From Bacteroidota bacterium (lineage in GTDB: Bacteria; Bacteroidota; Ignavibacteria; Ignavibacteriales; Ignavibacteriaceae): DNA of 64,000 bases. The position numbers and the translations under genes were made by a program. Positions 1 through 64,000 of this stretch are shown in pieces. The notes under the pieces were generated by a model, which was not told where the DNA came from, searched no databases, and saw only the letters and a program-made list of their open reading frames with translations. Where the stretch lies: NCBI GenBank assembly GCA_021815405.1, contig JAKAGV010000009.1, positions 62,001 through 126,000 of the forward strand, given 5' to 3'. The first letter of the stretch is position 1. Each line of letters begins with the position of its first letter.

Positions 1-2
1 TT

Positions 3-215
3 TCGGTTGACCTTTCAACGACACAAAAAATCTCCAAACATTTACCAAACGATGTTGTTCTTGTTTCCGAAAGCGGAATAAGTAAAAAAGGAGACATCGA
101 CTATTTGCGAAGCGTTCATACTGATGCTGTTCTTGTAGGCGAACATTTGATGCGCTCTGATAGTATTGATTCAAGCATAGATGTACTAAAGAAATGGTGC
201 GCAAATGAAAGTTAA
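3..215 (+). CDS. trpC: Indole-3-glycerol phosphate synthase, C-terminal fragment (cut by window start)
   Basis: Frame 3 reads SVDLSTTQKISKHLPNDVVLVSESGISKKGDIDYLRSVHTDAVLVGEHLMRS..., a typical TrpC C-terminus (SESGI, VGEHLMR); overlaps trpF by 11 bp. Confidence 0.9.
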   Translation, partial: SVDLSTTQKISKHLPNDVVLVSESGISKKGDIDYLRSVHTDAVLVGEHLMRSDSIDSSIDVLKKWCANES

Positions 216-831
216 AGTCTGCGGAATAACTAACTTTGAAGACGCTTTACTTTGTGAAGCTTGCGGCGCAGATGCAGTAGGTTTTATCTTTTATAATAAA
301 AGCAAAAGATACATCAAGCCTGAAACAACGAGAGAAATTATTAAATCCCTATCGCCTTTTACAATGAAAGTTGGAGTATTTGTCGATGAAAATGTAGAAA
401 ATATAAATCGTATTGCATCTGAGATAAAGCTAAATGCAATTCAATTGAGCGGGAATGAATCTCCCGAAAATTCTAGTAAGATAATTTTGCCGGTAATAAA
501 AGGATTTCGGATCAAGGAAGATTTTGATTTTTCAATAATAGATAGATATAAAAACACTGCCTACTTGCTTGATGCATTTTCATCGGAAGAATTCGGCGGA
601 ACGGGAAAGAAATTTACGTGGGATCTGATCCCCGCTTATCTAAAGAATAAAATTATTCTTGCCGGTGGAGTTTCCGTGGATAACATAGAAAATATCTTCA
701 GAAAAATTCAGCCAGCCGCAGTTGATTTATCATCTTCGCTAGAGAAAGCGCCTGGCATTAAGGACAAAGAAAAAGTTGTGAATTTTTTTGAGAAGTTTAA
801 TTTGTTGAGGTTAAAAGAAACATCATGTTAA
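205..831 (+). CDS. trpF: Phosphoribosylanthranilate isomerase
   Basis: MKVKVCGITNFEDALLCEACGADAVGFIFY...SSLEKAPGIKD; operon context. Confidence 0.96.
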   Translation: MKVKVCGITNFEDALLCEACGADAVGFIFYNKSKRYIKPETTREIIKSLSPFTMKVGVFVDENVENINRIASEIKLNAIQLSGNESPENSSKIILPVIKGFRIKEDFDFSIIDRYKNTAYLLDAFSSEEFGGTGKKFTWDLIPAYLKNKIILAGGVSVDNIENIFRKIQPAAVDLSSSLEKAPGIKDKEKVVNFFEKFNLLRLKETSC

Positions 832-1859
832 TAATAATGAAACTTGATTCTCCAAGAAAAAATATTGAGAATGTAAAGGAAAAGATAGTTGAAAAGAATT
901 GTGTACCGCATGAGATTCCTGGCGCATCAAAACTTGGAATTGGGATAACCGGACCGACAAATCTTCTAATTGAAGAGGAATTTTCTTCGATGGATTCTGT
1001 TGAAGAAGTAATCCGAGTAACTAAACCTTACAAGCTTGTTAGCAGGGAAATGAAACCGGATAACACAGTGATCAATTTAAATGAAATAAAAATCGGGGGA
1101 GAAGAATTAGCAATAATCGCCGGTCCTTGTTCAATTGAAAGCAAGCAGCAACTTTTTGATATCGCCGGCGAACTTAAGGAAATGGGAATTAAGTTTCTCC
1201 GTGCAGGCGCTTACAAACCGCGTTCAAGTCCTTATTCTTTTCAAGGATTGAAAGAAAAAGGAGTAGAGTATCTTCTTGATGTAAAAAAAGGACTCGAAAT
1301 GATGATTGTAACAGAAGCAAAGGATACAAAGTCTCTTCCACTCATTGCTGAAGCTGCAGATATCATTCAGATAGGTGCACGCAATATGCAAAATTTTTCA
1401 TTATTAGAAGAAGTAGGGCAGCTTTCAAATACTGTCCTTCTCAAAAGAGGAATGGCGGCGACAATAGAAGACTTGCTGATGAGCGCTGAATATATTTTAT
1501 CTCAAGGTAATTTTAACGTTATCCTTTGCGAGCGCGGAATTCGAACTTTTGAAACGATGACAAGAAATACTCTAGACTTAAACGCAGTCCCAATGATTAA
1601 AAAGAATTCTCATCTTCCAATAATCGTTGATCCTTCACACGGCATAGGCATTTGGGATAAAGTTCCTCCGATGGCAATGGCAGCAATTGCATGCGGTGCG
1701 GACGGCTTGATGATTGAAGTGCACAATCATCCAGATAAAGCATTATCAGACGGCTTTCAATCTTTAACTCCTAAAAATTTAAAAAAATTAATAGATAAGA
1801 TCGAACAATTGGCTCCAATTGTAGATAGAAAGATAAACAACTATGCAACAATTAACTGA
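825..1859 (+). CDS. aroF: 3-deoxy-7-phosphoheptulonate synthase (DAHP synthase, type I-beta with N-terminal FL/ACT-like extension)
   Basis: [45 protein letters not shown] motifs. Confidence 0.93.
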
Positions 1860-3051
1860 ATATGAATTTCCGGATATAAATGGGCACTTTGGCAAATACG
1901 GCGGAAAGTATGTTCCCGAAACTTTAATTACTCCTCTTCGTGAGCTTGAAGAAATTTATTTAAGTTTGAGGAACGATGAAGAATTTACAAACGAGCTCCT
2001 CAAGCTGAATAAAGAATATTCCGGTCGACCGACTCCGCTTACCTTTGCCGATAGTCTCACTGATTATTATGGCAAAGGGAAAATATATTTGAAGCGTGAA
2101 GATCTCTGTCATACCGGGGCGCATAAAATAAATAATGCTTTAGGTCAAATTCTTCTTGCAAAAAAATTGGGTAAGAAAAGAATTATTGCAGAAACAGGCG
2201 CTGGACAGCACGGAGTAGCTACTGCAACAGTCTGTGCAAAGTTCGGGATGAAATGTTTCATCTATATGGGAGAGATTGATATTGCAAGACAAAGCTTAAA
2301 TGTCTTCCGCATGAAACTGCTTGGTGCAGAAGTAATTCCTGTCAAATCAGGAAGCAGAACCTTGAAAGATGCTACAAACGAGGCTATCAGAGATTGGGTA
2401 ACAAACATAAGCGATACGCATTACATTATCGGATCAGTCGTTGGTCCTCATCCGTATCCGATGATGGTAAGAGATTTTCAATCAGTAATTGGTAAAGAAA
2501 CGAAACAACAAATTTTGGAAGCAGAAAAAAGACATCCTGATTATATTGTTGCTTGTGTTGGCGGCGGAAGTAACGCTATTGGTATTTTTTATCCGTTCAT
2601 AAATTCTGGAGTTAAGCTTATTGGAGTTGAAGCTGCTGGTTACGGTCTTGATACTGACAAGCACTGCGCAACCTTAACGCTTGGGCGTGAAGGAATTTTT
2701 CAAGGAATGAAAACTTATCTTCTTCAGAATAGAGATGGACAAGTTTCTGAAGTCCATTCTATTTCTGCAGGACTTGATTATCCTGGTGTGGGTCCTGAAC
2801 ACAGCTTTTTAAAAGATGAAGTAAAGGCTGATTATTATTCTGTTACGGATGATGAAGCAATTAAAGCAACACAGCTCCTTTCCAGGACAGAAGGAATAAT
2901 CCCGGCATTAGAATCAGCTCATGCAATTGCTTATCTAGAATACTTAATGCCGAAAACAAAGAAAGAGGATATTTTAGTAGTCAATGTTAGCGGAAGAGGA
3001 GATAAAGATCTCGATACAATTAAAAACAAATTAGGATATTCATTAGAATGA
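1843..3051 (+). CDS. trpB: Tryptophan synthase beta chain
   Basis: [42 protein letters not shown]; overlaps neighbours. Confidence 0.98.
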
Positions 3052-3830
3052 AATCAATTTCAAAATATATAGAAGAAAAAAATAATATTGGCGAAAAGGT
3101 TTTTTCAGTATTTCTTACAGCAGGTTTTCCAAACAAAAATAATTTCACACAGCTTGCATTAAAAGTCCTTGATGCCGGAGCAGATATGCTTGAAATTGGT
3201 TTTCCTTTCAGCGATCCTTTGGCTGATGGAACAATCATACAGTATTCTTCTCAAACTGCTTTAAATAACGGAATCAACTTGAAAACAACATTTAGCTATC
3301 TAAAAGAAATTAGAAGAGAAACCGGCAAGCCAATAATCTTAATGGGCTATGCAAATCCGGTTCTAAACTATGGCGTTAAACGTTTTGCAGATGATGCAAT
3401 TTCATACGGTGCAAACGGAGTAATTATTCCGGATATTCCGATTGAAGAGTATGATAATTTCTACAATAATTCTTTCAACGGTCTTGATACAATTCTTCTG
3501 ATAACTCCAACAACATCGAACGATCGCATAAAGATAATTGATGATAAAAGCAAAGGTTTTATTTATTGTGTTTCGGTCAGCGGGACTACCGGCGTTCAAT
3601 ATCAAGATAAATCTAGAAGTATAGATTTTATTAAACGGGCAAGAAACGCAGTTAAGAAAAACAAAACACTTGTTGGATTCGGCATCTCAAGTGCGGAGGA
3701 CGCCATACAGTTTTCTCCTCATTGTGATGGTGTAATTGTAGGCAGTGCAATAATAAAATCTCTTATGAATGATGATTCAAATTTCAAAAATACCATGTCG
3801 CTGGTTAGCAAGATAAAGAATGTATTATAA
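3048..3830 (+). CDS. trpA: Tryptophan synthase alpha chain
   Basis: [32 protein letters not shown]; 4-bp overlap with trpB. Confidence 0.97.
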
Positions 3831-4098
3831 GAAGCCAATAAATTGTCATTCATTTATCCTTCCTCAAAATGCAACATCTTGATACAATATCCAAGGTGCT
3901 AAAACACAGCAATTACAATGCAGTATTGCTTTCGGTTATAATTAAGTGTATTTTTGAAACAGAAAAAGAATTAAATACAAGACAAGAATTTAAACATCCC
4001 ATCTGCTATTTGATTATGATCAGTAAGATTTGTTTTCCTTCTTAAATTACATTCATTAATTCTTTTAACCATTAAATAATCATATAAGGAAAAATAAG

Positions 4099-4410
4099 AT
4101 GAACATTTTTGTAGGAAATTTGTCTCGCGATGTTACCGATGACGAATTAAAAGAGTTGTTTGCCAATTACGGGCAGATAAGAAGTGTAAAAATAATTAGG
4201 GATATGTTCAGTCAGGAATCAAAGGGATTTGGTTTTGTTGAAATGCCGGGATTAGCAGAAGCACAGAAAGCCATTAACGAGCTTAACACTAGAGAGTTAA
4301 AAGGTAAAAAAATCTCTGTAAGCGAAGCACGTCCAAAAACCAACGATAGACGCGGCGGCAACCAGCGAAACAATACTCGTAGCAGTGGCGGCGGCGGAAG
4401 ACGCTGGTAG
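4099..4410 (+). CDS. RRM-domain RNA-binding protein
   Basis: RNP motifs MNIFVGNLSRDVTDDELKELF and SKGFGFVEM; Gly/Arg-rich tail. Confidence 0.93.
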   Translation: MNIFVGNLSRDVTDDELKELFANYGQIRSVKIIRDMFSQESKGFGFVEMPGLAEAQKAINELNTRELKGKKISVSEARPKTNDRRGGNQRNNTRSSGGGGRRW

Positions 4411-4481
4411 TATTTTAAAATATGATATATCGGTATAAAGGTACAGGGGTAGTATAAATTTCTGCCAACTTACTTTTATAC

Positions 4482-4934
4482 CTATATTCTAACTACCATC
4501 TCTATTTCAATTGGGGCATTAAGAGGTAATTCGTTTACACCTACTGCACTGCGTACATGCTTACCTTTATTGCCAAAGATTTTACTTAGCAGTTCCGATG
4601 CTCCGTTTGCTACCTTTGGTTGGTCGATAAAGTAATCTGCACTATTAACGAATACGGTAAGCTTGACTACCTGTTCAATTTTATCAAGACTTCCCACAAC
4701 ACTTTTAATGACACTAAGGCAGTTCAGTGCGCATATCTCTGCTGCTTTAGCTCCTTCTTCAATACCTATTTCAGCACCGACTTTACCTCTGAATTTCAAT
4801 TCGCCATTAATACTAGGAAGCTGTCCTGCTGTAAATACCAGATCATTCACTTTTAATGCCGGAATATAAGCGGCAAGCGGTTTAGGAGCTTCAGGCAATT
4901 CATAACCAAGTTCTTTAATTTTATCTTCTATCAT
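4482..4934 (-). CDS. RidA/YjgF family protein
   Basis: MIEDKIKELGYELPEAPKPLAAYIPALKVNDLVFTAGQLP...RSAVGVNELPLNAPIEIEMV; start set at the ATG after a GGAG motif rather than ORF start 4955. Confidence 0.88.
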   Translation of the reverse strand: MIEDKIKELGYELPEAPKPLAAYIPALKVNDLVFTAGQLPSINGELKFRGKVGAEIGIEEGAKAAEICALNCLSVIKSVVGSLDKIEQVVKLTVFVNSADYFIDQPKVANGASELLSKIFGNKGKHVRSAVGVNELPLNAPIEIEMVVRI

Positions 4935-5002
4935 ACTAACTCCGTTTTTATACAAATAAGATTTTACTAATTTTGTTTATTCAATAATTAAGGAATTAAA
5001 AA

Positions 5003-5776
5003 ATGACCGGTAGTAAATTTAATGAATTTGTAGAGATAGTGAAACGTCTAAGAGTAGAATGCCCATGGGACAAAGTACAGACAAACGATTCTATTAAAGC
5101 AGCTACACTTGAAGAAGCTTACGAGGTAGTAGATGCTATAGATGAAAAAAATTTTGGTGAATTAAAGAAAGAACTCGGTGATCTCCTGCTTCATGTAGTT
5201 TTTCATTCTGTTATTGCTGAAGGAGAAAATAAATTTAATATTGATGAGGTAATTGATTCGATTAAAGAAAAGCTTATTCGACGACATCCGCATGTTTTTG
5301 GTAATGTTGAAGTAAGAAATGCAGAAGATGTTAAAAAGAATTGGGAAGCTATAAAATTAAACGAAGGAAGAGAATCCGTGCTTGACGGAGTGCCTGAATT
5401 GATGCCTGCTCTTCATAAAGCCTTCAGGCTACAAGAGAAAGCATCCAAAGTTGGATTTGACTGGGAAAAGAAGGAAGACGTCTGGAAGAAGGTTATCGAA
5501 GAAATTGAAGAAATGCATAAATCAGAAAGAGAAGAGACAAAAGAAGAATTGGAGAACGAAGTTGGTGATGTGTTTTTTGCAATGACAAACTATGCAAGAT
5601 TTCTGGGCATAAATCCGGAGAACGCTTTAAGACTAACAAACAATAAATTCGTTAAGAGATTTCAATACGTTGAGAAAAAGATAAATGAAAGCGGCAGGCA
5701 AATTCATGAATCTAACCTTGCGGAAATGGACAGGTTCTGGGAAGAGAGTAAATCCCAATTAAAAATAAGAAGTTAA
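5003..5776 (+). CDS. mazG: Nucleoside triphosphate pyrophosphohydrolase MazG
   Basis: LRVECPWDKVQTNDSIKAATLEEAYEVVDAI, RRHPHVFG; two MazG domains. Confidence 0.95.
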   Translation: MTGSKFNEFVEIVKRLRVECPWDKVQTNDSIKAATLEEAYEVVDAIDEKNFGELKKELGDLLLHVVFHSVIAEGENKFNIDEVIDSIKEKLIRRHPHVFGNVEVRNAEDVKKNWEAIKLNEGRESVLDGVPELMPALHKAFRLQEKASKVGFDWEKKEDVWKKVIEEIEEMHKSEREETKEELENEVGDVFFAMTNYARFLGINPENALRLTNNKFVKRFQYVEKKINESGRQIHESNLAEMDRFWEESKSQLKIRS

Positions 5777-5824
5777 AATTTCTTAGGCAGAATATTGAAT
5801 TCTTACTTGCTGTTCTTTCACTTT

Positions 5825-6799
5825 TTAATTTTTGATTGCAATGGAACCGCCGTTGCTAAATTTCTCGTAAGCATTGATGATGTCTTTAACCAGTCGGTGT
5901 CTTACGACATCAGCTTTATCAAGGAATACAAAACCGACGCCTTCTATTCCTTTTAAAATATCTTTAGCCTGAACCAATCCACTTATTGATTTTTGAGGAA
6001 GATCAATTTGAGTTATATCTCCTGTAATTATTGATTTTGAATTAGCACCAAGTCTTGTCAAAAACATTTTCATCTGCATGTCTGTTGCATTCTGGGCTTC
6101 ATCAAGTATAACAAAGGCATTGTTCAAAGTTCTACCGCGCATATATGCAAGCGGGACAATCTCTACCACACTCTTCTCAATATAATTTTTTAATTTTTCA
6201 GAAGGCATCATATCATCTAGCGCATCATAAAGCGGACGGAGATACGGATCTATTTTCTCTCTAAAGTCTCCAGGCAGGAAACCGAGACTTTCGCCTGCTT
6301 CAACGGCTGGGCGTGCAAGAATAATTTTGTTAACTATACCCTTTTTCAATGCAGAAACGGCAAGTGCAACCGCAAGATATGTTTTTCCGGTTCCCGCAGG
6401 ACCAATTGCAAAACAAATGTCATTCTTTAATGCTGTCTGGAGATAATTTACTTGCCCGGGAGTTTTAGCTTTAATTACATCGCTTTTAGTATAAAGTACT
6501 ATTGAATCGAATTCCTTATCTGAAATAATCTCTTTGCCTTGAGTAGTTAGGTCCAGAATATTTTCAACATCGGAAGGCTTTAATGAACCGTTAGTGTTGA
6601 GTACATAAACCATTTCTTTAATTACTTTTTCAATAGCACTAACTTCATCGAGCACACCTTTTATAACAACATTTTCTCCACGCACAATAATTGAAGCATT
6701 GAATCTGTCTTCCACCATTTTAAGATTATTATCATTCATCCCCAGCAAACTCATCATATCAACATTTTCAAGCGTCATACGTTTCTCTATTGCTGTCAT
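5825..6799 (-). CDS. phoH: PhoH family ATPase
   Basis: FAIGPAGTGKTYLAVALAV, RPAVEAGESLGFLPGD, DEAQNAT. Confidence 0.94.
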   Translation of the reverse strand: MTAIEKRMTLENVDMMSLLGMNDNNLKMVEDRFNASIIVRGENVVIKGVLDEVSAIEKVIKEMVYVLNTNGSLKPSDVENILDLTTQGKEIISDKEFDSIVLYTKSDVIKAKTPGQVNYLQTALKNDICFAIGPAGTGKTYLAVALAVSALKKGIVNKIILARPAVEAGESLGFLPGDFREKIDPYLRPLYDALDDMMPSEKLKNYIEKSVVEIVPLAYMRGRTLNNAFVILDEAQNATDMQMKMFLTRLGANSKSIITGDITQIDLPQKSISGLVQAKDILKGIEGVGFVFLDKADVVRHRLVKDIINAYEKFSNGGSIAIKN

Positions 6800-6821
6800 T
6801 TTCCTCCTTCAAAATAAGAAA

Positions 6822-6854
6822 AGCCCTCATCCCGGTAAAACCAGGATAAGGGCT
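6822..6854 (-). terminator. Rho-independent terminator downstream of the LysM-protein gene
   Basis: Minus strand: AGCCCTTATCCTGGTTTTACCGGGATGAGGGCT followed by TTTTCTTATTTT. Confidence 0.75.
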
Positions 6855-6893
6855 CACATAAGTCAACCAAATTTTATATAAAGCATTAAGCTG

Positions 6894-7571
6894 CTATTTA
6901 GCAGGTGCCGGCTTGTAGTTGGCTTTAATCTTCTCGTACTTAGCTTTATCTTGTTCTGTAAGATTTGGAATCTTGAAAATTTGTTTCGGATAAATCAAAT
7001 TGGGGTTCTTTATTTGATCACGATTTGCTTTGTATATAACCGGCCATGCAAAACCGTTGCTGTAGAATGAAGGCTTTTTAGCTATGTTCCATAAGCAATC
7101 GCCTCTTACAACGGTATAATTAACTTCTGTCGGAGCTTCAACCCATGCATCTAATTCAGCCTGCATTTGGTTGTGTACCTTATCATAAAATTCCGGAAGA
7201 GCACTTATCTTGTTAGCTTTCAAAGCATCGAGATCTTTCTGCCTATCTGCTTTAGGACCTTCTTTTCTCTGAATTTTTCCGTCAAGTTCATTAACTGCGT
7301 TTCTGAAATTATCAACATCTGCTTGTGTAGCACCAACTAATGCATAAAGTTCTTTCATACAATCATCATAGCTTTCAACCGATTTCGATTTCAAATTATT
7401 TACATCGGATTGTAATGAACTAACTTCCTGAGTCAAGCTTTGTTTTTCAGTATTAAGACGGTTCATTTCCGCCTGCCATTCATCTTTAGTCATCTCTTTT
7501 TCCTGTGCAAAAACAGCAACAGAAAAGAAAATTAAGAGAGCTAAAACACTTACCAAACTTTTCATTTTCAT
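6894..7571 (-). CDS. LysM-domain secreted coiled-coil protein
   Basis: Signal peptide MKMKSLVSVLALLIFFSVAVFAQ; YTVVRGDCLWNIAKKPSFYSNGFAWPVIYKANRDQIKNPNLIYPKQIFKIP LysM. Confidence 0.82.
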   Translation of the reverse strand: MKMKSLVSVLALLIFFSVAVFAQEKEMTKDEWQAEMNRLNTEKQSLTQEVSSLQSDVNNLKSKSVESYDDCMKELYALVGATQADVDNFRNAVNELDGKIQRKEGPKADRQKDLDALKANKISALPEFYDKVHNQMQAELDAWVEAPTEVNYTVVRGDCLWNIAKKPSFYSNGFAWPVIYKANRDQIKNPNLIYPKQIFKIPNLTEQDKAKYEKIKANYKPAPAK

Positions 7572-7604
7572 ATTATATTTCTCCAATTTCTATTTGTTAT
7601 TAAA

Positions 7605-7886
7605 TTATTTACCGGAAGACATTTTTTCTAAATTAGCTTTTGTCTCTTCCTTTTGTTTATTGCACTCAGCAAGTTTTTCTTGCTTAGCTGCTATTTCCTT
7701 CTCTAATGATGCTCTTTCATCTTTTAGAGAATTGGCTTGAGATTGGAGAGAATTTACTTCACTTCTCAGACTATTCAATTGAGCCATCTCGGCTTCACTT
7801 ACACCACCGCAACCGCTTAGCAGTGCTGTTGTAACAACGAAGGCACCGGCTATGGCGGTATTTCTCACAATTTTAATTACTTTCAT
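7605..7886 (-). CDS. Small coiled-coil lipoprotein
   Basis: LLSGCGG lipobox followed by a heptad-rich coiled coil. Confidence 0.72.
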   Translation of the reverse strand: MKVIKIVRNTAIAGAFVVTTALLSGCGGVSEAEMAQLNSLRSEVNSLQSQANSLKDERASLEKEIAAKQEKLAECNKQKEETKANLEKMSSGK

Positions 7887-8086
7887 TTAAGAACCTCCAA
7901 TAATTATTTTAGAAAATTAATTAAGAAATAAAATTAAAAGAACGCTTAAAAATCAAATTTATCCCCCATAATTACTAATCGTTTACAAAACCAGATATTA
8001 TAAGCAAATGATATATAACAAATTAGGTGAATAAATTCAAGCAAAGTAAAAAAAAAGAGATTTTTTTTGCTCTGCACAACAAATGC

Positions 8087-8764
8087 CTAAATCAACCTCC
8101 TTTCTATAAAACTTGTATAACTATTACCCGCAATTATCAAATGATCGAAAACCGGTATGTCCAAAATCTTACCGGATTCCAAAAGCTTTTTAGTAATTTC
8201 AACATCCTCATTGCTTGGTTCCGGATTTCCGCTCGGATGGTTATGTATTAAAATTATGCTTGCCGAGCTATTTTCTATAGCCGCCTTGAAAATTTCGCGA
8301 GGATGTACAATGCTAGAGTTTAAGCTGCCTATTGATATTGTTTCCATCTTTATTATTTTATTTGCAGAATTCAAACACACTACAATAAATTTTTCTTTTA
8401 GTTCGTCTTTAAGAATTGGAATAAATATTTCTGCAATGTCTTTCGGCGAAGTAATCTTCTTATCAGAAAACCATTTAGATTGAAAGAGAATTCTCCGGCT
8501 AATTTCAAATGCGGCAATTAAAGTCGCTGCTTTATCGTTTCCGATACCTGCATTTTGAGTTAATGTTTTTAAAGGTTTTGACGCAAGAACAGCTAAGTTT
8601 CCCTGCCCGGTTATTAAATTTTGTGCGACAGTAATCACCGACATCCCTTTTGTGCCTGTTCTTAAAAGAATTGCCAGCAATTCGGCATCAGTTAGATTCT
8701 GAGCTCCTCTAAGCATCAGCTTTTCTCTGGGTCTATCATCTAAGGGTAAATCTTTTACTTTCAT
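8087..8764 (-). CDS. radC: RadC family (JAB/MPN domain) protein
   Basis: ELLAILLRTGTKG; IILIHNHPSGNPEPSNEDVEIT; DHLIIAGNSYTSF. Confidence 0.93.
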   Translation of the reverse strand: MKVKDLPLDDRPREKLMLRGAQNLTDAELLAILLRTGTKGMSVITVAQNLITGQGNLAVLASKPLKTLTQNAGIGNDKAATLIAAFEISRRILFQSKWFSDKKITSPKDIAEIFIPILKDELKEKFIVVCLNSANKIIKMETISIGSLNSSIVHPREIFKAAIENSSASIILIHNHPSGNPEPSNEDVEITKKLLESGKILDIPVFDHLIIAGNSYTSFIERRLI

Positions 8765-8813
8765 AGATCCCCGCTTAAAATTTTTTTTATTTTTTTTGAA
8801 TTACTAAACAAAT

Positions 8814-10559
8814 TTAATTACTTAGCTTGAATTTATCCACTATTTGGAAAGTTCCATTTTTGTAACGGACAATGTTTAAAAATTTGTTTACCCTATCTTT
8901 ACCAAAATATATATTGTTGTGAAACCCCTGATAAACTGTTTTTGCAATTAAATAATTCTTAATCGCGCTGGTACTAACGTTAAAATTTTTTACTGATGTA
9001 AAAAGATATTCAGCTGCATCGTATCCATAAAGAACATTCCTATTTACGATAAGATTGGTAAGGTTAAGGAATTTTTTTTCGAAATTTTCAAACGTAGAAT
9101 CAGTATAATCGAGATAATAATCCGATGTAAAAGTTAGTTTGTTGCTAAGTTCGGGATAAGTCTCAAAACCTTTTGCATTGAACCAATCCTGATTGCCGTA
9201 AAGAGGTAGATTAAAATTATATTTTACAAACCCGGAAAGCAGCATGGTTACATCAAGATTACCGGAAAGCGGTATGTAAATTCCATTAAGCTGCAAGGAA
9301 TCCGCAGCAATATTAGCAATCTGCTGGTCAAAGGTTGGAGCGGTAGATGAATAAGTTTGTTGAATTAAAATTTTTCCGCCCAGGCTGGTAAATTTTTTTA
9401 TAAACGCATCGGCAAGCTTTGGCGAATAACCTCCATCGGAATTTAAAACTGCCATGACTTTTTTATTCTCGACATAATAGATGTATTCAGCCATTATTGC
9501 ACCTCTTTCGGAAAAGGACGGATTAGCTTGGAAAAAATCCGGATACAAATCAGTTAGACTGTCATCCGTTGCAGTTGGAGAGATAATTGGTATGCCGCTA
9601 TTTTTGAAAATCTCAAGTGTTTCTTTTACCTCATTGCTGTATACCGGACCAATTATAGCTTTTACTGAAGATAGGCTCGTAATTTCTTCTTTAATCTTTT
9701 CAATTTGATTCTTATCCCGTGCAGTATTCTTTATAAGTAAACCTATTTTTTCAGAATGATTTTTATTGTACTCAGAAGCAGCATATTTTATTCCCTCAAG
9801 AATTTCCGAAATTGTTTTAGAAACTTTACTTTCGCTGGAATCTTTTAACGGAAGTAATACGGCAATAATGGGATTAGACGGCGGTCCTAAAACTTCCGCA
9901 GAAGCTTTTTCATACAAAGTTGCCGCATCGCTTCGTTCATCAGAATAAGAAAAATTTTTGAGGATTGACGAGAATGAATTTAACGCCTCCTCCTTCTTAT
10001 CATCTTGCAAATATAATTTTCCAAGTTCTAAAAGTAGAAACGGTTTAGATTTTATTGCTTTGGTTGTATCGTAAACTGAATCGACCTGGGAGGCGGATAA
10101 ATAATTTAAGGCAATCTTTTCAGCTCCGTCTTTTGCTAATTGACTATATTCTCTTGAAGAAGTCGAATTAATAAGATTGCATAATTCTTGGAACGACGGC
10201 AGATAGTTTTCCTGCTCAAAAAGAGATTGAGCCAATGTCAGCTTTGCTTCATCAGCATATTTACTGTCAGGAAATTCTACTAAAAATTTTTTTAAGATTT
10301 GTCCAGCAGTATTGAATTGTTTTAGCTTTATAAAACTTTTTGCATCAAAGAGGTAGGCGATGGTTGTTTTGTCATTAAATTCATACTTGGTAATTATATT
10401 GTTAAAAAGTGGTTGAGCTTGATTATAATTACCTGAATTAAATAATTCCAGTGCATGAATAAAAATTTTATCGGTAATAGAAGTGTCAGATGCCTGCTGT
10501 CCAAATATTGAAATTGAAAACAGTATAAGTAGAAGAGTCAGCAGCTTAAAATTAAACAT
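8814..10559 (-). CDS. TPR + periplasmic-binding-fold protein (ABC-type substrate-binding / LpoA-like architecture)
   Basis: Signal peptide at internal Met (MFNFKLLTLLLILFSISIFG), N-terminal TPRs, then IAVLLPLKDS...IIGPVYSNEVKETLEIFKNSGIPIISPTATD. Confidence 0.75.
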   Translation of the reverse strand: MFNFKLLTLLLILFSISIFGQQASDTSITDKIFIHALELFNSGNYNQAQPLFNNIITKYEFNDKTTIAYLFDAKSFIKLKQFNTAGQILKKFLVEFPDSKYADEAKLTLAQSLFEQENYLPSFQELCNLINSTSSREYSQLAKDGAEKIALNYLSASQVDSVYDTTKAIKSKPFLLLELGKLYLQDDKKEEALNSFSSILKNFSYSDERSDAATLYEKASAEVLGPPSNPIIAVLLPLKDSSESKVSKTISEILEGIKYAASEYNKNHSEKIGLLIKNTARDKNQIEKIKEEITSLSSVKAIIGPVYSNEVKETLEIFKNSGIPIISPTATDDSLTDLYPDFFQANPSFSERGAIMAEYIYYVENKKVMAVLNSDGGYSPKLADAFIKKFTSLGGKILIQQTYSSTAPTFDQQIANIAADSLQLNGIYIPLSGNLDVTMLLSGFVKYNFNLPLYGNQDWFNAKGFETYPELSNKLTFTSDYYLDYTDSTFENFEKKFLNLTNLIVNRNVLYGYDAAEYLFTSVKNFNVSTSAIKNYLIAKTVYQGFHNNIYFGKDRVNKFLNIVRYKNGTFQIVDKFKLSN

Positions 10560-11460
10560 CAGATACCACGCCGCTGTCGATGATGGATGAAGCTTTATTC
10601 TTGCCACTTAAAGCAGTGTTGTTATGAGGATCGAGTTTAATGGCAATATCATAATACGCCAAGGCATCTTTTGCTTTGTGGTTTTTCAAGCAGGCTTCGG
10701 CAAGCTTTGTATAAATATCTGATGAGGCATCTTCAATCGACTCGATGTACCGTAAAAAATTCTTTTCAGCTTTCGAGTAGTCGCCTAATTTCAAATAAAT
10801 TTTTCCGGCAAGTTCATAAGGAGCAGGAATCTCCGGATTAAGTTTTATCGCTTTTTCAATCGGCTTTACCGCATGCGCATACATTTCAAGGTTGTAATAT
10901 GTCTCAGCATATATTTTGTTCAGTTCCCAGAAGTTTGCATACATTGCTTCGGCTTTCTTTGCATACCTCAAAGCTTCTTCATAGTTCTTAAGTTTCAACT
11001 CAACTTTTGCAAGATAAATATTCGCTTCATGAATAAGCTCAGATTGCTTTTCATAAGAAATGAAATTTAGAAAGCTGATTTTGGCAAGCTCGAATTCCTC
11101 AAGCATAAAATGAGCATAACCAATAAAAAATGAAACTACAGGCTCTTCCTGCGGAAGTATGAAGCTTAGAGTTTCAACCGCTTCTTCCCATTTCGAATTT
11201 CTTAAAAAAAACTGACCGAGGAATAACCGGACATCTTTATTCTCCGGTTCATCTTCAAGAAATTGTTTTAATAAATTTATCGCGGGTAAAATATTTCCGG
11301 TTATTTCGTAAAGGTTTGCAATTCTAAAGTAGGTTTCTATTTCATCCGGATATTCATTGAGTATTGATTGATAAATCTGGATTGCATGCAGATGCTTTCC
11401 ATCGGCTTCAAATGCTTGTGCAAGATCTATCTTATGTTCAAATTTATATTTCGAATCCAA
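10552..11460 (-). CDS. Tetratricopeptide repeat protein
   Basis: Multiple TPRs, e.g. AIKLNPEIPAPYELAGKIYLKLGDYSKAEKNF. Confidence 0.85.
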   Translation of the reverse strand: MDSKYKFEHKIDLAQAFEADGKHLHAIQIYQSILNEYPDEIETYFRIANLYEITGNILPAINLLKQFLEDEPENKDVRLFLGQFFLRNSKWEEAVETLSFILPQEEPVVSFFIGYAHFMLEEFELAKISFLNFISYEKQSELIHEANIYLAKVELKLKNYEEALRYAKKAEAMYANFWELNKIYAETYYNLEMYAHAVKPIEKAIKLNPEIPAPYELAGKIYLKLGDYSKAEKNFLRYIESIEDASSDIYTKLAEACLKNHKAKDALAYYDIAIKLDPHNNTALSGKNKASSIIDSGVVSDV

Positions 11461-11463
11461 AAT

Positions 11464-13005
11464 TTATTCCCATTCAATTGTCGACGGCGGCTTGGAACTT
11501 ATATCATACACTACTCTATTCACGCCGCGAACTTTGTTAATAATTTTATTAGAAAGATTCGCAAGGAAATCTCCATCAAACTGAAACCAGTCCGCAGTCA
11601 TGCCGTCAACCGAAGTAACCGCCCGCAAAGCCAGCACGTTATCGTAAGTTCTAGAGTCGCCCATAACACCAACCGATTGAACCTGCAGCAGCACGGCAAA
11701 TGCCTGCCAAATTTTATTGTAAAGATTTGCAGTTCTAATTTCCTGGATAAAAATATCGTCAGCTTCTCGCAAAATGTCAAGCTTTTCTTTTGTGATTTCA
11801 CCTAAAATTCTTACCGCCAGACCCGGTCCGGGGAATGGATGACGCTCGATAAATTCTTCTGGTATCTTAAGCTCTCTGCCGACATTTCTAACTTCATCCT
11901 TAAACAATTCTCTAAATGGTTCGATCAGCTTCAAGTTCATTTTTTCCGGTAAACCGCCTACGTTATGATGAGTTTTAATTGTAACAGAAGCACCTTTAAC
12001 CGGGACTGATTCAATTACATCCGGATAAAGCGTACCTTGAACTAGAAACTCAGCTCTACCGTGTTTCTTCGCTTCTTCTTCAAATACTTCGATAAAAGTA
12101 TTGCCGATAATTTTTCTTTTCTTTTCAGGATCAGAAACACCGGATAAATTTTTTAAGAATCTTTCACCAGCATCTACGTGGATATGATTAAGATTCAGCT
12201 TCTCATCAAATAATTTACCGATCTGCATGCTTTCATTCTTACGCATCAAGCCGGTATCTATGTGAATGCAGATGAGGTTTTCTCCGATTGCTTTTTTGAC
12301 AAGAACAGCGGCAACAGTAGAATCAACTCCGCCGCTTAAAGCGCAAATTACTTTTGAATTACCAGCAGTATTTCGAATTTTCTTAATATTCTCCTCAATA
12401 AAATTATGAGGAGTCCAGTCGCCTTTGCACTTGCAGACGTTAAATAGAAAGTTGTGAAGAATTTTTTTCCCTTCCTGAGTATGCATTACTTCCGGATGAA
12501 ACTGAACACCGTGGATGTTTTTCATTTCATTGGAAATCGCACAGAAAGGTGAATGATCGGATACCGCAACTACTTTGAATCCGTCCGGCAGCTTAGTTAA
12601 ATAATCGCCGTGACTCATCCACACAACCGAGTTGTTCATTACATTATCAAAAAGTTTAGAATCACCGGTAATGTTAAGTACCGCCTTGCCGTATTCTCTG
12701 TCCTTCGCCGATTCAACTTCGCCTCCAAAGGTTCGGCAAATAAGCTGAAGACCGTAGCAAATTCCAAGAACCGGAATACCGAGCTTTAATATTTCGGGAT
12801 CAAGCGTTGGTGCTCCTTCATCGTAAACACTCATTGGTCCCCCGGAAAGAATTATTCCGACCGGATTTATTTCTTTTACTTTTTCTAGTGAAATTGAATG
12901 CGGATGGACTTCAGAATATACATTCTCTTCCCTAACTCTTCTTGTAATAAGTTGAATGTACTGCGCACCGAAATCGATGATTAATATAGTTTCTCGTCTG
13001 TCCAT
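11464..13005 (-). CDS. guaA: GMP synthase (glutamine-hydrolysing)
   Basis: [64 protein letters not shown]-terminus. Confidence 0.98.
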
Positions 13006-13028
13006 AAGTTGTGATAGGTAAATGGTAA

Positions 13029-13098
13029 AAGTTATATGGTAAAGAGGTATAATATCTTAAAATCGATTTTTAATCTTATACCTTATACAGTATAACTT
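13029..13098. repeat. 70-nt imperfect inverted repeat between gcvH and guaA
   Basis: AAGTTATATGGTAAAGAGGTATAATATCTTAAAATCG / CGATTTTTAATCTTATACCTTATACAGTATAACTT. Confidence 0.6.
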
Positions 13099-13161
13099 AT
13101 TCCGAAGAAAATTATGTTCAATTAAATTTTAATCAGTATAGAATAACCAGGTAAAACGAGG

Positions 13162-13542
13162 TTACTCGCCAAGCAGTTGTTTGTATGCGTTACTATCGAG
13201 CAATGAACTTAGTTGGCTTGAATTTGTAATTTCAATTTTTATCATCCAGCCGCTGCCGTAAGGATCTGAGTTAACAATCTCCGGCGAATCGGCAAGTGCT
13301 TTATTGATTTCTAAAACTTTTCCATCGCAGGGTCCATATATATCACTAACGGTTTTTACAGCTTCAATAGTTCCAAAGGACTTATTTGCAGAAATTTCTT
13401 TTAAATTTGGATCGATATCAACGTAAACTACATCGCCTAATTCGCCTTGTGCGTAATCCGTAATACCAATTGTGCCGGTGCTGCCTTCAATCAGTATCCA
13501 CTCATGATCTTTTGTGTATTTTAAGTTATCAGGGAAGTTCAT
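13162..13542 (-). CDS. gcvH: Glycine cleavage system H protein
   Basis: YTKDHEWILIEG, GDVVYVDIDP, SFGTIEAVKTVSDIYGP (lipoyl Lys), SGWMIKI. Confidence 0.95.
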   Translation of the reverse strand: MNFPDNLKYTKDHEWILIEGSTGTIGITDYAQGELGDVVYVDIDPNLKEISANKSFGTIEAVKTVSDIYGPCDGKVLEINKALADSPEIVNSDPYGSGWMIKIEITNSSQLSSLLDSNAYKQLLGE

Positions 13543-13565
13543 TTTTACCTCAAAAATTTTTTCTG

Positions 13566-14903
13566 TTAAAAGACAAAATGTTCTAAAAAGCCAGTATCAA
13601 AATTTCCACTTAAAAATCTCGGATCTTCCAGTACTTTTAAGTGAAACGGAATGGTAGTTTTAATACCTTCGACAACAAATTCTTCAAGCGCCCTTCTTCC
13701 TCTTGCAAGAGCATGCTCTCTACTTTGCCCCCATACAATCAGCTTTGCAATAAGCGAATCATAATAAGGTGGAATGGAATACGAAGCATAAATATGGGAG
13801 TCAACTCTTACTCCGTATCCACCCGGAAAATGAACTGATTGTATTTTACCCGGCGAGGGTCGGAAATTGTATGCAGGATCTTCAGCATTTATTCTAAATT
13901 CCATTGCATGTCCCTTAGGACTTTGAGGAAGAGTTTCAACTTTTTCACCGGCAGCAACTAAAATTTGCTGACGAACCAGATCGAGTCCGTAAACCCATTC
14001 TGTTACCGGGTGCTCCACTTGAATTCTTGTATTCATTTCCATGAAATAAAAATTCTTATGCTTATCTACAAGGAATTCAATGGTACCGGCACCTTCATAG
14101 TTCACTGCATGAACGCCGAGGATAGCCGCTTCGCCCATCTTCTCTCTAAGAGATTGATCCAGCGCCGGTGAAGGAGATTCTTCAATTAATTTTTGATGAC
14201 GACGCTGAACTGAACAATCTCTTTCGCCGTAATGATAAGCATTGCCGAACATATCTCCCATTACCTGAATTTCAACGTGCCTTGGGTTTTCTATATATTT
14301 TTCAATATAGACATCCGGATTGCCGAATGCAGATTCAGCTTCACCTTTTGCAGTTTGATAAGCAGAATCAAAATCTTTCTTTTCCCAAACAATGCGCATA
14401 CCTTTACCACCACCGCCTGCAGAGGCTTTAATAATAACCGGGAAACCAATCTCTTCAGAAATTCTTTTGCCTTCTTCCGTATCATTAACAACACCATCGC
14501 TGCCAGGTATTACCGGTACGTTGTGTTTTTTCATCGTATCTTTTGCGAAAGCTTTGTCGCCCATTGCAGAAATCATTTGCGGCGAAGGACCGATAAACTT
14601 AATATCTGATTCAGCACAAATTTCTGAGAAGTTAGCATTCTCTGCAAGAAAGCCGTAACCGGGATGGATAGCATCCGCTCCGGTAATATGAGCTGCAGAA
14701 ATTATGGAAGGAATTTTAAGGTAACTGTCGCGGCTGAATGAAGGACCGATACAAACAGCTTCATCCGCAAAAGTAACATGGAGTGATTCTTTATCTGCTT
14801 CAGAATAAACTGCAACCGTCTTGATGCCAAGTTCTTTGCATGTTCTGATAATCCGTAATGCAATTTCGCCACGGTTTGCGATTAAAATTTTATTAAACAA
14901 CAA
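13566..14903 (-). CDS. accC: Acetyl-CoA carboxylase, biotin carboxylase subunit
   Basis: [48 protein letters not shown]. Confidence 0.97.
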
Positions 14904-14948
14904 TTCCTCTCACGTAGTAACCAATTCAGGAATAACTTAAGAAATGAA

Positions 14949-15416
14949 TCAGCTTTTTTGAATTAAAAATAGGGGTTGGTTATATTCAACGGGTTTCCCG
15001 TTTTCAACCAAGATCTTAACAATTTTTCCGCTAGCATCGGATTCAATTTCATTCATCAATTTCATTGCTTCAATTATGCAAAGAACCGAGCCTACCGAAA
15101 CAGTATCGCCAACCTGAGCATAAGGATCAGCATCCGGTGCCGGTGCTCTATAAAACGTACCGACAATCGGAGATTTAATTTCATGCAGATTCGAAGCTGT
15201 TTCGGGAACCGGAGACTTTTCTTCTGTCGGACTAACTGCCGGCGCTGCTGTGGGAGCAGGAACCTGGCTGATCAAAACCTGAGGCTGGCTGTCCGTCTTA
15301 AATCCTCTAATTTTTTTTGCGACTTTAACACGCAAACCATTTTCTTCAACTTCGAGATCTGTTATCTCGCTCGTATCGACAATCTTAACGAGCTTCTTGA
15401 TAAGATTTAAATCCAT
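14949..15416 (-). CDS. accB: Acetyl-CoA carboxylase, biotin carboxyl carrier protein
   Basis: SPIVGTFYRAPAPDADPYAQVGDTVSVGSVLCIIEAMKLMNEIESD. Confidence 0.96.
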   Translation of the reverse strand: MDLNLIKKLVKIVDTSEITDLEVEENGLRVKVAKKIRGFKTDSQPQVLISQVPAPTAAPAVSPTEEKSPVPETASNLHEIKSPIVGTFYRAPAPDADPYAQVGDTVSVGSVLCIIEAMKLMNEIESDASGKIVKILVENGKPVEYNQPLFLIQKS

Positions 15417-15431
15417 TGAATAACCTTTATA

Positions 15432-15995
15432 TTAAGCTTTAACTCTCTCTACATATGCCCCAGTTCTGGTATCAACTCTTAAGAAATCATCAACATTTAT
15501 GAATAAAGGAACGTTGATGGTTGCGCCGGTTTCAAGCTTTGCAGGCTTTACAGCACCGGTTGCAGTGTCGCCTCTAAATCCTGGTTCGGTTTCAATAACT
15601 TTTAAATTAACGAAGATCGGAATTTCAACTGTAATAATTTCATCGCCGTTAAACAGGATATCAATTTCTTCGCTTTCTTTCAGATAATCAACACCGGTTC
15701 CGAAGAAATCAGCTGGAACATTTATCTGTTCGTAAGTAGTAGTATCCATGCAAACCAAAAAATCACCTTCGCGGTAAAGATACTGGTATTTTCTTCTTTC
15801 AACTCTAACAATTTCAATTCCTTCGCCCGCACGGAAAGTATTGTCAAGTACTTTTCCGTTTCTAAGATTCTTCAAAGTGCTTCTAACAAAAGCGCCGCCT
15901 TTACCGGGTTTTACATGCTGGAATTCAACGATAGAATACAAATCATTTTTGAATTTTATAATTAAACCATTCCTGAAATCTGAAGTGTCTGCCAT
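15432..15995 (-). CDS. efp: Translation elongation factor P
   Basis: VEFQHVKPGKGGAFVRSTLKNL; ETEPGFRGDTATGAVKPAKLETGA. Confidence 0.97.
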   Translation of the reverse strand: MADTSDFRNGLIIKFKNDLYSIVEFQHVKPGKGGAFVRSTLKNLRNGKVLDNTFRAGEGIEIVRVERRKYQYLYREGDFLVCMDTTTYEQINVPADFFGTGVDYLKESEEIDILFNGDEIITVEIPIFVNLKVIETEPGFRGDTATGAVKPAKLETGATINVPLFINVDDFLRVDTRTGAYVERVKA

Positions 15996-16185
15996 AAACC
16001 TTTAATCTTTTTTGAAATAAATAGAAAGAAAAAATAGAAATATGCCGTCTGAAAGTCAAGAAAAATCTAAAATCAAAAATTGATGATTTTTACATAATTT
16101 TTGACAAATTCCGGCAATAAATGTGTAATTTTTCATTAAAAATAAAGAAAATCGAAAAATGAATTTTTCAAGCTGGAATATAAAA

Positions 16186-16208
16186 AAGCCGCAAAAAATC
16201 TGCGGCTT
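16186..16208 (-). terminator. Rho-independent terminator
   Basis: AAGCCGCA-AAAAATC-TGCGGCTT with T-run on the minus strand, downstream of 16232..16921. Confidence 0.78.
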
Positions 16209-16231
16209 AATTTTTTAGAAAAGTAGATGAA

Positions 16232-16921
16232 TTATTCCTGAACCTGAGCAAGATATTTACCCACTTCTCTATTTACAGAAGAACTGGTATAATCTTTCTT
16301 AATCTGGTCGAACATTTCCTTAGCATCTTTAGTTTTTCCGGCACTTAGATAGTTAATACCGGAATGCAAAAGATAATCTGCATTTAAAACGTCATTCTTG
16401 GAAACATGTGCAGCTTTCTTGTAAAGCTCCGCTGCCTTTTCATAATTATTTTTAGCAGCATAACAACCGGCGGCACCTGCAAGTGCTGCAGCTTTGTACA
16501 TATCGATACCGCCGCTGTAATCTTCATAATACTTTAAAGCGTCGTCAGTCTTTCCAAGGTAATTGTAGCTGTTAGCAAGATAAATTTTTGCTGTCTCGCC
16601 GTTTTCGGTGCTGCCGTATTGCTCAACAATTTTTTTGAGTCCAAGAACATCTGTTCCCGCCTGACCTTCAATGGCTTCGAGATATGCACCGTTATCATAG
16701 AGATTCATAACTTGTGCAAGCTGTATTCCTGCTGCTTTGTTTTGCTGAGCCCTGTGATTAACATAAAAAATTACCAGTACAATCAAAACAACAAGACCGC
16801 CGCCATACATCATTAAACGCTGCCTGTTTTCGGTTACGTAGTTATAGCTTTTATAATAAAGCTCTACGAGTTTGTCCTGTTTAATCTCTTTCTTTGACAG
16901 CTTCTTCTTTTTTGTGAGCAT
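16232..16921 (-). CDS. Membrane-anchored TPR protein (YfgM/BamD-like)
   Basis: One TM helix (LMMYGGGLVVLIVLVIFYV), then TPR repeats. Confidence 0.75.
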   Translation of the reverse strand: MLTKKKKLSKKEIKQDKLVELYYKSYNYVTENRQRLMMYGGGLVVLIVLVIFYVNHRAQQNKAAGIQLAQVMNLYDNGAYLEAIEGQAGTDVLGLKKIVEQYGSTENGETAKIYLANSYNYLGKTDDALKYYEDYSGGIDMYKAAALAGAAGCYAAKNNYEKAAELYKKAAHVSKNDVLNADYLLHSGINYLSAGKTKDAKEMFDQIKKDYTSSSVNREVGKYLAQVQE

Positions 16922-17138
16922 TATAAGATCCTAAAATGATTCTTTATTAAATATTGAAAAATTTATTCTGCGAATTTACTAATATTTTCAGAAAATCTAT
17001 CAATCAAATCAAAAAAATATTGCTAGGCAGAAAACGGCTTCTATTTAATTGGTTAATAAAAATGGCTGAATTGTTTAATTGATAAATTGTTAGGGACCAA
17101 CATACCACAAACAACAACCTACAAATCAACCATTTTAG

Positions 17139-17212
17139 TACGCCCAGAAGGACTTGAACCCTCAACCTTCGGAACCGGAATCCGACGTTCTATCCAGTTG
17201 AACTATGGGCGC
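17139..17212 (-). tRNA. tRNA-Arg(CCG)
   Basis: Minus strand GCGCCCATAGTTCAACTGGATAGAACGTCGGATTCCGGTTCCGAAGGTTGAGGGTTCAAGTCCTTCTGGGCGTA folds into a cloverleaf; anticodon stem TCGGA/TCCGA with loop TTCCGGT. Confidence 0.95.
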
Positions 17213-17378
17213 AAAATATTTCTTACAAAGATAAAAAGAATTATCGACATAACTAATACTGTAAGCTGGTTATGCCGCAGCTAAAATATAATCAGTGATT
17301 ACTAATCTGAAACTAAAAGCAATTGTCTTGCCCAAGGCAAAAATATTTTGAGCTGCATCCTATTTAAATTGAGCAAAA

Positions 17379-17630
17379 TGAAATTAGAATTTGAAAAGGA
17401 GAAATTTCCAAGCCGTAAGTAAAAACCGTTTCTTTAGAACAAGAAATTTCGTTACCGGTAAGAGAATTTTTGATTCAAGAAAAAGAAATTTAGATTATAA
17501 AATAACAATTTCTGAATTAAGGATAAGAAATTTTAATTTAAAGAAAAGAATTTATAATTTCAGAAATACAAATTTTAATTCTGGAAAAAGAAATTTTAAT
17601 TCCGGAATAAAAATTTCTTATTACGGGATT
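17379..17630. repeat. Degenerate 21-bp tandem array, ~12 units, consensus about AGAAATTTTAATTCCGGAAAA
   Basis: Consecutive 21-mers with no indels: tgaaattagaatttgaaaagg / agaaatttccaagccgtaagt / ... / acaaattttaattctggaaaa / agaaattttaattccggaata / aaaatttcttattacgggatt. Confidence 0.8.
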
Positions 17631-17662
17631 TTCTTCAAAATTTGCAAAATTTCAAAGATTTC

Positions 17663-18484
17663 TCATTCCCCACCAATTTTAACAAGTTCTTTAATCCTGC
17701 CTAAATTAACAGTATTGGGGTAAAACTCGCCCATCCATCTTCGGCAACGGTTTGCATCAAGCGGTACTCCAATTACCGGCAAGCCGAATTTAATGCAGCT
17801 ATTCATACCGCTCATTAATTCCGGAATGCATGCGATACCCATTACTCCCACAGTCTTGTATTTCTTTAGAAGCATTTTAAGTAATTCTTTTAGATCTGCC
17901 GTACGCCAGATGTAGGCATCAACTTTATTTTTTCCCAATATCATGTTAACATAATTTATATAACAATGCTTTGAACATCCTTTGCATACATAATCAATCT
18001 CATTCATTTTGGACATGCAGTTCTGATTAAGATCATGCAGGCAGTGCGGGAGAAGTGCAATCTTACATTGGCAGTTTCTAAATTGATCTGCGTATATTCT
18101 ATTTATAAGTTCAATCTCTGCCATATAGAGATGATATTGTTCTTCAGATGTTGAAATGATTTTATCAATTCTTTCTGTTAAAGATAAGCTTTCAAGATGT
18201 GCCTTAACATCTTCAGTATAACAAGAGAGATTGGCTCTTAGAAAATTAAGAATTTCGGAAATTACTGTGTCATTACTTTCAGACTGATTAAGATTTTTCA
18301 AGAAACGTTTTTTTCGATCGAAGGAGTGTAAATACTGGAGGAACTCCTCTTCTGTTTCAAAATATTTTTCATTAAGAAACGAAACTACAAATTCTATAGT
18401 TTTAAAATAGTTATCAGAGGAAGCTTCAATTCCATAAAGAGAAAAGGTTTTGCCTTTGACAATTTTTTCCTGAGGAGTATTCAT
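17663..18484 (-). CDS. DUF116-like Cys-rich protein
   Basis: Cys clusters CQCKIALLPHCLHDLNQNC and CKGCSKHCYIN; VGVMGIACIPELMSGMNSCIKFGLPVIGVPLDANRCRRWMGEFYPN. Confidence 0.6.
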   Translation of the reverse strand: MNTPQEKIVKGKTFSLYGIEASSDNYFKTIEFVVSFLNEKYFETEEEFLQYLHSFDRKKRFLKNLNQSESNDTVISEILNFLRANLSCYTEDVKAHLESLSLTERIDKIISTSEEQYHLYMAEIELINRIYADQFRNCQCKIALLPHCLHDLNQNCMSKMNEIDYVCKGCSKHCYINYVNMILGKNKVDAYIWRTADLKELLKMLLKKYKTVGVMGIACIPELMSGMNSCIKFGLPVIGVPLDANRCRRWMGEFYPNTVNLGRIKELVKIGGE

Positions 18485-18563
18485 TCTATCTCAAATTGAA
18501 TACTATAATTTAAATAAATTCGGATTGATTAGTTCAATAGTAGAATTTAGTGCAAGTAATCTC

Positions 18564-21116
18564 TCAGGCAACTTTTACAATTACCATCGTCATGTCATCA
18601 TTCACTTCTGCATCACCGCGGAAGGTGTTGATCGAAGTCCAGATCTCATTCATTATTTCGGATGAAGTCTTGCTGGTCTTCCCTATTAAGATTTCGGAAA
18701 GTTTATCTTCACCAAAAAGATCCAAGTATTTATTCATTGCTTCTGTAATACCATCTGAAAAGAAAGCATAAATTTGTCCGGACTTGAGCGGGACTTCTTC
18801 TTCTACCAGTGTATTTTCAAAAACAATTCCTCTCTCCAAGCCGACACCGATACCTTGAGTTCTATACGAGTGAATAGAACCGTTTGAAGCAGCAAGTACG
18901 GGCATATGCCCCGCTCTGCAGAACGTAACTTTCTTTTCGGCAGTATCGAATAAAGCCAGGGTCATCGTTACAAAAGAATTTCTTTCGATAGAATCATAAA
19001 ACTTGCGGTTTAATTCTATCATTATCTGCTTGGGAGATTTATCGGCGGTGCAAGAAAGCTGGATCATCGTTTGAAGCTTGGTCATGTAAAGAGCGGCTGG
19101 TAAACCTTTGCCGGATACATCGCCAACGACAACAAACATTTTATTTTCAGAAACAGGGATAAGGTCATAGTAATCTCCGCCGACTTGATTGGCAGGAATC
19201 ATTTCACCGCAAATATCCAACCCATTAACGTTGGGAACGCATTTAGGCAAAAGCCCCTGCTGAATTCTCCTGGCAAGAGAAAGGTCTCTTTCAATCCTCA
19301 GCTTTTCTGCTTCTGATTCATAAAGCCTGGCATTCTCAATAGCAATAGCAGCCTGGCTTGATGCGGCATTTAGAAGATCAAGATCTTTGCCGGCAAACTG
19401 AGAACCCGAATATTTTAATCCGAACAGAAGAAGTCCGATAACTTTTGATTTGATTATCATAGGAATAACAGTAAAGATTCCTTCTTCAATTAAAGTGTCG
19501 GATGCTTCCGAGAATGCCTCGGCAAACTCATGCTGTTCGATAATTATCCTGTCAGAGATCAGAGATTTTTTTTCAATTATTTTTTGAAGATTGCCGTAAT
19601 TAATAACAAGATCAGTTTTAGTAATTCCAACGCTCTTTATTAAATGGAACTCACCTTCCTTCTTTCCCTTAATTATGATTCCGAAACGATTAATCTTAAG
19701 AGATTCAACAAAAGTAGATTTCATTGAATCAAGAATATTTTCAAGACCAACGAGAGTAGAAACATCATTGCTGAAGCGCAGCAGCACTCTTTGGTAAGCA
19801 AACTGCTCCGGGTAAAAGCGTGCAGTCAGGAAATCCTGGAATTTATCTTTTGTAGATTGAAAGACGAGAGCAAAAATGATAAAAATAGAACCGGCAATTA
19901 CAGCCTGAAACTGAGTTCCTATTACGGCACTGATGCTTTGTCCCAGTACATAAATAACTAAGAAATAAATTGCAGCTAATGCTGCTGTAGCAACACCATA
20001 CATCAGAGTATTTTTAATTACAACACTTACATCCATCAATTGATATTTGAAAATAGAATATGCAAATGCAATAGGAATCAGAATAATTAAAATGATCGGA
20101 GTATAATATTCAGGTGAGTTAAAAATGGTATCCGATATTACCGGTGCAATGCGGGAAGTATAAACAATAGCTGCAAGCGCTATTATGAATGAAATAAGAA
20201 TAATGAATACCGATTTTTTTTCTTCTTTGGTCGTCAGTTTTCTATAATTGATAATTAAAGAAATCAAAGCGGCTATTTCAACAGCAGATAAAAAATAACC
20301 AAGATTTGATATAATCATATTAGATTTAGCTACTGTTCCATTACCAAAGCCAAATACTTCAACTAACGTTATTACTATAGCTAATGCCATTACTGCCGGT
20401 ACAATTATTAATAGCCGTTTAGTCCATTTTTTCTCCATTAGTTTGAATGGCTTCGGAAAATTCCAGAAAAAGGCAAGCAATAAAAAGGGGAAAGCACTAA
20501 CACCTGACGCGAGTAAAACGGCAAGGATTAGAAACAACAGTCTATCAGCTTGAACAACTGCAGGTGAAATATCGACAGGAACAAATAACTGCATGCTGGT
20601 TAAAACCGAGGCTACACCAATGCCGTAAAACAATTTCTGCACTCTTCCATCAGGCTTAGCCATAAGAACAATAAAGCCGATGAGCATCTGCATTAGAGCC
20701 AAGATAGCATTTGCCAATAACGAGATATTAATAAGCTTTTTAATGTAAACTTTAGTGTGAATGATTTTACCGTCATGTTCAATTGTATAATTAGCATATT
20801 GCCCGGCATTGATGTTATTAAGAATTAGCTGAGCTGCCCCAGCACTTGGCAAGTTCTGGTTATTTATTTGAAGCAGCAGGTCGCCGTCTCTAATACCAGC
20901 GTTCCAAGTAACACCGCCTACTTTAACGCTTTGGAAATGAAGAACAATTTTACCATCTGGTGTTTTTTGATCAATCCACAAGCATTCATCATTAGATTGA
21001 ATTCTAACTGCAAGAACAAAATAAATTTCAACTATGGCAGTAATTATTAGGGCAAGAGAAACCGCTATAATAAATTTTGACCTGTTCTTAAGATAAAATT
21101 GTTTAATAAAATTCAT
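18564..21116 (-). CDS. Membrane PDZ-GAF-SpoIIE (PP2C) serine phosphatase, RsbU-like
   Basis: PDZ-like GVTWNAGIRDGDLLLQINNQ; several TM helices; GAF; IQQGLLPK...QVGGDYYDLIPV...VVVGDVSGKGLPAALYM...DDMTMVIVKV. Confidence 0.9.
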   Translation of the reverse strand: MNFIKQFYLKNRSKFIIAVSLALIITAIVEIYFVLAVRIQSNDECLWIDQKTPDGKIVLHFQSVKVGGVTWNAGIRDGDLLLQINNQNLPSAGAAQLILNNINAGQYANYTIEHDGKIIHTKVYIKKLINISLLANAILALMQMLIGFIVLMAKPDGRVQKLFYGIGVASVLTSMQLFVPVDISPAVVQADRLLFLILAVLLASGVSAFPFLLLAFFWNFPKPFKLMEKKWTKRLLIIVPAVMALAIVITLVEVFGFGNGTVAKSNMIISNLGYFLSAVEIAALISLIINYRKLTTKEEKKSVFIILISFIIALAAIVYTSRIAPVISDTIFNSPEYYTPIILIILIPIAFAYSIFKYQLMDVSVVIKNTLMYGVATAALAAIYFLVIYVLGQSISAVIGTQFQAVIAGSIFIIFALVFQSTKDKFQDFLTARFYPEQFAYQRVLLRFSNDVSTLVGLENILDSMKSTFVESLKINRFGIIIKGKKEGEFHLIKSVGITKTDLVINYGNLQKIIEKKSLISDRIIIEQHEFAEAFSEASDTLIEEGIFTVIPMIIKSKVIGLLLFGLKYSGSQFAGKDLDLLNAASSQAAIAIENARLYESEAEKLRIERDLSLARRIQQGLLPKCVPNVNGLDICGEMIPANQVGGDYYDLIPVSENKMFVVVGDVSGKGLPAALYMTKLQTMIQLSCTADKSPKQIMIELNRKFYDSIERNSFVTMTLALFDTAEKKVTFCRAGHMPVLAASNGSIHSYRTQGIGVGLERGIVFENTLVEEEVPLKSGQIYAFFSDGITEAMNKYLDLFGEDKLSEILIGKTSKTSSEIMNEIWTSINTFRGDAEVNDDMTMVIVKVA

Positions 21117-21235
21117 TTATAATTTATAGTTTTATGGATACCCGGCGCTTATATAAACTAATTGGCAATGATAGCGAAATTTGATGCAATAAAACTAAAT
21201 AAAATTGGAAGTTAAAACAAATACTTTCGCAAATG

Positions 21236-21272
21236 GCATAACGTACAGAGCAAGCGCTAGACGTTGTTATGC
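21236..21272. repeat. attC-like imperfect hairpin (tentative)
   Basis: GCATAACGTacagagcaagcgctagACGTTgTTATGC; GTTAGGC core-like heptamer ~17 bp further on. Confidence 0.25.
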
Positions 21273-21473
21273 GCTATATTCTATTGAGTTAGGCGTAAGC
21301 GAGGTTTATTAGTTAAGGTTTATCCGGCTAATGTTAAGTGAAATTCTTTTGAGAAAGTTAATGAAGAATAATATTTGATTTTGCCGGAACCAGGTATTAT
21401 TGATGCAGCATAGATAATTGCCTTATTATATAAAGAGTTCATTCTAAAAAGGTAAGACAATTAATTCAAAATT

Positions 21474-21600
21474 AATGAGTCCAGTCTAAAAAGGTCATTT
21501 TCGTGAAAACGGGGATCTAAAGAGTTTAGTATTTAGAATAGATTTCCACTTTCGTGCGAATGACATTCCGGCTATTTAGGCTTTTTAGACCGGACTCATT
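21474..21600. mobile_element. 127-bp MITE/REP-doublet-like element (non-coding)
   Basis: Outer inverted repeats AATGAGTCCAGTCTAAAAAG / CTTTTTAGACCGGACTCATT; inner inverted pair GTCATTTTCGTGAAAACGGGGATCT / AGATTTCCACTTTCGTGCGAATGAC. Confidence 0.6.
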
Positions 21601-21648
21601 TATTATTATTTTAAATTCAGCTTAAACTATCAAATCCCATTGTACCAA

Positions 21649-23853
21649 TTATTTTAATATTTCAAATGATGTTGTTATGACATCATCCGAACTGCCTCCA
21701 ACCATTACTTTGATTACTCCCGGCTCAATTATTTTTTTCATATCAACACCGTAGTATTCGAGCATCTCAGGCTTAAGCATAAAACTTATTGATTTGGATT
21801 CACCCGGATTTAAGAAAACTCTTTTGAATCCTTTTAACTCTTCCACCGGACGTGTTACGCTTGCAACCATTTTTCTTATATATAATTCAGCCACTTCAGT
21901 TCCCGCAGTCTCGCCGGTATTCTTAACATTAACTGAAACAATTACGGAATCATCCATCCCAATTTGCTTTTTATTAACAGCGATATCACTGAATTTAAAA
22001 TCTGTATAACTCAATCCGTAACCGAAAGGATAAAGCGGAGTAACGGGGCAATCAATATATTTAGAAGTATAATGATCTGTTGGAGAAGGCGGTCTGCCGG
22101 TATTCATGTGGTTATAAAAAAGTGGAATCTGCCCGACAACCCGCGGAAAAGTTGCAGTTAATTTTCCCGACGGATTGTAATCTCCAAAAATAACATCTGC
22201 AATTGCATTACCGGTTTGATTTCCTAAAAACCAAGTTTCAAGTATAGAAGGAATATTTTTAGAAATCCAATCTATCGTCAAAGGACGTCCATTCATCAAT
22301 ACAATAATTAAATGCTTATTTGCTTCATAAATTTTCTTTATAAGTTTGTTTTGAATGCCGGGAATATCAAGATTAGTACGGCTTGCAGCCTCGCCGCTCA
22401 TATCGCGAGATTCGCCCACAACCATTATTGCAACGTCGGATTCTTTAGCTACTTTTATCGCATCGTCAAAACCTGAACGGCTTGTATCAAGTATGCCGCA
22501 TCCTTTCACATAATTTATTTTAGTTTCCGGAGAAACCTTGTCTTTTATTCCCTGAAGAACTGTAATAACATTTTTAGAAATTCCGTTTGGAGACCACGGA
22601 CCAAGGAGATCTGCCTGATCATCTGCAAGCGGACCAATTAACGCAATGGAATGAATATTTTTTTTAAGAGGAAGAAGATGTCCTTCGTTTTTTAATAATA
22701 CAATTGATTCTCTGCCAAGCTGCCTTGCTATTTTATTTTTTTCTTTTTGCGAAGGCATATTCTTTCTGAAATATTCTTTATCAACGTATGGATGATCAAA
22801 CAAGCCAAGCCTAAATTTCAATCGAAGAACTCTTCTAACAGAGCGGTCAATTAATTTTTCAGAAATAATATGTTTCTTTACCAGATATTCAAGATACGGA
22901 GAATAAATATTTCCGGTTATTGTATCGCCGGCAAGGTCGACATCTACTCCGGCAGTAATTCCTTCCCGAGCAGCATCTTCTTTATTTGCTGCAACTCCAT
23001 GATTAACTAATTCGCCGATGGAATTATAATCGCTGATAACAACTCCCTTAAAGTGCCACTCATCTCTAAGAATTTTTGTAAGAGTAAAATAATTTTCAGA
23101 AGCCGGAATTCCGTTAAGATCATTAAAAGCGCTCATAATAGAACCAGCGCCTGCATTTACAGCAGCGTGGAACGGCGGAAGATAAATATCTCTTAAAGTT
23201 CTTACTGATATATCAACAGTATTATAATCTCTTCCTGCCTGTGCAGCTCCATAGGCTACATAATGCTTTGCTGTAGCGGCTATCGAACCTTCGTCGCTCA
23301 AACTTTTACCCTGATAGCCGCGTACATAGGCAGCAGCCATAATGCTACCGAGGAATGGATCCTCACCGGCGCCTTCAACAATTCTTCCCCACCTTGGATC
23401 GCGTGCAATATCTACCATCGGAGAAAATGTCCAGTTCAATCCATATGATGCAGCTTCAAGAGCAGCAATCCTTGCAGCCTTTTCAACAAGCGCGGGATCC
23501 CAACTGCAAGACTGAGCGAGCGGAACAGGAAAGACAGTATGGTAGCCGTGAATAACATCAGCCGCAAATGCCAACGGTATGTGAAGCCTTGATTCTTTAA
23601 CAGCAATTCTTTGCAGACTGTCTCTTACACTTGCAGAATTAAGATCTCCCATTTCTCCGAATTTACCTTCTTTGATTAATTCGCCGGTCATTTTGTTTAA
23701 ATCAGTTTTGCGCACTAACTGCCCTATCTTTTCTTTCAATGTCATTTTTGATAAAAGGCTGTCAACTTTATGTTCGATTAGGGCATTCTGTGCAAATGCG
23801 GATATGCCGATATTAAATAAGAATAACAAAAAAAATAATTTCATGTATTTCAT
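21649..23853 (-). CDS. Glycoside hydrolase family 3 beta-glucosidase (BglX-like), secreted
   Basis: Signal peptide; FAADVIHGYHTVFPVPLAQSCSWDP, GVVISDYNSIGEL (nucleophile Asp), C-terminal FN3-like domain. Confidence 0.93.
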   Translation of the reverse strand: MKYMKLFFLLFLFNIGISAFAQNALIEHKVDSLLSKMTLKEKIGQLVRKTDLNKMTGELIKEGKFGEMGDLNSASVRDSLQRIAVKESRLHIPLAFAADVIHGYHTVFPVPLAQSCSWDPALVEKAARIAALEAASYGLNWTFSPMVDIARDPRWGRIVEGAGEDPFLGSIMAAAYVRGYQGKSLSDEGSIAATAKHYVAYGAAQAGRDYNTVDISVRTLRDIYLPPFHAAVNAGAGSIMSAFNDLNGIPASENYFTLTKILRDEWHFKGVVISDYNSIGELVNHGVAANKEDAAREGITAGVDVDLAGDTITGNIYSPYLEYLVKKHIISEKLIDRSVRRVLRLKFRLGLFDHPYVDKEYFRKNMPSQKEKNKIARQLGRESIVLLKNEGHLLPLKKNIHSIALIGPLADDQADLLGPWSPNGISKNVITVLQGIKDKVSPETKINYVKGCGILDTSRSGFDDAIKVAKESDVAIMVVGESRDMSGEAASRTNLDIPGIQNKLIKKIYEANKHLIIVLMNGRPLTIDWISKNIPSILETWFLGNQTGNAIADVIFGDYNPSGKLTATFPRVVGQIPLFYNHMNTGRPPSPTDHYTSKYIDCPVTPLYPFGYGLSYTDFKFSDIAVNKKQIGMDDSVIVSVNVKNTGETAGTEVAELYIRKMVASVTRPVEELKGFKRVFLNPGESKSISFMLKPEMLEYYGVDMKKIIEPGVIKVMVGGSSDDVITTSFEILK

Positions 23854-23961
23854 TTTTCACTTTCGCTTAATTCAGTAACTTACTTTATGCTGGCTCGTGA
23901 TTCTTAATCGTAATCCTATTCGGATCTTTTAAAAAATCTGGGAATATCTGTCGAATCCGCG

Positions 23962-25362
23962 TCATCTGTGTTCTATTAATCTGGTAAAGCCCAACCGTTC
24001 CAGACCTTTCTTTATTACCGGATCTTTCATTTCATACTTCCACACAAAGCCGTTCATGAAATTCTCAATCATAATTACAATAGGACCTTCATCAATTCCT
24101 ATATAATCCTTGTCAAACCAATTAACTGTCGGATTAAACGCATCAACAAATCCAAACTTGCCCCACAAACCTTTGCTGCCGTAAATTTTGTACATGTTCA
24201 TTAGAGATGGAATAACAGCCTCAGGTGCAAATATAATTGAACCGCAAGCTGCTGTCGGCGCGATTGTTCCATCATCAAAATAATTTAGATTCGGGCCAGA
24301 TGCACCCCGTCCGGCATAGCCGAGAAATTTTTTATCATCAAAGTTATAAGCATCACCGGGACCATCGCATGCTGTAATTCCCCATGTTAATGAATCGTAA
24401 CCTTTCCATCCGTGAGGATTCTGAATTGCATATAGTCTCTGGCAAAGTGTGGCTCTTTTCGAATTTTCGAAGTAATCTATTTTTTTCTTCTGCAGGTAGC
24501 TGTCCGCAATGCCGCGAAAATCAACAAACATTTCAGAATATTGATGACCGAATAACGGCGGGAAGACAACGTGTGCAAGCCCTTTATAAGGTTCTTCCCA
24601 TTTATATCCTGACAGCCAATTACTGTAGCCTTCCTGTACCTCTTTCATTCCGTCGCCAGCCGCTATGATGTAAAGAATTAAAGCTTCGTTATAACCAATC
24701 CAGCCATACTTTGATAAGCCTTTATCTGGTTTCCAGTCCATCGAGATTGTACCGGCTGTTTTTGCATCACCATTCAAAGTAAAGAAACTCCAATCAACAC
24801 GGTTCAGTAATGAATCTGCAGCGGATCGGATTTCTCTTTCCAGCATTTCATCTTTATCATAAAATTGTCTGGCGAAGATGACCCCAGCTAAAAGCAAGCC
24901 GGTATCTATTGAAGAGAGTTCACAGTTCCAAAATCGTTTACCGGTTTTCATTCCAAGAAAATGATAATAGAATCCTTTATATCCGGTTGCCAATGCATCG
25001 GTGCTTTGTTCAGAATGAAGAAAAAAATTTAAAGCATTAAGAGTAATTGAAACTGCTTTTTCTCTGGTTATCCAGCCGTGTTCGGCACCGATTGCCCAGA
25101 CAGGAATTCCAAAGCCAACTGCAGCTATGCTAGCAGGAGAATCTTTGGTTGAACGGTCTTTTACCAGTCCGTTCTCCGGATTCATTTCATCAATAAAATA
25201 ATCGAATGCACGGTGCTGTACTGTATCCAGAAAAGAAATTTCCTCTTGCGATAGCTTTCTATCATTCAATAATTTTTTTTCAATTGAATTCCTTTCCTGA
25301 CTAAAGCCGGCAGCAGAATAGAAAAGTAATGCGGCGGAAATCAATAAATATAAACTCGACAT
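23962..25362 (-). CDS. GH144-like (glucoamylase-like fold) secreted glucanase
   Basis: QHRAFDYFIDEMNPENGLVKDRS..., ITACDGPGDAYNF, FVDAFNPTVNWFDKDYIGIDEGPIVIMIENF; signal peptide. Confidence 0.8.
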   Translation of the reverse strand: MSSLYLLISAALLFYSAAGFSQERNSIEKKLLNDRKLSQEEISFLDTVQHRAFDYFIDEMNPENGLVKDRSTKDSPASIAAVGFGIPVWAIGAEHGWITREKAVSITLNALNFFLHSEQSTDALATGYKGFYYHFLGMKTGKRFWNCELSSIDTGLLLAGVIFARQFYDKDEMLEREIRSAADSLLNRVDWSFFTLNGDAKTAGTISMDWKPDKGLSKYGWIGYNEALILYIIAAGDGMKEVQEGYSNWLSGYKWEEPYKGLAHVVFPPLFGHQYSEMFVDFRGIADSYLQKKKIDYFENSKRATLCQRLYAIQNPHGWKGYDSLTWGITACDGPGDAYNFDDKKFLGYAGRGASGPNLNYFDDGTIAPTAACGSIIFAPEAVIPSLMNMYKIYGSKGLWGKFGFVDAFNPTVNWFDKDYIGIDEGPIVIMIENFMNGFVWKYEMKDPVIKKGLERLGFTRLIEHR

Positions 25363-25487
25363 AAATCTAAATCTTTGTTTACTCTGTTAATTTTTTTTCA
25401 TGCTTTTTATCTTAACCATAATCTTAATCAAATTTATCAATCGAGTACGAGAAAGAGTAAAATTACGATTAAGATCAAACGGAAACA

Positions 25488-28439
25488 TTATTGTAAACTC
25501 CAACGAAGTCCTAATTGCACAACCGGTCCATAATCACTTTCAGACGTAGGGAAACCGTTTCCCTGAACCACATAAGTATCACTTGCATGGTTGAGATCAA
25601 CTAGATTGAGGTAAACGACAAGACCTGGCCACGGCAAGTTTTGTTTGGCTGTTAAGTCCCAACGCGTGTAAGAAATTTTCGCGGGGCGAAGATCTGGAAA
25701 CTGATTTGTTCCGGTCGATACATTTGACTGGTATATCATCGATACGACAACAGAGAAGCCCTTGTAATCGTACCCAACGGAAAGATTGACAACGTTATCT
25801 GGTTGATATAGCAGGCGATCCGTATAAAATGTATCTATATAGGTTGTAACAAACTTCGGAGGAATGTACTCACTTTTTGTGAACGTGTAAAAATATTTTG
25901 CGCTTGAGAAAATATGAGTGTAATTGACGTTAAACACCAAACCACTCAACACTCCCGGCAGGTACCAGAAGTGGGTTTGCCAGTCAATCTCCGCACCGTA
26001 GTCATCAACACGATAGGGGCTGTTAATTTCAGTAGTAACATTGTAAACTTTTGGAGTAGTAGGAGGCGGAATGCCGGGATACGTATTTGATGCATCGGAG
26101 GAGAATTTATTCTGAGTGAATATCATGTCATCTATTCTCTTCAAGAATCCGCCTAAGGTAAGCAGCCCGATAGCGTTGTTAAAGAATGAAAGCTGCACGT
26201 TATAATTCTGCGAATGAGCAGGCTTCAAAGCAAAGTTGTTCCAGGTAACTGCGTTAGAAGATGAAAATATATCTATTTTCGGTATGATGGAAGTGAAGTC
26301 CGGGTATGAAAGTGTGTTGGTATAGGATAGACGAGTTGTTAGCCATGAAAGCGGCTTGTATGTTAGGCTTACGTCTGGCAGCAAATAACCATGATATTGA
26401 TCGATTGTAGTATCATTATGAGGATAGACATCCGGATATCTAATATTTGCCAGGTTTGCATCAAAAATTCTAGCGGTGCGGTAAGATGTTGCAAGACCCT
26501 GGTATCGAACTCCGCCTATCAGCGTGATTTGAGTTCCAATATTGATGGTTGCCATCGCATAAGCTGCACTCTCATACTCATTTCCCCAATAATTGTTGAC
26601 AATGTTGCCATAAGGATCAGGAGTGTAACCCCATGACGTCCAACCCGCGTTAGCAGCTCCCTGACTAACAAAATTCACTATTTGCGACAAAAAGTCGACA
26701 TTCATCGGAAGCGGCGGCGTGTAGTTGCCTTTAAGATAATTTCCGAAATCCAGGCTCTGACTTTCGAACACAGTTATTGGAAGAAGCTGGTTTCCCGAAG
26801 TACTCAGGTTGTAAGGCGGCTGTGCCATAAAAGGATATGCATTAATGATAGCCCGGCGCGGAAGAGTCAGGCTAAAGACTCCACCTCCACCTGCATTGTT
26901 GGCACTGTAAGACCGGTGAGAATAACGATATGATCCGCCAAACTTCACAATTCCTGATAGAACATCTGATACAATTATGTTTTTCGTGATGTCGATTGAC
27001 CCACCAATATTTCTTTGCATTGTAATATTATTGCTGGTGCTGAGAGACAAGAGGTTCATTTGACTTGGGTCGACTTTAGCTGAAGAGACCTGAGCAATCG
27101 TTACAGGTGGTGCAGATTGCGGCACAGTCGCCAGATTCGCCGGGTACTGCTGAAAAGTTGCACCCCATCCTCCGGTGGAAATATTCTCTGAGAGAGAATG
27201 GGAAACTTTTGCGTCCACATCAAACGACAGCACGTTTTCTTTCAAGTCAAGAAGATTTGTAATTACATAAAGCTTTCCGGGTGAGTAAGAGGCGTTGTCG
27301 AAAATCTGGTTTGAAATAAGGCTGTACTGTTGACTCAGTGTATGAGTTGTTGTATTGCTGCCGCTGAAGAAATTCATAAAATCAATCTTACCACCGGGTA
27401 ATTTGTAATCAATATTGAGAGTCCCATTATACCTCTGTGTAATGCTGGGAATGAAGCTGAGGGTGAGACCGTTAAGAATTAAAGGGTTACTGCCAGTATT
27501 CTTTGATGCGAGAGCATAGTTGGCTCCTAATTCATCACTTGATAAATTTTGCCGGTCGACAACTGCTTGTGCGAGAATTCCAAGCCGTTGGTTCAAAAAT
27601 CTTTTCCCAACTGTGGCGGAAAAATTATAGTCACCAAATTGACTCAGTAGACCTTCGTATCTTCCCTGCGCAGATAGCTCTATTTCCGGTGCGCCCGAAG
27701 AGGTTTGCTTTGCTTCCCTTATTTGGAAATTTACAACACCACCCAAAACAGCCGCGTTCATATCGGGGGTTACAGTCTTAAATACCTCGATCCCGCTCAG
27801 CATGTTTGAAGAAATCATGCTCATGTTCACTGCCCGATCACTGCTGCTCGTAGCGGCCATTTCTACACCGTCAATCTCAACCCGGTTGTACTTAGGCTGC
27901 AATCCGTCGATAGAGACTTCATAACCCTGCCCGCCCTGCCTGAGAAGATAAACGCCCGGGAGTCTGCCGACTGACTCGGCAGCATTCTGGTCCGGCAGTT
28001 CCTGAATTCGAGCGGCAGACACAACGTTCACTATCTTGTTCGAGGAAAGCTGCTGGTTTATGGCGGCATTCTGCCCGCTTGCCTGAGCTGTTACAATAAC
28101 AGTTTCCCCTTCAACTCCAACAGGTTCAAGCTTAAAATTCTCAATAAGGTGCTGACCCTTTTTTAAGTCTATACTTACTGTGATTGTTTTGTAACCTATA
28201 TAGGAAACTTTCAAGGTATAAGAACCAGAATTAACATTAGGAATTAAATAGTTACCTTCCATGTCTGAAGAAGCTCCCAGGCTGGTTCCAACAAGCATAA
28301 CATTTGTACCTATCAGAGGCTCATTAGTTGACTTGTCTGTTATTTTACCAGATATTTTTGATGTTTGGGACCACCCGATTTGCGCGAACAGAAAAACAAT
28401 AATTAGAGTAAAAATAGCCTCAAATTTTTGCACACACAT
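25488..28439 (-). CDS. TonB-dependent receptor with carboxypeptidase-D-like regulatory N-domain
   Basis: ISGKITDKSTNEPLIGTNVMLVGTSLGASSDMEGNYLI; plug domain (AAESVGRLPGVYLLRQGGQGYEVSIDGLQPKYNRVEIDGVEMA); beta-barrel ending LGLRWSLQ. Confidence 0.92.
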   Translation of the reverse strand: MCVQKFEAIFTLIIVFLFAQIGWSQTSKISGKITDKSTNEPLIGTNVMLVGTSLGASSDMEGNYLIPNVNSGSYTLKVSYIGYKTITVSIDLKKGQHLIENFKLEPVGVEGETVIVTAQASGQNAAINQQLSSNKIVNVVSAARIQELPDQNAAESVGRLPGVYLLRQGGQGYEVSIDGLQPKYNRVEIDGVEMAATSSSDRAVNMSMISSNMLSGIEVFKTVTPDMNAAVLGGVVNFQIREAKQTSSGAPEIELSAQGRYEGLLSQFGDYNFSATVGKRFLNQRLGILAQAVVDRQNLSSDELGANYALASKNTGSNPLILNGLTLSFIPSITQRYNGTLNIDYKLPGGKIDFMNFFSGSNTTTHTLSQQYSLISNQIFDNASYSPGKLYVITNLLDLKENVLSFDVDAKVSHSLSENISTGGWGATFQQYPANLATVPQSAPPVTIAQVSSAKVDPSQMNLLSLSTSNNITMQRNIGGSIDITKNIIVSDVLSGIVKFGGSYRYSHRSYSANNAGGGGVFSLTLPRRAIINAYPFMAQPPYNLSTSGNQLLPITVFESQSLDFGNYLKGNYTPPLPMNVDFLSQIVNFVSQGAANAGWTSWGYTPDPYGNIVNNYWGNEYESAAYAMATINIGTQITLIGGVRYQGLATSYRTARIFDANLANIRYPDVYPHNDTTIDQYHGYLLPDVSLTYKPLSWLTTRLSYTNTLSYPDFTSIIPKIDIFSSSNAVTWNNFALKPAHSQNYNVQLSFFNNAIGLLTLGGFLKRIDDMIFTQNKFSSDASNTYPGIPPPTTPKVYNVTTEINSPYRVDDYGAEIDWQTHFWYLPGVLSGLVFNVNYTHIFSSAKYFYTFTKSEYIPPKFVTTYIDTFYTDRLLYQPDNVVNLSVGYDYKGFSVVVSMIYQSNVSTGTNQFPDLRPAKISYTRWDLTAKQNLPWPGLVVYLNLVDLNHASDTYVVQGNGFPTSESDYGPVVQLGLRWSLQ

Positions 28440-28611
28440 TTTTTTTCCCTTAATATAGAGAAGATTCAAAAACTCCAAACTTTTTATTTAGTGTCTAAAT
28501 AATATCGTCCGATTTAGTTTCTTTAACACCTCAATTAAATAGATACATTATAACTTAGCTTGGCACTCGTTTACAATTACGACATAAGTCGCCTTATTAC
28601 ACTCACTACTT

Positions 28612-28673
28612 ACCTCTCTCCCAGAGGGAGAGAAGAGGAAAAGCTCTCCCTTTGAGAGATGACAAGGTGAGAG
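28612..28673. repeat. CTCTCCC/GGGAGAG dispersed-repeat-like double hairpin
   Basis: CCTCTCTCCCAGAGGGAGAGAAGAGG...CTCTCCCTTTGAGAGATGACAAGGTGAGAG just after the stop of 28676..30364. Confidence 0.5.
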
Positions 28674-28675
28674 CA

Positions 28676-30364
28676 TTATTTTAGAAGCACCATTTTCTTT
28701 GTTAAAGCATTATTACCGGATTCTAGCCTATACAGATAAACTCCGCTTGCCAGGTTTGAAGCGTTGAAATCTATTGAGTAGTTTCCTGGCTTTTGATATT
28801 GATTAACCAAAGTAGCGACTTCTTGCCCTAATATATTATATATTTTAAGGGTAACTAAAGCACCCTTTGTAATACTGTATTTAATATTTGTAGTCGGGTT
28901 AAATGGATTCGGGTAGTTTTGGTTTAAGCTAAACTCTGCAGGAATGCCATTATTTGTTTGCTCAATACCTGTAACACCAGGGAACCAATTTAAATCACCA
29001 AGAGGTAATCCATCGCTTCCATTAAGGCTCGCACTATATTTGAAATTCTCCGGTACAGGATATCCTTGCGTTTGAGCCCAGTTACTCGCTACTTGACCGA
29101 ATACGTTAGCTGGATCGGTTACGTTCTGCCTCCAGAGCGGCGAGGTAGAGATTGTTCCGTTCCAGCGCGCGATTGTATACAAATTTAAACCGGCAACCAT
29201 TGGATCCACTATAGATGCTGAAAACCCTGGATCGGTATTTACGTTATTTGAAGCTGATAAGCCGGGCCAAGATGTCTTATCCGCAAACATTGCTGTGGTA
29301 TGACTGTCCATCCAGGCAGGAGGAACGATGTAATTTTTTGTTGTGTCATTGATCGACGCAATAGTGCTATCGATACTCGATTGCCAGAAATAGGCATTGT
29401 TATTTACGACAATACTTCTGCCAGCTTCCGTCCAGTTATATGGCGACTCACTGAACTGGAAAAGTGAATCAAAAACGACCACTCCCGGAGACTCGTTCCC
29501 AAGTCCACCAGCTTTAATAGAAGCGGAATCCAAACCCCAAGCATATGTGTCGTAGAAAATGTTATTCGAAATATATGCACTATCAGCCTGATATATTCGA
29601 AAAGGCATCCAGGCACATCCTACCATTGTGTTGTGATTAAATTGGAAGTATCTAAGATTATCATTGCCCCATATCCCAAAGGCGATTGCAAAGAAAGTAT
29701 TGTTGACAAATTGCAAAGTATCGGCAGCTTCGGCAAATATAATATTAGTCGGAAAGCCGGCTTGAGATTGGATATTTCGGAACTCGCAATTAGTGATATA
29801 AAAGGAGTTGCCCGAGCCGCCATAACTAATCAGGGCACCTTGTCCTGCGGTAAAATCGTCGAACACACAGTGATTGATACGTATCGACGAACCTACTGGA
29901 ATCCCGTCTAAGAGCCTGTCGTCTCCGGCCGTTATTAATCCATCGGGTCGTTTGCCCAGGAAGTAAAGATTATCGAGGTTAAGGTTCCCTTCCAGGTTCT
30001 CAGTAAAACGAGCGGGTGTCGAGTTGTCTTGAAGAATATAAGGTTCAATCACCGGAGGCATACCGGTGATGGGGTTGTTCTTCCCGATTATAGTGAGCGT
30101 TACACCATTGAAATTGGCAGCCATGTTAATCGTAGCGGTAAAGAAATACGTTGTGTCTTGGGTTCCAGTTAGCACGTAAACTCGATTGGGATCCTTCCGG
30201 GCTCCTGTATCAGTGGTATCTCCTGCTATGACATTATTAATATTACCCGGCGGAAGCGGCGATATATAAAGGGTATCCGACGAGGTTTGGGCAAATGCCG
30301 AACCTGACACAATGTACAGTACCGCACTCGCAGTAAATAACATTATGGCAATAATCTTTTTCAT
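28676..30364 (-). CDS. Secreted right-handed beta-helix protein with type-IX-like C-terminal sorting domain
   Basis: Signal peptide MKKIIAIMLFTASAVLYIVSGSAFAQ; NHCVFDDF/ITNCEFRNI/FVNNTFFAI rungs; NQNYPNPFNPTTNIKYSI...GVYLYRLESGNNALTKKMVLLK. Confidence 0.8.
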   Translation of the reverse strand: MKKIIAIMLFTASAVLYIVSGSAFAQTSSDTLYISPLPPGNINNVIAGDTTDTGARKDPNRVYVLTGTQDTTYFFTATINMAANFNGVTLTIIGKNNPITGMPPVIEPYILQDNSTPARFTENLEGNLNLDNLYFLGKRPDGLITAGDDRLLDGIPVGSSIRINHCVFDDFTAGQGALISYGGSGNSFYITNCEFRNIQSQAGFPTNIIFAEAADTLQFVNNTFFAIAFGIWGNDNLRYFQFNHNTMVGCAWMPFRIYQADSAYISNNIFYDTYAWGLDSASIKAGGLGNESPGVVVFDSLFQFSESPYNWTEAGRSIVVNNNAYFWQSSIDSTIASINDTTKNYIVPPAWMDSHTTAMFADKTSWPGLSASNNVNTDPGFSASIVDPMVAGLNLYTIARWNGTISTSPLWRQNVTDPANVFGQVASNWAQTQGYPVPENFKYSASLNGSDGLPLGDLNWFPGVTGIEQTNNGIPAEFSLNQNYPNPFNPTTNIKYSITKGALVTLKIYNILGQEVATLVNQYQKPGNYSIDFNASNLASGVYLYRLESGNNALTKKMVLLK

Positions 30365-30490
30365 TTCTGACTCCTTTCGAGTTGTTATTGTTAAGTTAGT
30401 TATTAGTATCAAACTTATCGAATACTATATAAAACAATTCGTGTAATGAAGTGCCGCAGACAAGTTATATGTATGTTAAAGCAAGAACAT

Positions 30491-31501
30491 TCAGTGTTTG
30501 CACCCACACGAACTTCCAATTACAATTTCAGTTGGGAGAACCTCAAAATGTCTTTGTCTTTTTTTATCTCTGTTTATTGCAGCCAATAAATATTTTACGG
30601 CTTTACTTCCTAGGTCATAGATCGGAACGTGTACCGTTGTTAATCTAGGCGTAAGGAATTGACTTAAATAAATATCATCGAACCCTGCAATCGCAACATC
30701 GTCCGGAATCTTAATCCCAAGCTCTTTAGCCGTTTCATAGGCGCCTAGAGCCATCATATCGTTAGCCGCAAAAATTGCATCAGGCTTGATTTTCTGATTC
30801 ATCAGAGTTGTAAAACCAATGCAACCGGTATCAACATCAAATCCTCCGTTTACTATTAATGACGGATCTCGGTTAATCTTATTCTTCTTTAGTGCACTTA
30901 AGTAACCGGCAAACCTCTCTTCGGCGTCGCAGTTGCCTTTGGGACCGTTGATCATTCCAATCTTTTTGTAATTATGAACTTTTATTAAATGTTCAACTAT
31001 ATCGTATGCGCCTTTGAAATTATCTATTTTAATCTGGTTAGTGCCGTTAAAATCTCCGCAAGTATTTACTAAAATCACAGGGGTTTTGCTTTTAGAAATT
31101 ATTTCGAAAATTCCATCTTGGATTTGAGGAGCCATTAAAATTACGCCGTCAACTCTACCGCTGCCCATAAGTTCCATGAGAGTTTCAATTAAATTCCTCT
31201 GACTATGCGAGCTTGATATTAAAACATGCCAATTGCGCTTGTATGCTTCTTCATCTATACTATGAATAAAATCCATAAAGAATTCGCCAACCAGGTCTGG
31301 TAGTACAACGCCAATAGTTTCGGTAGACTGTTTGGATAGGCTTCGGGCTATAGGATTTGGAATATAATTAAGTTCATCAACTATTTTTTGAATTTTGGCT
31401 TTAGTATCGGGTTTAACAAGGTCGCTGTTATTAAGTGCTCTGGATACAGTTGCGATAGAGACTCCCGCTTTCAGAGCTACTTTATGAATGTCGATTTTCA
31501 T
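30491..31501 (-). CDS. LacI-family transcriptional regulator
   Basis: IHKVALKAGVSIATVSRALNNSDLVKPDT HTH; sugar-binding domain with AIFAANDMMALGAY, VAIAGFDD. Confidence 0.95.
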   Translation of the reverse strand: MKIDIHKVALKAGVSIATVSRALNNSDLVKPDTKAKIQKIVDELNYIPNPIARSLSKQSTETIGVVLPDLVGEFFMDFIHSIDEEAYKRNWHVLISSSHSQRNLIETLMELMGSGRVDGVILMAPQIQDGIFEIISKSKTPVILVNTCGDFNGTNQIKIDNFKGAYDIVEHLIKVHNYKKIGMINGPKGNCDAEERFAGYLSALKKNKINRDPSLIVNGGFDVDTGCIGFTTLMNQKIKPDAIFAANDMMALGAYETAKELGIKIPDDVAIAGFDDIYLSQFLTPRLTTVHVPIYDLGSKAVKYLLAAINRDKKRQRHFEVLPTEIVIGSSCGCKH

Positions 31502-31611
31502 TTTAATAAATTGTAAAAATATTATTCAATAATTGAGTTAGTGTTTATTATTATTATACGATATCCTAATTCGCACAGATAAAACGCTGAAAGAAGCAAA
31601 GAATATAGGAA

Positions 31612-31631
31612 AAATGTAAACGTTTACATTT
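31612..31631. promoter_or_regulatory. LacI-type operator palindrome upstream of the lacI-family gene
   Basis: Perfect 20-bp palindrome AAATGTAAACGTTTACATTT. Confidence 0.85.
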
Positions 31632-31716
31632 AAACTAATAAACGAATTCCAAATTGTCAAGTTATATTTTTAATTTACAGTGTTCATGCATTATATGTCA
31701 CTACACCGGAATAAAA

Positions 31717-32526
31717 TTACCCCTTTACCCCACCGAGCATAATTCCCTTTATATAATATTTTTGGAGAGACAGAAATACAAGCACCACAGGTATTATGGT
31801 AACTACCGAGCTAGCCATCATCAGCTCTGTATCCTGGTTATGCTCGCCCATCAGGTTTGCAAGTGCAACGGGAAGAGTGTACATCGAATCGTTCGTCATT
31901 ATAATTAATGGCCAGAGAAAATCATTCCATGTTGCCATGAAGGTAAAGATCGCAAGCGTAATTAAAATCGGTTTTGCAAGAGGAAGTACAAGTGAAAAAT
32001 AAATTTTAAAGTCATTTGCACCGTCAATTTTAGCCGCTTCAATAAGGCTGTCGGGAATAGCCAGCAAATACTGTCTTATTAGAAAAATTCCGAACACACT
32101 TGCCATTCCGGGAATTATTATCGCGAGATATGTGTTTATCAATCCCATATATTTTAGCATTAAAAATAATGGAAGCATTGTTACTTGTGCCGGCACAATC
32201 ATAAAACTAAGAAGCAGTTTAAACAAGCTCTTCTCCCCAGCAAATCTATATTTTGCAAAAGCATATCCAGCCATCGAATTAATAAAGAGAGACACAATCG
32301 TTACTCCGACAGAAACTACCACACTGTTAAGAAAATAGCGGAATACATTTAGCCTTGAAAATAAATGTTTGTACTGTATAAAAGTCACTTTGTCCGGAAG
32401 AAATCTTGGCGGGTAAACGTTCGCATGCCCGTTTGCCATCAGTGAAGCGGAAATCATCCAGACAAATGGAAGGAGACATAATATTGCAGCTAATATAAGA
32501 ATTGAATAAAGTAAGGCTTTCTTCAT
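31717..32526 (-). CDS. Carbohydrate ABC transporter permease (MalG-like)
   Basis: EAAKIDGANDFKIYFSLVLPLAKPILITLAIFTFMATWNDFLWPLI; ends YYIKGIMLGGVKG. Confidence 0.95.
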   Translation of the reverse strand: MKKALLYSILILAAILCLLPFVWMISASLMANGHANVYPPRFLPDKVTFIQYKHLFSRLNVFRYFLNSVVVSVGVTIVSLFINSMAGYAFAKYRFAGEKSLFKLLLSFMIVPAQVTMLPLFLMLKYMGLINTYLAIIIPGMASVFGIFLIRQYLLAIPDSLIEAAKIDGANDFKIYFSLVLPLAKPILITLAIFTFMATWNDFLWPLIIMTNDSMYTLPVALANLMGEHNQDTELMMASSVVTIIPVVLVFLSLQKYYIKGIMLGGVKG

Positions 32527-33407
32527 AAGTTTGTCTCCCGCTGCATTTTAAGTTGAATAAGGCTGATTATTAGGATTATGATAAACAAAATAAAAGCGAG
32601 TGCAGCAGAATAGCCCATATTCCACCACATGAAGCCTTCGCGGTACATATAAAGCACAATGCTAAGTGTACTATTAAGAGGTCCGCCTTGGGTCATTACA
32701 TAAGGTTCAGCAAACAATTGAAAGTATCCTATCATCGTAATGATGCTGACAAACAGAGTCGTCGGCGCCAGCATCGGCAAGGTGATGCTCTTAAATTTAT
32801 TCCACTCTGAAGCTCCTTCAAGGTTTGCCGCTTCATACAAATCTTCGGGTATGTTTTGAAGACCGGCTATAAAAATTATCATATTGTATCCAAAGTTCTT
32901 CCAGACCGCCATTAAAATAATTGCGGGCATAGCCCACAGCGGATTACCAAGCCAATCAATTGGATGAACTCCGATAAATCCAAGAAAATAATTCAAAATT
33001 CCGAATTGAGGGTTGTAAATAAATCTCCACAAAATTGAAACAGCTACAAGTGTAGTTACTACCGGCATAAAATAAACCAGCCGAAATATTCCTTTAAACC
33101 TCACAAGCCTGGAACTTAAAAATAAAGCCGCACCAAGAGATACAGCAATTGAAAGCGGTCCGCCGACAACGACAAAATAAAAGGTGTTCTTTAGCGACTG
33201 CCAGAAAAGCGGATCTTTAAATATTTCGATGTAATTCTGCAGCCCGATAAATCTTGCGTAACTTAAATTGCCTAAGGAGTAAATATCAAAATCAGTGAAG
33301 CTCATTACTAAAGCTGCAAGTACGGGTATCAAAAAGAAAATAAAAATCGCAAGCAGTGCCGGAGATAAGAATAAGTAAGCAGCCGATATTTTACTCCGTT
33401 TGTCCAT
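32523..33407 (-). CDS. Carbohydrate ABC transporter permease (MalF-like)
   Basis: LYEAANLEGASEWNKFKSITLPMLAPTTLF EAA loop; 4-bp overlap with the next permease. Confidence 0.95.
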   Translation of the reverse strand: MDKRSKISAAYLFLSPALLAIFIFFLIPVLAALVMSFTDFDIYSLGNLSYARFIGLQNYIEIFKDPLFWQSLKNTFYFVVVGGPLSIAVSLGAALFLSSRLVRFKGIFRLVYFMPVVTTLVAVSILWRFIYNPQFGILNYFLGFIGVHPIDWLGNPLWAMPAIILMAVWKNFGYNMIIFIAGLQNIPEDLYEAANLEGASEWNKFKSITLPMLAPTTLFVSIITMIGYFQLFAEPYVMTQGGPLNSTLSIVLYMYREGFMWWNMGYSAALAFILFIIILIISLIQLKMQRETNL

Positions 33408-33416
33408 GAACTTTTT

Positions 33417-34619
33417 TTACTTCCCTTCCCTTTTTAATATCCATCTTCGTTTTGCTAAAATTAAATCTGTATCTTTATCTAAAAGCTTAAGCGCTTGTTC
33501 CGGGCTCATTATTCCTCGCGCTGCGTATTCAGCATATTGCTGAACCTTACCAGAAACAATGTGTTCCCATTCCGGCACTTTTGGCATCGGGACAACATTA
33601 TGCAACTGTTCATAAAATGCTTTAAGATATTTATTATTTGTTAAGACAGTATCCTGCCAAGCATCAATTAAAGATGGAAGGTCTGATGACATCTTAAAAA
33701 ATTGTACTTGTGAAGATTTCTCTGAAAGGAATTCGATAAGCTTCCAAGCTTCTTGTTTATGCTTTGATGCTTTAAACATTACCAGACTAGAGCCGCCAGC
33801 CAAAGAAACACCGGGATATTTATTATGATCATAAGCCGGAAGCGGCGCGGTCATCCATGAATTTTGAACCGAAGCAGGCAGTCTATCCTTAAATTCGGTA
33901 ACATTCCATGGACCCGTAATGTACATTGCAAAGAAGCCGCTTGCAAAAGCCTGATATAAATTTGAAACCAGAGTCATGTCAACCGGCGCAAGCTTTAGTT
34001 TATAAAAGTTAACAAGAAACCGGAAAGCCGTTTCAAATTGCGGGTCTTCAAAGTTCCCATAAGAATTATTATCTTTCAAGAGAGTGGCGCCAGCCTGCAT
34101 TCCAAAAATAATGAAAGGAGCCCACTCATTAGTTGGAACAAAAATAGCATACTTTTGTTGGTTCCCGTACATCTTCTTTATTTTCTTTGAAACGTCGTAA
34201 AGCTGCTCCCACGTTTTTGGAGGAGAATTATATCCGGCTTTCTTTAAGATATCGCTCCGATAAAACAGGACTCGCGTATCAACGTACCACGGTATTCCGT
34301 AAACTTTCCCATCGATAAGATTAGTCTTCCATATGCCAGGGAAAAAATTTTTTTCTTTTATTGATTTTGAATTATTAATCCACGTGTCTAAATCTTCCAA
34401 AGAATTAAGCGCAACAAACTCCGGTATCCAGGTGTTTCCAAGCTGAACAATATCCGGTGTTGTCTCGCTGGCATAAGCTGTAATTAACTTTTCATGAGCG
34501 GCAGTCCATGGTATTGCCTGTACCTTAACTCTTATGCCTGGATTGAGTTTTTCAAATTCGGTAGTTAATTTTTTAACATGTTCAGCTTCGGCACCGAATG
34601 CCCAGAAATCAATCTGCAC
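33417..34619 (-). CDS. Carbohydrate ABC transporter substrate-binding protein (probable lipoprotein; true start likely near 34709)
   Basis: VQIDFWAFGAEAEHVKKLTTEFEKLNPGIRVKVQAIPW...; in-frame upstream extension encodes a lipoprotein signal, see findings. Confidence 0.9.
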   Translation of the reverse strand: MQIDFWAFGAEAEHVKKLTTEFEKLNPGIRVKVQAIPWTAAHEKLITAYASETTPDIVQLGNTWIPEFVALNSLEDLDTWINNSKSIKEKNFFPGIWKTNLIDGKVYGIPWYVDTRVLFYRSDILKKAGYNSPPKTWEQLYDVSKKIKKMYGNQQKYAIFVPTNEWAPFIIFGMQAGATLLKDNNSYGNFEDPQFETAFRFLVNFYKLKLAPVDMTLVSNLYQAFASGFFAMYITGPWNVTEFKDRLPASVQNSWMTAPLPAYDHNKYPGVSLAGGSSLVMFKASKHKQEAWKLIEFLSEKSSQVQFFKMSSDLPSLIDAWQDTVLTNNKYLKAFYEQLHNVVPMPKVPEWEHIVSGKVQQYAEYAARGIMSPEQALKLLDKDTDLILAKRRWILKREGK

Positions 34620-34756
34620 TTTGCCGTTGCGACTCCCGCACTGCAGAGCAAAAATGGAAACTAACGCTAAAAAAATTAATTGGTAGAAAATATTTAAATA
34701 TCTTTTAATACCCTATCTCAAGTTTTTTAAGAAATAATTTTTATTAGCAGCGGTCC

Positions 34757-36655
34757 TTATTTAAGAAGGACCATTTTACCGGCATATTGTTTTCCTTCCG
34801 CTATAACATTATAAATATAAATACCTGAAGCAGCTTCATTGCCTGATTCGTCTTTCCCATTCCAGATAACTTCATTTTCTCCGACAGGAAAATCTTCATC
34901 GGCTATAGTTATAATTTTCTGACCGAGGAAATTATATATTGAAACTTCAACTCTTTCTCTTTTCGGCAAACTAAATTTAATTGATGTACTCGGATTAAAA
35001 GGATTAGGATAATTGCCTTCAAGAATAAAATTAGCCGGAGCTTTTTCTTCAGTCTTAATTCCTGTTATGTCGCTTACAAATCCAATAGAATCAAGCATCG
35101 GCTGTACTTCGGGGTTCGCCATAAAATTTTTCCATAAAAGCTGCGACCGGTAATTCTCAACCATATCTATAATCGGTCCTTCATCAATTGCAAGATAACT
35201 GCTTGCATACCAATTCTGGGTAACATTAAATGCATCTTTGAAACCAAAAGGTCCCCAGATTTCTTTACCGTACTTATGATACATATTTTTGAATGCTGCA
35301 ATTGATTCTTCCGGTGTATAAGGCATAGATGAAATTGCCGCAGTAGGAGTTATTGTTCCGTCATCATTAGTTGGGCTGTGTGCCGAGTATCCGTTCGGAT
35401 CATCACTCGCCGTTAGTCCCCATGTAACCGAATCATAACCGGCAAAATGTTTTGGATTATCTATACAGTAAGCTCTATTTATTAAAGTCATGTTTCTGTT
35501 ATTTATAAAGTAGTCTGTATACTTGTCTTTTATGCCTCTCGGGTCAAATCCTAAAAAAGAATAATGCGCAAAGAAGAGCGGACCGCCGTATGCGGGACCG
35601 ACAAACAGCGGGATGCCGTAATATGAATTCCCATTTAAATAATTGGCGCCTAATCCTGACCAGCCGACTTGATAAAAATTCTTTGAAACACTGTGTGTCG
35701 GTGAAGCGACTGCAAGCAAGTATACTATCATCGCCTCGTTATAGCCTCGTATTGCCATGTTTATTTTCCAGCCGTAATCCGGCGACCAATGCCAGTATAA
35801 AGAATAACTATCCGGACTTTGCTTATACCAATTCCAATCAACCGACTGCCAGATGTTTGTTATCATACTTCGTATGCTGTCTTCTTCTGTTGTATTTTGA
35901 TTAAAGAACTGTCGTGCTGTCAACAGTCCTTCAATCATGTAAGATGTTTCAACAAGGTCGCCGCCGTCATCGTACTGGCTGAATGGAATAACCGCACCTG
36001 TTGTTCCATTCATCCAATGCGGGAAAGCTCCGTGAAATCTATCTGCTTTTGTTGTAAGGAAATTTAAAATCTTAAGCATGCGCTGAATGCCTTGTTCTCT
36101 TGTAATAAAATCCCGGTAGATTCCGACAAGTATTGCCATTACTCCAAAGCCTGAACCGCCGATTGTTACGGTTTCTCCCGAGCCTAATCTTTCTCTTGCA
36201 AGACCTGAAACCGGATGCGCATAATCCCAAAAATATCTGAAGGTTGCTTTCTCAAGCATAGTCAACAAAGCGGTATCGGACATTACATAAGTGTATGCCG
36301 TAACAGGAGAGCTTAAACCAGATTCGTTGTTGTTTGCATCTAAAGCGGAGACGGCATAAGTAGCGGTATCACCCGGAACTCCGACGAAATCATCAAAAAT
36401 TCTGATGTCCGGAGTTGTAATTCCTATTTTGGTATAAGTAGTACCCTGCAGTTTATAAATATTGTAGCCGATAATATTTGTTTCGGGATTTGCATTCCAG
36501 GTAATATCAATATGGCTGTCGTATCCGGTTGCAGTCACTCCAGTAGGAATAGAAATAACTTTTGTCCCTAAAACTCTTCTAACTTCAGAATTCTGACCGA
36601 AACTAACTTTTACCGATAAAATTATAAACGCAAATAAAATTATCTTTCTTTTCAA
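34757..36655 (-). CDS. FN3 + GH144-like glucanase with type-IX-like C-terminal sorting domain
   Basis: FN3 (VTATGYDSHIDITWNANPETNIIGYNIYK), FRYFWDYAHPVSGLARERLGSGETVTIGGSGFGVMAI, FKDAFNVTQNWYASSYLAIDEGPIIDMVENYRS, EGNYPNPFNPSTSIKFSLP. Confidence 0.82.
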   Translation of the reverse strand: MKRKIILFAFIILSVKVSFGQNSEVRRVLGTKVISIPTGVTATGYDSHIDITWNANPETNIIGYNIYKLQGTTYTKIGITTPDIRIFDDFVGVPGDTATYAVSALDANNNESGLSSPVTAYTYVMSDTALLTMLEKATFRYFWDYAHPVSGLARERLGSGETVTIGGSGFGVMAILVGIYRDFITREQGIQRMLKILNFLTTKADRFHGAFPHWMNGTTGAVIPFSQYDDGGDLVETSYMIEGLLTARQFFNQNTTEEDSIRSMITNIWQSVDWNWYKQSPDSYSLYWHWSPDYGWKINMAIRGYNEAMIVYLLAVASPTHSVSKNFYQVGWSGLGANYLNGNSYYGIPLFVGPAYGGPLFFAHYSFLGFDPRGIKDKYTDYFINNRNMTLINRAYCIDNPKHFAGYDSVTWGLTASDDPNGYSAHSPTNDDGTITPTAAISSMPYTPEESIAAFKNMYHKYGKEIWGPFGFKDAFNVTQNWYASSYLAIDEGPIIDMVENYRSQLLWKNFMANPEVQPMLDSIGFVSDITGIKTEEKAPANFILEGNYPNPFNPSTSIKFSLPKRERVEVSIYNFLGQKIITIADEDFPVGENEVIWNGKDESGNEAASGIYIYNVIAEGKQYAGKMVLLK

Positions 36656-36675
36656 AACTTAGTTTTCCTAATTAT

Positions 36676-38751
36676 TTAAAAGCCTTCTACAACACAAAAA
36701 TCAAAATAGTTGTACGTTATCCTTTTGCCGGTATCTTTTTCAATCAGTTCTAATTCCATTTTATGAAGTTCGGTTGAAAGGCTGTTTGGAACTTGAATAT
36801 CAATTGATTCGGTTTTTATAAAGAGCATTTGATTCTCATTGAGATTTATATTTTCAATTTTACCTGCTTGGCTGCCGTTGATGGAAAATTTAAGCAGGCA
36901 ATTTTCAAATCTTTTATAAAGATCATTCATGATATAAAGATCAAAAAGAAATTTCTTTCCGGTGAAGTATTGATCCTGCCTAAGGTTTACAGAAATATAT
37001 ACCGGCTGATAGCATAGCTTAATAGTATCGTATGCTTTTTTCTTTTCGCCGAAATAATCAACAACTGCCCAGGATATTGAAGCCCAGCAGTCAATCAGCA
37101 TAAATTGAAAGATGCCGTTTATTCCGTCAAACCTTTTGCGGCGGTAAAAATCAATTGCGGTTTTTAATACTTCGGATTGATAAACTTGTGAATTTTCTAT
37201 AAACTCTTCGATAGAATTTCCCATTTTCACTTTAGCAATATTAAAAGTTTGGTCAACTTGAAAATTATGATACTCCCAAAGGCTCCATTTAGGTGGGAAT
37301 AAATTTTCTCCTCCGACAATTTTCTTCATTGAATCAAGCATTGGCAAACCCTGTGCGCCGAATTCCGTAACTAATGGTCCCATCGGTGCGGCGGCATAAA
37401 AATCTTTTTTGCCCCAGTACCAACCTTCGTATGCGTGTTCTTCATAGTTTGATGCCCTTCTTACTATTCTCGATGAGTCCTCGGTTTTGACAGCCGCTTC
37501 GAGCAGAGGGTCTAAAGTTTTTATTTGATCCCCAGGTTCATTATGACAGCACCAAACAGCAATCGAAGCGTGATTATAAAAATTACCTACCATCTCTTTA
37601 ATTTGTTTCACAGCTTCGGATTTAAATGAAAGAGACTCATCATAAGTCCATTGAAGACTGAAGTCCTGCCACACCAAAATTCCCTGCCGGTCGAATTCAT
37701 CATAAAGTTCATGCCGGTTTACATGCGCGTGAACTCTAACAATATTTATATTAGCTTCTTTTATCAATGAAGCGATTTGCTCAATCCTGTCCTTTTTAAG
37801 ATCGCTTAAAAATTGGGCTGGAATTATGTTCGTTCCTCGAAGAAATAATTTTTTACCGTTGATAAAAAACTGCTGTTTTTCATCAAGATGAATTTCGCGA
37901 ATTCCAAAAGTAATTTCTTTAGTTAAGAATTCATCAGAAGTGATTTTCAATTTATATAAATTCGCCTCACCTAAATCCCAGCTCCACCATAAAAGCGGCG
38001 ATTCGATTTCAATAAAACAATTGAATTGATTATTGCCGTATTGCACTTGACGTAATTCTTTTTTCTCAATTGTCTTTTTGGCGGGAGAAGTAATAGTAAT
38101 TGTTAATTGAATTTCTTTAGCGATTGTTTGAGAAGATAAATAATCCAAGTTTACAGAAACGGTTGCAACATTCATTTCATGATTGAGAGTTGAAGTTACT
38201 TTTATATTTTCCAAAATGATTTCGTAACCGTATTCAATAAATACATCATTCCAGATGCCGCCGGTATTTTGATCCTGACCAAACTGTTTACTGTTTCCGC
38301 CAGGTCTGCAGTCGTGGTGGCTGAAGATTCCTTTAATTAATCTTTTTCTATCCGGCCATATTTTATCGGGATCTTCAAACGGTGAAGTTACTTTTACAAC
38401 AAGAATATTTTCTTTATCAAGAAGCTTCGATATCTCAAAAGAGAATGGTGCAAAGTAGCCTTCATGGCTTCCCAAATAATTCCAATTGAACCATACATCT
38501 GAATAATAATCGATTCCTAAAAAGTTAAGTAAACTCAATCCTACATTCTTATCAATAAAGTTAAATTGTTTTGCAAACCATACTGTCCCGTTAAAATTAT
38601 GCAAACCGGCTAATTCCCAGTTTGTAGGAATAGCCATCGATTCTAAACTTTTACCGGAATTTAAAATTTCTTTAATATCCTTGATTTCTAATTCACTTTT
38701 TGAATCCCGGATAAAACTCCATTCACCGTTCAGATTTATTATATTATTCAA
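36676..38751 (-). CDS. Glycoside hydrolase family 2 protein, no signal peptide
   Basis: INLNGEWSFI; acid/base WCCHNEPGDQ; nucleophile region TEFGAQGLP. Confidence 0.87.
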   Translation of the reverse strand: MNNIINLNGEWSFIRDSKSELEIKDIKEILNSGKSLESMAIPTNWELAGLHNFNGTVWFAKQFNFIDKNVGLSLLNFLGIDYYSDVWFNWNYLGSHEGYFAPFSFEISKLLDKENILVVKVTSPFEDPDKIWPDRKRLIKGIFSHHDCRPGGNSKQFGQDQNTGGIWNDVFIEYGYEIILENIKVTSTLNHEMNVATVSVNLDYLSSQTIAKEIQLTITITSPAKKTIEKKELRQVQYGNNQFNCFIEIESPLLWWSWDLGEANLYKLKITSDEFLTKEITFGIREIHLDEKQQFFINGKKLFLRGTNIIPAQFLSDLKKDRIEQIASLIKEANINIVRVHAHVNRHELYDEFDRQGILVWQDFSLQWTYDESLSFKSEAVKQIKEMVGNFYNHASIAVWCCHNEPGDQIKTLDPLLEAAVKTEDSSRIVRRASNYEEHAYEGWYWGKKDFYAAAPMGPLVTEFGAQGLPMLDSMKKIVGGENLFPPKWSLWEYHNFQVDQTFNIAKVKMGNSIEEFIENSQVYQSEVLKTAIDFYRRKRFDGINGIFQFMLIDCWASISWAVVDYFGEKKKAYDTIKLCYQPVYISVNLRQDQYFTGKKFLFDLYIMNDLYKRFENCLLKFSINGSQAGKIENINLNENQMLFIKTESIDIQVPNSLSTELHKMELELIEKDTGKRITYNYFDFCVVEGF

Positions 38752-38754
38752 ACT

Positions 38755-41139
38755 TCATCCCAAATAAATTTCAACAAAAATTTGCTTATCAACCCGATCT
38801 GAATCAATAATATTACCGGATATTTTTTCGCCGTTCACCGTAATTGATTTTATACCATGGCTAACATGTTTAGGATTATAAAATTTAATATTAAATTCCT
38901 TTCCTCTAAATAATCTCTTAACCGAATAACTTTCCCATTTTTTTGGAATGCACGGATCAATTAATAATCCGTTTACCTCAGCTCTGATACCAATGATGCG
39001 GTCGACAATAATTTTTTGAAACCATGCGGCTGAGCCGGTGTACCATGTCCATCCGCCTCGTCCGTAATCCGGCGAAGAAGGTCCGTCTATATTTCCGGGA
39101 GTAACATAAGGTTCGGCAAAATATTCATTCGGATTCATTCCATTATAAACCGGTGATAATCTTTTAAATATTTCATACGGCATTTCGTCGCTCTTCATTT
39201 CGGCAAAAGCCCAGATTGCCCAGGTCGCTGCATGAGTATATACTCCTCCATTTTCTCTTCTTCCGGCGGCATAACGAGAAAGATATCCGATATATTTATC
39301 AGGTTTAGTATAGGCAGGGAATAAAAGCAGCGGACCGTTTTTCTTCAACAAATATTTTTTAACGGATTGCATCGCTTTCTCATTTTTTTCTTGATCTCCA
39401 ATCCTGCTTAAGACAGCCCAGGTCTGAGCGTTTAAAAATATTTTTCCTTCTTTGCAAGTTGAGCTTCCAATTAATTCCCCGCTGTCTTTCGTGGCTCTCA
39501 AATACCAATTTCCATCCCATGAATATTTATCAAATGTCTCTTTTAATCTGACAGAAATATTTGTATAACGTTCGGCTGAATTCTGATCGCCGAGCTTTTG
39601 GCAAATCGGGATAAAATTATCTAAGATGTAATATAAAAATTCAGTAAGCCAGAATGATTCTCCTTTCATTTCGAGACCAACGGCGCTTAGTCCGTCATTC
39701 CAATCTCCGGCGCCAATCAAAGTAATTCCTCTGCCGCTCATCCTGCTTAAAACTTTTTCAATTGATTTTACACAGTGAGCATAAAGAGATTCTTTTAATT
39801 CCTTATTATCATAATATTCTATTTCTTCTTTAAATAAATTCAGATTGTTCGTCTCTTTCAGATAATGGATCATCAGGAAAGGAAGCCACAATAGATCGTC
39901 CGTCATTTTAGTTTCAAGTCCTGTCTCCGAAATCGGATGCCACCAATGAAGAACAGCGCCGTCGGTCATCTGGTGCTTTGCATGAAGCTTTATTTGTTTT
40001 TCAGTCAATTCAGGATTTATTTGAAGGAATACAAGGCTGTCTTGAAGCTGATCCCTGAATCCGAAAGCACCGCTTTGCTGGTAGTATGCAGTCCTTGCCC
40101 AGAGCCTGCCTGATATTGTCTGGAACTTCAGCCATTTATTTACAAGTAAGTTCATCGCTTCATCCGGAGTGTTTATTTCCGTAGTTCCGAGCATTTCAGT
40201 CCATCGTCTTTTTACTTTTTCAAACGCAGCATCAATAGAATCCGGAGTTGAAAAACTTTTTAATGTTTTAACAATTTCTTTTTTATTCTCTTTCAAGCCA
40301 AGGAAAAAATCAAACCTGTCTGAGCCGCCTGGTTTAATTCTTGAATTAACTTTTATACATCCGATAGGATCACCCCAGCAGCCAGTTTGCTTAGCTAATT
40401 TATTTGATTTAATTCCGGCGGGATTTATTAAATCACCAAGCTGTCCGAGGAAAGTATCTTTATTGCTGTCGTAATCCTTAATCTTTTTACTACATGATAA
40501 GAATCCCAAATAAGGATAATCTATATTCCAGTGACCGCGGTCGCCTAGAGGAATTTCCCACAAGCGCTTCGATGCAGTCATAAAATTTAATTTTTCATCG
40601 AACGAAGTTTCTAAGAATGATTTATGGAATTCCCGATGATGATCTGCCGATGCGCCTAAGCACCACTCGAAGTAAGTATAAAAGGAAAGGTCAACGTTCT
40701 TACGGGTTTTATTAGAAATTTTAAGATCCCATATTTCAATAGATTCATCGAAAGGTACAAAGATTGTTAATTTAATTTCAATGCCTTTGTAAACCGAATT
40801 GAATTTTGTATACCCGAAACCGTGAATGCACTCGAATTTATTCAGTTCTTTTTTTACCGGTTGAAACGTTGGGCTCCAAACCTCACCGGACTCATTATTT
40901 TTAATATAGATATATTTGCCCCAATTATCCTGCACTAAATCCTGGTGCCACCGGGTCAAGCGATTAAATTCCGAATGTTCATACCAGCTAAACCCGCCGC
41001 CTGCTTGAGAAACTACAGTTCCATAAAGACTGTTTGATAGGACATTTACCCAGGGTTTGGGAGTCCGGTAAGTTTTAATAATATATTCACTGAAATCCTC
41101 CGAAAAATATCCGTACTTTGTTTCAAACTTTCTCTGCAC
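38755..41139 (-). CDS. GH94 family glycoside phosphorylase, cytoplasmic
   Basis: YYQQSGAFGFRDQLQDSLVFL, LIGAGDWNDGLSAVG, GGVYTHAATWAIWAFAEM, GRGGWTWYTGSAAWF. Confidence 0.88.
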   Translation of the reverse strand: MQRKFETKYGYFSEDFSEYIIKTYRTPKPWVNVLSNSLYGTVVSQAGGGFSWYEHSEFNRLTRWHQDLVQDNWGKYIYIKNNESGEVWSPTFQPVKKELNKFECIHGFGYTKFNSVYKGIEIKLTIFVPFDESIEIWDLKISNKTRKNVDLSFYTYFEWCLGASADHHREFHKSFLETSFDEKLNFMTASKRLWEIPLGDRGHWNIDYPYLGFLSCSKKIKDYDSNKDTFLGQLGDLINPAGIKSNKLAKQTGCWGDPIGCIKVNSRIKPGGSDRFDFFLGLKENKKEIVKTLKSFSTPDSIDAAFEKVKRRWTEMLGTTEINTPDEAMNLLVNKWLKFQTISGRLWARTAYYQQSGAFGFRDQLQDSLVFLQINPELTEKQIKLHAKHQMTDGAVLHWWHPISETGLETKMTDDLLWLPFLMIHYLKETNNLNLFKEEIEYYDNKELKESLYAHCVKSIEKVLSRMSGRGITLIGAGDWNDGLSAVGLEMKGESFWLTEFLYYILDNFIPICQKLGDQNSAERYTNISVRLKETFDKYSWDGNWYLRATKDSGELIGSSTCKEGKIFLNAQTWAVLSRIGDQEKNEKAMQSVKKYLLKKNGPLLLFPAYTKPDKYIGYLSRYAAGRRENGGVYTHAATWAIWAFAEMKSDEMPYEIFKRLSPVYNGMNPNEYFAEPYVTPGNIDGPSSPDYGRGGWTWYTGSAAWFQKIIVDRIIGIRAEVNGLLIDPCIPKKWESYSVKRLFRGKEFNIKFYNPKHVSHGIKSITVNGEKISGNIIDSDRVDKQIFVEIYLG

Positions 41140-41186
41140 TTGATGTCCTTAGATAAATTCAATAAAAAAATGTGCGCTTAAAAAAA

Positions 41187-41223
41187 CATTCATCCGGTAC
41201 TTATAAAAAATACCGGCTGAATG
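41187..41223 (-). terminator. Rho-independent terminator downstream of 41258..42553
   Basis: Minus strand CATTCAGCCGGTATTTTTTATAAGTACCGGATGAATG followed by TTTTTTT. Confidence 0.75.
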
Positions 41224-41257
41224 AAAAGTTAAGTAAACTTAAGCGTTTATAAAAATA

Positions 41258-42553
41258 CTATTTAAGGAGCACCATTTTCTTTGTTAGTGCATTATTGCCT
41301 TCTTCGAGTCTATAGAAATAAACGCCGCTAGATAAGTTATCCATGTTTACATTCATTTGATAATCACCCTTTGACTGATAAACATTGTTAACAAGTGTTC
41401 TTACCAGTTGACCAAGTGAATTATATACCTTCAAACTAACCAGACCGGATTTAGATACACTATATTTGATGTTAGTTGATGGGTTGAAAGGATTCGGATA
41501 ATTTTGACTTAAATCAAAAGTTAAAGGTTTGGAAACTCCAGATTCTGTAACCCCAGTTACTTGGTGGACCAATTCTATATAATCAAAATAGTTTACACTG
41601 CTGTAAGTTCTTGATGCACCTGAAGCAAAATCAGGAATTATCGTTATAGTTGTTACCGTGTCTCCGATATATTTAGAGAAATCATATGAAACTTTTACCC
41701 ATTGGTGTGCCACTGCATTGGAATCAAAAGTATCGCCTGTTGACCATCCCTTCCCTTCATATTTAAAATCAACTCGCGAGGTTGTATCTTTATAAACTAG
41801 TAATGTGGGTTTACAGTTTTCAGCTGTAACTACAAACGGAACTATTTTGTTATTGAAAACCCCTTCCCACGGTGCACCGGATTTATCAACAGTTAATTTT
41901 GCAACATGGGCAGTAGTATCCAAACCGGACTTATCAGGATTAGCTACTACTGAAAACGTATCAGCCGAAGGTGTAAAAACTGTCCACCCTGTATCTTGTG
42001 CAGTTGTTTCGAAATCCCAAAGATTTACAGCTACTGGATGGACGAAGTCTATATAATCAAAATAGTTTACACTGCTGTAAGTTCTTGATGCACCTGAAGC
42101 AAAATCAGGAATTATTGTTATAGTTTTTACCGTTTTGCCAATGTATGCAGAAAAATCATATGAAACTTGCACCCACTGATGTGCCACCTTATTGGAATCA
42201 AAAGTATCTCCTGTTGACCACCCGTCTCCTTCATATTTAAAATCGACTCGCGAGGTTGTATCTTTATAAACTAGCAATGTAGGTTTACAGTTTTCAGCTG
42301 TAACTACAAACGGAGTTATTTTGTTATTGAAAACCCCTTCCCAAAGTGCACCAGATTTATCTACAGTAAATTTAGCAACGTGAGCCGTTGTATTCAAACC
42401 AGACATATCAGGATTAGCTACTACCGAAAATGTATCAGCCGCAGGTGTAAAAACTGTCCACCCTGTATCTTGTGCAGTTGTTTCAAAATCCCATACTGAT
42501 TGGCCGAATGCGGAAAAAGAGATGAAAATCAGAAAGAGTATTAGATATTTCAT
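41258..42553 (-). CDS. Secreted protein with two near-identical ~158-aa beta-rich (CBM-like) domains and type-IX-like C-terminal sorting domain
   Basis: WDFETTAQDTGWTVFTP...FDYIDFVH and WDFETTAQDTGWTVFTP...FDYIELVH; NQNYPNPFNPSTNIKYSVS C-terminus. Confidence 0.82.
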   Translation of the reverse strand: MKYLILFLIFISFSAFGQSVWDFETTAQDTGWTVFTPAADTFSVVANPDMSGLNTTAHVAKFTVDKSGALWEGVFNNKITPFVVTAENCKPTLLVYKDTTSRVDFKYEGDGWSTGDTFDSNKVAHQWVQVSYDFSAYIGKTVKTITIIPDFASGASRTYSSVNYFDYIDFVHPVAVNLWDFETTAQDTGWTVFTPSADTFSVVANPDKSGLDTTAHVAKLTVDKSGAPWEGVFNNKIVPFVVTAENCKPTLLVYKDTTSRVDFKYEGKGWSTGDTFDSNAVAHQWVKVSYDFSKYIGDTVTTITIIPDFASGASRTYSSVNYFDYIELVHQVTGVTESGVSKPLTFDLSQNYPNPFNPSTNIKYSVSKSGLVSLKVYNSLGQLVRTLVNNVYQSKGDYQMNVNMDNLSSGVYFYRLEEGNNALTKKMVLLK

Positions 42554-42592
42554 AAAAACCTCAGTTTTTTATATGTTATATAAATAAAAATA

Positions 42593-42612
42593 TTATGTAA
42601 ACGTTTACATAA
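42593..42612. promoter_or_regulatory. LacI-type operator A upstream of 41258..42553
   Basis: Perfect palindrome TTATGTAAACGTTTACATAA. Confidence 0.85.
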
Positions 42613-42650
42613 ACTTCAAATAAGTTGCCTCTTGTGGGAAAGGAAATAAA

Positions 42651-42666
42651 ATGAAAACGTTTACAT
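42651..42666. promoter_or_regulatory. LacI-type operator B
   Basis: ATGAAAACGTTTACAT, one mismatched pair relative to operator A core; centre 56 bp from centre of A. Confidence 0.7.
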
Positions 42667-42861
42667 TATAATCTAAGATTTTTATTTTTGTTTGTCAAGC
42701 ATAAAGTATTCTATCCTAGGGTTGATTTGATTAATGTATGATGGATTTACTTATGTATATGTTCAGATGAAAATTATCCATAATTTAAATTCATGATAGG
42801 AAACATTTTGAGACGTTGTCAAAATGAAGCTTTCATTATAATCTGGTATCCAGATTAAGAA

Positions 42862-44541
42862 TCATCTCACCTTTATCACAACCAGTGTAATATCATCTGA
42901 TTGAGTTGTACCTTTGGCAAAAGACTGCACTTCATCTTTTATATTGTTCATGATTTCCTTTGCATTTGACGAACTGATTTCAAGAGACATGTTTTCAAGC
43001 TTCTCATCTGAGAATTCATCATCGTTAATATTCTTTGCCTCAGTAACGCCATCGGTAAATAAAATTATAACATCATCTTTCTTTAGCTGGATTGATTCTG
43101 ATAAATATGGAACGAACGTCTTCATAACGCCAAGAATAATTCCGCCTTTTTCAAGCTTGATTATTTTTCCATCTCGAATCAATAAAGGAGGATTATGCCC
43201 GGCGTTTACGTAATTAATAGTTTTAGTTTCATTCTCTAAAATCATCCAGAAGAAAGTTATGAATTTGCCGTCTGAAATATTTTCAGAAACCAGGTCGTTT
43301 ATCAATGCAGTGGCTTCATCAAGCTTCATCCCCTGTTTACATATAATTTTTAAGAAGGCTTGCAGATTAGCCATCAATAAAGCAGCAGGAACACCTTTGC
43401 CTGAAACATCTGCGATTGTAATGCAAACGGAATTATCATCAAGTGGAATAACATCGTAATAATCACCCCCAACTTGCTGGGATGTTAAATTCAAAACTGA
43501 AATATCAAAATTATTGTAAGCGGGAATTTCTTTCGGTAAAAGATTTCTCTGAATGCCCCTGGCAAGCTCAAGCTCTTCTTCCATTTTTTGTTTAGCAAGA
43601 GCTTCCTTAAACAAGCGTCTGTTTTCCAAGGAAATTATGGCTAAGCTTCCTGTCGAGTATATAAATTCGATATCTGACTCAGAATATTTTTGATTGTTAA
43701 TTCTTTTACCGAGTAGAATAAGTCCCTTAGTTTCTCCTTGCAGTTCCATCGGAACAATTAGCTCAATACCAATCTTGGCAAGCTTATCATAATTAGATAT
43801 TATTTCCTGCTCGTTAATTGGATTAGCCAGCTTTGAAAAATCATAGCATGAAAGAATTGATAGAAGCTGATCTTCAGGAAATTTAGTTTCCAGTATTCTT
43901 GTTCCATCTTCAATAAACGTTACGACTGCGAATTTTGAAACAAGAAACTGCCCGATAACAGAATAAACCAAAAGCTTGGCAACCTTAGTTGATTCGGAAA
44001 CAATTCCAAACTCTTTACTCAGTTCAAAAAGTGAATTAAGCCTTTGAATCCTAGTGTCGAGTTTACGGTTAACTTTTTTTATTTCTTCCAGGATAATTGA
44101 ATTCTGAATTGCAGAGGCGGCAATATTCAAAATAGTTTTTAAGAATTCTATATCGTCCTCATTGAATGGAGATTTATTCAGCTTCTCGCCAAGGCAAACA
44201 ACTCCAAGGCATTCATCCGACGAGCAAATTTTCTCTACAGCCTGGAGCTTTGCTTCTTGGAAAAAGTTTTGAAATTGTTCGTTATCTATTGTATTATCGG
44301 CGGCGGATACTTCAGGAAATTTTTTTTTTAATTCCTCCGGTATTCCCTTGGAAGATTTGATTTGCAATTTCTCATGAACCTTGAGAGCAATTAAGCCTCT
44401 TGTAGCGAGAAATTTTCCCATGCATGTTAGAAGGACATTGTTAAGAATGAAGTCGAGATCGAGACTGCTGTTGATAATCCTGCTGAACTCCACCAACGCA
44501 GTAAGATTTCTTTTTACCTTAATGTTCTCAGTGTCAATCAT
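42862..44541 (-). CDS. GAF-SpoIIE (PP2C) serine phosphatase, RsbU-like
   Basis: IQRNLLPKEIPAYNN...QVGGDYYDVIPL...ADVSGKGVPAALLM...SDDITLVVIKVR. Confidence 0.92.
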   Translation of the reverse strand: MIDTENIKVKRNLTALVEFSRIINSSLDLDFILNNVLLTCMGKFLATRGLIALKVHEKLQIKSSKGIPEELKKKFPEVSAADNTIDNEQFQNFFQEAKLQAVEKICSSDECLGVVCLGEKLNKSPFNEDDIEFLKTILNIAASAIQNSIILEEIKKVNRKLDTRIQRLNSLFELSKEFGIVSESTKVAKLLVYSVIGQFLVSKFAVVTFIEDGTRILETKFPEDQLLSILSCYDFSKLANPINEQEIISNYDKLAKIGIELIVPMELQGETKGLILLGKRINNQKYSESDIEFIYSTGSLAIISLENRRLFKEALAKQKMEEELELARGIQRNLLPKEIPAYNNFDISVLNLTSQQVGGDYYDVIPLDDNSVCITIADVSGKGVPAALLMANLQAFLKIICKQGMKLDEATALINDLVSENISDGKFITFFWMILENETKTINYVNAGHNPPLLIRDGKIIKLEKGGIILGVMKTFVPYLSESIQLKKDDVIILFTDGVTEAKNINDDEFSDEKLENMSLEISSSNAKEIMNNIKDEVQSFAKGTTQSDDITLVVIKVR

Positions 44542-44543
44542 TC

Positions 44544-44990
44544 TTAATTTGCACCGTTAAGATTTTTTGATAAAAGTACTTGGTTATATTTGCCAGGCAC
44601 CGAGACATATTTCACTTCATCCATCAACGATTTCATTAGGTACATACCTAAGCCGCCAACTCTGTGCTGCCTGTAATACTTTTGAAGATCGGGGTCGGGA
44701 ATGCTTTCAGGATTAAACGGCACACCATGATCGATAATCAAAACTGTAAACTTTTTTTCTTTATACTTAAGCTTGATAGTAATCTCGCCTTCTGGGTAAG
44801 ATTTATATGCATGCTTAATAATGTTTGTGCAAGCCTCGTCGACAGCAAGGATAATATTATCAATTACATCTTTTGAGAAGCCGACATCAAGCGCAGCTGC
44901 ATAAACAAAATCTCTTATAGTCGAAAGATTGTTAGTTTTGCTTTGGACTACAAGCACTTTATCTTTTATCTTTTTATTTTCCATTTTCAA
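44544..44990 (-). CDS. RsbW-like anti-sigma-factor HATPase/serine kinase
   Basis: NIILAVDEACTNIIKHAYKSYPEGEITI; HRVGGLGMYLMKSLMDEV. Confidence 0.9.
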   Translation of the reverse strand: MKMENKKIKDKVLVVQSKTNNLSTIRDFVYAAALDVGFSKDVIDNIILAVDEACTNIIKHAYKSYPEGEITIKLKYKEKKFTVLIIDHGVPFNPESIPDPDLQKYYRQHRVGGLGMYLMKSLMDEVKYVSVPGKYNQVLLSKNLNGAN

Positions 44991-45345
44991 GTTTCTTTAT
45001 CTGGCTAAATTTGTTTATAGCTTCATCTTCTTCTTTATAGATTTCATAAAGAAGAGGAAAGCCCAGCAAGTCGAAAATGTTAAATACTTTATCGTTCATT
45101 GCCGATAATTTTATATCTCCGTTGTTTTCCCTAATCTTTTCGATGAAAGCCATGAAAACACCGAGACCCGCGCTGCTGATATAAGATAGGTCTCTAAAGT
45201 TTACAACCAGGGAATACCGTCCGCTATCAACCAAATTAGAAAAAGTATTTTCTAAAATCGGTGCTGTATGAGCATCTAAGTATCCTTTCAGATAAATAAT
45301 ATTTACATCACCTGCGTCTTTAACTGAGGTGCTGAATTCTGCCAT
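44974..45345 (-). CDS. STAS-domain anti-sigma-factor antagonist
   Basis: LVVNFRDLSYISSAGLGVFMAFIEKIRENNGDIKL. Confidence 0.9.
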   Translation of the reverse strand: MAEFSTSVKDAGDVNIIYLKGYLDAHTAPILENTFSNLVDSGRYSLVVNFRDLSYISSAGLGVFMAFIEKIRENNGDIKLSAMNDKVFNIFDLLGFPLLYEIYKEEDEAINKFSQIKKLENGK

Positions 45346-47432
45346 TCTTTCTCTCCATCATTATTAAATTTTTGTTTCCACTTCAATATAACTAAAGTTA
45401 TGTCGTCATGCTGTGCATGGCTCTGAGAGAACACTGAAACTTCATGCATAACACGATTGGAGATTTCATCTGTATCACATCCGCTGTTGTCAACAAGAAT
45501 TTTCTCAAAATGTGCACTTCCGAAATCTTCCAGTTCTTTATTCTTTGCTTCTGTTATTCCATCAGTATACAAAACAATAACATCATTATTATGAAGTTTA
45601 ATTTCAATTTCTTCTAGTGAATTTACAAACTGTTCGCTGAAATTCAATCCGAGCCCAATACCTGATGGGCGCAAATTCTCAACAATGTTATTTCTTATTA
45701 AAATTACGGGGCAATGACCGGCGCGAGAAATTGTTACTGTTTCTTTAACTAAATCCATTACTCCGTAAGCAGCGCTGACGAAGCTTTTACGGTCTAATGT
45801 CCTCTCTAAAATTTCATTTGCTTTAATTAGAATATCCTTTGGGCTCTCGATGGTTTTCGAAAGCGATTCAAAAATTCCCTTGATCTCTGCCATTATAAAA
45901 GCTGCAGAAATTCCTTTACCGGAAACATCAGCAATAACAAAGCCGAACTTGCTTTTATCTATTTCGAAGAAGTCATAATAATCTCCGCCGACTTCAAAAG
46001 CCGGAATGAATACAGACGAAATGCTGAGATTTTTATACTCCGGATTTTTTGCCGGTAAAATTTTCCTCTGAATCTCTCTGGCAACGTCAAGCTCTTTCTC
46101 CAGCCGTTCCTTTTCAATTGATTCTTCAACCAGTCTTGAATTTTCGATAGCAACGGAAGCATAATCGGAAAAAGTATCCATTGCATTCCTATCTTCATCA
46201 TCGAAAATAATATCGCTTTTTCTAGCTGCTATCAAATAACCCTTTACTTCATTGTGGGCTTTTAGCGGAGCTGCCGCAAGGTAATAGATCTCTTCGCTTA
46301 ACTGCGGACGGTTTAAGTATCTTTTTAATTTAATTATAAAAGACTGCTCGGAACCTTTTTCCAAACGATTTTCAAAAATAAATTTTGTTAGATTGATTGA
46401 ATCGTAATATCCAATATGTTTATTTGCGATTGACTTGAAGCTATCATCTTCTTTCCAGGCAATCCATGAGGCATGCGCATTGCAGACTTTAACTGCTATA
46501 TCTGTAACGGTTTCAGTAAGCTCCTTAAAATCGACAGACTCAGTAATCAGCTTGCTGAAATACTGAAGAAAATTAACTTCCTGGGCTTTCCTATCAAATG
46601 CTTCCGCAGTTGGAATATGGAACAGAGTTGTAAAGAACAAAATAGAAAAATAGATTGCACCGTATGTCATTACTATCTTCAAAAATAAGTTTAGAGACGG
46701 CGAGAATGCGGTAAGCATCTGAACGTACAGATTATCATTCGAGGATTTAACCAGGTTGACGAAGAATAAAATCGAAATTATTACCGACAGAACAAGAAGT
46801 GAAATTTTTTCTTTCTTAACAATAAACGCAATCCATGAAATGCGGATTGAATTTATTAAGATTAGGAGAACCGAAATGATGAAGAAAGTGTCTTTTAAGT
46901 ATTTTAGATCATGGCTCAGAAAGCTCGATAAACTTGCTAATGCAAAGAATACAATCATCGTGTTAAAGTAGGTGCTTACATTCTTTTTCTGGCGGTAAAA
47001 ATAAAGTTCCCGGAAAGCCAAAAATATCGTAGCAGCCGATGCCAAAATGAACATTGAAAAGACAAAGGAAATCAAATTATAAAGCAAGCTGTGATTGATA
47101 TTCGAACTTTCCGCCTTAGAGATCAGACTGCCGAGAATGACGCTTGAAAATGTAAATAGAAAAAAAATAAGAGCGTTAATTATTCCCACGTTCATTACAA
47201 GCGCTAGAGGGTCAACTATTTTCGAATGGATTAAATCAAGTAAATAGAAATAAAGCGAAACGAAAGTTAAGCCTACAAGTAATTCATTTATAATAACCCA
47301 GAAAAGCGAATCTGCAGAATAAAAAAATATTCTGAACAGGAAAAGCACTGCTGCTAATCCGAGGAAAGTTTGGAATTTAAGGTTTGACTTTAATTCCACA
47401 CCGTTTATTTTAAGAAAGTTCAGCTTCGACAA
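45303..47432 (-). CDS. Membrane GAF-SpoIIE (PP2C) serine phosphatase
   Basis: N-terminal TM helices; IQRKILPAKNPEYKNL...EVGGDYYDFFEI...ADVSGKGISAAFIM...HDDITLVILKW. Confidence 0.92.
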   Translation of the reverse strand: MSKLNFLKINGVELKSNLKFQTFLGLAAVLFLFRIFFYSADSLFWVIINELLVGLTFVSLYFYLLDLIHSKIVDPLALVMNVGIINALIFFLFTFSSVILGSLISKAESSNINHSLLYNLISFVFSMFILASAATIFLAFRELYFYRQKKNVSTYFNTMIVFFALASLSSFLSHDLKYLKDTFFIISVLLILINSIRISWIAFIVKKEKISLLVLSVIISILFFVNLVKSSNDNLYVQMLTAFSPSLNLFLKIVMTYGAIYFSILFFTTLFHIPTAEAFDRKAQEVNFLQYFSKLITESVDFKELTETVTDIAVKVCNAHASWIAWKEDDSFKSIANKHIGYYDSINLTKFIFENRLEKGSEQSFIIKLKRYLNRPQLSEEIYYLAAAPLKAHNEVKGYLIAARKSDIIFDDEDRNAMDTFSDYASVAIENSRLVEESIEKERLEKELDVAREIQRKILPAKNPEYKNLSISSVFIPAFEVGGDYYDFFEIDKSKFGFVIADVSGKGISAAFIMAEIKGIFESLSKTIESPKDILIKANEILERTLDRKSFVSAAYGVMDLVKETVTISRAGHCPVILIRNNIVENLRPSGIGLGLNFSEQFVNSLEEIEIKLHNNDVIVLYTDGITEAKNKELEDFGSAHFEKILVDNSGCDTDEISNRVMHEVSVFSQSHAQHDDITLVILKWKQKFNNDGEKEWQNSAPQLKTQVM

Positions 47433-47614
47433 TTGAGTATCTATTTATCTCTTCATTTGTAGGTTAAATTACGGCAAAAATTGCTATTTGTAAAGAAGAG
47501 TTGGGATAGACGGAAATTTTTTAGGATGGATGAAGTCGAAATTTATTCAGAATACTTTTATAAAACCTTTTATGAATAAATTTTGTAATTCATTTGTCAT
47601 TGGGCATCAACCAT

Positions 47615-47672
47615 CATTCAGCAGTCATTCATTGCATTTAGTAAAAGAATGACAATAAATGATCGCTGAATG
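47615..47672. repeat. 58-nt imperfect hairpin downstream of 47684..49258
   Basis: CATTCAGCAGTCATTCATTGCATTT / AATGACAATAAATGATCGCTGAATG. Confidence 0.55.
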
Positions 47673-47683
47673 AGTTACTTTAT

Positions 47684-49258
47684 TTAGATCTCAAACGGCT
47701 TTTTAGGTTCTGCTTTAGGCGCGGATTTACGAAGTTCTTTCTGCATTTGGTCCATTTCTTTTTGGAACTGCTCCATCTGCTTTTTGAATTGCTGCAACTG
47801 TTCTCTCAGATCATTCTGCCGTAATCCATTGGTTGAATCCTGCATAAAATACTTAAAAATGGAAGCCAGAGAATCCGGATTGAATCCGTAATTAAAATTC
47901 TTTAATTTCTTGCGCATTAAAGAATCCAGTTTGTGATTCTTTGCGGTAAAGGTAGAATCAAATCCGAACGCTTTGAAATTGAAATTTAACCCCTTGGAAG
48001 AATCGTTATAAAAATATTTGTAACTAAAATTCTTGCCTTTTTGACGCTGCGGAATTTCAAAGTAAAAATCGCGCAAGTGCCTTGTAATACTGTCAATATT
48101 ACTTCCAAGGTCTTGCATGTCCGGCAAATCAATTTGCGGAATTACAATTTCCGGAATATGAACACGGCATGTGTTACTGTCGATAACCACATTAAAATCT
48201 CTCTCCCAGCTGGAATCTTTTTTCAACTTAGCAAGATTATCGCCGAAATGAACCCGGAAGTTTCCGAACTGTTTTTCAAATTCCTGCATGTTCTTCTGGA
48301 CTTCCTTTGACCACTGCTGCATTTCCTTTGCAAATTCCTGCTGATTGAATTCATATTGATCGGAAAAGATCGAATCAGGTGTTAAGAAGATATATTTGTT
48401 TGTATTTGCAGCCCTAACCGCATGTACAATCCGGTTTAAATCAGCTTCACTATATTCATGAGTAAATTCAGGCGGAAAAATATTTTGCAATTTCCTCTTG
48501 CTTACCTTAGCGGCAAAGGAAATTAAATCAGCGGTAAGCGCTTTGTTATAATTCCAGATGTTTGGGTTTATAGCAACCGTATTCTTATCATTTACCAGGA
48601 CCTGAGAAGCAAGATCTTTCTTGTAGGCAGAAAGGATAGAATCCATCTGATATTTCTGTTCAGTATTTAGATTTAATTCCCTCTCAAACTTCTCAAGATT
48701 ATTTTCATTCTGGGCTAAACTGGCGGTTTTAATTTCAAAAAATTGTTTACCGTTTTTGTCGGAGCCAAACTGCAGACACTGTTTTTTCTGTTCGTCAAGG
48801 GGCAATTGATGGTAAACTGCAAAATTAAAAATATCCTCGTTACTTAAGTTTGCAGTAAACAGAAGAGGTTTCAGATTCTCTTTATAAAATGCAGCTAAAT
48901 TAGATTTCTGCTGCTCAACAACTCTATCAATAATTTGCGGATTATATTTTAGGATAAACATCAATAAGACGGATGCAGCAACTATTCCGATAACCGGAGA
49001 ATATTTTCTAATTTTTTTATACCACGGTGTTTTTATTCTTAACGCAGCGGCAAGACGGGTTTCAAAAAAAGGATTTTCCTCAATCGATTTGACTGAAGAA
49101 ATAGTCAGCATTTTTATTCGCTTCAATTCATCAAGCTTTTCTTGAAGCTCTTTAGAAAACTTTAATTCATCTTCGAGCTTTTTAATTTCATCATCGGAAA
49201 GCTCGTTATCTATGTATGCAGAAAGACGTTCGTATTTATTGTAAAAACTTTTCATCAC
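47684..49258 (-). CDS. Transmembrane anti-sigma-factor-like protein with long Gln/Lys-rich extracytoplasmic region
   Basis: N-terminal YERLSAYIDNELSDDEIKKLEDEL, one TM (IVAASVLLMFIL), 4-bp overlap with the ECF sigma gene. Confidence 0.7.
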   Translation of the reverse strand: MMKSFYNKYERLSAYIDNELSDDEIKKLEDELKFSKELQEKLDELKRIKMLTISSVKSIEENPFFETRLAAALRIKTPWYKKIRKYSPVIGIVAASVLLMFILKYNPQIIDRVVEQQKSNLAAFYKENLKPLLFTANLSNEDIFNFAVYHQLPLDEQKKQCLQFGSDKNGKQFFEIKTASLAQNENNLEKFERELNLNTEQKYQMDSILSAYKKDLASQVLVNDKNTVAINPNIWNYNKALTADLISFAAKVSKRKLQNIFPPEFTHEYSEADLNRIVHAVRAANTNKYIFLTPDSIFSDQYEFNQQEFAKEMQQWSKEVQKNMQEFEKQFGNFRVHFGDNLAKLKKDSSWERDFNVVIDSNTCRVHIPEIVIPQIDLPDMQDLGSNIDSITRHLRDFYFEIPQRQKGKNFSYKYFYNDSSKGLNFNFKAFGFDSTFTAKNHKLDSLMRKKLKNFNYGFNPDSLASIFKYFMQDSTNGLRQNDLREQLQQFKKQMEQFQKEMDQMQKELRKSAPKAEPKKPFEI

Positions 49259-49848
49259 AATAACTCCTGTTTGTAAGGCTTCAACAGCTCTTTCAAACCT
49301 TCCCTCGCTCTAAATATTCTCGATTTAACAGTACCAATCTCACATTGTATTGATTCAGAAATCTCCTGGTAACTCAATCCTTCTATATCTTTAAGCAGCA
49401 GCGGCACCCTTAGCTTATCCGGCAGTTTAGCAATAGCTTTATGAACAATTTCCTTTATATCCGAATTTTCAGGCGCCGTTTCATAACCAAGCTCTTCTTC
49501 CGAATCTTTAATCGGTGAAAAAATTTGCCTGATTTTTATTTTCCGAAGATGATCTTTGCATTTGTTAACCGTTATTCTGTAAAGCCAGGTTGTAAACTGC
49601 GATTCAAAGCGGAAGCTTCCTAAATTTTTATAAACAGTAAGAAAAACTTCCTGCGCAATATCATCAACCAGGTCATGGTTGTTCAAAGTTAAGTAGATTA
49701 TATTCCTTACTTTTTCCTTATGCCGTTGCACTAAAGTACTAAAAGTAGATTCATCGCCTTCGATAAATCTTTTTATAAGGGAAAAATCGTCATCTAAATT
49801 TAATATTTGAGGTAAAGGCAATTTTTCATTCTTCTTTTTGTTTTTCAT
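49255..49848 (-). CDS. ECF-type RNA polymerase sigma factor (sigma-70 family)
   Basis: VDDIAQEVFLTVYKNLGSFRFESQFTTWLYRITVNKCKDHLRK; LSYQEISESIQCEIGTVKSRIFRAREGLKELL. Confidence 0.94.
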   Translation of the reverse strand: MKNKKKNEKLPLPQILNLDDDFSLIKRFIEGDESTFSTLVQRHKEKVRNIIYLTLNNHDLVDDIAQEVFLTVYKNLGSFRFESQFTTWLYRITVNKCKDHLRKIKIRQIFSPIKDSEEELGYETAPENSDIKEIVHKAIAKLPDKLRVPLLLKDIEGLSYQEISESIQCEIGTVKSRIFRAREGLKELLKPYKQELL

Positions 49849-49966
49849 GATTTTAGACGAAGGTTTACTTTCTTTGTTCCCTAAAATTAATAAGATTTTA
49901 ACATTATTGTTCTTGCAAAAATAACCGTATCTAATTAAATTAGAAACAAAATTTTAGGAGTTATTC

Positions 49967-50308
49967 ATGAAATTAAAACATCACGAACAATATAATGCAG
50001 TTGTCATTGAGCTTAAAGGGAATGTAATGGGAGGTGACGATACAAAGGAATTCAACGAACTACTTCACAAACTTTTGGATGAGGGTAAGAAAAACATTGT
50101 AGTCGATCTCTCGGAAGTAAAATTTATGAACAGCTCCGGATTAGGCATGCTAATTGGAGGTTTGACAACCATTAAAAAAGGTGAAGGCTTTATGAAGCTG
50201 GCAAGAACTACAGAAAAGATTGAAAGCTTGCTGGTGATTACAAAACTTAGTCAAATTTTTGAATCATACGAAACCGTTGAAGAAGCACTTAAAAGTTTCG
50301 GCAATTAA
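49967..50308 (+). CDS. STAS-domain anti-anti-sigma factor
   Basis: IVVDLSEVKFMNSSGLGMLIGGLTTIKKGEGFMKLART. Confidence 0.92.
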   Translation: MKLKHHEQYNAVVIELKGNVMGGDDTKEFNELLHKLLDEGKKNIVVDLSEVKFMNSSGLGMLIGGLTTIKKGEGFMKLARTTEKIESLLVITKLSQIFESYETVEEALKSFGN

Positions 50309-50335
50309 AAAAAATTAATATAGGTTTTAGTATAG

Positions 50336-50370
50336 AAAACTCCGGATTTGCGAATTCGGAGTTTTTATTT
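50336..50370 (+). terminator. Rho-independent terminator
   Basis: AAAACTCCGGATTTGCGAATTCGGAGTTTTTATTTT. Confidence 0.8.
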
Positions 50371-50376
50371 TGTTAA

Positions 50377-51687
<1,311 letters not shown>

Positions 51688-51827
51688 AAAGCTAAACTTA
51701 AATCTCTTTTTTGGTCTTATCAATTTCTATATTTTTCCGGCATGATGAGACAGAATTTATTTTCAAAATCGATCCAGATTAAATCCCGATATGTTTGGAG
51801 TAGATCGGGGAAAAAGGATTCCACATT

Positions 51828-53045
51828 ATGAAAATGTCTGGTGGTCCAGCATCCATCAATATTAAAATTGCTCTTCTGGTTATCGCTATAATAATCGCAG
51901 CGGGAACACTGTATTATACGCAGATGCTCGTCCAGCAGCTTCAAACAAAAGAAAGACAAATTGTTCAACTTTATGCTAAGGGAATAGAGTACGTTGCCAA
52001 CACTTCCAGAACAGATGCCGATATTACATTCTTGTTCGAAAATATTCTTAAGCCAATAGACTTCCCCTTAATAAACACAGGACCGGATAATAAAATAAAT
52101 ATCGTAAATAAAGATGATATAAAAGATGTGAGAAATATTAATTACGACACTTCCCTATCCGCTCAGCAATTAGAAAAATTCTTTGAAGCTAAAGCAAGGG
52201 AAATGGATAAAACTCATAATCCTATTAATGTCACTTACAAAGATTCGGTAGTTCTTCAAAGGATTCATTACGGCGATTCCGATCTGATCGTTCAATTAAA
52301 ATATTATCCTTACCTTCAAATTGTAATTGCTGCACTGTTTATAGTTTTAGGATATATCGGTTTTAGCAATATCAAAAAGAGTGAACAGAGCAACATCTGG
52401 GTTGGGATGGCAAAAGAAACAGCACATCAGTTCGGAACCCCAATCTCCAGTTTGATGGGATGGCTTGAAATGCTTAAGCTTAGCTACAAAGATCCGGATA
52501 AAGTGCTTGACATTTCAGAAGAAATAAATAACGACGTCGAAAAACTAAATAAGATTACATACCGGTTTTCAAAAATTGGAGCCACACCTGAATTAAAGGA
52601 ACAATCAGTTTACGAAACCGTTAAGACTGTTGTCGATTATTTTCAAAGGAGGCTGCCGCAGTCCGGGAGAAATGTTGACCTGACAATTACTGGTGATAAA
52701 AATGTCTGTGCTGAGTTAAATGCAGAATTATTTGAATGGGTAATTGAAAACTTAATTAAGAATGCGCTTGACGCAATTGAAAATAAGGAAGGCAAAATAA
52801 ATTTCGAGATAAAAGCTGTTAGAAACAACGTTGAAATTGAAGCAACAGACAACGGTAAGGGAATAGAAATGAAAAGGAGAAAAGATATTTTCCGCCCCGG
52901 TTACAGCACAAAAAGAAGAGGCTGGGGTCTTGGATTAAGCTTATCGAAAAGAATAATCGAAACTTACCACGAAGGGAAAATTTTTGTTAAAACTTCAGCA
53001 CCAGGTGAAGGAACTACTTTCAAAATTATTTTGAAGAAAGCCTAG
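51828..53045 (+). CDS. Membrane sensor histidine kinase
   Basis: [24 protein letters not shown]-box; [29 protein letters not shown]. Confidence 0.92.
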
Positions 53046-53986
53046 CTCATTTCAAGCATTCTTTCGATAGGTCTAAGCGCTTTGACCATAATGTCGTCCG
53101 GAAGAGTAATTTCAGGTTTCCTGTCTTTCATACATAGATAAAGTTTTTCCAGTGTATTCAATCTCATATAAGGGCATTCGTTGCAGTTGCAATTTTTCTC
53201 CGGGGGAGCAGCAATAAATTTCTTATGCGGCGCAATCTTTTCCATTTGATGAATGATACCTGGTTCAGTTACGACAATATAATTTGATGAACTATCCGAA
53301 AGAATAAAACTCAAAAGCTTACTTGTAGACCCTATAAAGTCAGCCCGGTTAAGAAGCGCATCTTCGCATTCAGGATGAGCAATAATTTTCGCATCCGGAT
53401 ATTGAACTTTTAAATCAATAATTTTTCTTTCGCTGAATGTCTCGTGAACAATACATGAGCCATCCCATAAGAGCATTTTTCTACCGGTCTTCTTCATCAA
53501 ATATTTTCCTAGATTTCTATCGGGAGAAAATAGAATTGGTTTATCTACCGGAATTTGGTTAATAATTTTTTCAGCATTGCTCGAAGTGCAAATTATATCA
53601 CTCAAAGCTTTAACCTCGGCAGTGCAGTTAATATAAGTTATTGAAACATGATCAGGGTACTGTTTCCTAAAATTCTTGAATAAAGGTGCGGGGCAACTAT
53701 CTGCGAGCGAGCAGCCAGCTTCAAGGTCTGGTAATAGCACCAGCTTATTTGGATTGAGGATTTTGGCTGTTTCAGCCATAAAATGAACACCTGCAAATAC
53801 AATGACATCTGCGTTGGTTGATTTTGCTTTTCTTGAAAGTTCAAGGCTATCGCCGACAAAATCTGCAAGATCCTGAATTTCTGAATCTTGATAATAATGA
53901 GCTAGTATTACAGCATTTAGCTCTTTTTTAAGCCGTTTAATTTCGCTCTCGATGTCAATATCAGAATCAATAATTAATTCACTCAT
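53042..53986 (-). CDS. nadA: Quinolinate synthase A
   Basis: [64 protein letters not shown]; start set at MSELII. Confidence 0.96.
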
Positions 53987-54101
53987 TCCTGTAAACTCCC
54001 GTAATTTTATTATGGGCAAAGTTAACAAATTTTTAACAAACGCTTTGTCTCATAGTAAACATTTTAATACTAAATTTCTTAAAAGAAGGCACACGATTTT
54101 T

Positions 54102-54229
54102 CAATAAAAGCTTTTTTCGCTCAAAAATCAACCTGGCATAGCAATTGGATAGTACCATGTGAAAATAGAAAATAGTTTTAAGCATAATCCCTCACTTTTA
54201 TACCCCGATTTTATATCGGGGTCCTTCTT
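54102..54229 (+). ncRNA. Putative small-RNA module, copy 1 (promoter-like motif + 28-mer + hairpin)
   Basis: TGGCATAGCAATTGG (54134), TGAAAATAGAAAATAGTTTTAAGCATAA (54160-54187), ACCCCGAT-TTTAT-ATCGGGGT then CCTTCTTTT. Confidence 0.45.
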
Positions 54230-54308
54230 TTAAACCAGAAAGAAAAACAATAGACGGAAAAAACGTAATTCGTCAGGTAATTTTTACCTGTAAAAAAGTG
54301 CCTTTCAC

Positions 54309-54468
54309 CAATAAAACCTATTAAATAAAGCAGAAATCAACTAATTTTTATGGCATGTCAATTGATAAATATAAACTGAAAATAGAAAATAGTTTTAAGC
54401 ATAACATCCCTCCTACAAGAATGTCACTCTAACTGCCGGATGATCCCTCAATCCGGCAGTCCTCTTTT
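54309..54468 (+). ncRNA. Putative small-RNA module, copy 2 (paralogue of copy 1)
   Basis: TGGCATGTCAATTGA (54351), identical 28-mer (54377-54404), ACTGCCGGAT-gatccctca-ATCCGGCAGT then CCTCTTTT. Confidence 0.45.
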
Positions 54469-54552
54469 AAAGCATTACTAAACAAAAAAGTGAATTTTCA
54501 AGTTTTCCTGTTGGCTAATATTATCCGTAAGCCTAATATTATTATCCAGGAA

Positions 54553-55641
54553 TTATAATATACTTTCCATCTGGGAGAGAGAATTAAAAACCGCTTTCTT
54601 CCCTGCTTCCGCATCCAATATGATTTTACCAATGCCGGACAAAAGCACAAACTTAATCTGTTGGTTTCTGTTCTTTTTGTCATGAAGCATAATATTAAAT
54701 AAATCTTCTTTATTCAGTCCTTTTAATCTGGAAGGGATTTTCATTTTTAATGGAAGGGAAAGCAGATCTGATAATGAATTCGTAGAAAGCAGCCCGATTT
54801 CATTTGAAAGGAAAAGTGCGGCAATAACTCCAGCATCTACAGCTTCACCATGCTTTATTCTGAAGTTTAACATAGTCTCAAACGCATGTGCAAAGGTATG
54901 ACCGAGATTCAGAATTTTTCTTAAGCCGGATTCTTTTTCATCTTGAGAAACAACCGATGCTTTTATTGAAGCTGAATCATAAATTATTTTTTGCATGACT
55001 TCATTATCGTATTCATAAATTTTCAGGTAGTTGGCAATTACATATGAGAAAAACTTTTCATCTGATAGAAATGCATATTTAACAATTTCTCCGAAACCGG
55101 AAGTCAACTCAGATTTTGGCAAAGTTTTAAGAAGCTCGGTATCGGTGAGAACAAACTTCGGCTGGTAAAATGCGCCGATCATATTTTTTTTCTTTGCGAA
55201 GTTAATTCCTGTTTTGCCGCCGATTGAACTGTCAACAGCAGCTAGAAGCGTTGTTGGAATATGAATTAATTGAACGCCGCGCATAAAAGTAGCCGCTGCA
55301 TATCCTGCAAGATCACCTGTTACACCACCGCCAATTGCTATAATTGTTGTATCTCGTCCATAATTATTATTCAACAGGAAAGAATAAATTCTATTAAGCT
55401 CAATATAAGATTTTGATTTTTCTCCCGGTTTTAAGTAATAAGAATTCAATTTCTTCTTATTTGAAGGGATATAATTCTTTAATAGTTCCGGATTATTTTT
55501 GCGGACATTGCTATCAATAATTAATAAAAAATTTTTATTAACCTGATATTTTCCCAGAAGCATATCAAGTTGATTTAGGATTCCGCTTCCTATTAAAATA
55601 GGATAAGAATTTTCTTTTAACGATACTTGAATTTTCTTCAC
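54553..55641 (-). CDS. aroB: 3-dehydroquinate synthase
   Basis: IAIGGGVTGDLAGYAAATFMRGVQLIHIPTTLLAAVDSSIGGKTGINF; LNLGHTFAHAFE. Confidence 0.97.
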   Translation of the reverse strand: MKKIQVSLKENSYPILIGSGILNQLDMLLGKYQVNKNFLLIIDSNVRKNNPELLKNYIPSNKKKLNSYYLKPGEKSKSYIELNRIYSFLLNNNYGRDTTIIAIGGGVTGDLAGYAAATFMRGVQLIHIPTTLLAAVDSSIGGKTGINFAKKKNMIGAFYQPKFVLTDTELLKTLPKSELTSGFGEIVKYAFLSDEKFFSYVIANYLKIYEYDNEVMQKIIYDSASIKASVVSQDEKESGLRKILNLGHTFAHAFETMLNFRIKHGEAVDAGVIAALFLSNEIGLLSTNSLSDLLSLPLKMKIPSRLKGLNKEDLFNIMLHDKKNRNQQIKFVLLSGIGKIILDAEAGKKAVFNSLSQMESIL

Positions 55642-55656
55642 GATTATAATTACCTT

Positions 55657-56187
55657 TTATTCAGTTATTAACTTAACGATCTTGTCTACTGTTTTACCAA
55701 GAGAAATTTTATCTGCATCGATGATAAAATCAGCTTGTTCATAATATTCTTTTCTTTTTTCAAGAAGATGATTTATTTTGCTGATGAATTCATCTTTGCC
55801 AAGATTCACTGTCCCATCTTTTGTTAAAATCGGTCTATCCCTCTTATTGCGAAGCCGGTAATAAGCAGATTCCGGAGATATTCTAAGATAAATTATCTTG
55901 CCTGATTTCTTAAGCAATTCAACATTACCTTTAATTGTAATTGTTCCACCGCCTAAAGAAATAATCGAATTCTCTTTAGAAGAAAGCTCTTTCAGGATTT
56001 CGCTTTCAAGCTTCCTGAAATATTCTTCTCCTTTCTCCTCAAAGATTCTGGAAACAGAAGCATTTTCTTTCTTTTCGATTATACCGTCAAGATCGAAAAA
56101 ATCCCATCCTAGAGTGTTGGCAAGAATTGGACCGATTGTACTTTTACCGGAGCCCATAAAACCGGTTAGGAAGATTAATTTTGTCAT
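55657..56187 (-). CDS. aroK: Shikimate kinase
   Basis: IFLTGFMGSGKSTIGPILA; DLDGIIE; SLGGGTI; RDRPIL. Confidence 0.95.
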   Translation of the reverse strand: MTKLIFLTGFMGSGKSTIGPILANTLGWDFFDLDGIIEKKENASVSRIFEEKGEEYFRKLESEILKELSSKENSIISLGGGTITIKGNVELLKKSGKIIYLRISPESAYYRLRNKRDRPILTKDGTVNLGKDEFISKINHLLEKRKEYYEQADFIIDADKISLGKTVDKIVKLITE

Positions 56188-56224
56188 AATAAAATTGAAT
56201 TACTGGCTGCAATATAAAAATAAA

Positions 56225-56965
56225 TTAGAACTCAATCGCGGCGCCAAGATCGAACGCCACACCGTCAACATTTATTTTGGATGTAAAAGAATCCTGCGCA
56301 ATAAGGTAAGTAGTCCCTTTATAATTTACGGTCTTTCTATCATAAGTATTATTCACAACAAATTGAGGATCACGGAACTTCATGCCGCCGTGAATAATAA
56401 TATCTTTAGTTAGGTAATAATCCATTGATACGGAAACCTGAATACCATAGGCAATTTGAGTTTCCCTGCTTGAGATTTGGTCGTCGCCGAATAATCTAAT
56501 TTGCTGCCCGTAATAATAAGCTACGCCCCCGCCCATCATAAATTTATATCTCTCCAGTGAAAACGGCAGCAAATAATATAAAGACAATTCAACCGGGATC
56601 AAACGGAATCCGTCCTGAACTGTAATTGTTACTGTTCTATTCCCGGAGAAAACAGTTAAGTTGTTTCCGGAAGAAGTACTTGTCATATATTCCGAGTTTA
56701 TACCGATAAGCAGGTCATCACTTAATTTATATTTAAGATAAATGCCGGGATTAAAAATATCAGAAATCGGGAAAGTTGTATTCCGTAAAACCGGATCCGA
56801 TGAATAAGGATATAAATATATCTTTGCTGTAGTTGTGTAAACTCCATTCACTCCCAGAATGAATTTTCTATTATCCTGCGCAAATACGGAGACAACACAA
56901 AGTATAATTATAAATGGAAGCTGTTTACTCATAAAAAAATTTCTAATTAAGTTGTAAACACTCAT
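56225..56965 (-). CDS. Outer-membrane beta-barrel protein
   Basis: Signal peptide, alternating-strand pattern, C-terminal AIEF. Confidence 0.65.
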   Translation of the reverse strand: MSVYNLIRNFFMSKQLPFIIILCVVSVFAQDNRKFILGVNGVYTTTAKIYLYPYSSDPVLRNTTFPISDIFNPGIYLKYKLSDDLLIGINSEYMTSTSSGNNLTVFSGNRTVTITVQDGFRLIPVELSLYYLLPFSLERYKFMMGGGVAYYYGQQIRLFGDDQISSRETQIAYGIQVSVSMDYYLTKDIIIHGGMKFRDPQFVVNNTYDRKTVNYKGTTYLIAQDSFTSKINVDGVAFDLGAAIEF

Positions 56966-56975
56966 TTAAAATAGA

Positions 56976-57005
56976 AAACCCCGGGCAAATAACGACCGGG
57001 GTTTA
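56976..57005 (-). terminator. Rho-independent terminator
   Basis: Minus strand AAACCCCGGTCGTTATTTGCCCGGGGTTTTCTATTTT downstream of 57024..59111. Confidence 0.75.
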
Positions 57006-57023
57006 AATCACCTGAAGGTTAGA

Positions 57024-59111
57024 TCACTGACCGAAGAACTGAGCACGATTGTCTACTATATCGGCGTTCTTTTGAAGCTCAGTAAGCCATTCCTGGAAAA
57101 ACGTGTTTCGTTTCTCTTGAAGGATGCTGTTTCTTATAGAGTTTTCTTGCGCCTGATAAGCAGTAGAATCAAACGGCGTTCTCGATAAAACATCAATTAA
57201 ATAATAACCAGAATTACCTCTTACGGGATCGGAGACTTTATTCAAAGGCAGCTTTAGCACATTTGCAGTAAAGTCATAATCGACACCGATATTAGGAACC
57301 GATCCGCTGCCCGGCGTAAATTCACCGGTTTGAGTTACAGTTACTTTCGGATCAAATGAAGGTGCCTTTGTAAGATCGCCGCTTATTTTTGATTTTATAT
57401 TTTCAGCTTGTTTACGGGCTAGTTCAAAACGCTTTTCTTGAATGACAGCAGCTCTTACCTGAGCTTTAACTTCACTTAAAGGCTTCACTCCTTCTTTTAT
57501 AATTTCTGATACTTGCGCAACAACATAACCCATTTGTGTCCGTATCGGATCACTTATTTTATTTAAGTCGTTGTTGAATGCAAACTTGGTTAGGTTCTCG
57601 CTTATTCCGATACCGGGGACATAATTGTATTCTTTGCTGAACGGAGGAGTTTGGCGTTCTATATATTCCATCAATTTCGCCTCTTTATCAAAACCGTCTT
57701 TGTTTGCAATGTAGTTAAAATCTTTTGCATTACTTAACAGTTGATCACGAGTGGCGGCAGAAGCCTTAATGGGATTAACAAGACTTTCTACGATAAATTT
57801 CTTATCTATTTTACCGGTTACTTTTATTATATGATAACCATAATTAGTCTTGATAGGCTTTTGAACAACTCCAATCTTTCCACTAAAAGCTGCTTTGTCA
57901 AATTCTGGAACCATTTGACCTTTACCGAACCAGCCGAGATCTCCACCACGAACTGCACTGCCCGGATCTTTAGAATATTGCTTTGCTAGCGCAGCAAAGT
58001 TAGCGCCTTTCTGGAGTTGATCATAAATATTGTTTGCTTCTGCTAAATTTTTTGCATCATCTCCAAATTGATTTATTAAGATATGTGAAGCTCTAACCAT
58101 TGGCTGATTTGTTGGCACTGAACCAATAACATGATAAATAACATAACCTTGTGAAGATGCAAACGGACCAATGATTGAACCTGGTTTTGCATTTATAATT
58201 GAATCTGATGCAGATGCAGGGAAAGCATTTATAGCTAAAGTATCTTTTGAATATGGAACAGATGAAAAATCATTTACCAGAGTTTTGAAGCTTGTAGTAT
58301 CTGAACCTGATTGACTAACTATATTTTCCAGATTTAATTTAACATTAGCAGAATCTTCCGAGGATGGTACAGTTGAAAATAATACGTACTTCAATCTTCT
58401 CTGTGGAATAATCTGATATAAATCCTGATGCTGGTTATAATAATTATTTAAATCATCATCCGTAACTTTTATTAATGAGTCCGGGAATTCGTTTAAGTTA
58501 ACCAGAGCATATTCAGCATTTGCTTTGGTGTTTTGCTCAATGAATCTTCTCTTTACTTCGGCATCACTAACTGTTATCGACGCAAGAAGCATGCTTTGCA
58601 ATTTCTGATTAAGCTGAGTTTGCCTTACATAATCTTCCGCTTGAATTAAAGCTTGAGAATTTCGCGGATCATACAAAGCATTTATATAAAGCTGTCTGTT
58701 GAATTTGCCTGTAGAGTCAATAAAATTCCGCTTTAGAAATTCCGGGGGATTATTGCCAAGAATTATGTTTCTAATTTCCTGATCAGAAACACTAATCCCG
58801 AATTTTTTAATTTGCTGTGCGATTAAAGTCTGAGTTACCAGTGCATTCCAGACCTCATCACGGAATTGATCGTTATCCTCATCAGGAACATTCTTACCCT
58901 GCTGTTTAAGATTCTCCCTTTCGGTATCCATCGCTTTAACGAAATCCTGATAAGAAATTTTGACGCCGTTAATCGAGCCAACATTGTTCGTCCTTAAACC
59001 GAATATCTCCATTATATTGGAATCGGATACTATCATGAATAGGACGAATATTACGCCGACTCCAACAATAAAAGCCGGTGCTAAACTTCTCATCTTTGCC
59101 ATCATCGGCAT
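57024..59111 (-). CDS. SurA/PpiD-like peptidyl-prolyl cis-trans isomerase
   Basis: N-terminal TM; VRASHILINQFGDDAKNLAEANNIYDQLQKGANFAALAKQYSKDPGSAVRGGDLGWFGKGQMVPEFDKAAF. Confidence 0.93.
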   Translation of the reverse strand: MPMMAKMRSLAPAFIVGVGVIFVLFMIVSDSNIMEIFGLRTNNVGSINGVKISYQDFVKAMDTERENLKQQGKNVPDEDNDQFRDEVWNALVTQTLIAQQIKKFGISVSDQEIRNIILGNNPPEFLKRNFIDSTGKFNRQLYINALYDPRNSQALIQAEDYVRQTQLNQKLQSMLLASITVSDAEVKRRFIEQNTKANAEYALVNLNEFPDSLIKVTDDDLNNYYNQHQDLYQIIPQRRLKYVLFSTVPSSEDSANVKLNLENIVSQSGSDTTSFKTLVNDFSSVPYSKDTLAINAFPASASDSIINAKPGSIIGPFASSQGYVIYHVIGSVPTNQPMVRASHILINQFGDDAKNLAEANNIYDQLQKGANFAALAKQYSKDPGSAVRGGDLGWFGKGQMVPEFDKAAFSGKIGVVQKPIKTNYGYHIIKVTGKIDKKFIVESLVNPIKASAATRDQLLSNAKDFNYIANKDGFDKEAKLMEYIERQTPPFSKEYNYVPGIGISENLTKFAFNNDLNKISDPIRTQMGYVVAQVSEIIKEGVKPLSEVKAQVRAAVIQEKRFELARKQAENIKSKISGDLTKAPSFDPKVTVTQTGEFTPGSGSVPNIGVDYDFTANVLKLPLNKVSDPVRGNSGYYLIDVLSRTPFDSTAYQAQENSIRNSILQEKRNTFFQEWLTELQKNADIVDNRAQFFGQ

Positions 59112-59421
59112 GCTGCTTTATCTCCAATTATATTTATTAATAAATCAAGGTTCAAAAATAGAGACATAGGCATAGAAAAGCAATGATATTTATGCTAAAT
59201 AATTCATATCTGAAATCTGTCTTTTTCATAACATCGCCAGATAGAAGTCTGTTTTTACTTTGCATTAACTCTTTTAAAGTCTATACACAAAATATTTTGG
59301 GTAACGAAGGAATTTTTGGACTGATTGTATTTACCTCCAAAATGCCGTGGCTAAAGTATTCTGCTGCTTGTCGTTTTTCAGGTTCTTATTCACTCGCAAC
59401 TAGTGATGTTTCCTCTGTTTT

Positions 59422-60501
59422 TTAACGCGGTATTCTAACTTCAACCGTATTGTTACTATTATTACTACTGTCAATTGCAAAATATCCATTAGACATTTCA
59501 ACAATTTTTTTGACTATGGCTAGTCCCATACCTAATCCTTCTTCCGTGTCTTTTTCTTTTCCAAACTGATTGAAAGTGTTAATCTTTTTTAAGTCAATAT
59601 TTTTTAAGCCAATTCCGCTATCAATTATTTTTGTTATATAATTATGCTCATTTGACCAGCCTTTTATAAATATTTGACTTCCCTTTTTAGAAAACTTCAA
59701 AGAATTTTCGACTAGTTCATAAAGCATAGTATCAAAGTACAGTTCATTCATTTTAATTTTACATTTTTCAAAATGAATATTTAAATCCTCTTTTCTCTCA
59801 AATTCGTTTGCCTTATGAATTAGCTTATCGGCAAGTAACTTTGGTTCAATTTCATATTCGTCGTTAGATAAATTAGAGTTTGTATTGTTACTTTGACTCT
59901 CGCGAAGTAATTCAGAATAAGTTAAAAATTTCTCAATCCTTCTGTGAAGCCGTTTTCCTGAGCGGTAAATTCTTGCAGCCATTTCACTAAGTTCTTCTTT
60001 GGAAAAATTCTCAACATCTTCTTGAATGATGTCTGATAAACCTAAAATCGCTACAAGAGGAGTTCGCAATTCGTGCGGCACTCTTTTAATTAAAATATCT
60101 TTAAATTCATTTACCTCAGAAAGATATTTATCCTTTTTTCTTAATCTTGAATTTACCGCATTTAGTATGTCATCAATTTTAAAAGGCTTCAAGATATAAT
60201 CATCTGCACCTAACACCATACCTTGTCTTATATCAGAAACTTCAGATTTTGCCGTAAGAAAAATGAATGGAATTAATGAAGTTTTAATATTCTCCTGAAG
60301 TTTTTTTAATAGTTCAAGACCATCCATCTTCGGCATCCAGATATCACTAAGAATTAAATCAGGCGCACTATTAAGTGCCATTTCATAACCTTCTATACCA
60401 TCTCCTGCACTTAATGTTTCAAATCCTTCTGCATCTAATAAATCTTCCAGATTTCTTCTTACATCCTGCTCATCTTCGACTATTAATATTTTTTTCATCA
60501 T
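59422..60501 (-). CDS. Receiver domain-histidine kinase hybrid
   Basis: KILIVEDEQDVRRNLEDLLDAEGF; DLILSDIWMPKMDG; KRVPHELRTPLVAILGLSDII; GLGMGLAIVKKIVE. Confidence 0.92.
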   Translation of the reverse strand: MMKKILIVEDEQDVRRNLEDLLDAEGFETLSAGDGIEGYEMALNSAPDLILSDIWMPKMDGLELLKKLQENIKTSLIPFIFLTAKSEVSDIRQGMVLGADDYILKPFKIDDILNAVNSRLRKKDKYLSEVNEFKDILIKRVPHELRTPLVAILGLSDIIQEDVENFSKEELSEMAARIYRSGKRLHRRIEKFLTYSELLRESQSNNTNSNLSNDEYEIEPKLLADKLIHKANEFERKEDLNIHFEKCKIKMNELYFDTMLYELVENSLKFSKKGSQIFIKGWSNEHNYITKIIDSGIGLKNIDLKKINTFNQFGKEKDTEEGLGMGLAIVKKIVEMSNGYFAIDSSNNSNNTVEVRIPR

Positions 60502-60529
60502 ACCTACTACATCAATATTAGATTATCAT

Positions 60530-60910
60530 TTATATATTTTTATTTTCCATTTCATCAAGCATTTTAGTTGCCGCTTCAACGCTCTCTGCTTCCATAGCAA
60601 CATATCCTACTGAACGAGAACTGCGCTGCCATTGATTTGCCGTTACATAATTATTTTTATTTACAATACGTACCGCATTGCCGAGACCTAATTCCTTAAC
60701 TTTTCTTTGAGTCTCTACCAGCATTTGCCTAACTTCTTCTGTAGCAGGCTGGCAATTAAGGATTTCAGATATAACGCTAAACCCAGGTTTAAGTCTCTTG
60801 AGCTTCGATAACAAATCATCGGACCATGCTTTTAGTTCAGTAGCATCCACTTTTCCTTCAATCATAAGATGCATACGGTTTTTGGCAAAATTCAATTGGT
60901 TCTTGTACAT
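60530..60910 (-). CDS. Small conserved-looking hypothetical protein (possible SpoIIAA/STAS-like fold)
   Basis: Complete 126-aa ORF between two signalling genes; FAKNRMHLMIEGKVDATELKAWSDDLLSKLKRLKPGFSVISEI. Confidence 0.6.
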   Translation of the reverse strand: MYKNQLNFAKNRMHLMIEGKVDATELKAWSDDLLSKLKRLKPGFSVISEILNCQPATEEVRQMLVETQRKVKELGLGNAVRIVNKNNYVTANQWQRSSRSVGYVAMEAESVEAATKMLDEMENKNI

Positions 60911-61123
60911 AACATTTATACCTATTATTATTTAAGACTTAAATGTGATTACTTTTAAAAGGAATAATTTCCTCGAATCTCTAACGAATAATCGGGAATT
61001 TGATTGATAGTTTACAGATTAATGTTGCAAGCGGGAATTTTGGGGAGTAAATGGGAAAATTACATAGTTAAATTCTATTTCTTATTGACGTACTTGATTG
61101 CTTAGAATATACGATTCATTAAG

Positions 61124-61249
61124 AACTAAAGTTACTAAAAATGGAAGAAATGGTTAATTTGTCATTCCGAACTAGTTTCGGAATCTTTATTTTTAGGCTG
61201 TTTTTAGAAGCTGAAACAAGTTCAGCATGACAATTACGTAACTTTAGTT
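61124..61249. mobile_element. 126-bp REP-doublet/MITE-like element (non-coding)
   Basis: Outer exact 12-bp inverted repeat AACTAAAGTTAC/GTAACTTTAGTT; inner inverted pair GTCATTCCGAACTAGTTTCGGAATCT / AGAAGCTGAAACAAGTTCAGCATGAC. Confidence 0.65.
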
Positions 61250-61293
61250 AAGAACAAAGAATTTATATAACGGACAAAATAACTGCTTATAAA

Positions 61294-62061
61294 TTAATTC
61301 ATTTTATTCTTCCGGATTAATGCTGAAAATCTTTTACTGGCTGTAAAAGGTTTAGCAATATCTTTAATATAAATTTGGAAGGAAGAGTTGAACCATTTTT
61401 CAATTCTAATTATATAATCTGCATTGATGATTAATGAGCGATGTATCCTTAGGAATTTTTTCTCCGGCAGCAGATTTTCCCATTCGGAAATAGATTTGCG
61501 GATAAGAAAAGATTTTTTATCGTTCATATTTAGAAGAGTATATTGGCTTTCGGCTTTAATATATACAATATCTCCTATTGTAATAAGCTGAGGTTTATCT
61601 TTTGCTTGAACAAATATTTTATCATCGAAATCATATTTCGATTTATTATTATTTCCGCTGTCAATTACTGCTTCTGTTTTTAGTAATTCAATTCTCTTTA
61701 GTCTGGTTCTAATTGCTATTAATAAATCATCGATCTTGAAAGGTTTGAAGACATAATCGTCTGCACCAAGCTGCATCCCTTTCCTCATATCTTCCTTCTC
61801 AACCTTTGCTGTAAGGAAAATGAATGGAATTGACTGAGTACATTTCTCCTTAGCTAATTCATTAAAAACCGTGTAACCATCCATCCCAGGCATAGCAATA
61901 TCACATAGTATCAAGTCGGGTTTTTCACTTTTTGCAAGCTGTAAACCAACTACTCCTTTTTTTGCCGAAACTACTTTAAATCCCTCTTCAGTAAGAATCG
62001 TTGTTAAGTTTATTAAAACATCTTCCTCATCTTCAATTACTAAAATCTTTACTTCATCCAA
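61294..62061 (-). CDS. LytTR-family response regulator
   Basis: Receiver (DLILCDIAMPGMDGYTVF) plus LytTR (IVYIKAESQYTLLNMNDKKSFLIRKSISEWENLLPEKKFLRIHRSLIINADYI). Confidence 0.93.
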   Translation of the reverse strand: MDEVKILVIEDEEDVLINLTTILTEEGFKVVSAKKGVVGLQLAKSEKPDLILCDIAMPGMDGYTVFNELAKEKCTQSIPFIFLTAKVEKEDMRKGMQLGADDYVFKPFKIDDLLIAIRTRLKRIELLKTEAVIDSGNNNKSKYDFDDKIFVQAKDKPQLITIGDIVYIKAESQYTLLNMNDKKSFLIRKSISEWENLLPEKKFLRIHRSLIINADYIIRIEKWFNSSFQIYIKDIAKPFTASKRFSALIRKNKMN

Positions 62062-62182
62062 TTTTCCCTCTGTAACTTTATTTCATTTTATTTTTTATTA
62101 GATATAACAATATCTTTTCCCATTTAGACACAAAGCCGTATTAAAATACTTTTATAATTTTGATTATCCATAAAACATTTTT

Positions 62183-63994
62183 CTATAGTTTTAGCTTAAC
62201 CGTGAAAATTGAACCCTCACCTAATTTTGAATTGACAGATATTTCGCCGTTATGTAATTCTACCGACTGTTTAACTATAGATAATCCCAACCCTGTACCT
62301 GAAACCTCACTGGAATTTGAGCACCGGAAGAAAGGTTCAAAAAGATGCTGCCTATCATTTTCAGGTATTCCAATACCTTCGTCTCTTACTTCAAAAATCA
62401 AATGATTTTCATATTTAAATACATCTAATTCGATCTTTCCATTTTGTAATGAATATTTACATGCATTTGAAAGCAGATTAGACAGAATAAATTTTAATAG
62501 TTTTCGATCGACTTTAAATTCTTTTTCATCAGGCTGAAAATTAAAGAAGAAATTTCGATCATCTTTGTATATAGATTTAACATCATTAAATATTTCCGAA
62601 CAAAACTCAAATAAGTTTATAAGTTCCGGTTGAAATATAATTTTGCCGCTTTCAACACGACTCATTGTTAATACTTCATCAAGCAATTTAGTTACATAAT
62701 CTACAGATTTTTTTATCCTTTCTATATGATCATTAATTTTTTCCGGGCTCCATTTTTTACCGTACCTTTGAATTAATTCTGCTGATGAAAGGACTGAAGT
62801 GAGAGGTGTTCTGAATTCATGAGACGCTGTTGAAATAAATCTTGTCTTCAGTTCATTAAGCTCTTTTTCTTTTCCAAGCGATTGCCTCAGCATCATTTCA
62901 AGTTCTTTTTGTCTTTGAAGCTGTTCCATCAAATCCACATTCATTCGATCAAGTTCTTCAGTTCTTGATTCTACCAATTCTTCAAGATGTTCTCTGTATT
63001 TTTTCAGCTCATTCTCCACCGCCACCTTCTCAGTAATGTCTTCTTTAACGGCAATATAATGAGTAATTGCACCGGCTTGATTCTTTACAGGAGTAATAAT
63101 GGTAGATTCCCAATACAAGTCACCGTTTTTCTTTTTATTACGAAAGACGCCTGCCCAGCTTATTCCTGAAGTTAATTTTGTCCACATAGCCAAATATTCT
63201 TCAGCCGAAATTTCGCCGGATTTTAAGAACCGTGGATTTCGATTTAATACTTCTTCTTTTTTATAGCCGGTTACCTCGGTAAAATATGGATTCACGTATT
63301 CTATATTTGCGTTAACATCTGTAATTATTATTAATGACTGACTCTGTTCAACCGCTGTTGAGAGCTTCCTGATTTCCTCTTCAGAAATCTTTCGGTCTGT
63401 AATATTTCGATTAAATGCCTGAATTATTTTTTCATCACCAATAGAAATTAGACTTGTTGAAATTTCGACATTAATTATTTCACCATTTTTACAATAATGT
63501 TCCGCTTCAAATTTCAAAGATTCACCGGCTAAAATTCGTCGCATCCTTTCTTTGAAAAATTTTGCAGTTGAAGGTGTATTTAGTTCATTTAAATTTCTAT
63601 TTATAAGTTCTTTTACATCGTATCCATGCATTTTAGCAAAAGACTCGTTAACTGAAATCATCTCCCCTTTTGTTGATAAAATGACTATTCCATCGCCTGC
63701 TTTTGTAAACAAAGTTTCATAACGCAAATTACTAATGCGCAGTTGTTTCTCAGCAATCTTTTGATGTGTTATGTCATGTAAAAAAACAAGAATTTGCTGT
63801 AAGTCCTCTGAAAATGAAGCGCTGACCTCTACTTCAATTACTCTTCCATCTTTGCATTTATGCCGACTTTCAAATCTGTGAAAGCCTGTTTCTACTAAAT
63901 AATCGATGTGAAATTTAATTTCTTCAGAAGTTTCATTCGCCTCTAAATCATAAATATATTTATTAAGAATTTCCTCCTTCGAGTAACCTATCAT
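62183..63994 (-). CDS. Multi-PAS sensor histidine kinase (N-terminus probably beyond the window)
   Basis: Several PAS/PAC repeats; FISTASHEFRTPLTSVLSSAELIQRYG; GTGLGLSIVKQSVELHNGEI; begins mid-PAS (MIGYSKEEILNK). Confidence 0.9.
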   Translation of the reverse strand: MIGYSKEEILNKYIYDLEANETSEEIKFHIDYLVETGFHRFESRHKCKDGRVIEVEVSASFSEDLQQILVFLHDITHQKIAEKQLRISNLRYETLFTKAGDGIVILSTKGEMISVNESFAKMHGYDVKELINRNLNELNTPSTAKFFKERMRRILAGESLKFEAEHYCKNGEIINVEISTSLISIGDEKIIQAFNRNITDRKISEEEIRKLSTAVEQSQSLIIITDVNANIEYVNPYFTEVTGYKKEEVLNRNPRFLKSGEISAEEYLAMWTKLTSGISWAGVFRNKKKNGDLYWESTIITPVKNQAGAITHYIAVKEDITEKVAVENELKKYREHLEELVESRTEELDRMNVDLMEQLQRQKELEMMLRQSLGKEKELNELKTRFISTASHEFRTPLTSVLSSAELIQRYGKKWSPEKINDHIERIKKSVDYVTKLLDEVLTMSRVESGKIIFQPELINLFEFCSEIFNDVKSIYKDDRNFFFNFQPDEKEFKVDRKLLKFILSNLLSNACKYSLQNGKIELDVFKYENHLIFEVRDEGIGIPENDRQHLFEPFFRCSNSSEVSGTGLGLSIVKQSVELHNGEISVNSKLGEGSIFTVKLKL

Positions 63995-64000
63995 TTGGCA

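Follow-up and report, generated by a model that had tools for sequence, protein, structure and literature searches.

Organization of the tandem modules between nadA and aroB

What is encoded by the two related non-coding modules that lie between nadA and aroB in this member of the Ignavibacteriaceae? In the window (the whole 64,000-nucleotide stretch analysed), the modules are on the plus strand and both flanking genes are on the minus strand (Table 1). The original prediction, made from the letters alone, described two paralogous copies with a set of shared elements, and all of these were located as described. An identical 28-mer occurs at 54160–54187 and 54377–54404, the copies being 217 bp apart, and each 28-mer begins exactly 26 nt past the start of a TGGCAT motif. 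The modules end in a perfect hairpin followed by a tail (CCTTCTTTTAAA in module 1 and CCTCTTTTAAA in module 2). The view that hairpin and tail form a terminator holds for the hairpin, which is kept and covaries among relatives (see below), and less well for the tail; the U-tract is weak and some relatives have no U-run at all, so the label 'terminator' is only partly apt.

The 28-mer has no further copy in the 4.97-Mb genome at up to three mismatches (two in total), and the reversed 28-mer, used as a control, gave 0 matches in the same genome. Rfam was searched for a known, unrelated element. At the gathering threshold neither module matched any family, the sole match in the window being a tRNA at 17139–17212, and a lax threshold returned only chance-level matches. 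A cluster elsewhere in the window (42862–49848, minus strand) looks like partner-switch regulation, encoding two SpoIIE phosphatases and a STAS protein together with an ECF sigma factor and an unknown protein of 524 aa.

Table 1. Features of the nadA–aroB locus and its neighbours, in window coordinates.
Feature	Position	Strand	Basis
Sigma-54-type −24/−12 element, module 1 (TGGCATAGCAATTGG)	54134..54148	+	Exact position; 78 family promoters with N5 spacing and invariant GG and TTG
Putative sRNA module 1, ~77 nt	54160..54236	+	5' end inferred from −12-to-+1 spacing; R1 match 58.4 bits; predicted target A pairing −32.8 kcal/mol, z −6.4
Predicted target-pairing stretch, module 1 (AGAAAATAGTTTTAAGCATAATCCCTCACTTTTAT)	54167..54201	+	Predicted duplex with target A leader and start codon
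3' hairpin, module 1, 8-bp stem	54202..54222	+	Position; covarying helix
Palindrome CAGGTAATTTTTACCTG, candidate upstream activator site for module 2	54274..54290	.	EM motif (68 upstream regions), 10-bp phasing, position
Sigma-54-type −24/−12 element, module 2 (TGGCATGTCAATTGA)	54351..54365	+	Position; family promoter survey
Putative sRNA module 2, ~98 nt	54377..54474	+	R1 match 94.8 bits; predicted target A pairing −30.9 kcal/mol, z −4.0; rank 1/335 leaders
3' hairpin, module 2, 10-bp stem, CCCTC in loop	54432..54460	+	Position; 10/10 pairs covary
Histidine kinase gene, sRNA neighbour across the family	51828..53045	+	Synteny; in 49/49 good genomes; HATPase_c
nadA, neighbour	53042..53986	-	NCBIfam nadA; often, not always, between histidine kinase and sRNA
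aroB, neighbour	54553..55641	-	NCBIfam aroB; synteny

The modules belong to a conserved family

Conservation in related genomes was examined by pattern, BLAST and covariance model searches. Pattern and BLAST searches found the modules in tandem or as a single copy, the nearest named relatives being MAGs labelled Bacteroidetes, Ignavibacteriales, Ignavibacterium sp. or Ignavibacteriaceae. The covariance model R1 was built from the RNA part only of 27 copies (alignment A1), with the promoter left out. At E ≤ 0.01 it found the module in 60 of the 80 genomes of the GTDB family and in 21 of 29 genera; about 58 of these genomes are credible, since the matches in G075 and G076, both inside the count of 60, look like chance. 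In the rest of the phylum R1 gave weak matches only, mostly without promoter and context; the one in G081 looks real and the remainder look like chance.

Pairing of the 3' hairpin is maintained across the family. In an alignment of 91 distinct sequences, which was fitted to R1 and is hence biased towards the model, 98.3% of the cells were paired and all 10 pairs showed two-sided changes (217 such cells versus 47 in shuffles), while slid controls collapsed. RNAalifold recovered the same helix from the MAFFT alignment A1 (27 copies). This recurrence, together with the retained hairpin pairing, places the modules far beyond chance; judged by their sequence, they are an un-catalogued, conserved sRNA family of Ignavibacteriales, of known general kind.

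The usual order of the locus is histidine kinase–(nadA)–sRNA–(aroB)–aroK, in which nadA or aroB may be missing, and most sRNA loci adjoin orthologues of the window's histidine kinase, nadA, aroB or aroK. In G024 and G025 the locus looks split, since one of the two copies shares a contig with nadA and the other a different contig with aroB. Some copies, L200 and L220 among them, have none of the four genes in the stretch examined. The neighbouring histidine kinase was considered as the regulator and rejected. It occurs in every good genome (49), including those without the sRNA, so its presence is no specific evidence for such a role.

A diverged group (g14, g16, g17 and g25) has, in most members, a 5' stem-loop in place of the AAAATAG block. 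Six diverged members (L204, L205, L206, L207, L175 and L210) combine a 5' stem-loop of varying sequence, present in most of them, with CACCCUCCUUAUAG, which resembles the 16S rRNA 3' end. Target A, the gene described below, was not detected in the genomes of these six.

Sigma-54-type promoters and a phased palindrome precede the modules

The −24/−12 element lies outside R1 and was seen, in a first count, in 73 of 90 R1 matches. In the collected upstream regions, surveyed with a regular expression that permitted N4 or N5, all 78 promoters read TGGCA(C/T)-N5-TTG with N5 spacing and with GG and TTG invariant. The C at −12 that completes the sigma-54 consensus (TTGC) is found in 10 of the 78, and A or T in 64; as this C is usual but not absolute, and is rare here, the promoter is named sigma-54-type. 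The conserved RNA sets in 26 nt downstream of the element's first base, at the position expected for a sigma-54 start, and the spacer between the two is not conserved. The rest of the machinery is encoded in the genome, which holds RpoN (E 3.8e-59) and 29 full-length sigma-54 activator domains. The alternative that the 28-mer is itself part of a Bacteroidota-type sigma-A promoter is unneeded, because the conserved block starts at the expected sigma-54-type +1 and is explained by pairing with a target.

When 68 non-redundant upstream regions were searched by EM, the motif CAGGTAAtaaTTACCTG emerged. GTAAN3TTAC sites (up to one mismatch) have their centres near −48, −58, −67 and −78 relative to the element, that is, in helical steps of about 10 bp, as expected of a sigma-54 activator site, which the palindrome would fit. 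Module 2 has one such site, and module 1 has none at the usual place. TGTCTCA(A/T)A is conserved upstream of module 1 within the genus (window 54040–54065), replacing the palindrome; it may be the site of a second activator or lie within the divergent nadA promoter. The two copies, sharing the pairing block and differing upstream, may therefore answer different signals. Conservation, the invariant −24/−12 spacing, the +1-like offset, the phased palindrome, RpoN and the 29 activator domains all support the predicted pair of tandem ~75–100 nt sRNAs under a shared sigma-54-like promoter.

The same promoter type precedes a gene for a secreted repeat protein

The palindrome followed after 47–77 nt by the promoter pattern was found in 60 of 80 genomes, and the reversed control gave about 15 single matches. 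Another recurrent site of this kind closely follows a sigma-54 activator gene and precedes target A. In the window's own genome the activator gene (G000:C16:235618-236991) encodes a PF00158 domain (7e-62) and a Fis-type HTH. Target A (G000:C16:237499-238637; L323 from 5488) encodes a secreted protein with near-identical 16-residue repeats, SNSQLDELGSRYAFAK; the gene holds an N gap. Its AlphaFold model has strand-rich repeats and a mean pLDDT of 52.5, too poor for use or for a structure search.

Other genes follow the same elements. A co-regulated lipoprotein in relatives (L335:4270-4815, L332:4009-4575) has an HFSRYAFIK-like end, which is the ending of the target A repeat. The palindrome and sigma-54 element also precede genes for small pilin-like proteins and for an F5/8 type C protein that carries a Por secretion tail (L334 = G017:C83; L337 = G042:C1), which suggests a cell-surface regulon.

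The sRNA is present in 33 of the 35 genomes with target A (Fisher p 1e-4, a test that ignores shared ancestry), and the other two, G062 and G068, are fragmented assemblies. With shared ancestry likewise ignored, co-occurrence is strong for activator and target A (p 8e-7) and weaker for sRNA and activator (p 0.006); the activator orthologue is missing in some sRNA- or target-bearing genomes (G018, G022, G002, G041, G078 and G079). About 25 genomes, including the diverged g14, g16, g17 and g25, have the sRNA with no target A detected. Target A therefore cannot be the sole target across the family, and those genomes must have others.

The modules are complementary to the target A start site

In module 1, AGAAAATAGTTTTAAGCATAATCCCTCACTTTTAT is complementary to CATAAAAGTATGAGGGAAAATTATGCAGAAAACTATTTTTA of target A, and the predicted duplex covers the ribosome-binding site (RBS) and the start codon. 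When compared with 334 further leaders, drawn from 464 kb of this genome, target A ranked first for both sRNAs (energies in Table 1). Across 23 genomes, none of 100 shuffled leaders was as good in 16 and at most two were in 21, with a median z of −3.8 (shared ancestry ignored); the duplex energy was not significant in G036 and G013, where 7 and 31 of 100 shuffled leaders were as good. Exact complements of 11–18 nt, unmatched by 300 shuffles, occur in 11 genomes (shared ancestry again ignored), the longest being 18 nt, in G020, and five further genomes reaching 13 nt. This complementarity to leader and start codon explains the identical 28-mer as a target-pairing region.

The target A leader is only about 40 nt long in the window's own genus, and long and folded in other genera. 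In these long-leader genera a second block, GTGTGTCAT, matches ATGACACAC of the sRNA, and the flanks co-vary by genus. One pairing element matches its own sRNA over 10.75 nt versus 8.22 nt for the sRNAs of other genera, by a permutation test that ignores shared ancestry. Of the remaining leaders that share this promoter type in those genomes, most show no pairing with the sRNAs. The clear exception is G060, in which the gene after the activator encodes a lipoprotein whose RBS pairs with the sRNA.

The next-best predicted partners of sRNA 2 among the sampled leaders are two adjacent genes with GGAGGGTAG-TTATG starts (L312:10489-11832 and 12364-13095, G000:C23; −30.8 and −27.4 kcal/mol), which are possible second targets. 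An anti-Shine-Dalgarno sponge, suggested by CCCUCC, which resembles the 16S 3' end, was rejected as an explanation, the motif counting solely towards the pairing site. The genome's own leaders show a moderate enrichment of SD-like motifs (AGGA/GGAG/GAGG, 28% versus 7%).

Alternative readings of the modules

The modules are best read as tandem, sigma-54-dependent, trans-acting antisense sRNA genes that would repress the co-regulated target A mRNA, with a probability of about 0.78. The sign of the regulation is where the nearest competitor, an unlikely one, departs from this: the same sigma-54-dependent sRNAs could pair with target A with an activating effect or an effect on its stability, for example by unfolding a leader structure that is inhibitory. 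The long folded leaders of other genera, whose start region is predicted to be only 19–40% unpaired, would suit such a role, as would complementary blocks well 5' of the RBS. A duplex over the RBS and start codon blocks ribosomes, and it is there that the duplex falls on the short leader of the window's own genus, which argues for repression.

Two further readings do not rest on target pairing. That the conserved RNA titrates a protein through single-stranded, C-rich motifs (CCCUC, in the linker and in the loop), with target A pairing secondary, is less probable still; CCCUC does recur in the linker, loop and tail of most members, genomes without target A included, and against this stand the long complementarity to one co-regulated leader, which follows genus-specific changes, and its general lack in the other palindrome-driven leaders. 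A micro-peptide gene opening in the 28-mer, also raised with the original prediction, can be given hardly any weight. Module 1 does read GTG AAA ATA GAA and stays open up to a TAA in the tail, but the frame is lost in relatives through 1-nt changes in T-run length (TTT, TTTT, TTTTT) and in-frame stops, and in other genera a stem-loop replaces the block.

Discussion

Under the repression reading, an activated sigma-54 activator, probably the neighbour of target A, would switch on target A and the sRNA together. The sRNA, if transcribed from its putative +1, would cover the start site of the target A mRNA and lower its translation. The outcome would be an incoherent feed-forward loop or a dosage brake on the secreted repeat protein. 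Hfq is common, though not universal, for trans-encoded base-pairing sRNAs. A search for Hfq gave no match in this genome, with the control search positive in E. coli and four others; pairing would thus depend on duplex length or on another chaperone.

Some species carry several paralogous Qrr sRNAs. In Vibrionaceae, the Qrr sRNAs depend on sigma-54 and LuxO or SypG, with palindromic upstream activator sites TTGCAWWWTGCAA, and Qrr1 post-transcriptionally represses the transcription factor LitR (PMC10162802). The modules resemble them in being short, in their sigma-54-type promoter and palindromic upstream sites, and in the post-transcriptional action proposed here from sequence. They differ in that no sequence relation is seen, the palindrome is another one, the best target encodes a secreted repeat protein and shares the promoter type, and no Hfq was found.

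GlmY and GlmZ also use sigma-54 promoters. In enterobacteria GlmZ activates glmS and GlmY serves as a decoy (PMC7073468). They too are a pair of similar sRNAs with sigma-54 promoters, but they are not in tandem and their sequence is unrelated to the modules. Closer in taxonomy, FopS and GibS of Bacteroides thetaiotaomicron are paralogous sRNAs with a shared seed that repress surface-protein mRNAs near the start codon, and the FopS genes have sigma-ABfr promoters and 14 paralogues at multiple loci (PMC11697453). Bacteroidota origin, paralogy and start-codon pairing, here predicted, are common to both; the promoter class and the many dispersed paralogues set FopS/GibS apart, and no sequence relation to the modules is seen. 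The literature searched gave no earlier description of an sRNA for Ignavibacteriales or of a sigma-54-dependent sRNA for Bacteroidota.

A broader proposal, tentative and at somewhat below even odds, is that this is an undescribed Ignavibacteriales sRNA family in which one activator and palindrome drive both the repeat protein and, from a distant locus, the antisense sRNAs that limit its translation in the absence of Hfq, with two different signals integrated by the tandem copies. The whole putative circuit, from activator, palindrome and promoter to sRNA and target site, can be read in the DNA. If true, it would mean that Qrr-type sigma-54 sRNAs occur far outside the Proteobacteria and in the absence of Hfq, and that their main target is a strange repeat protein.
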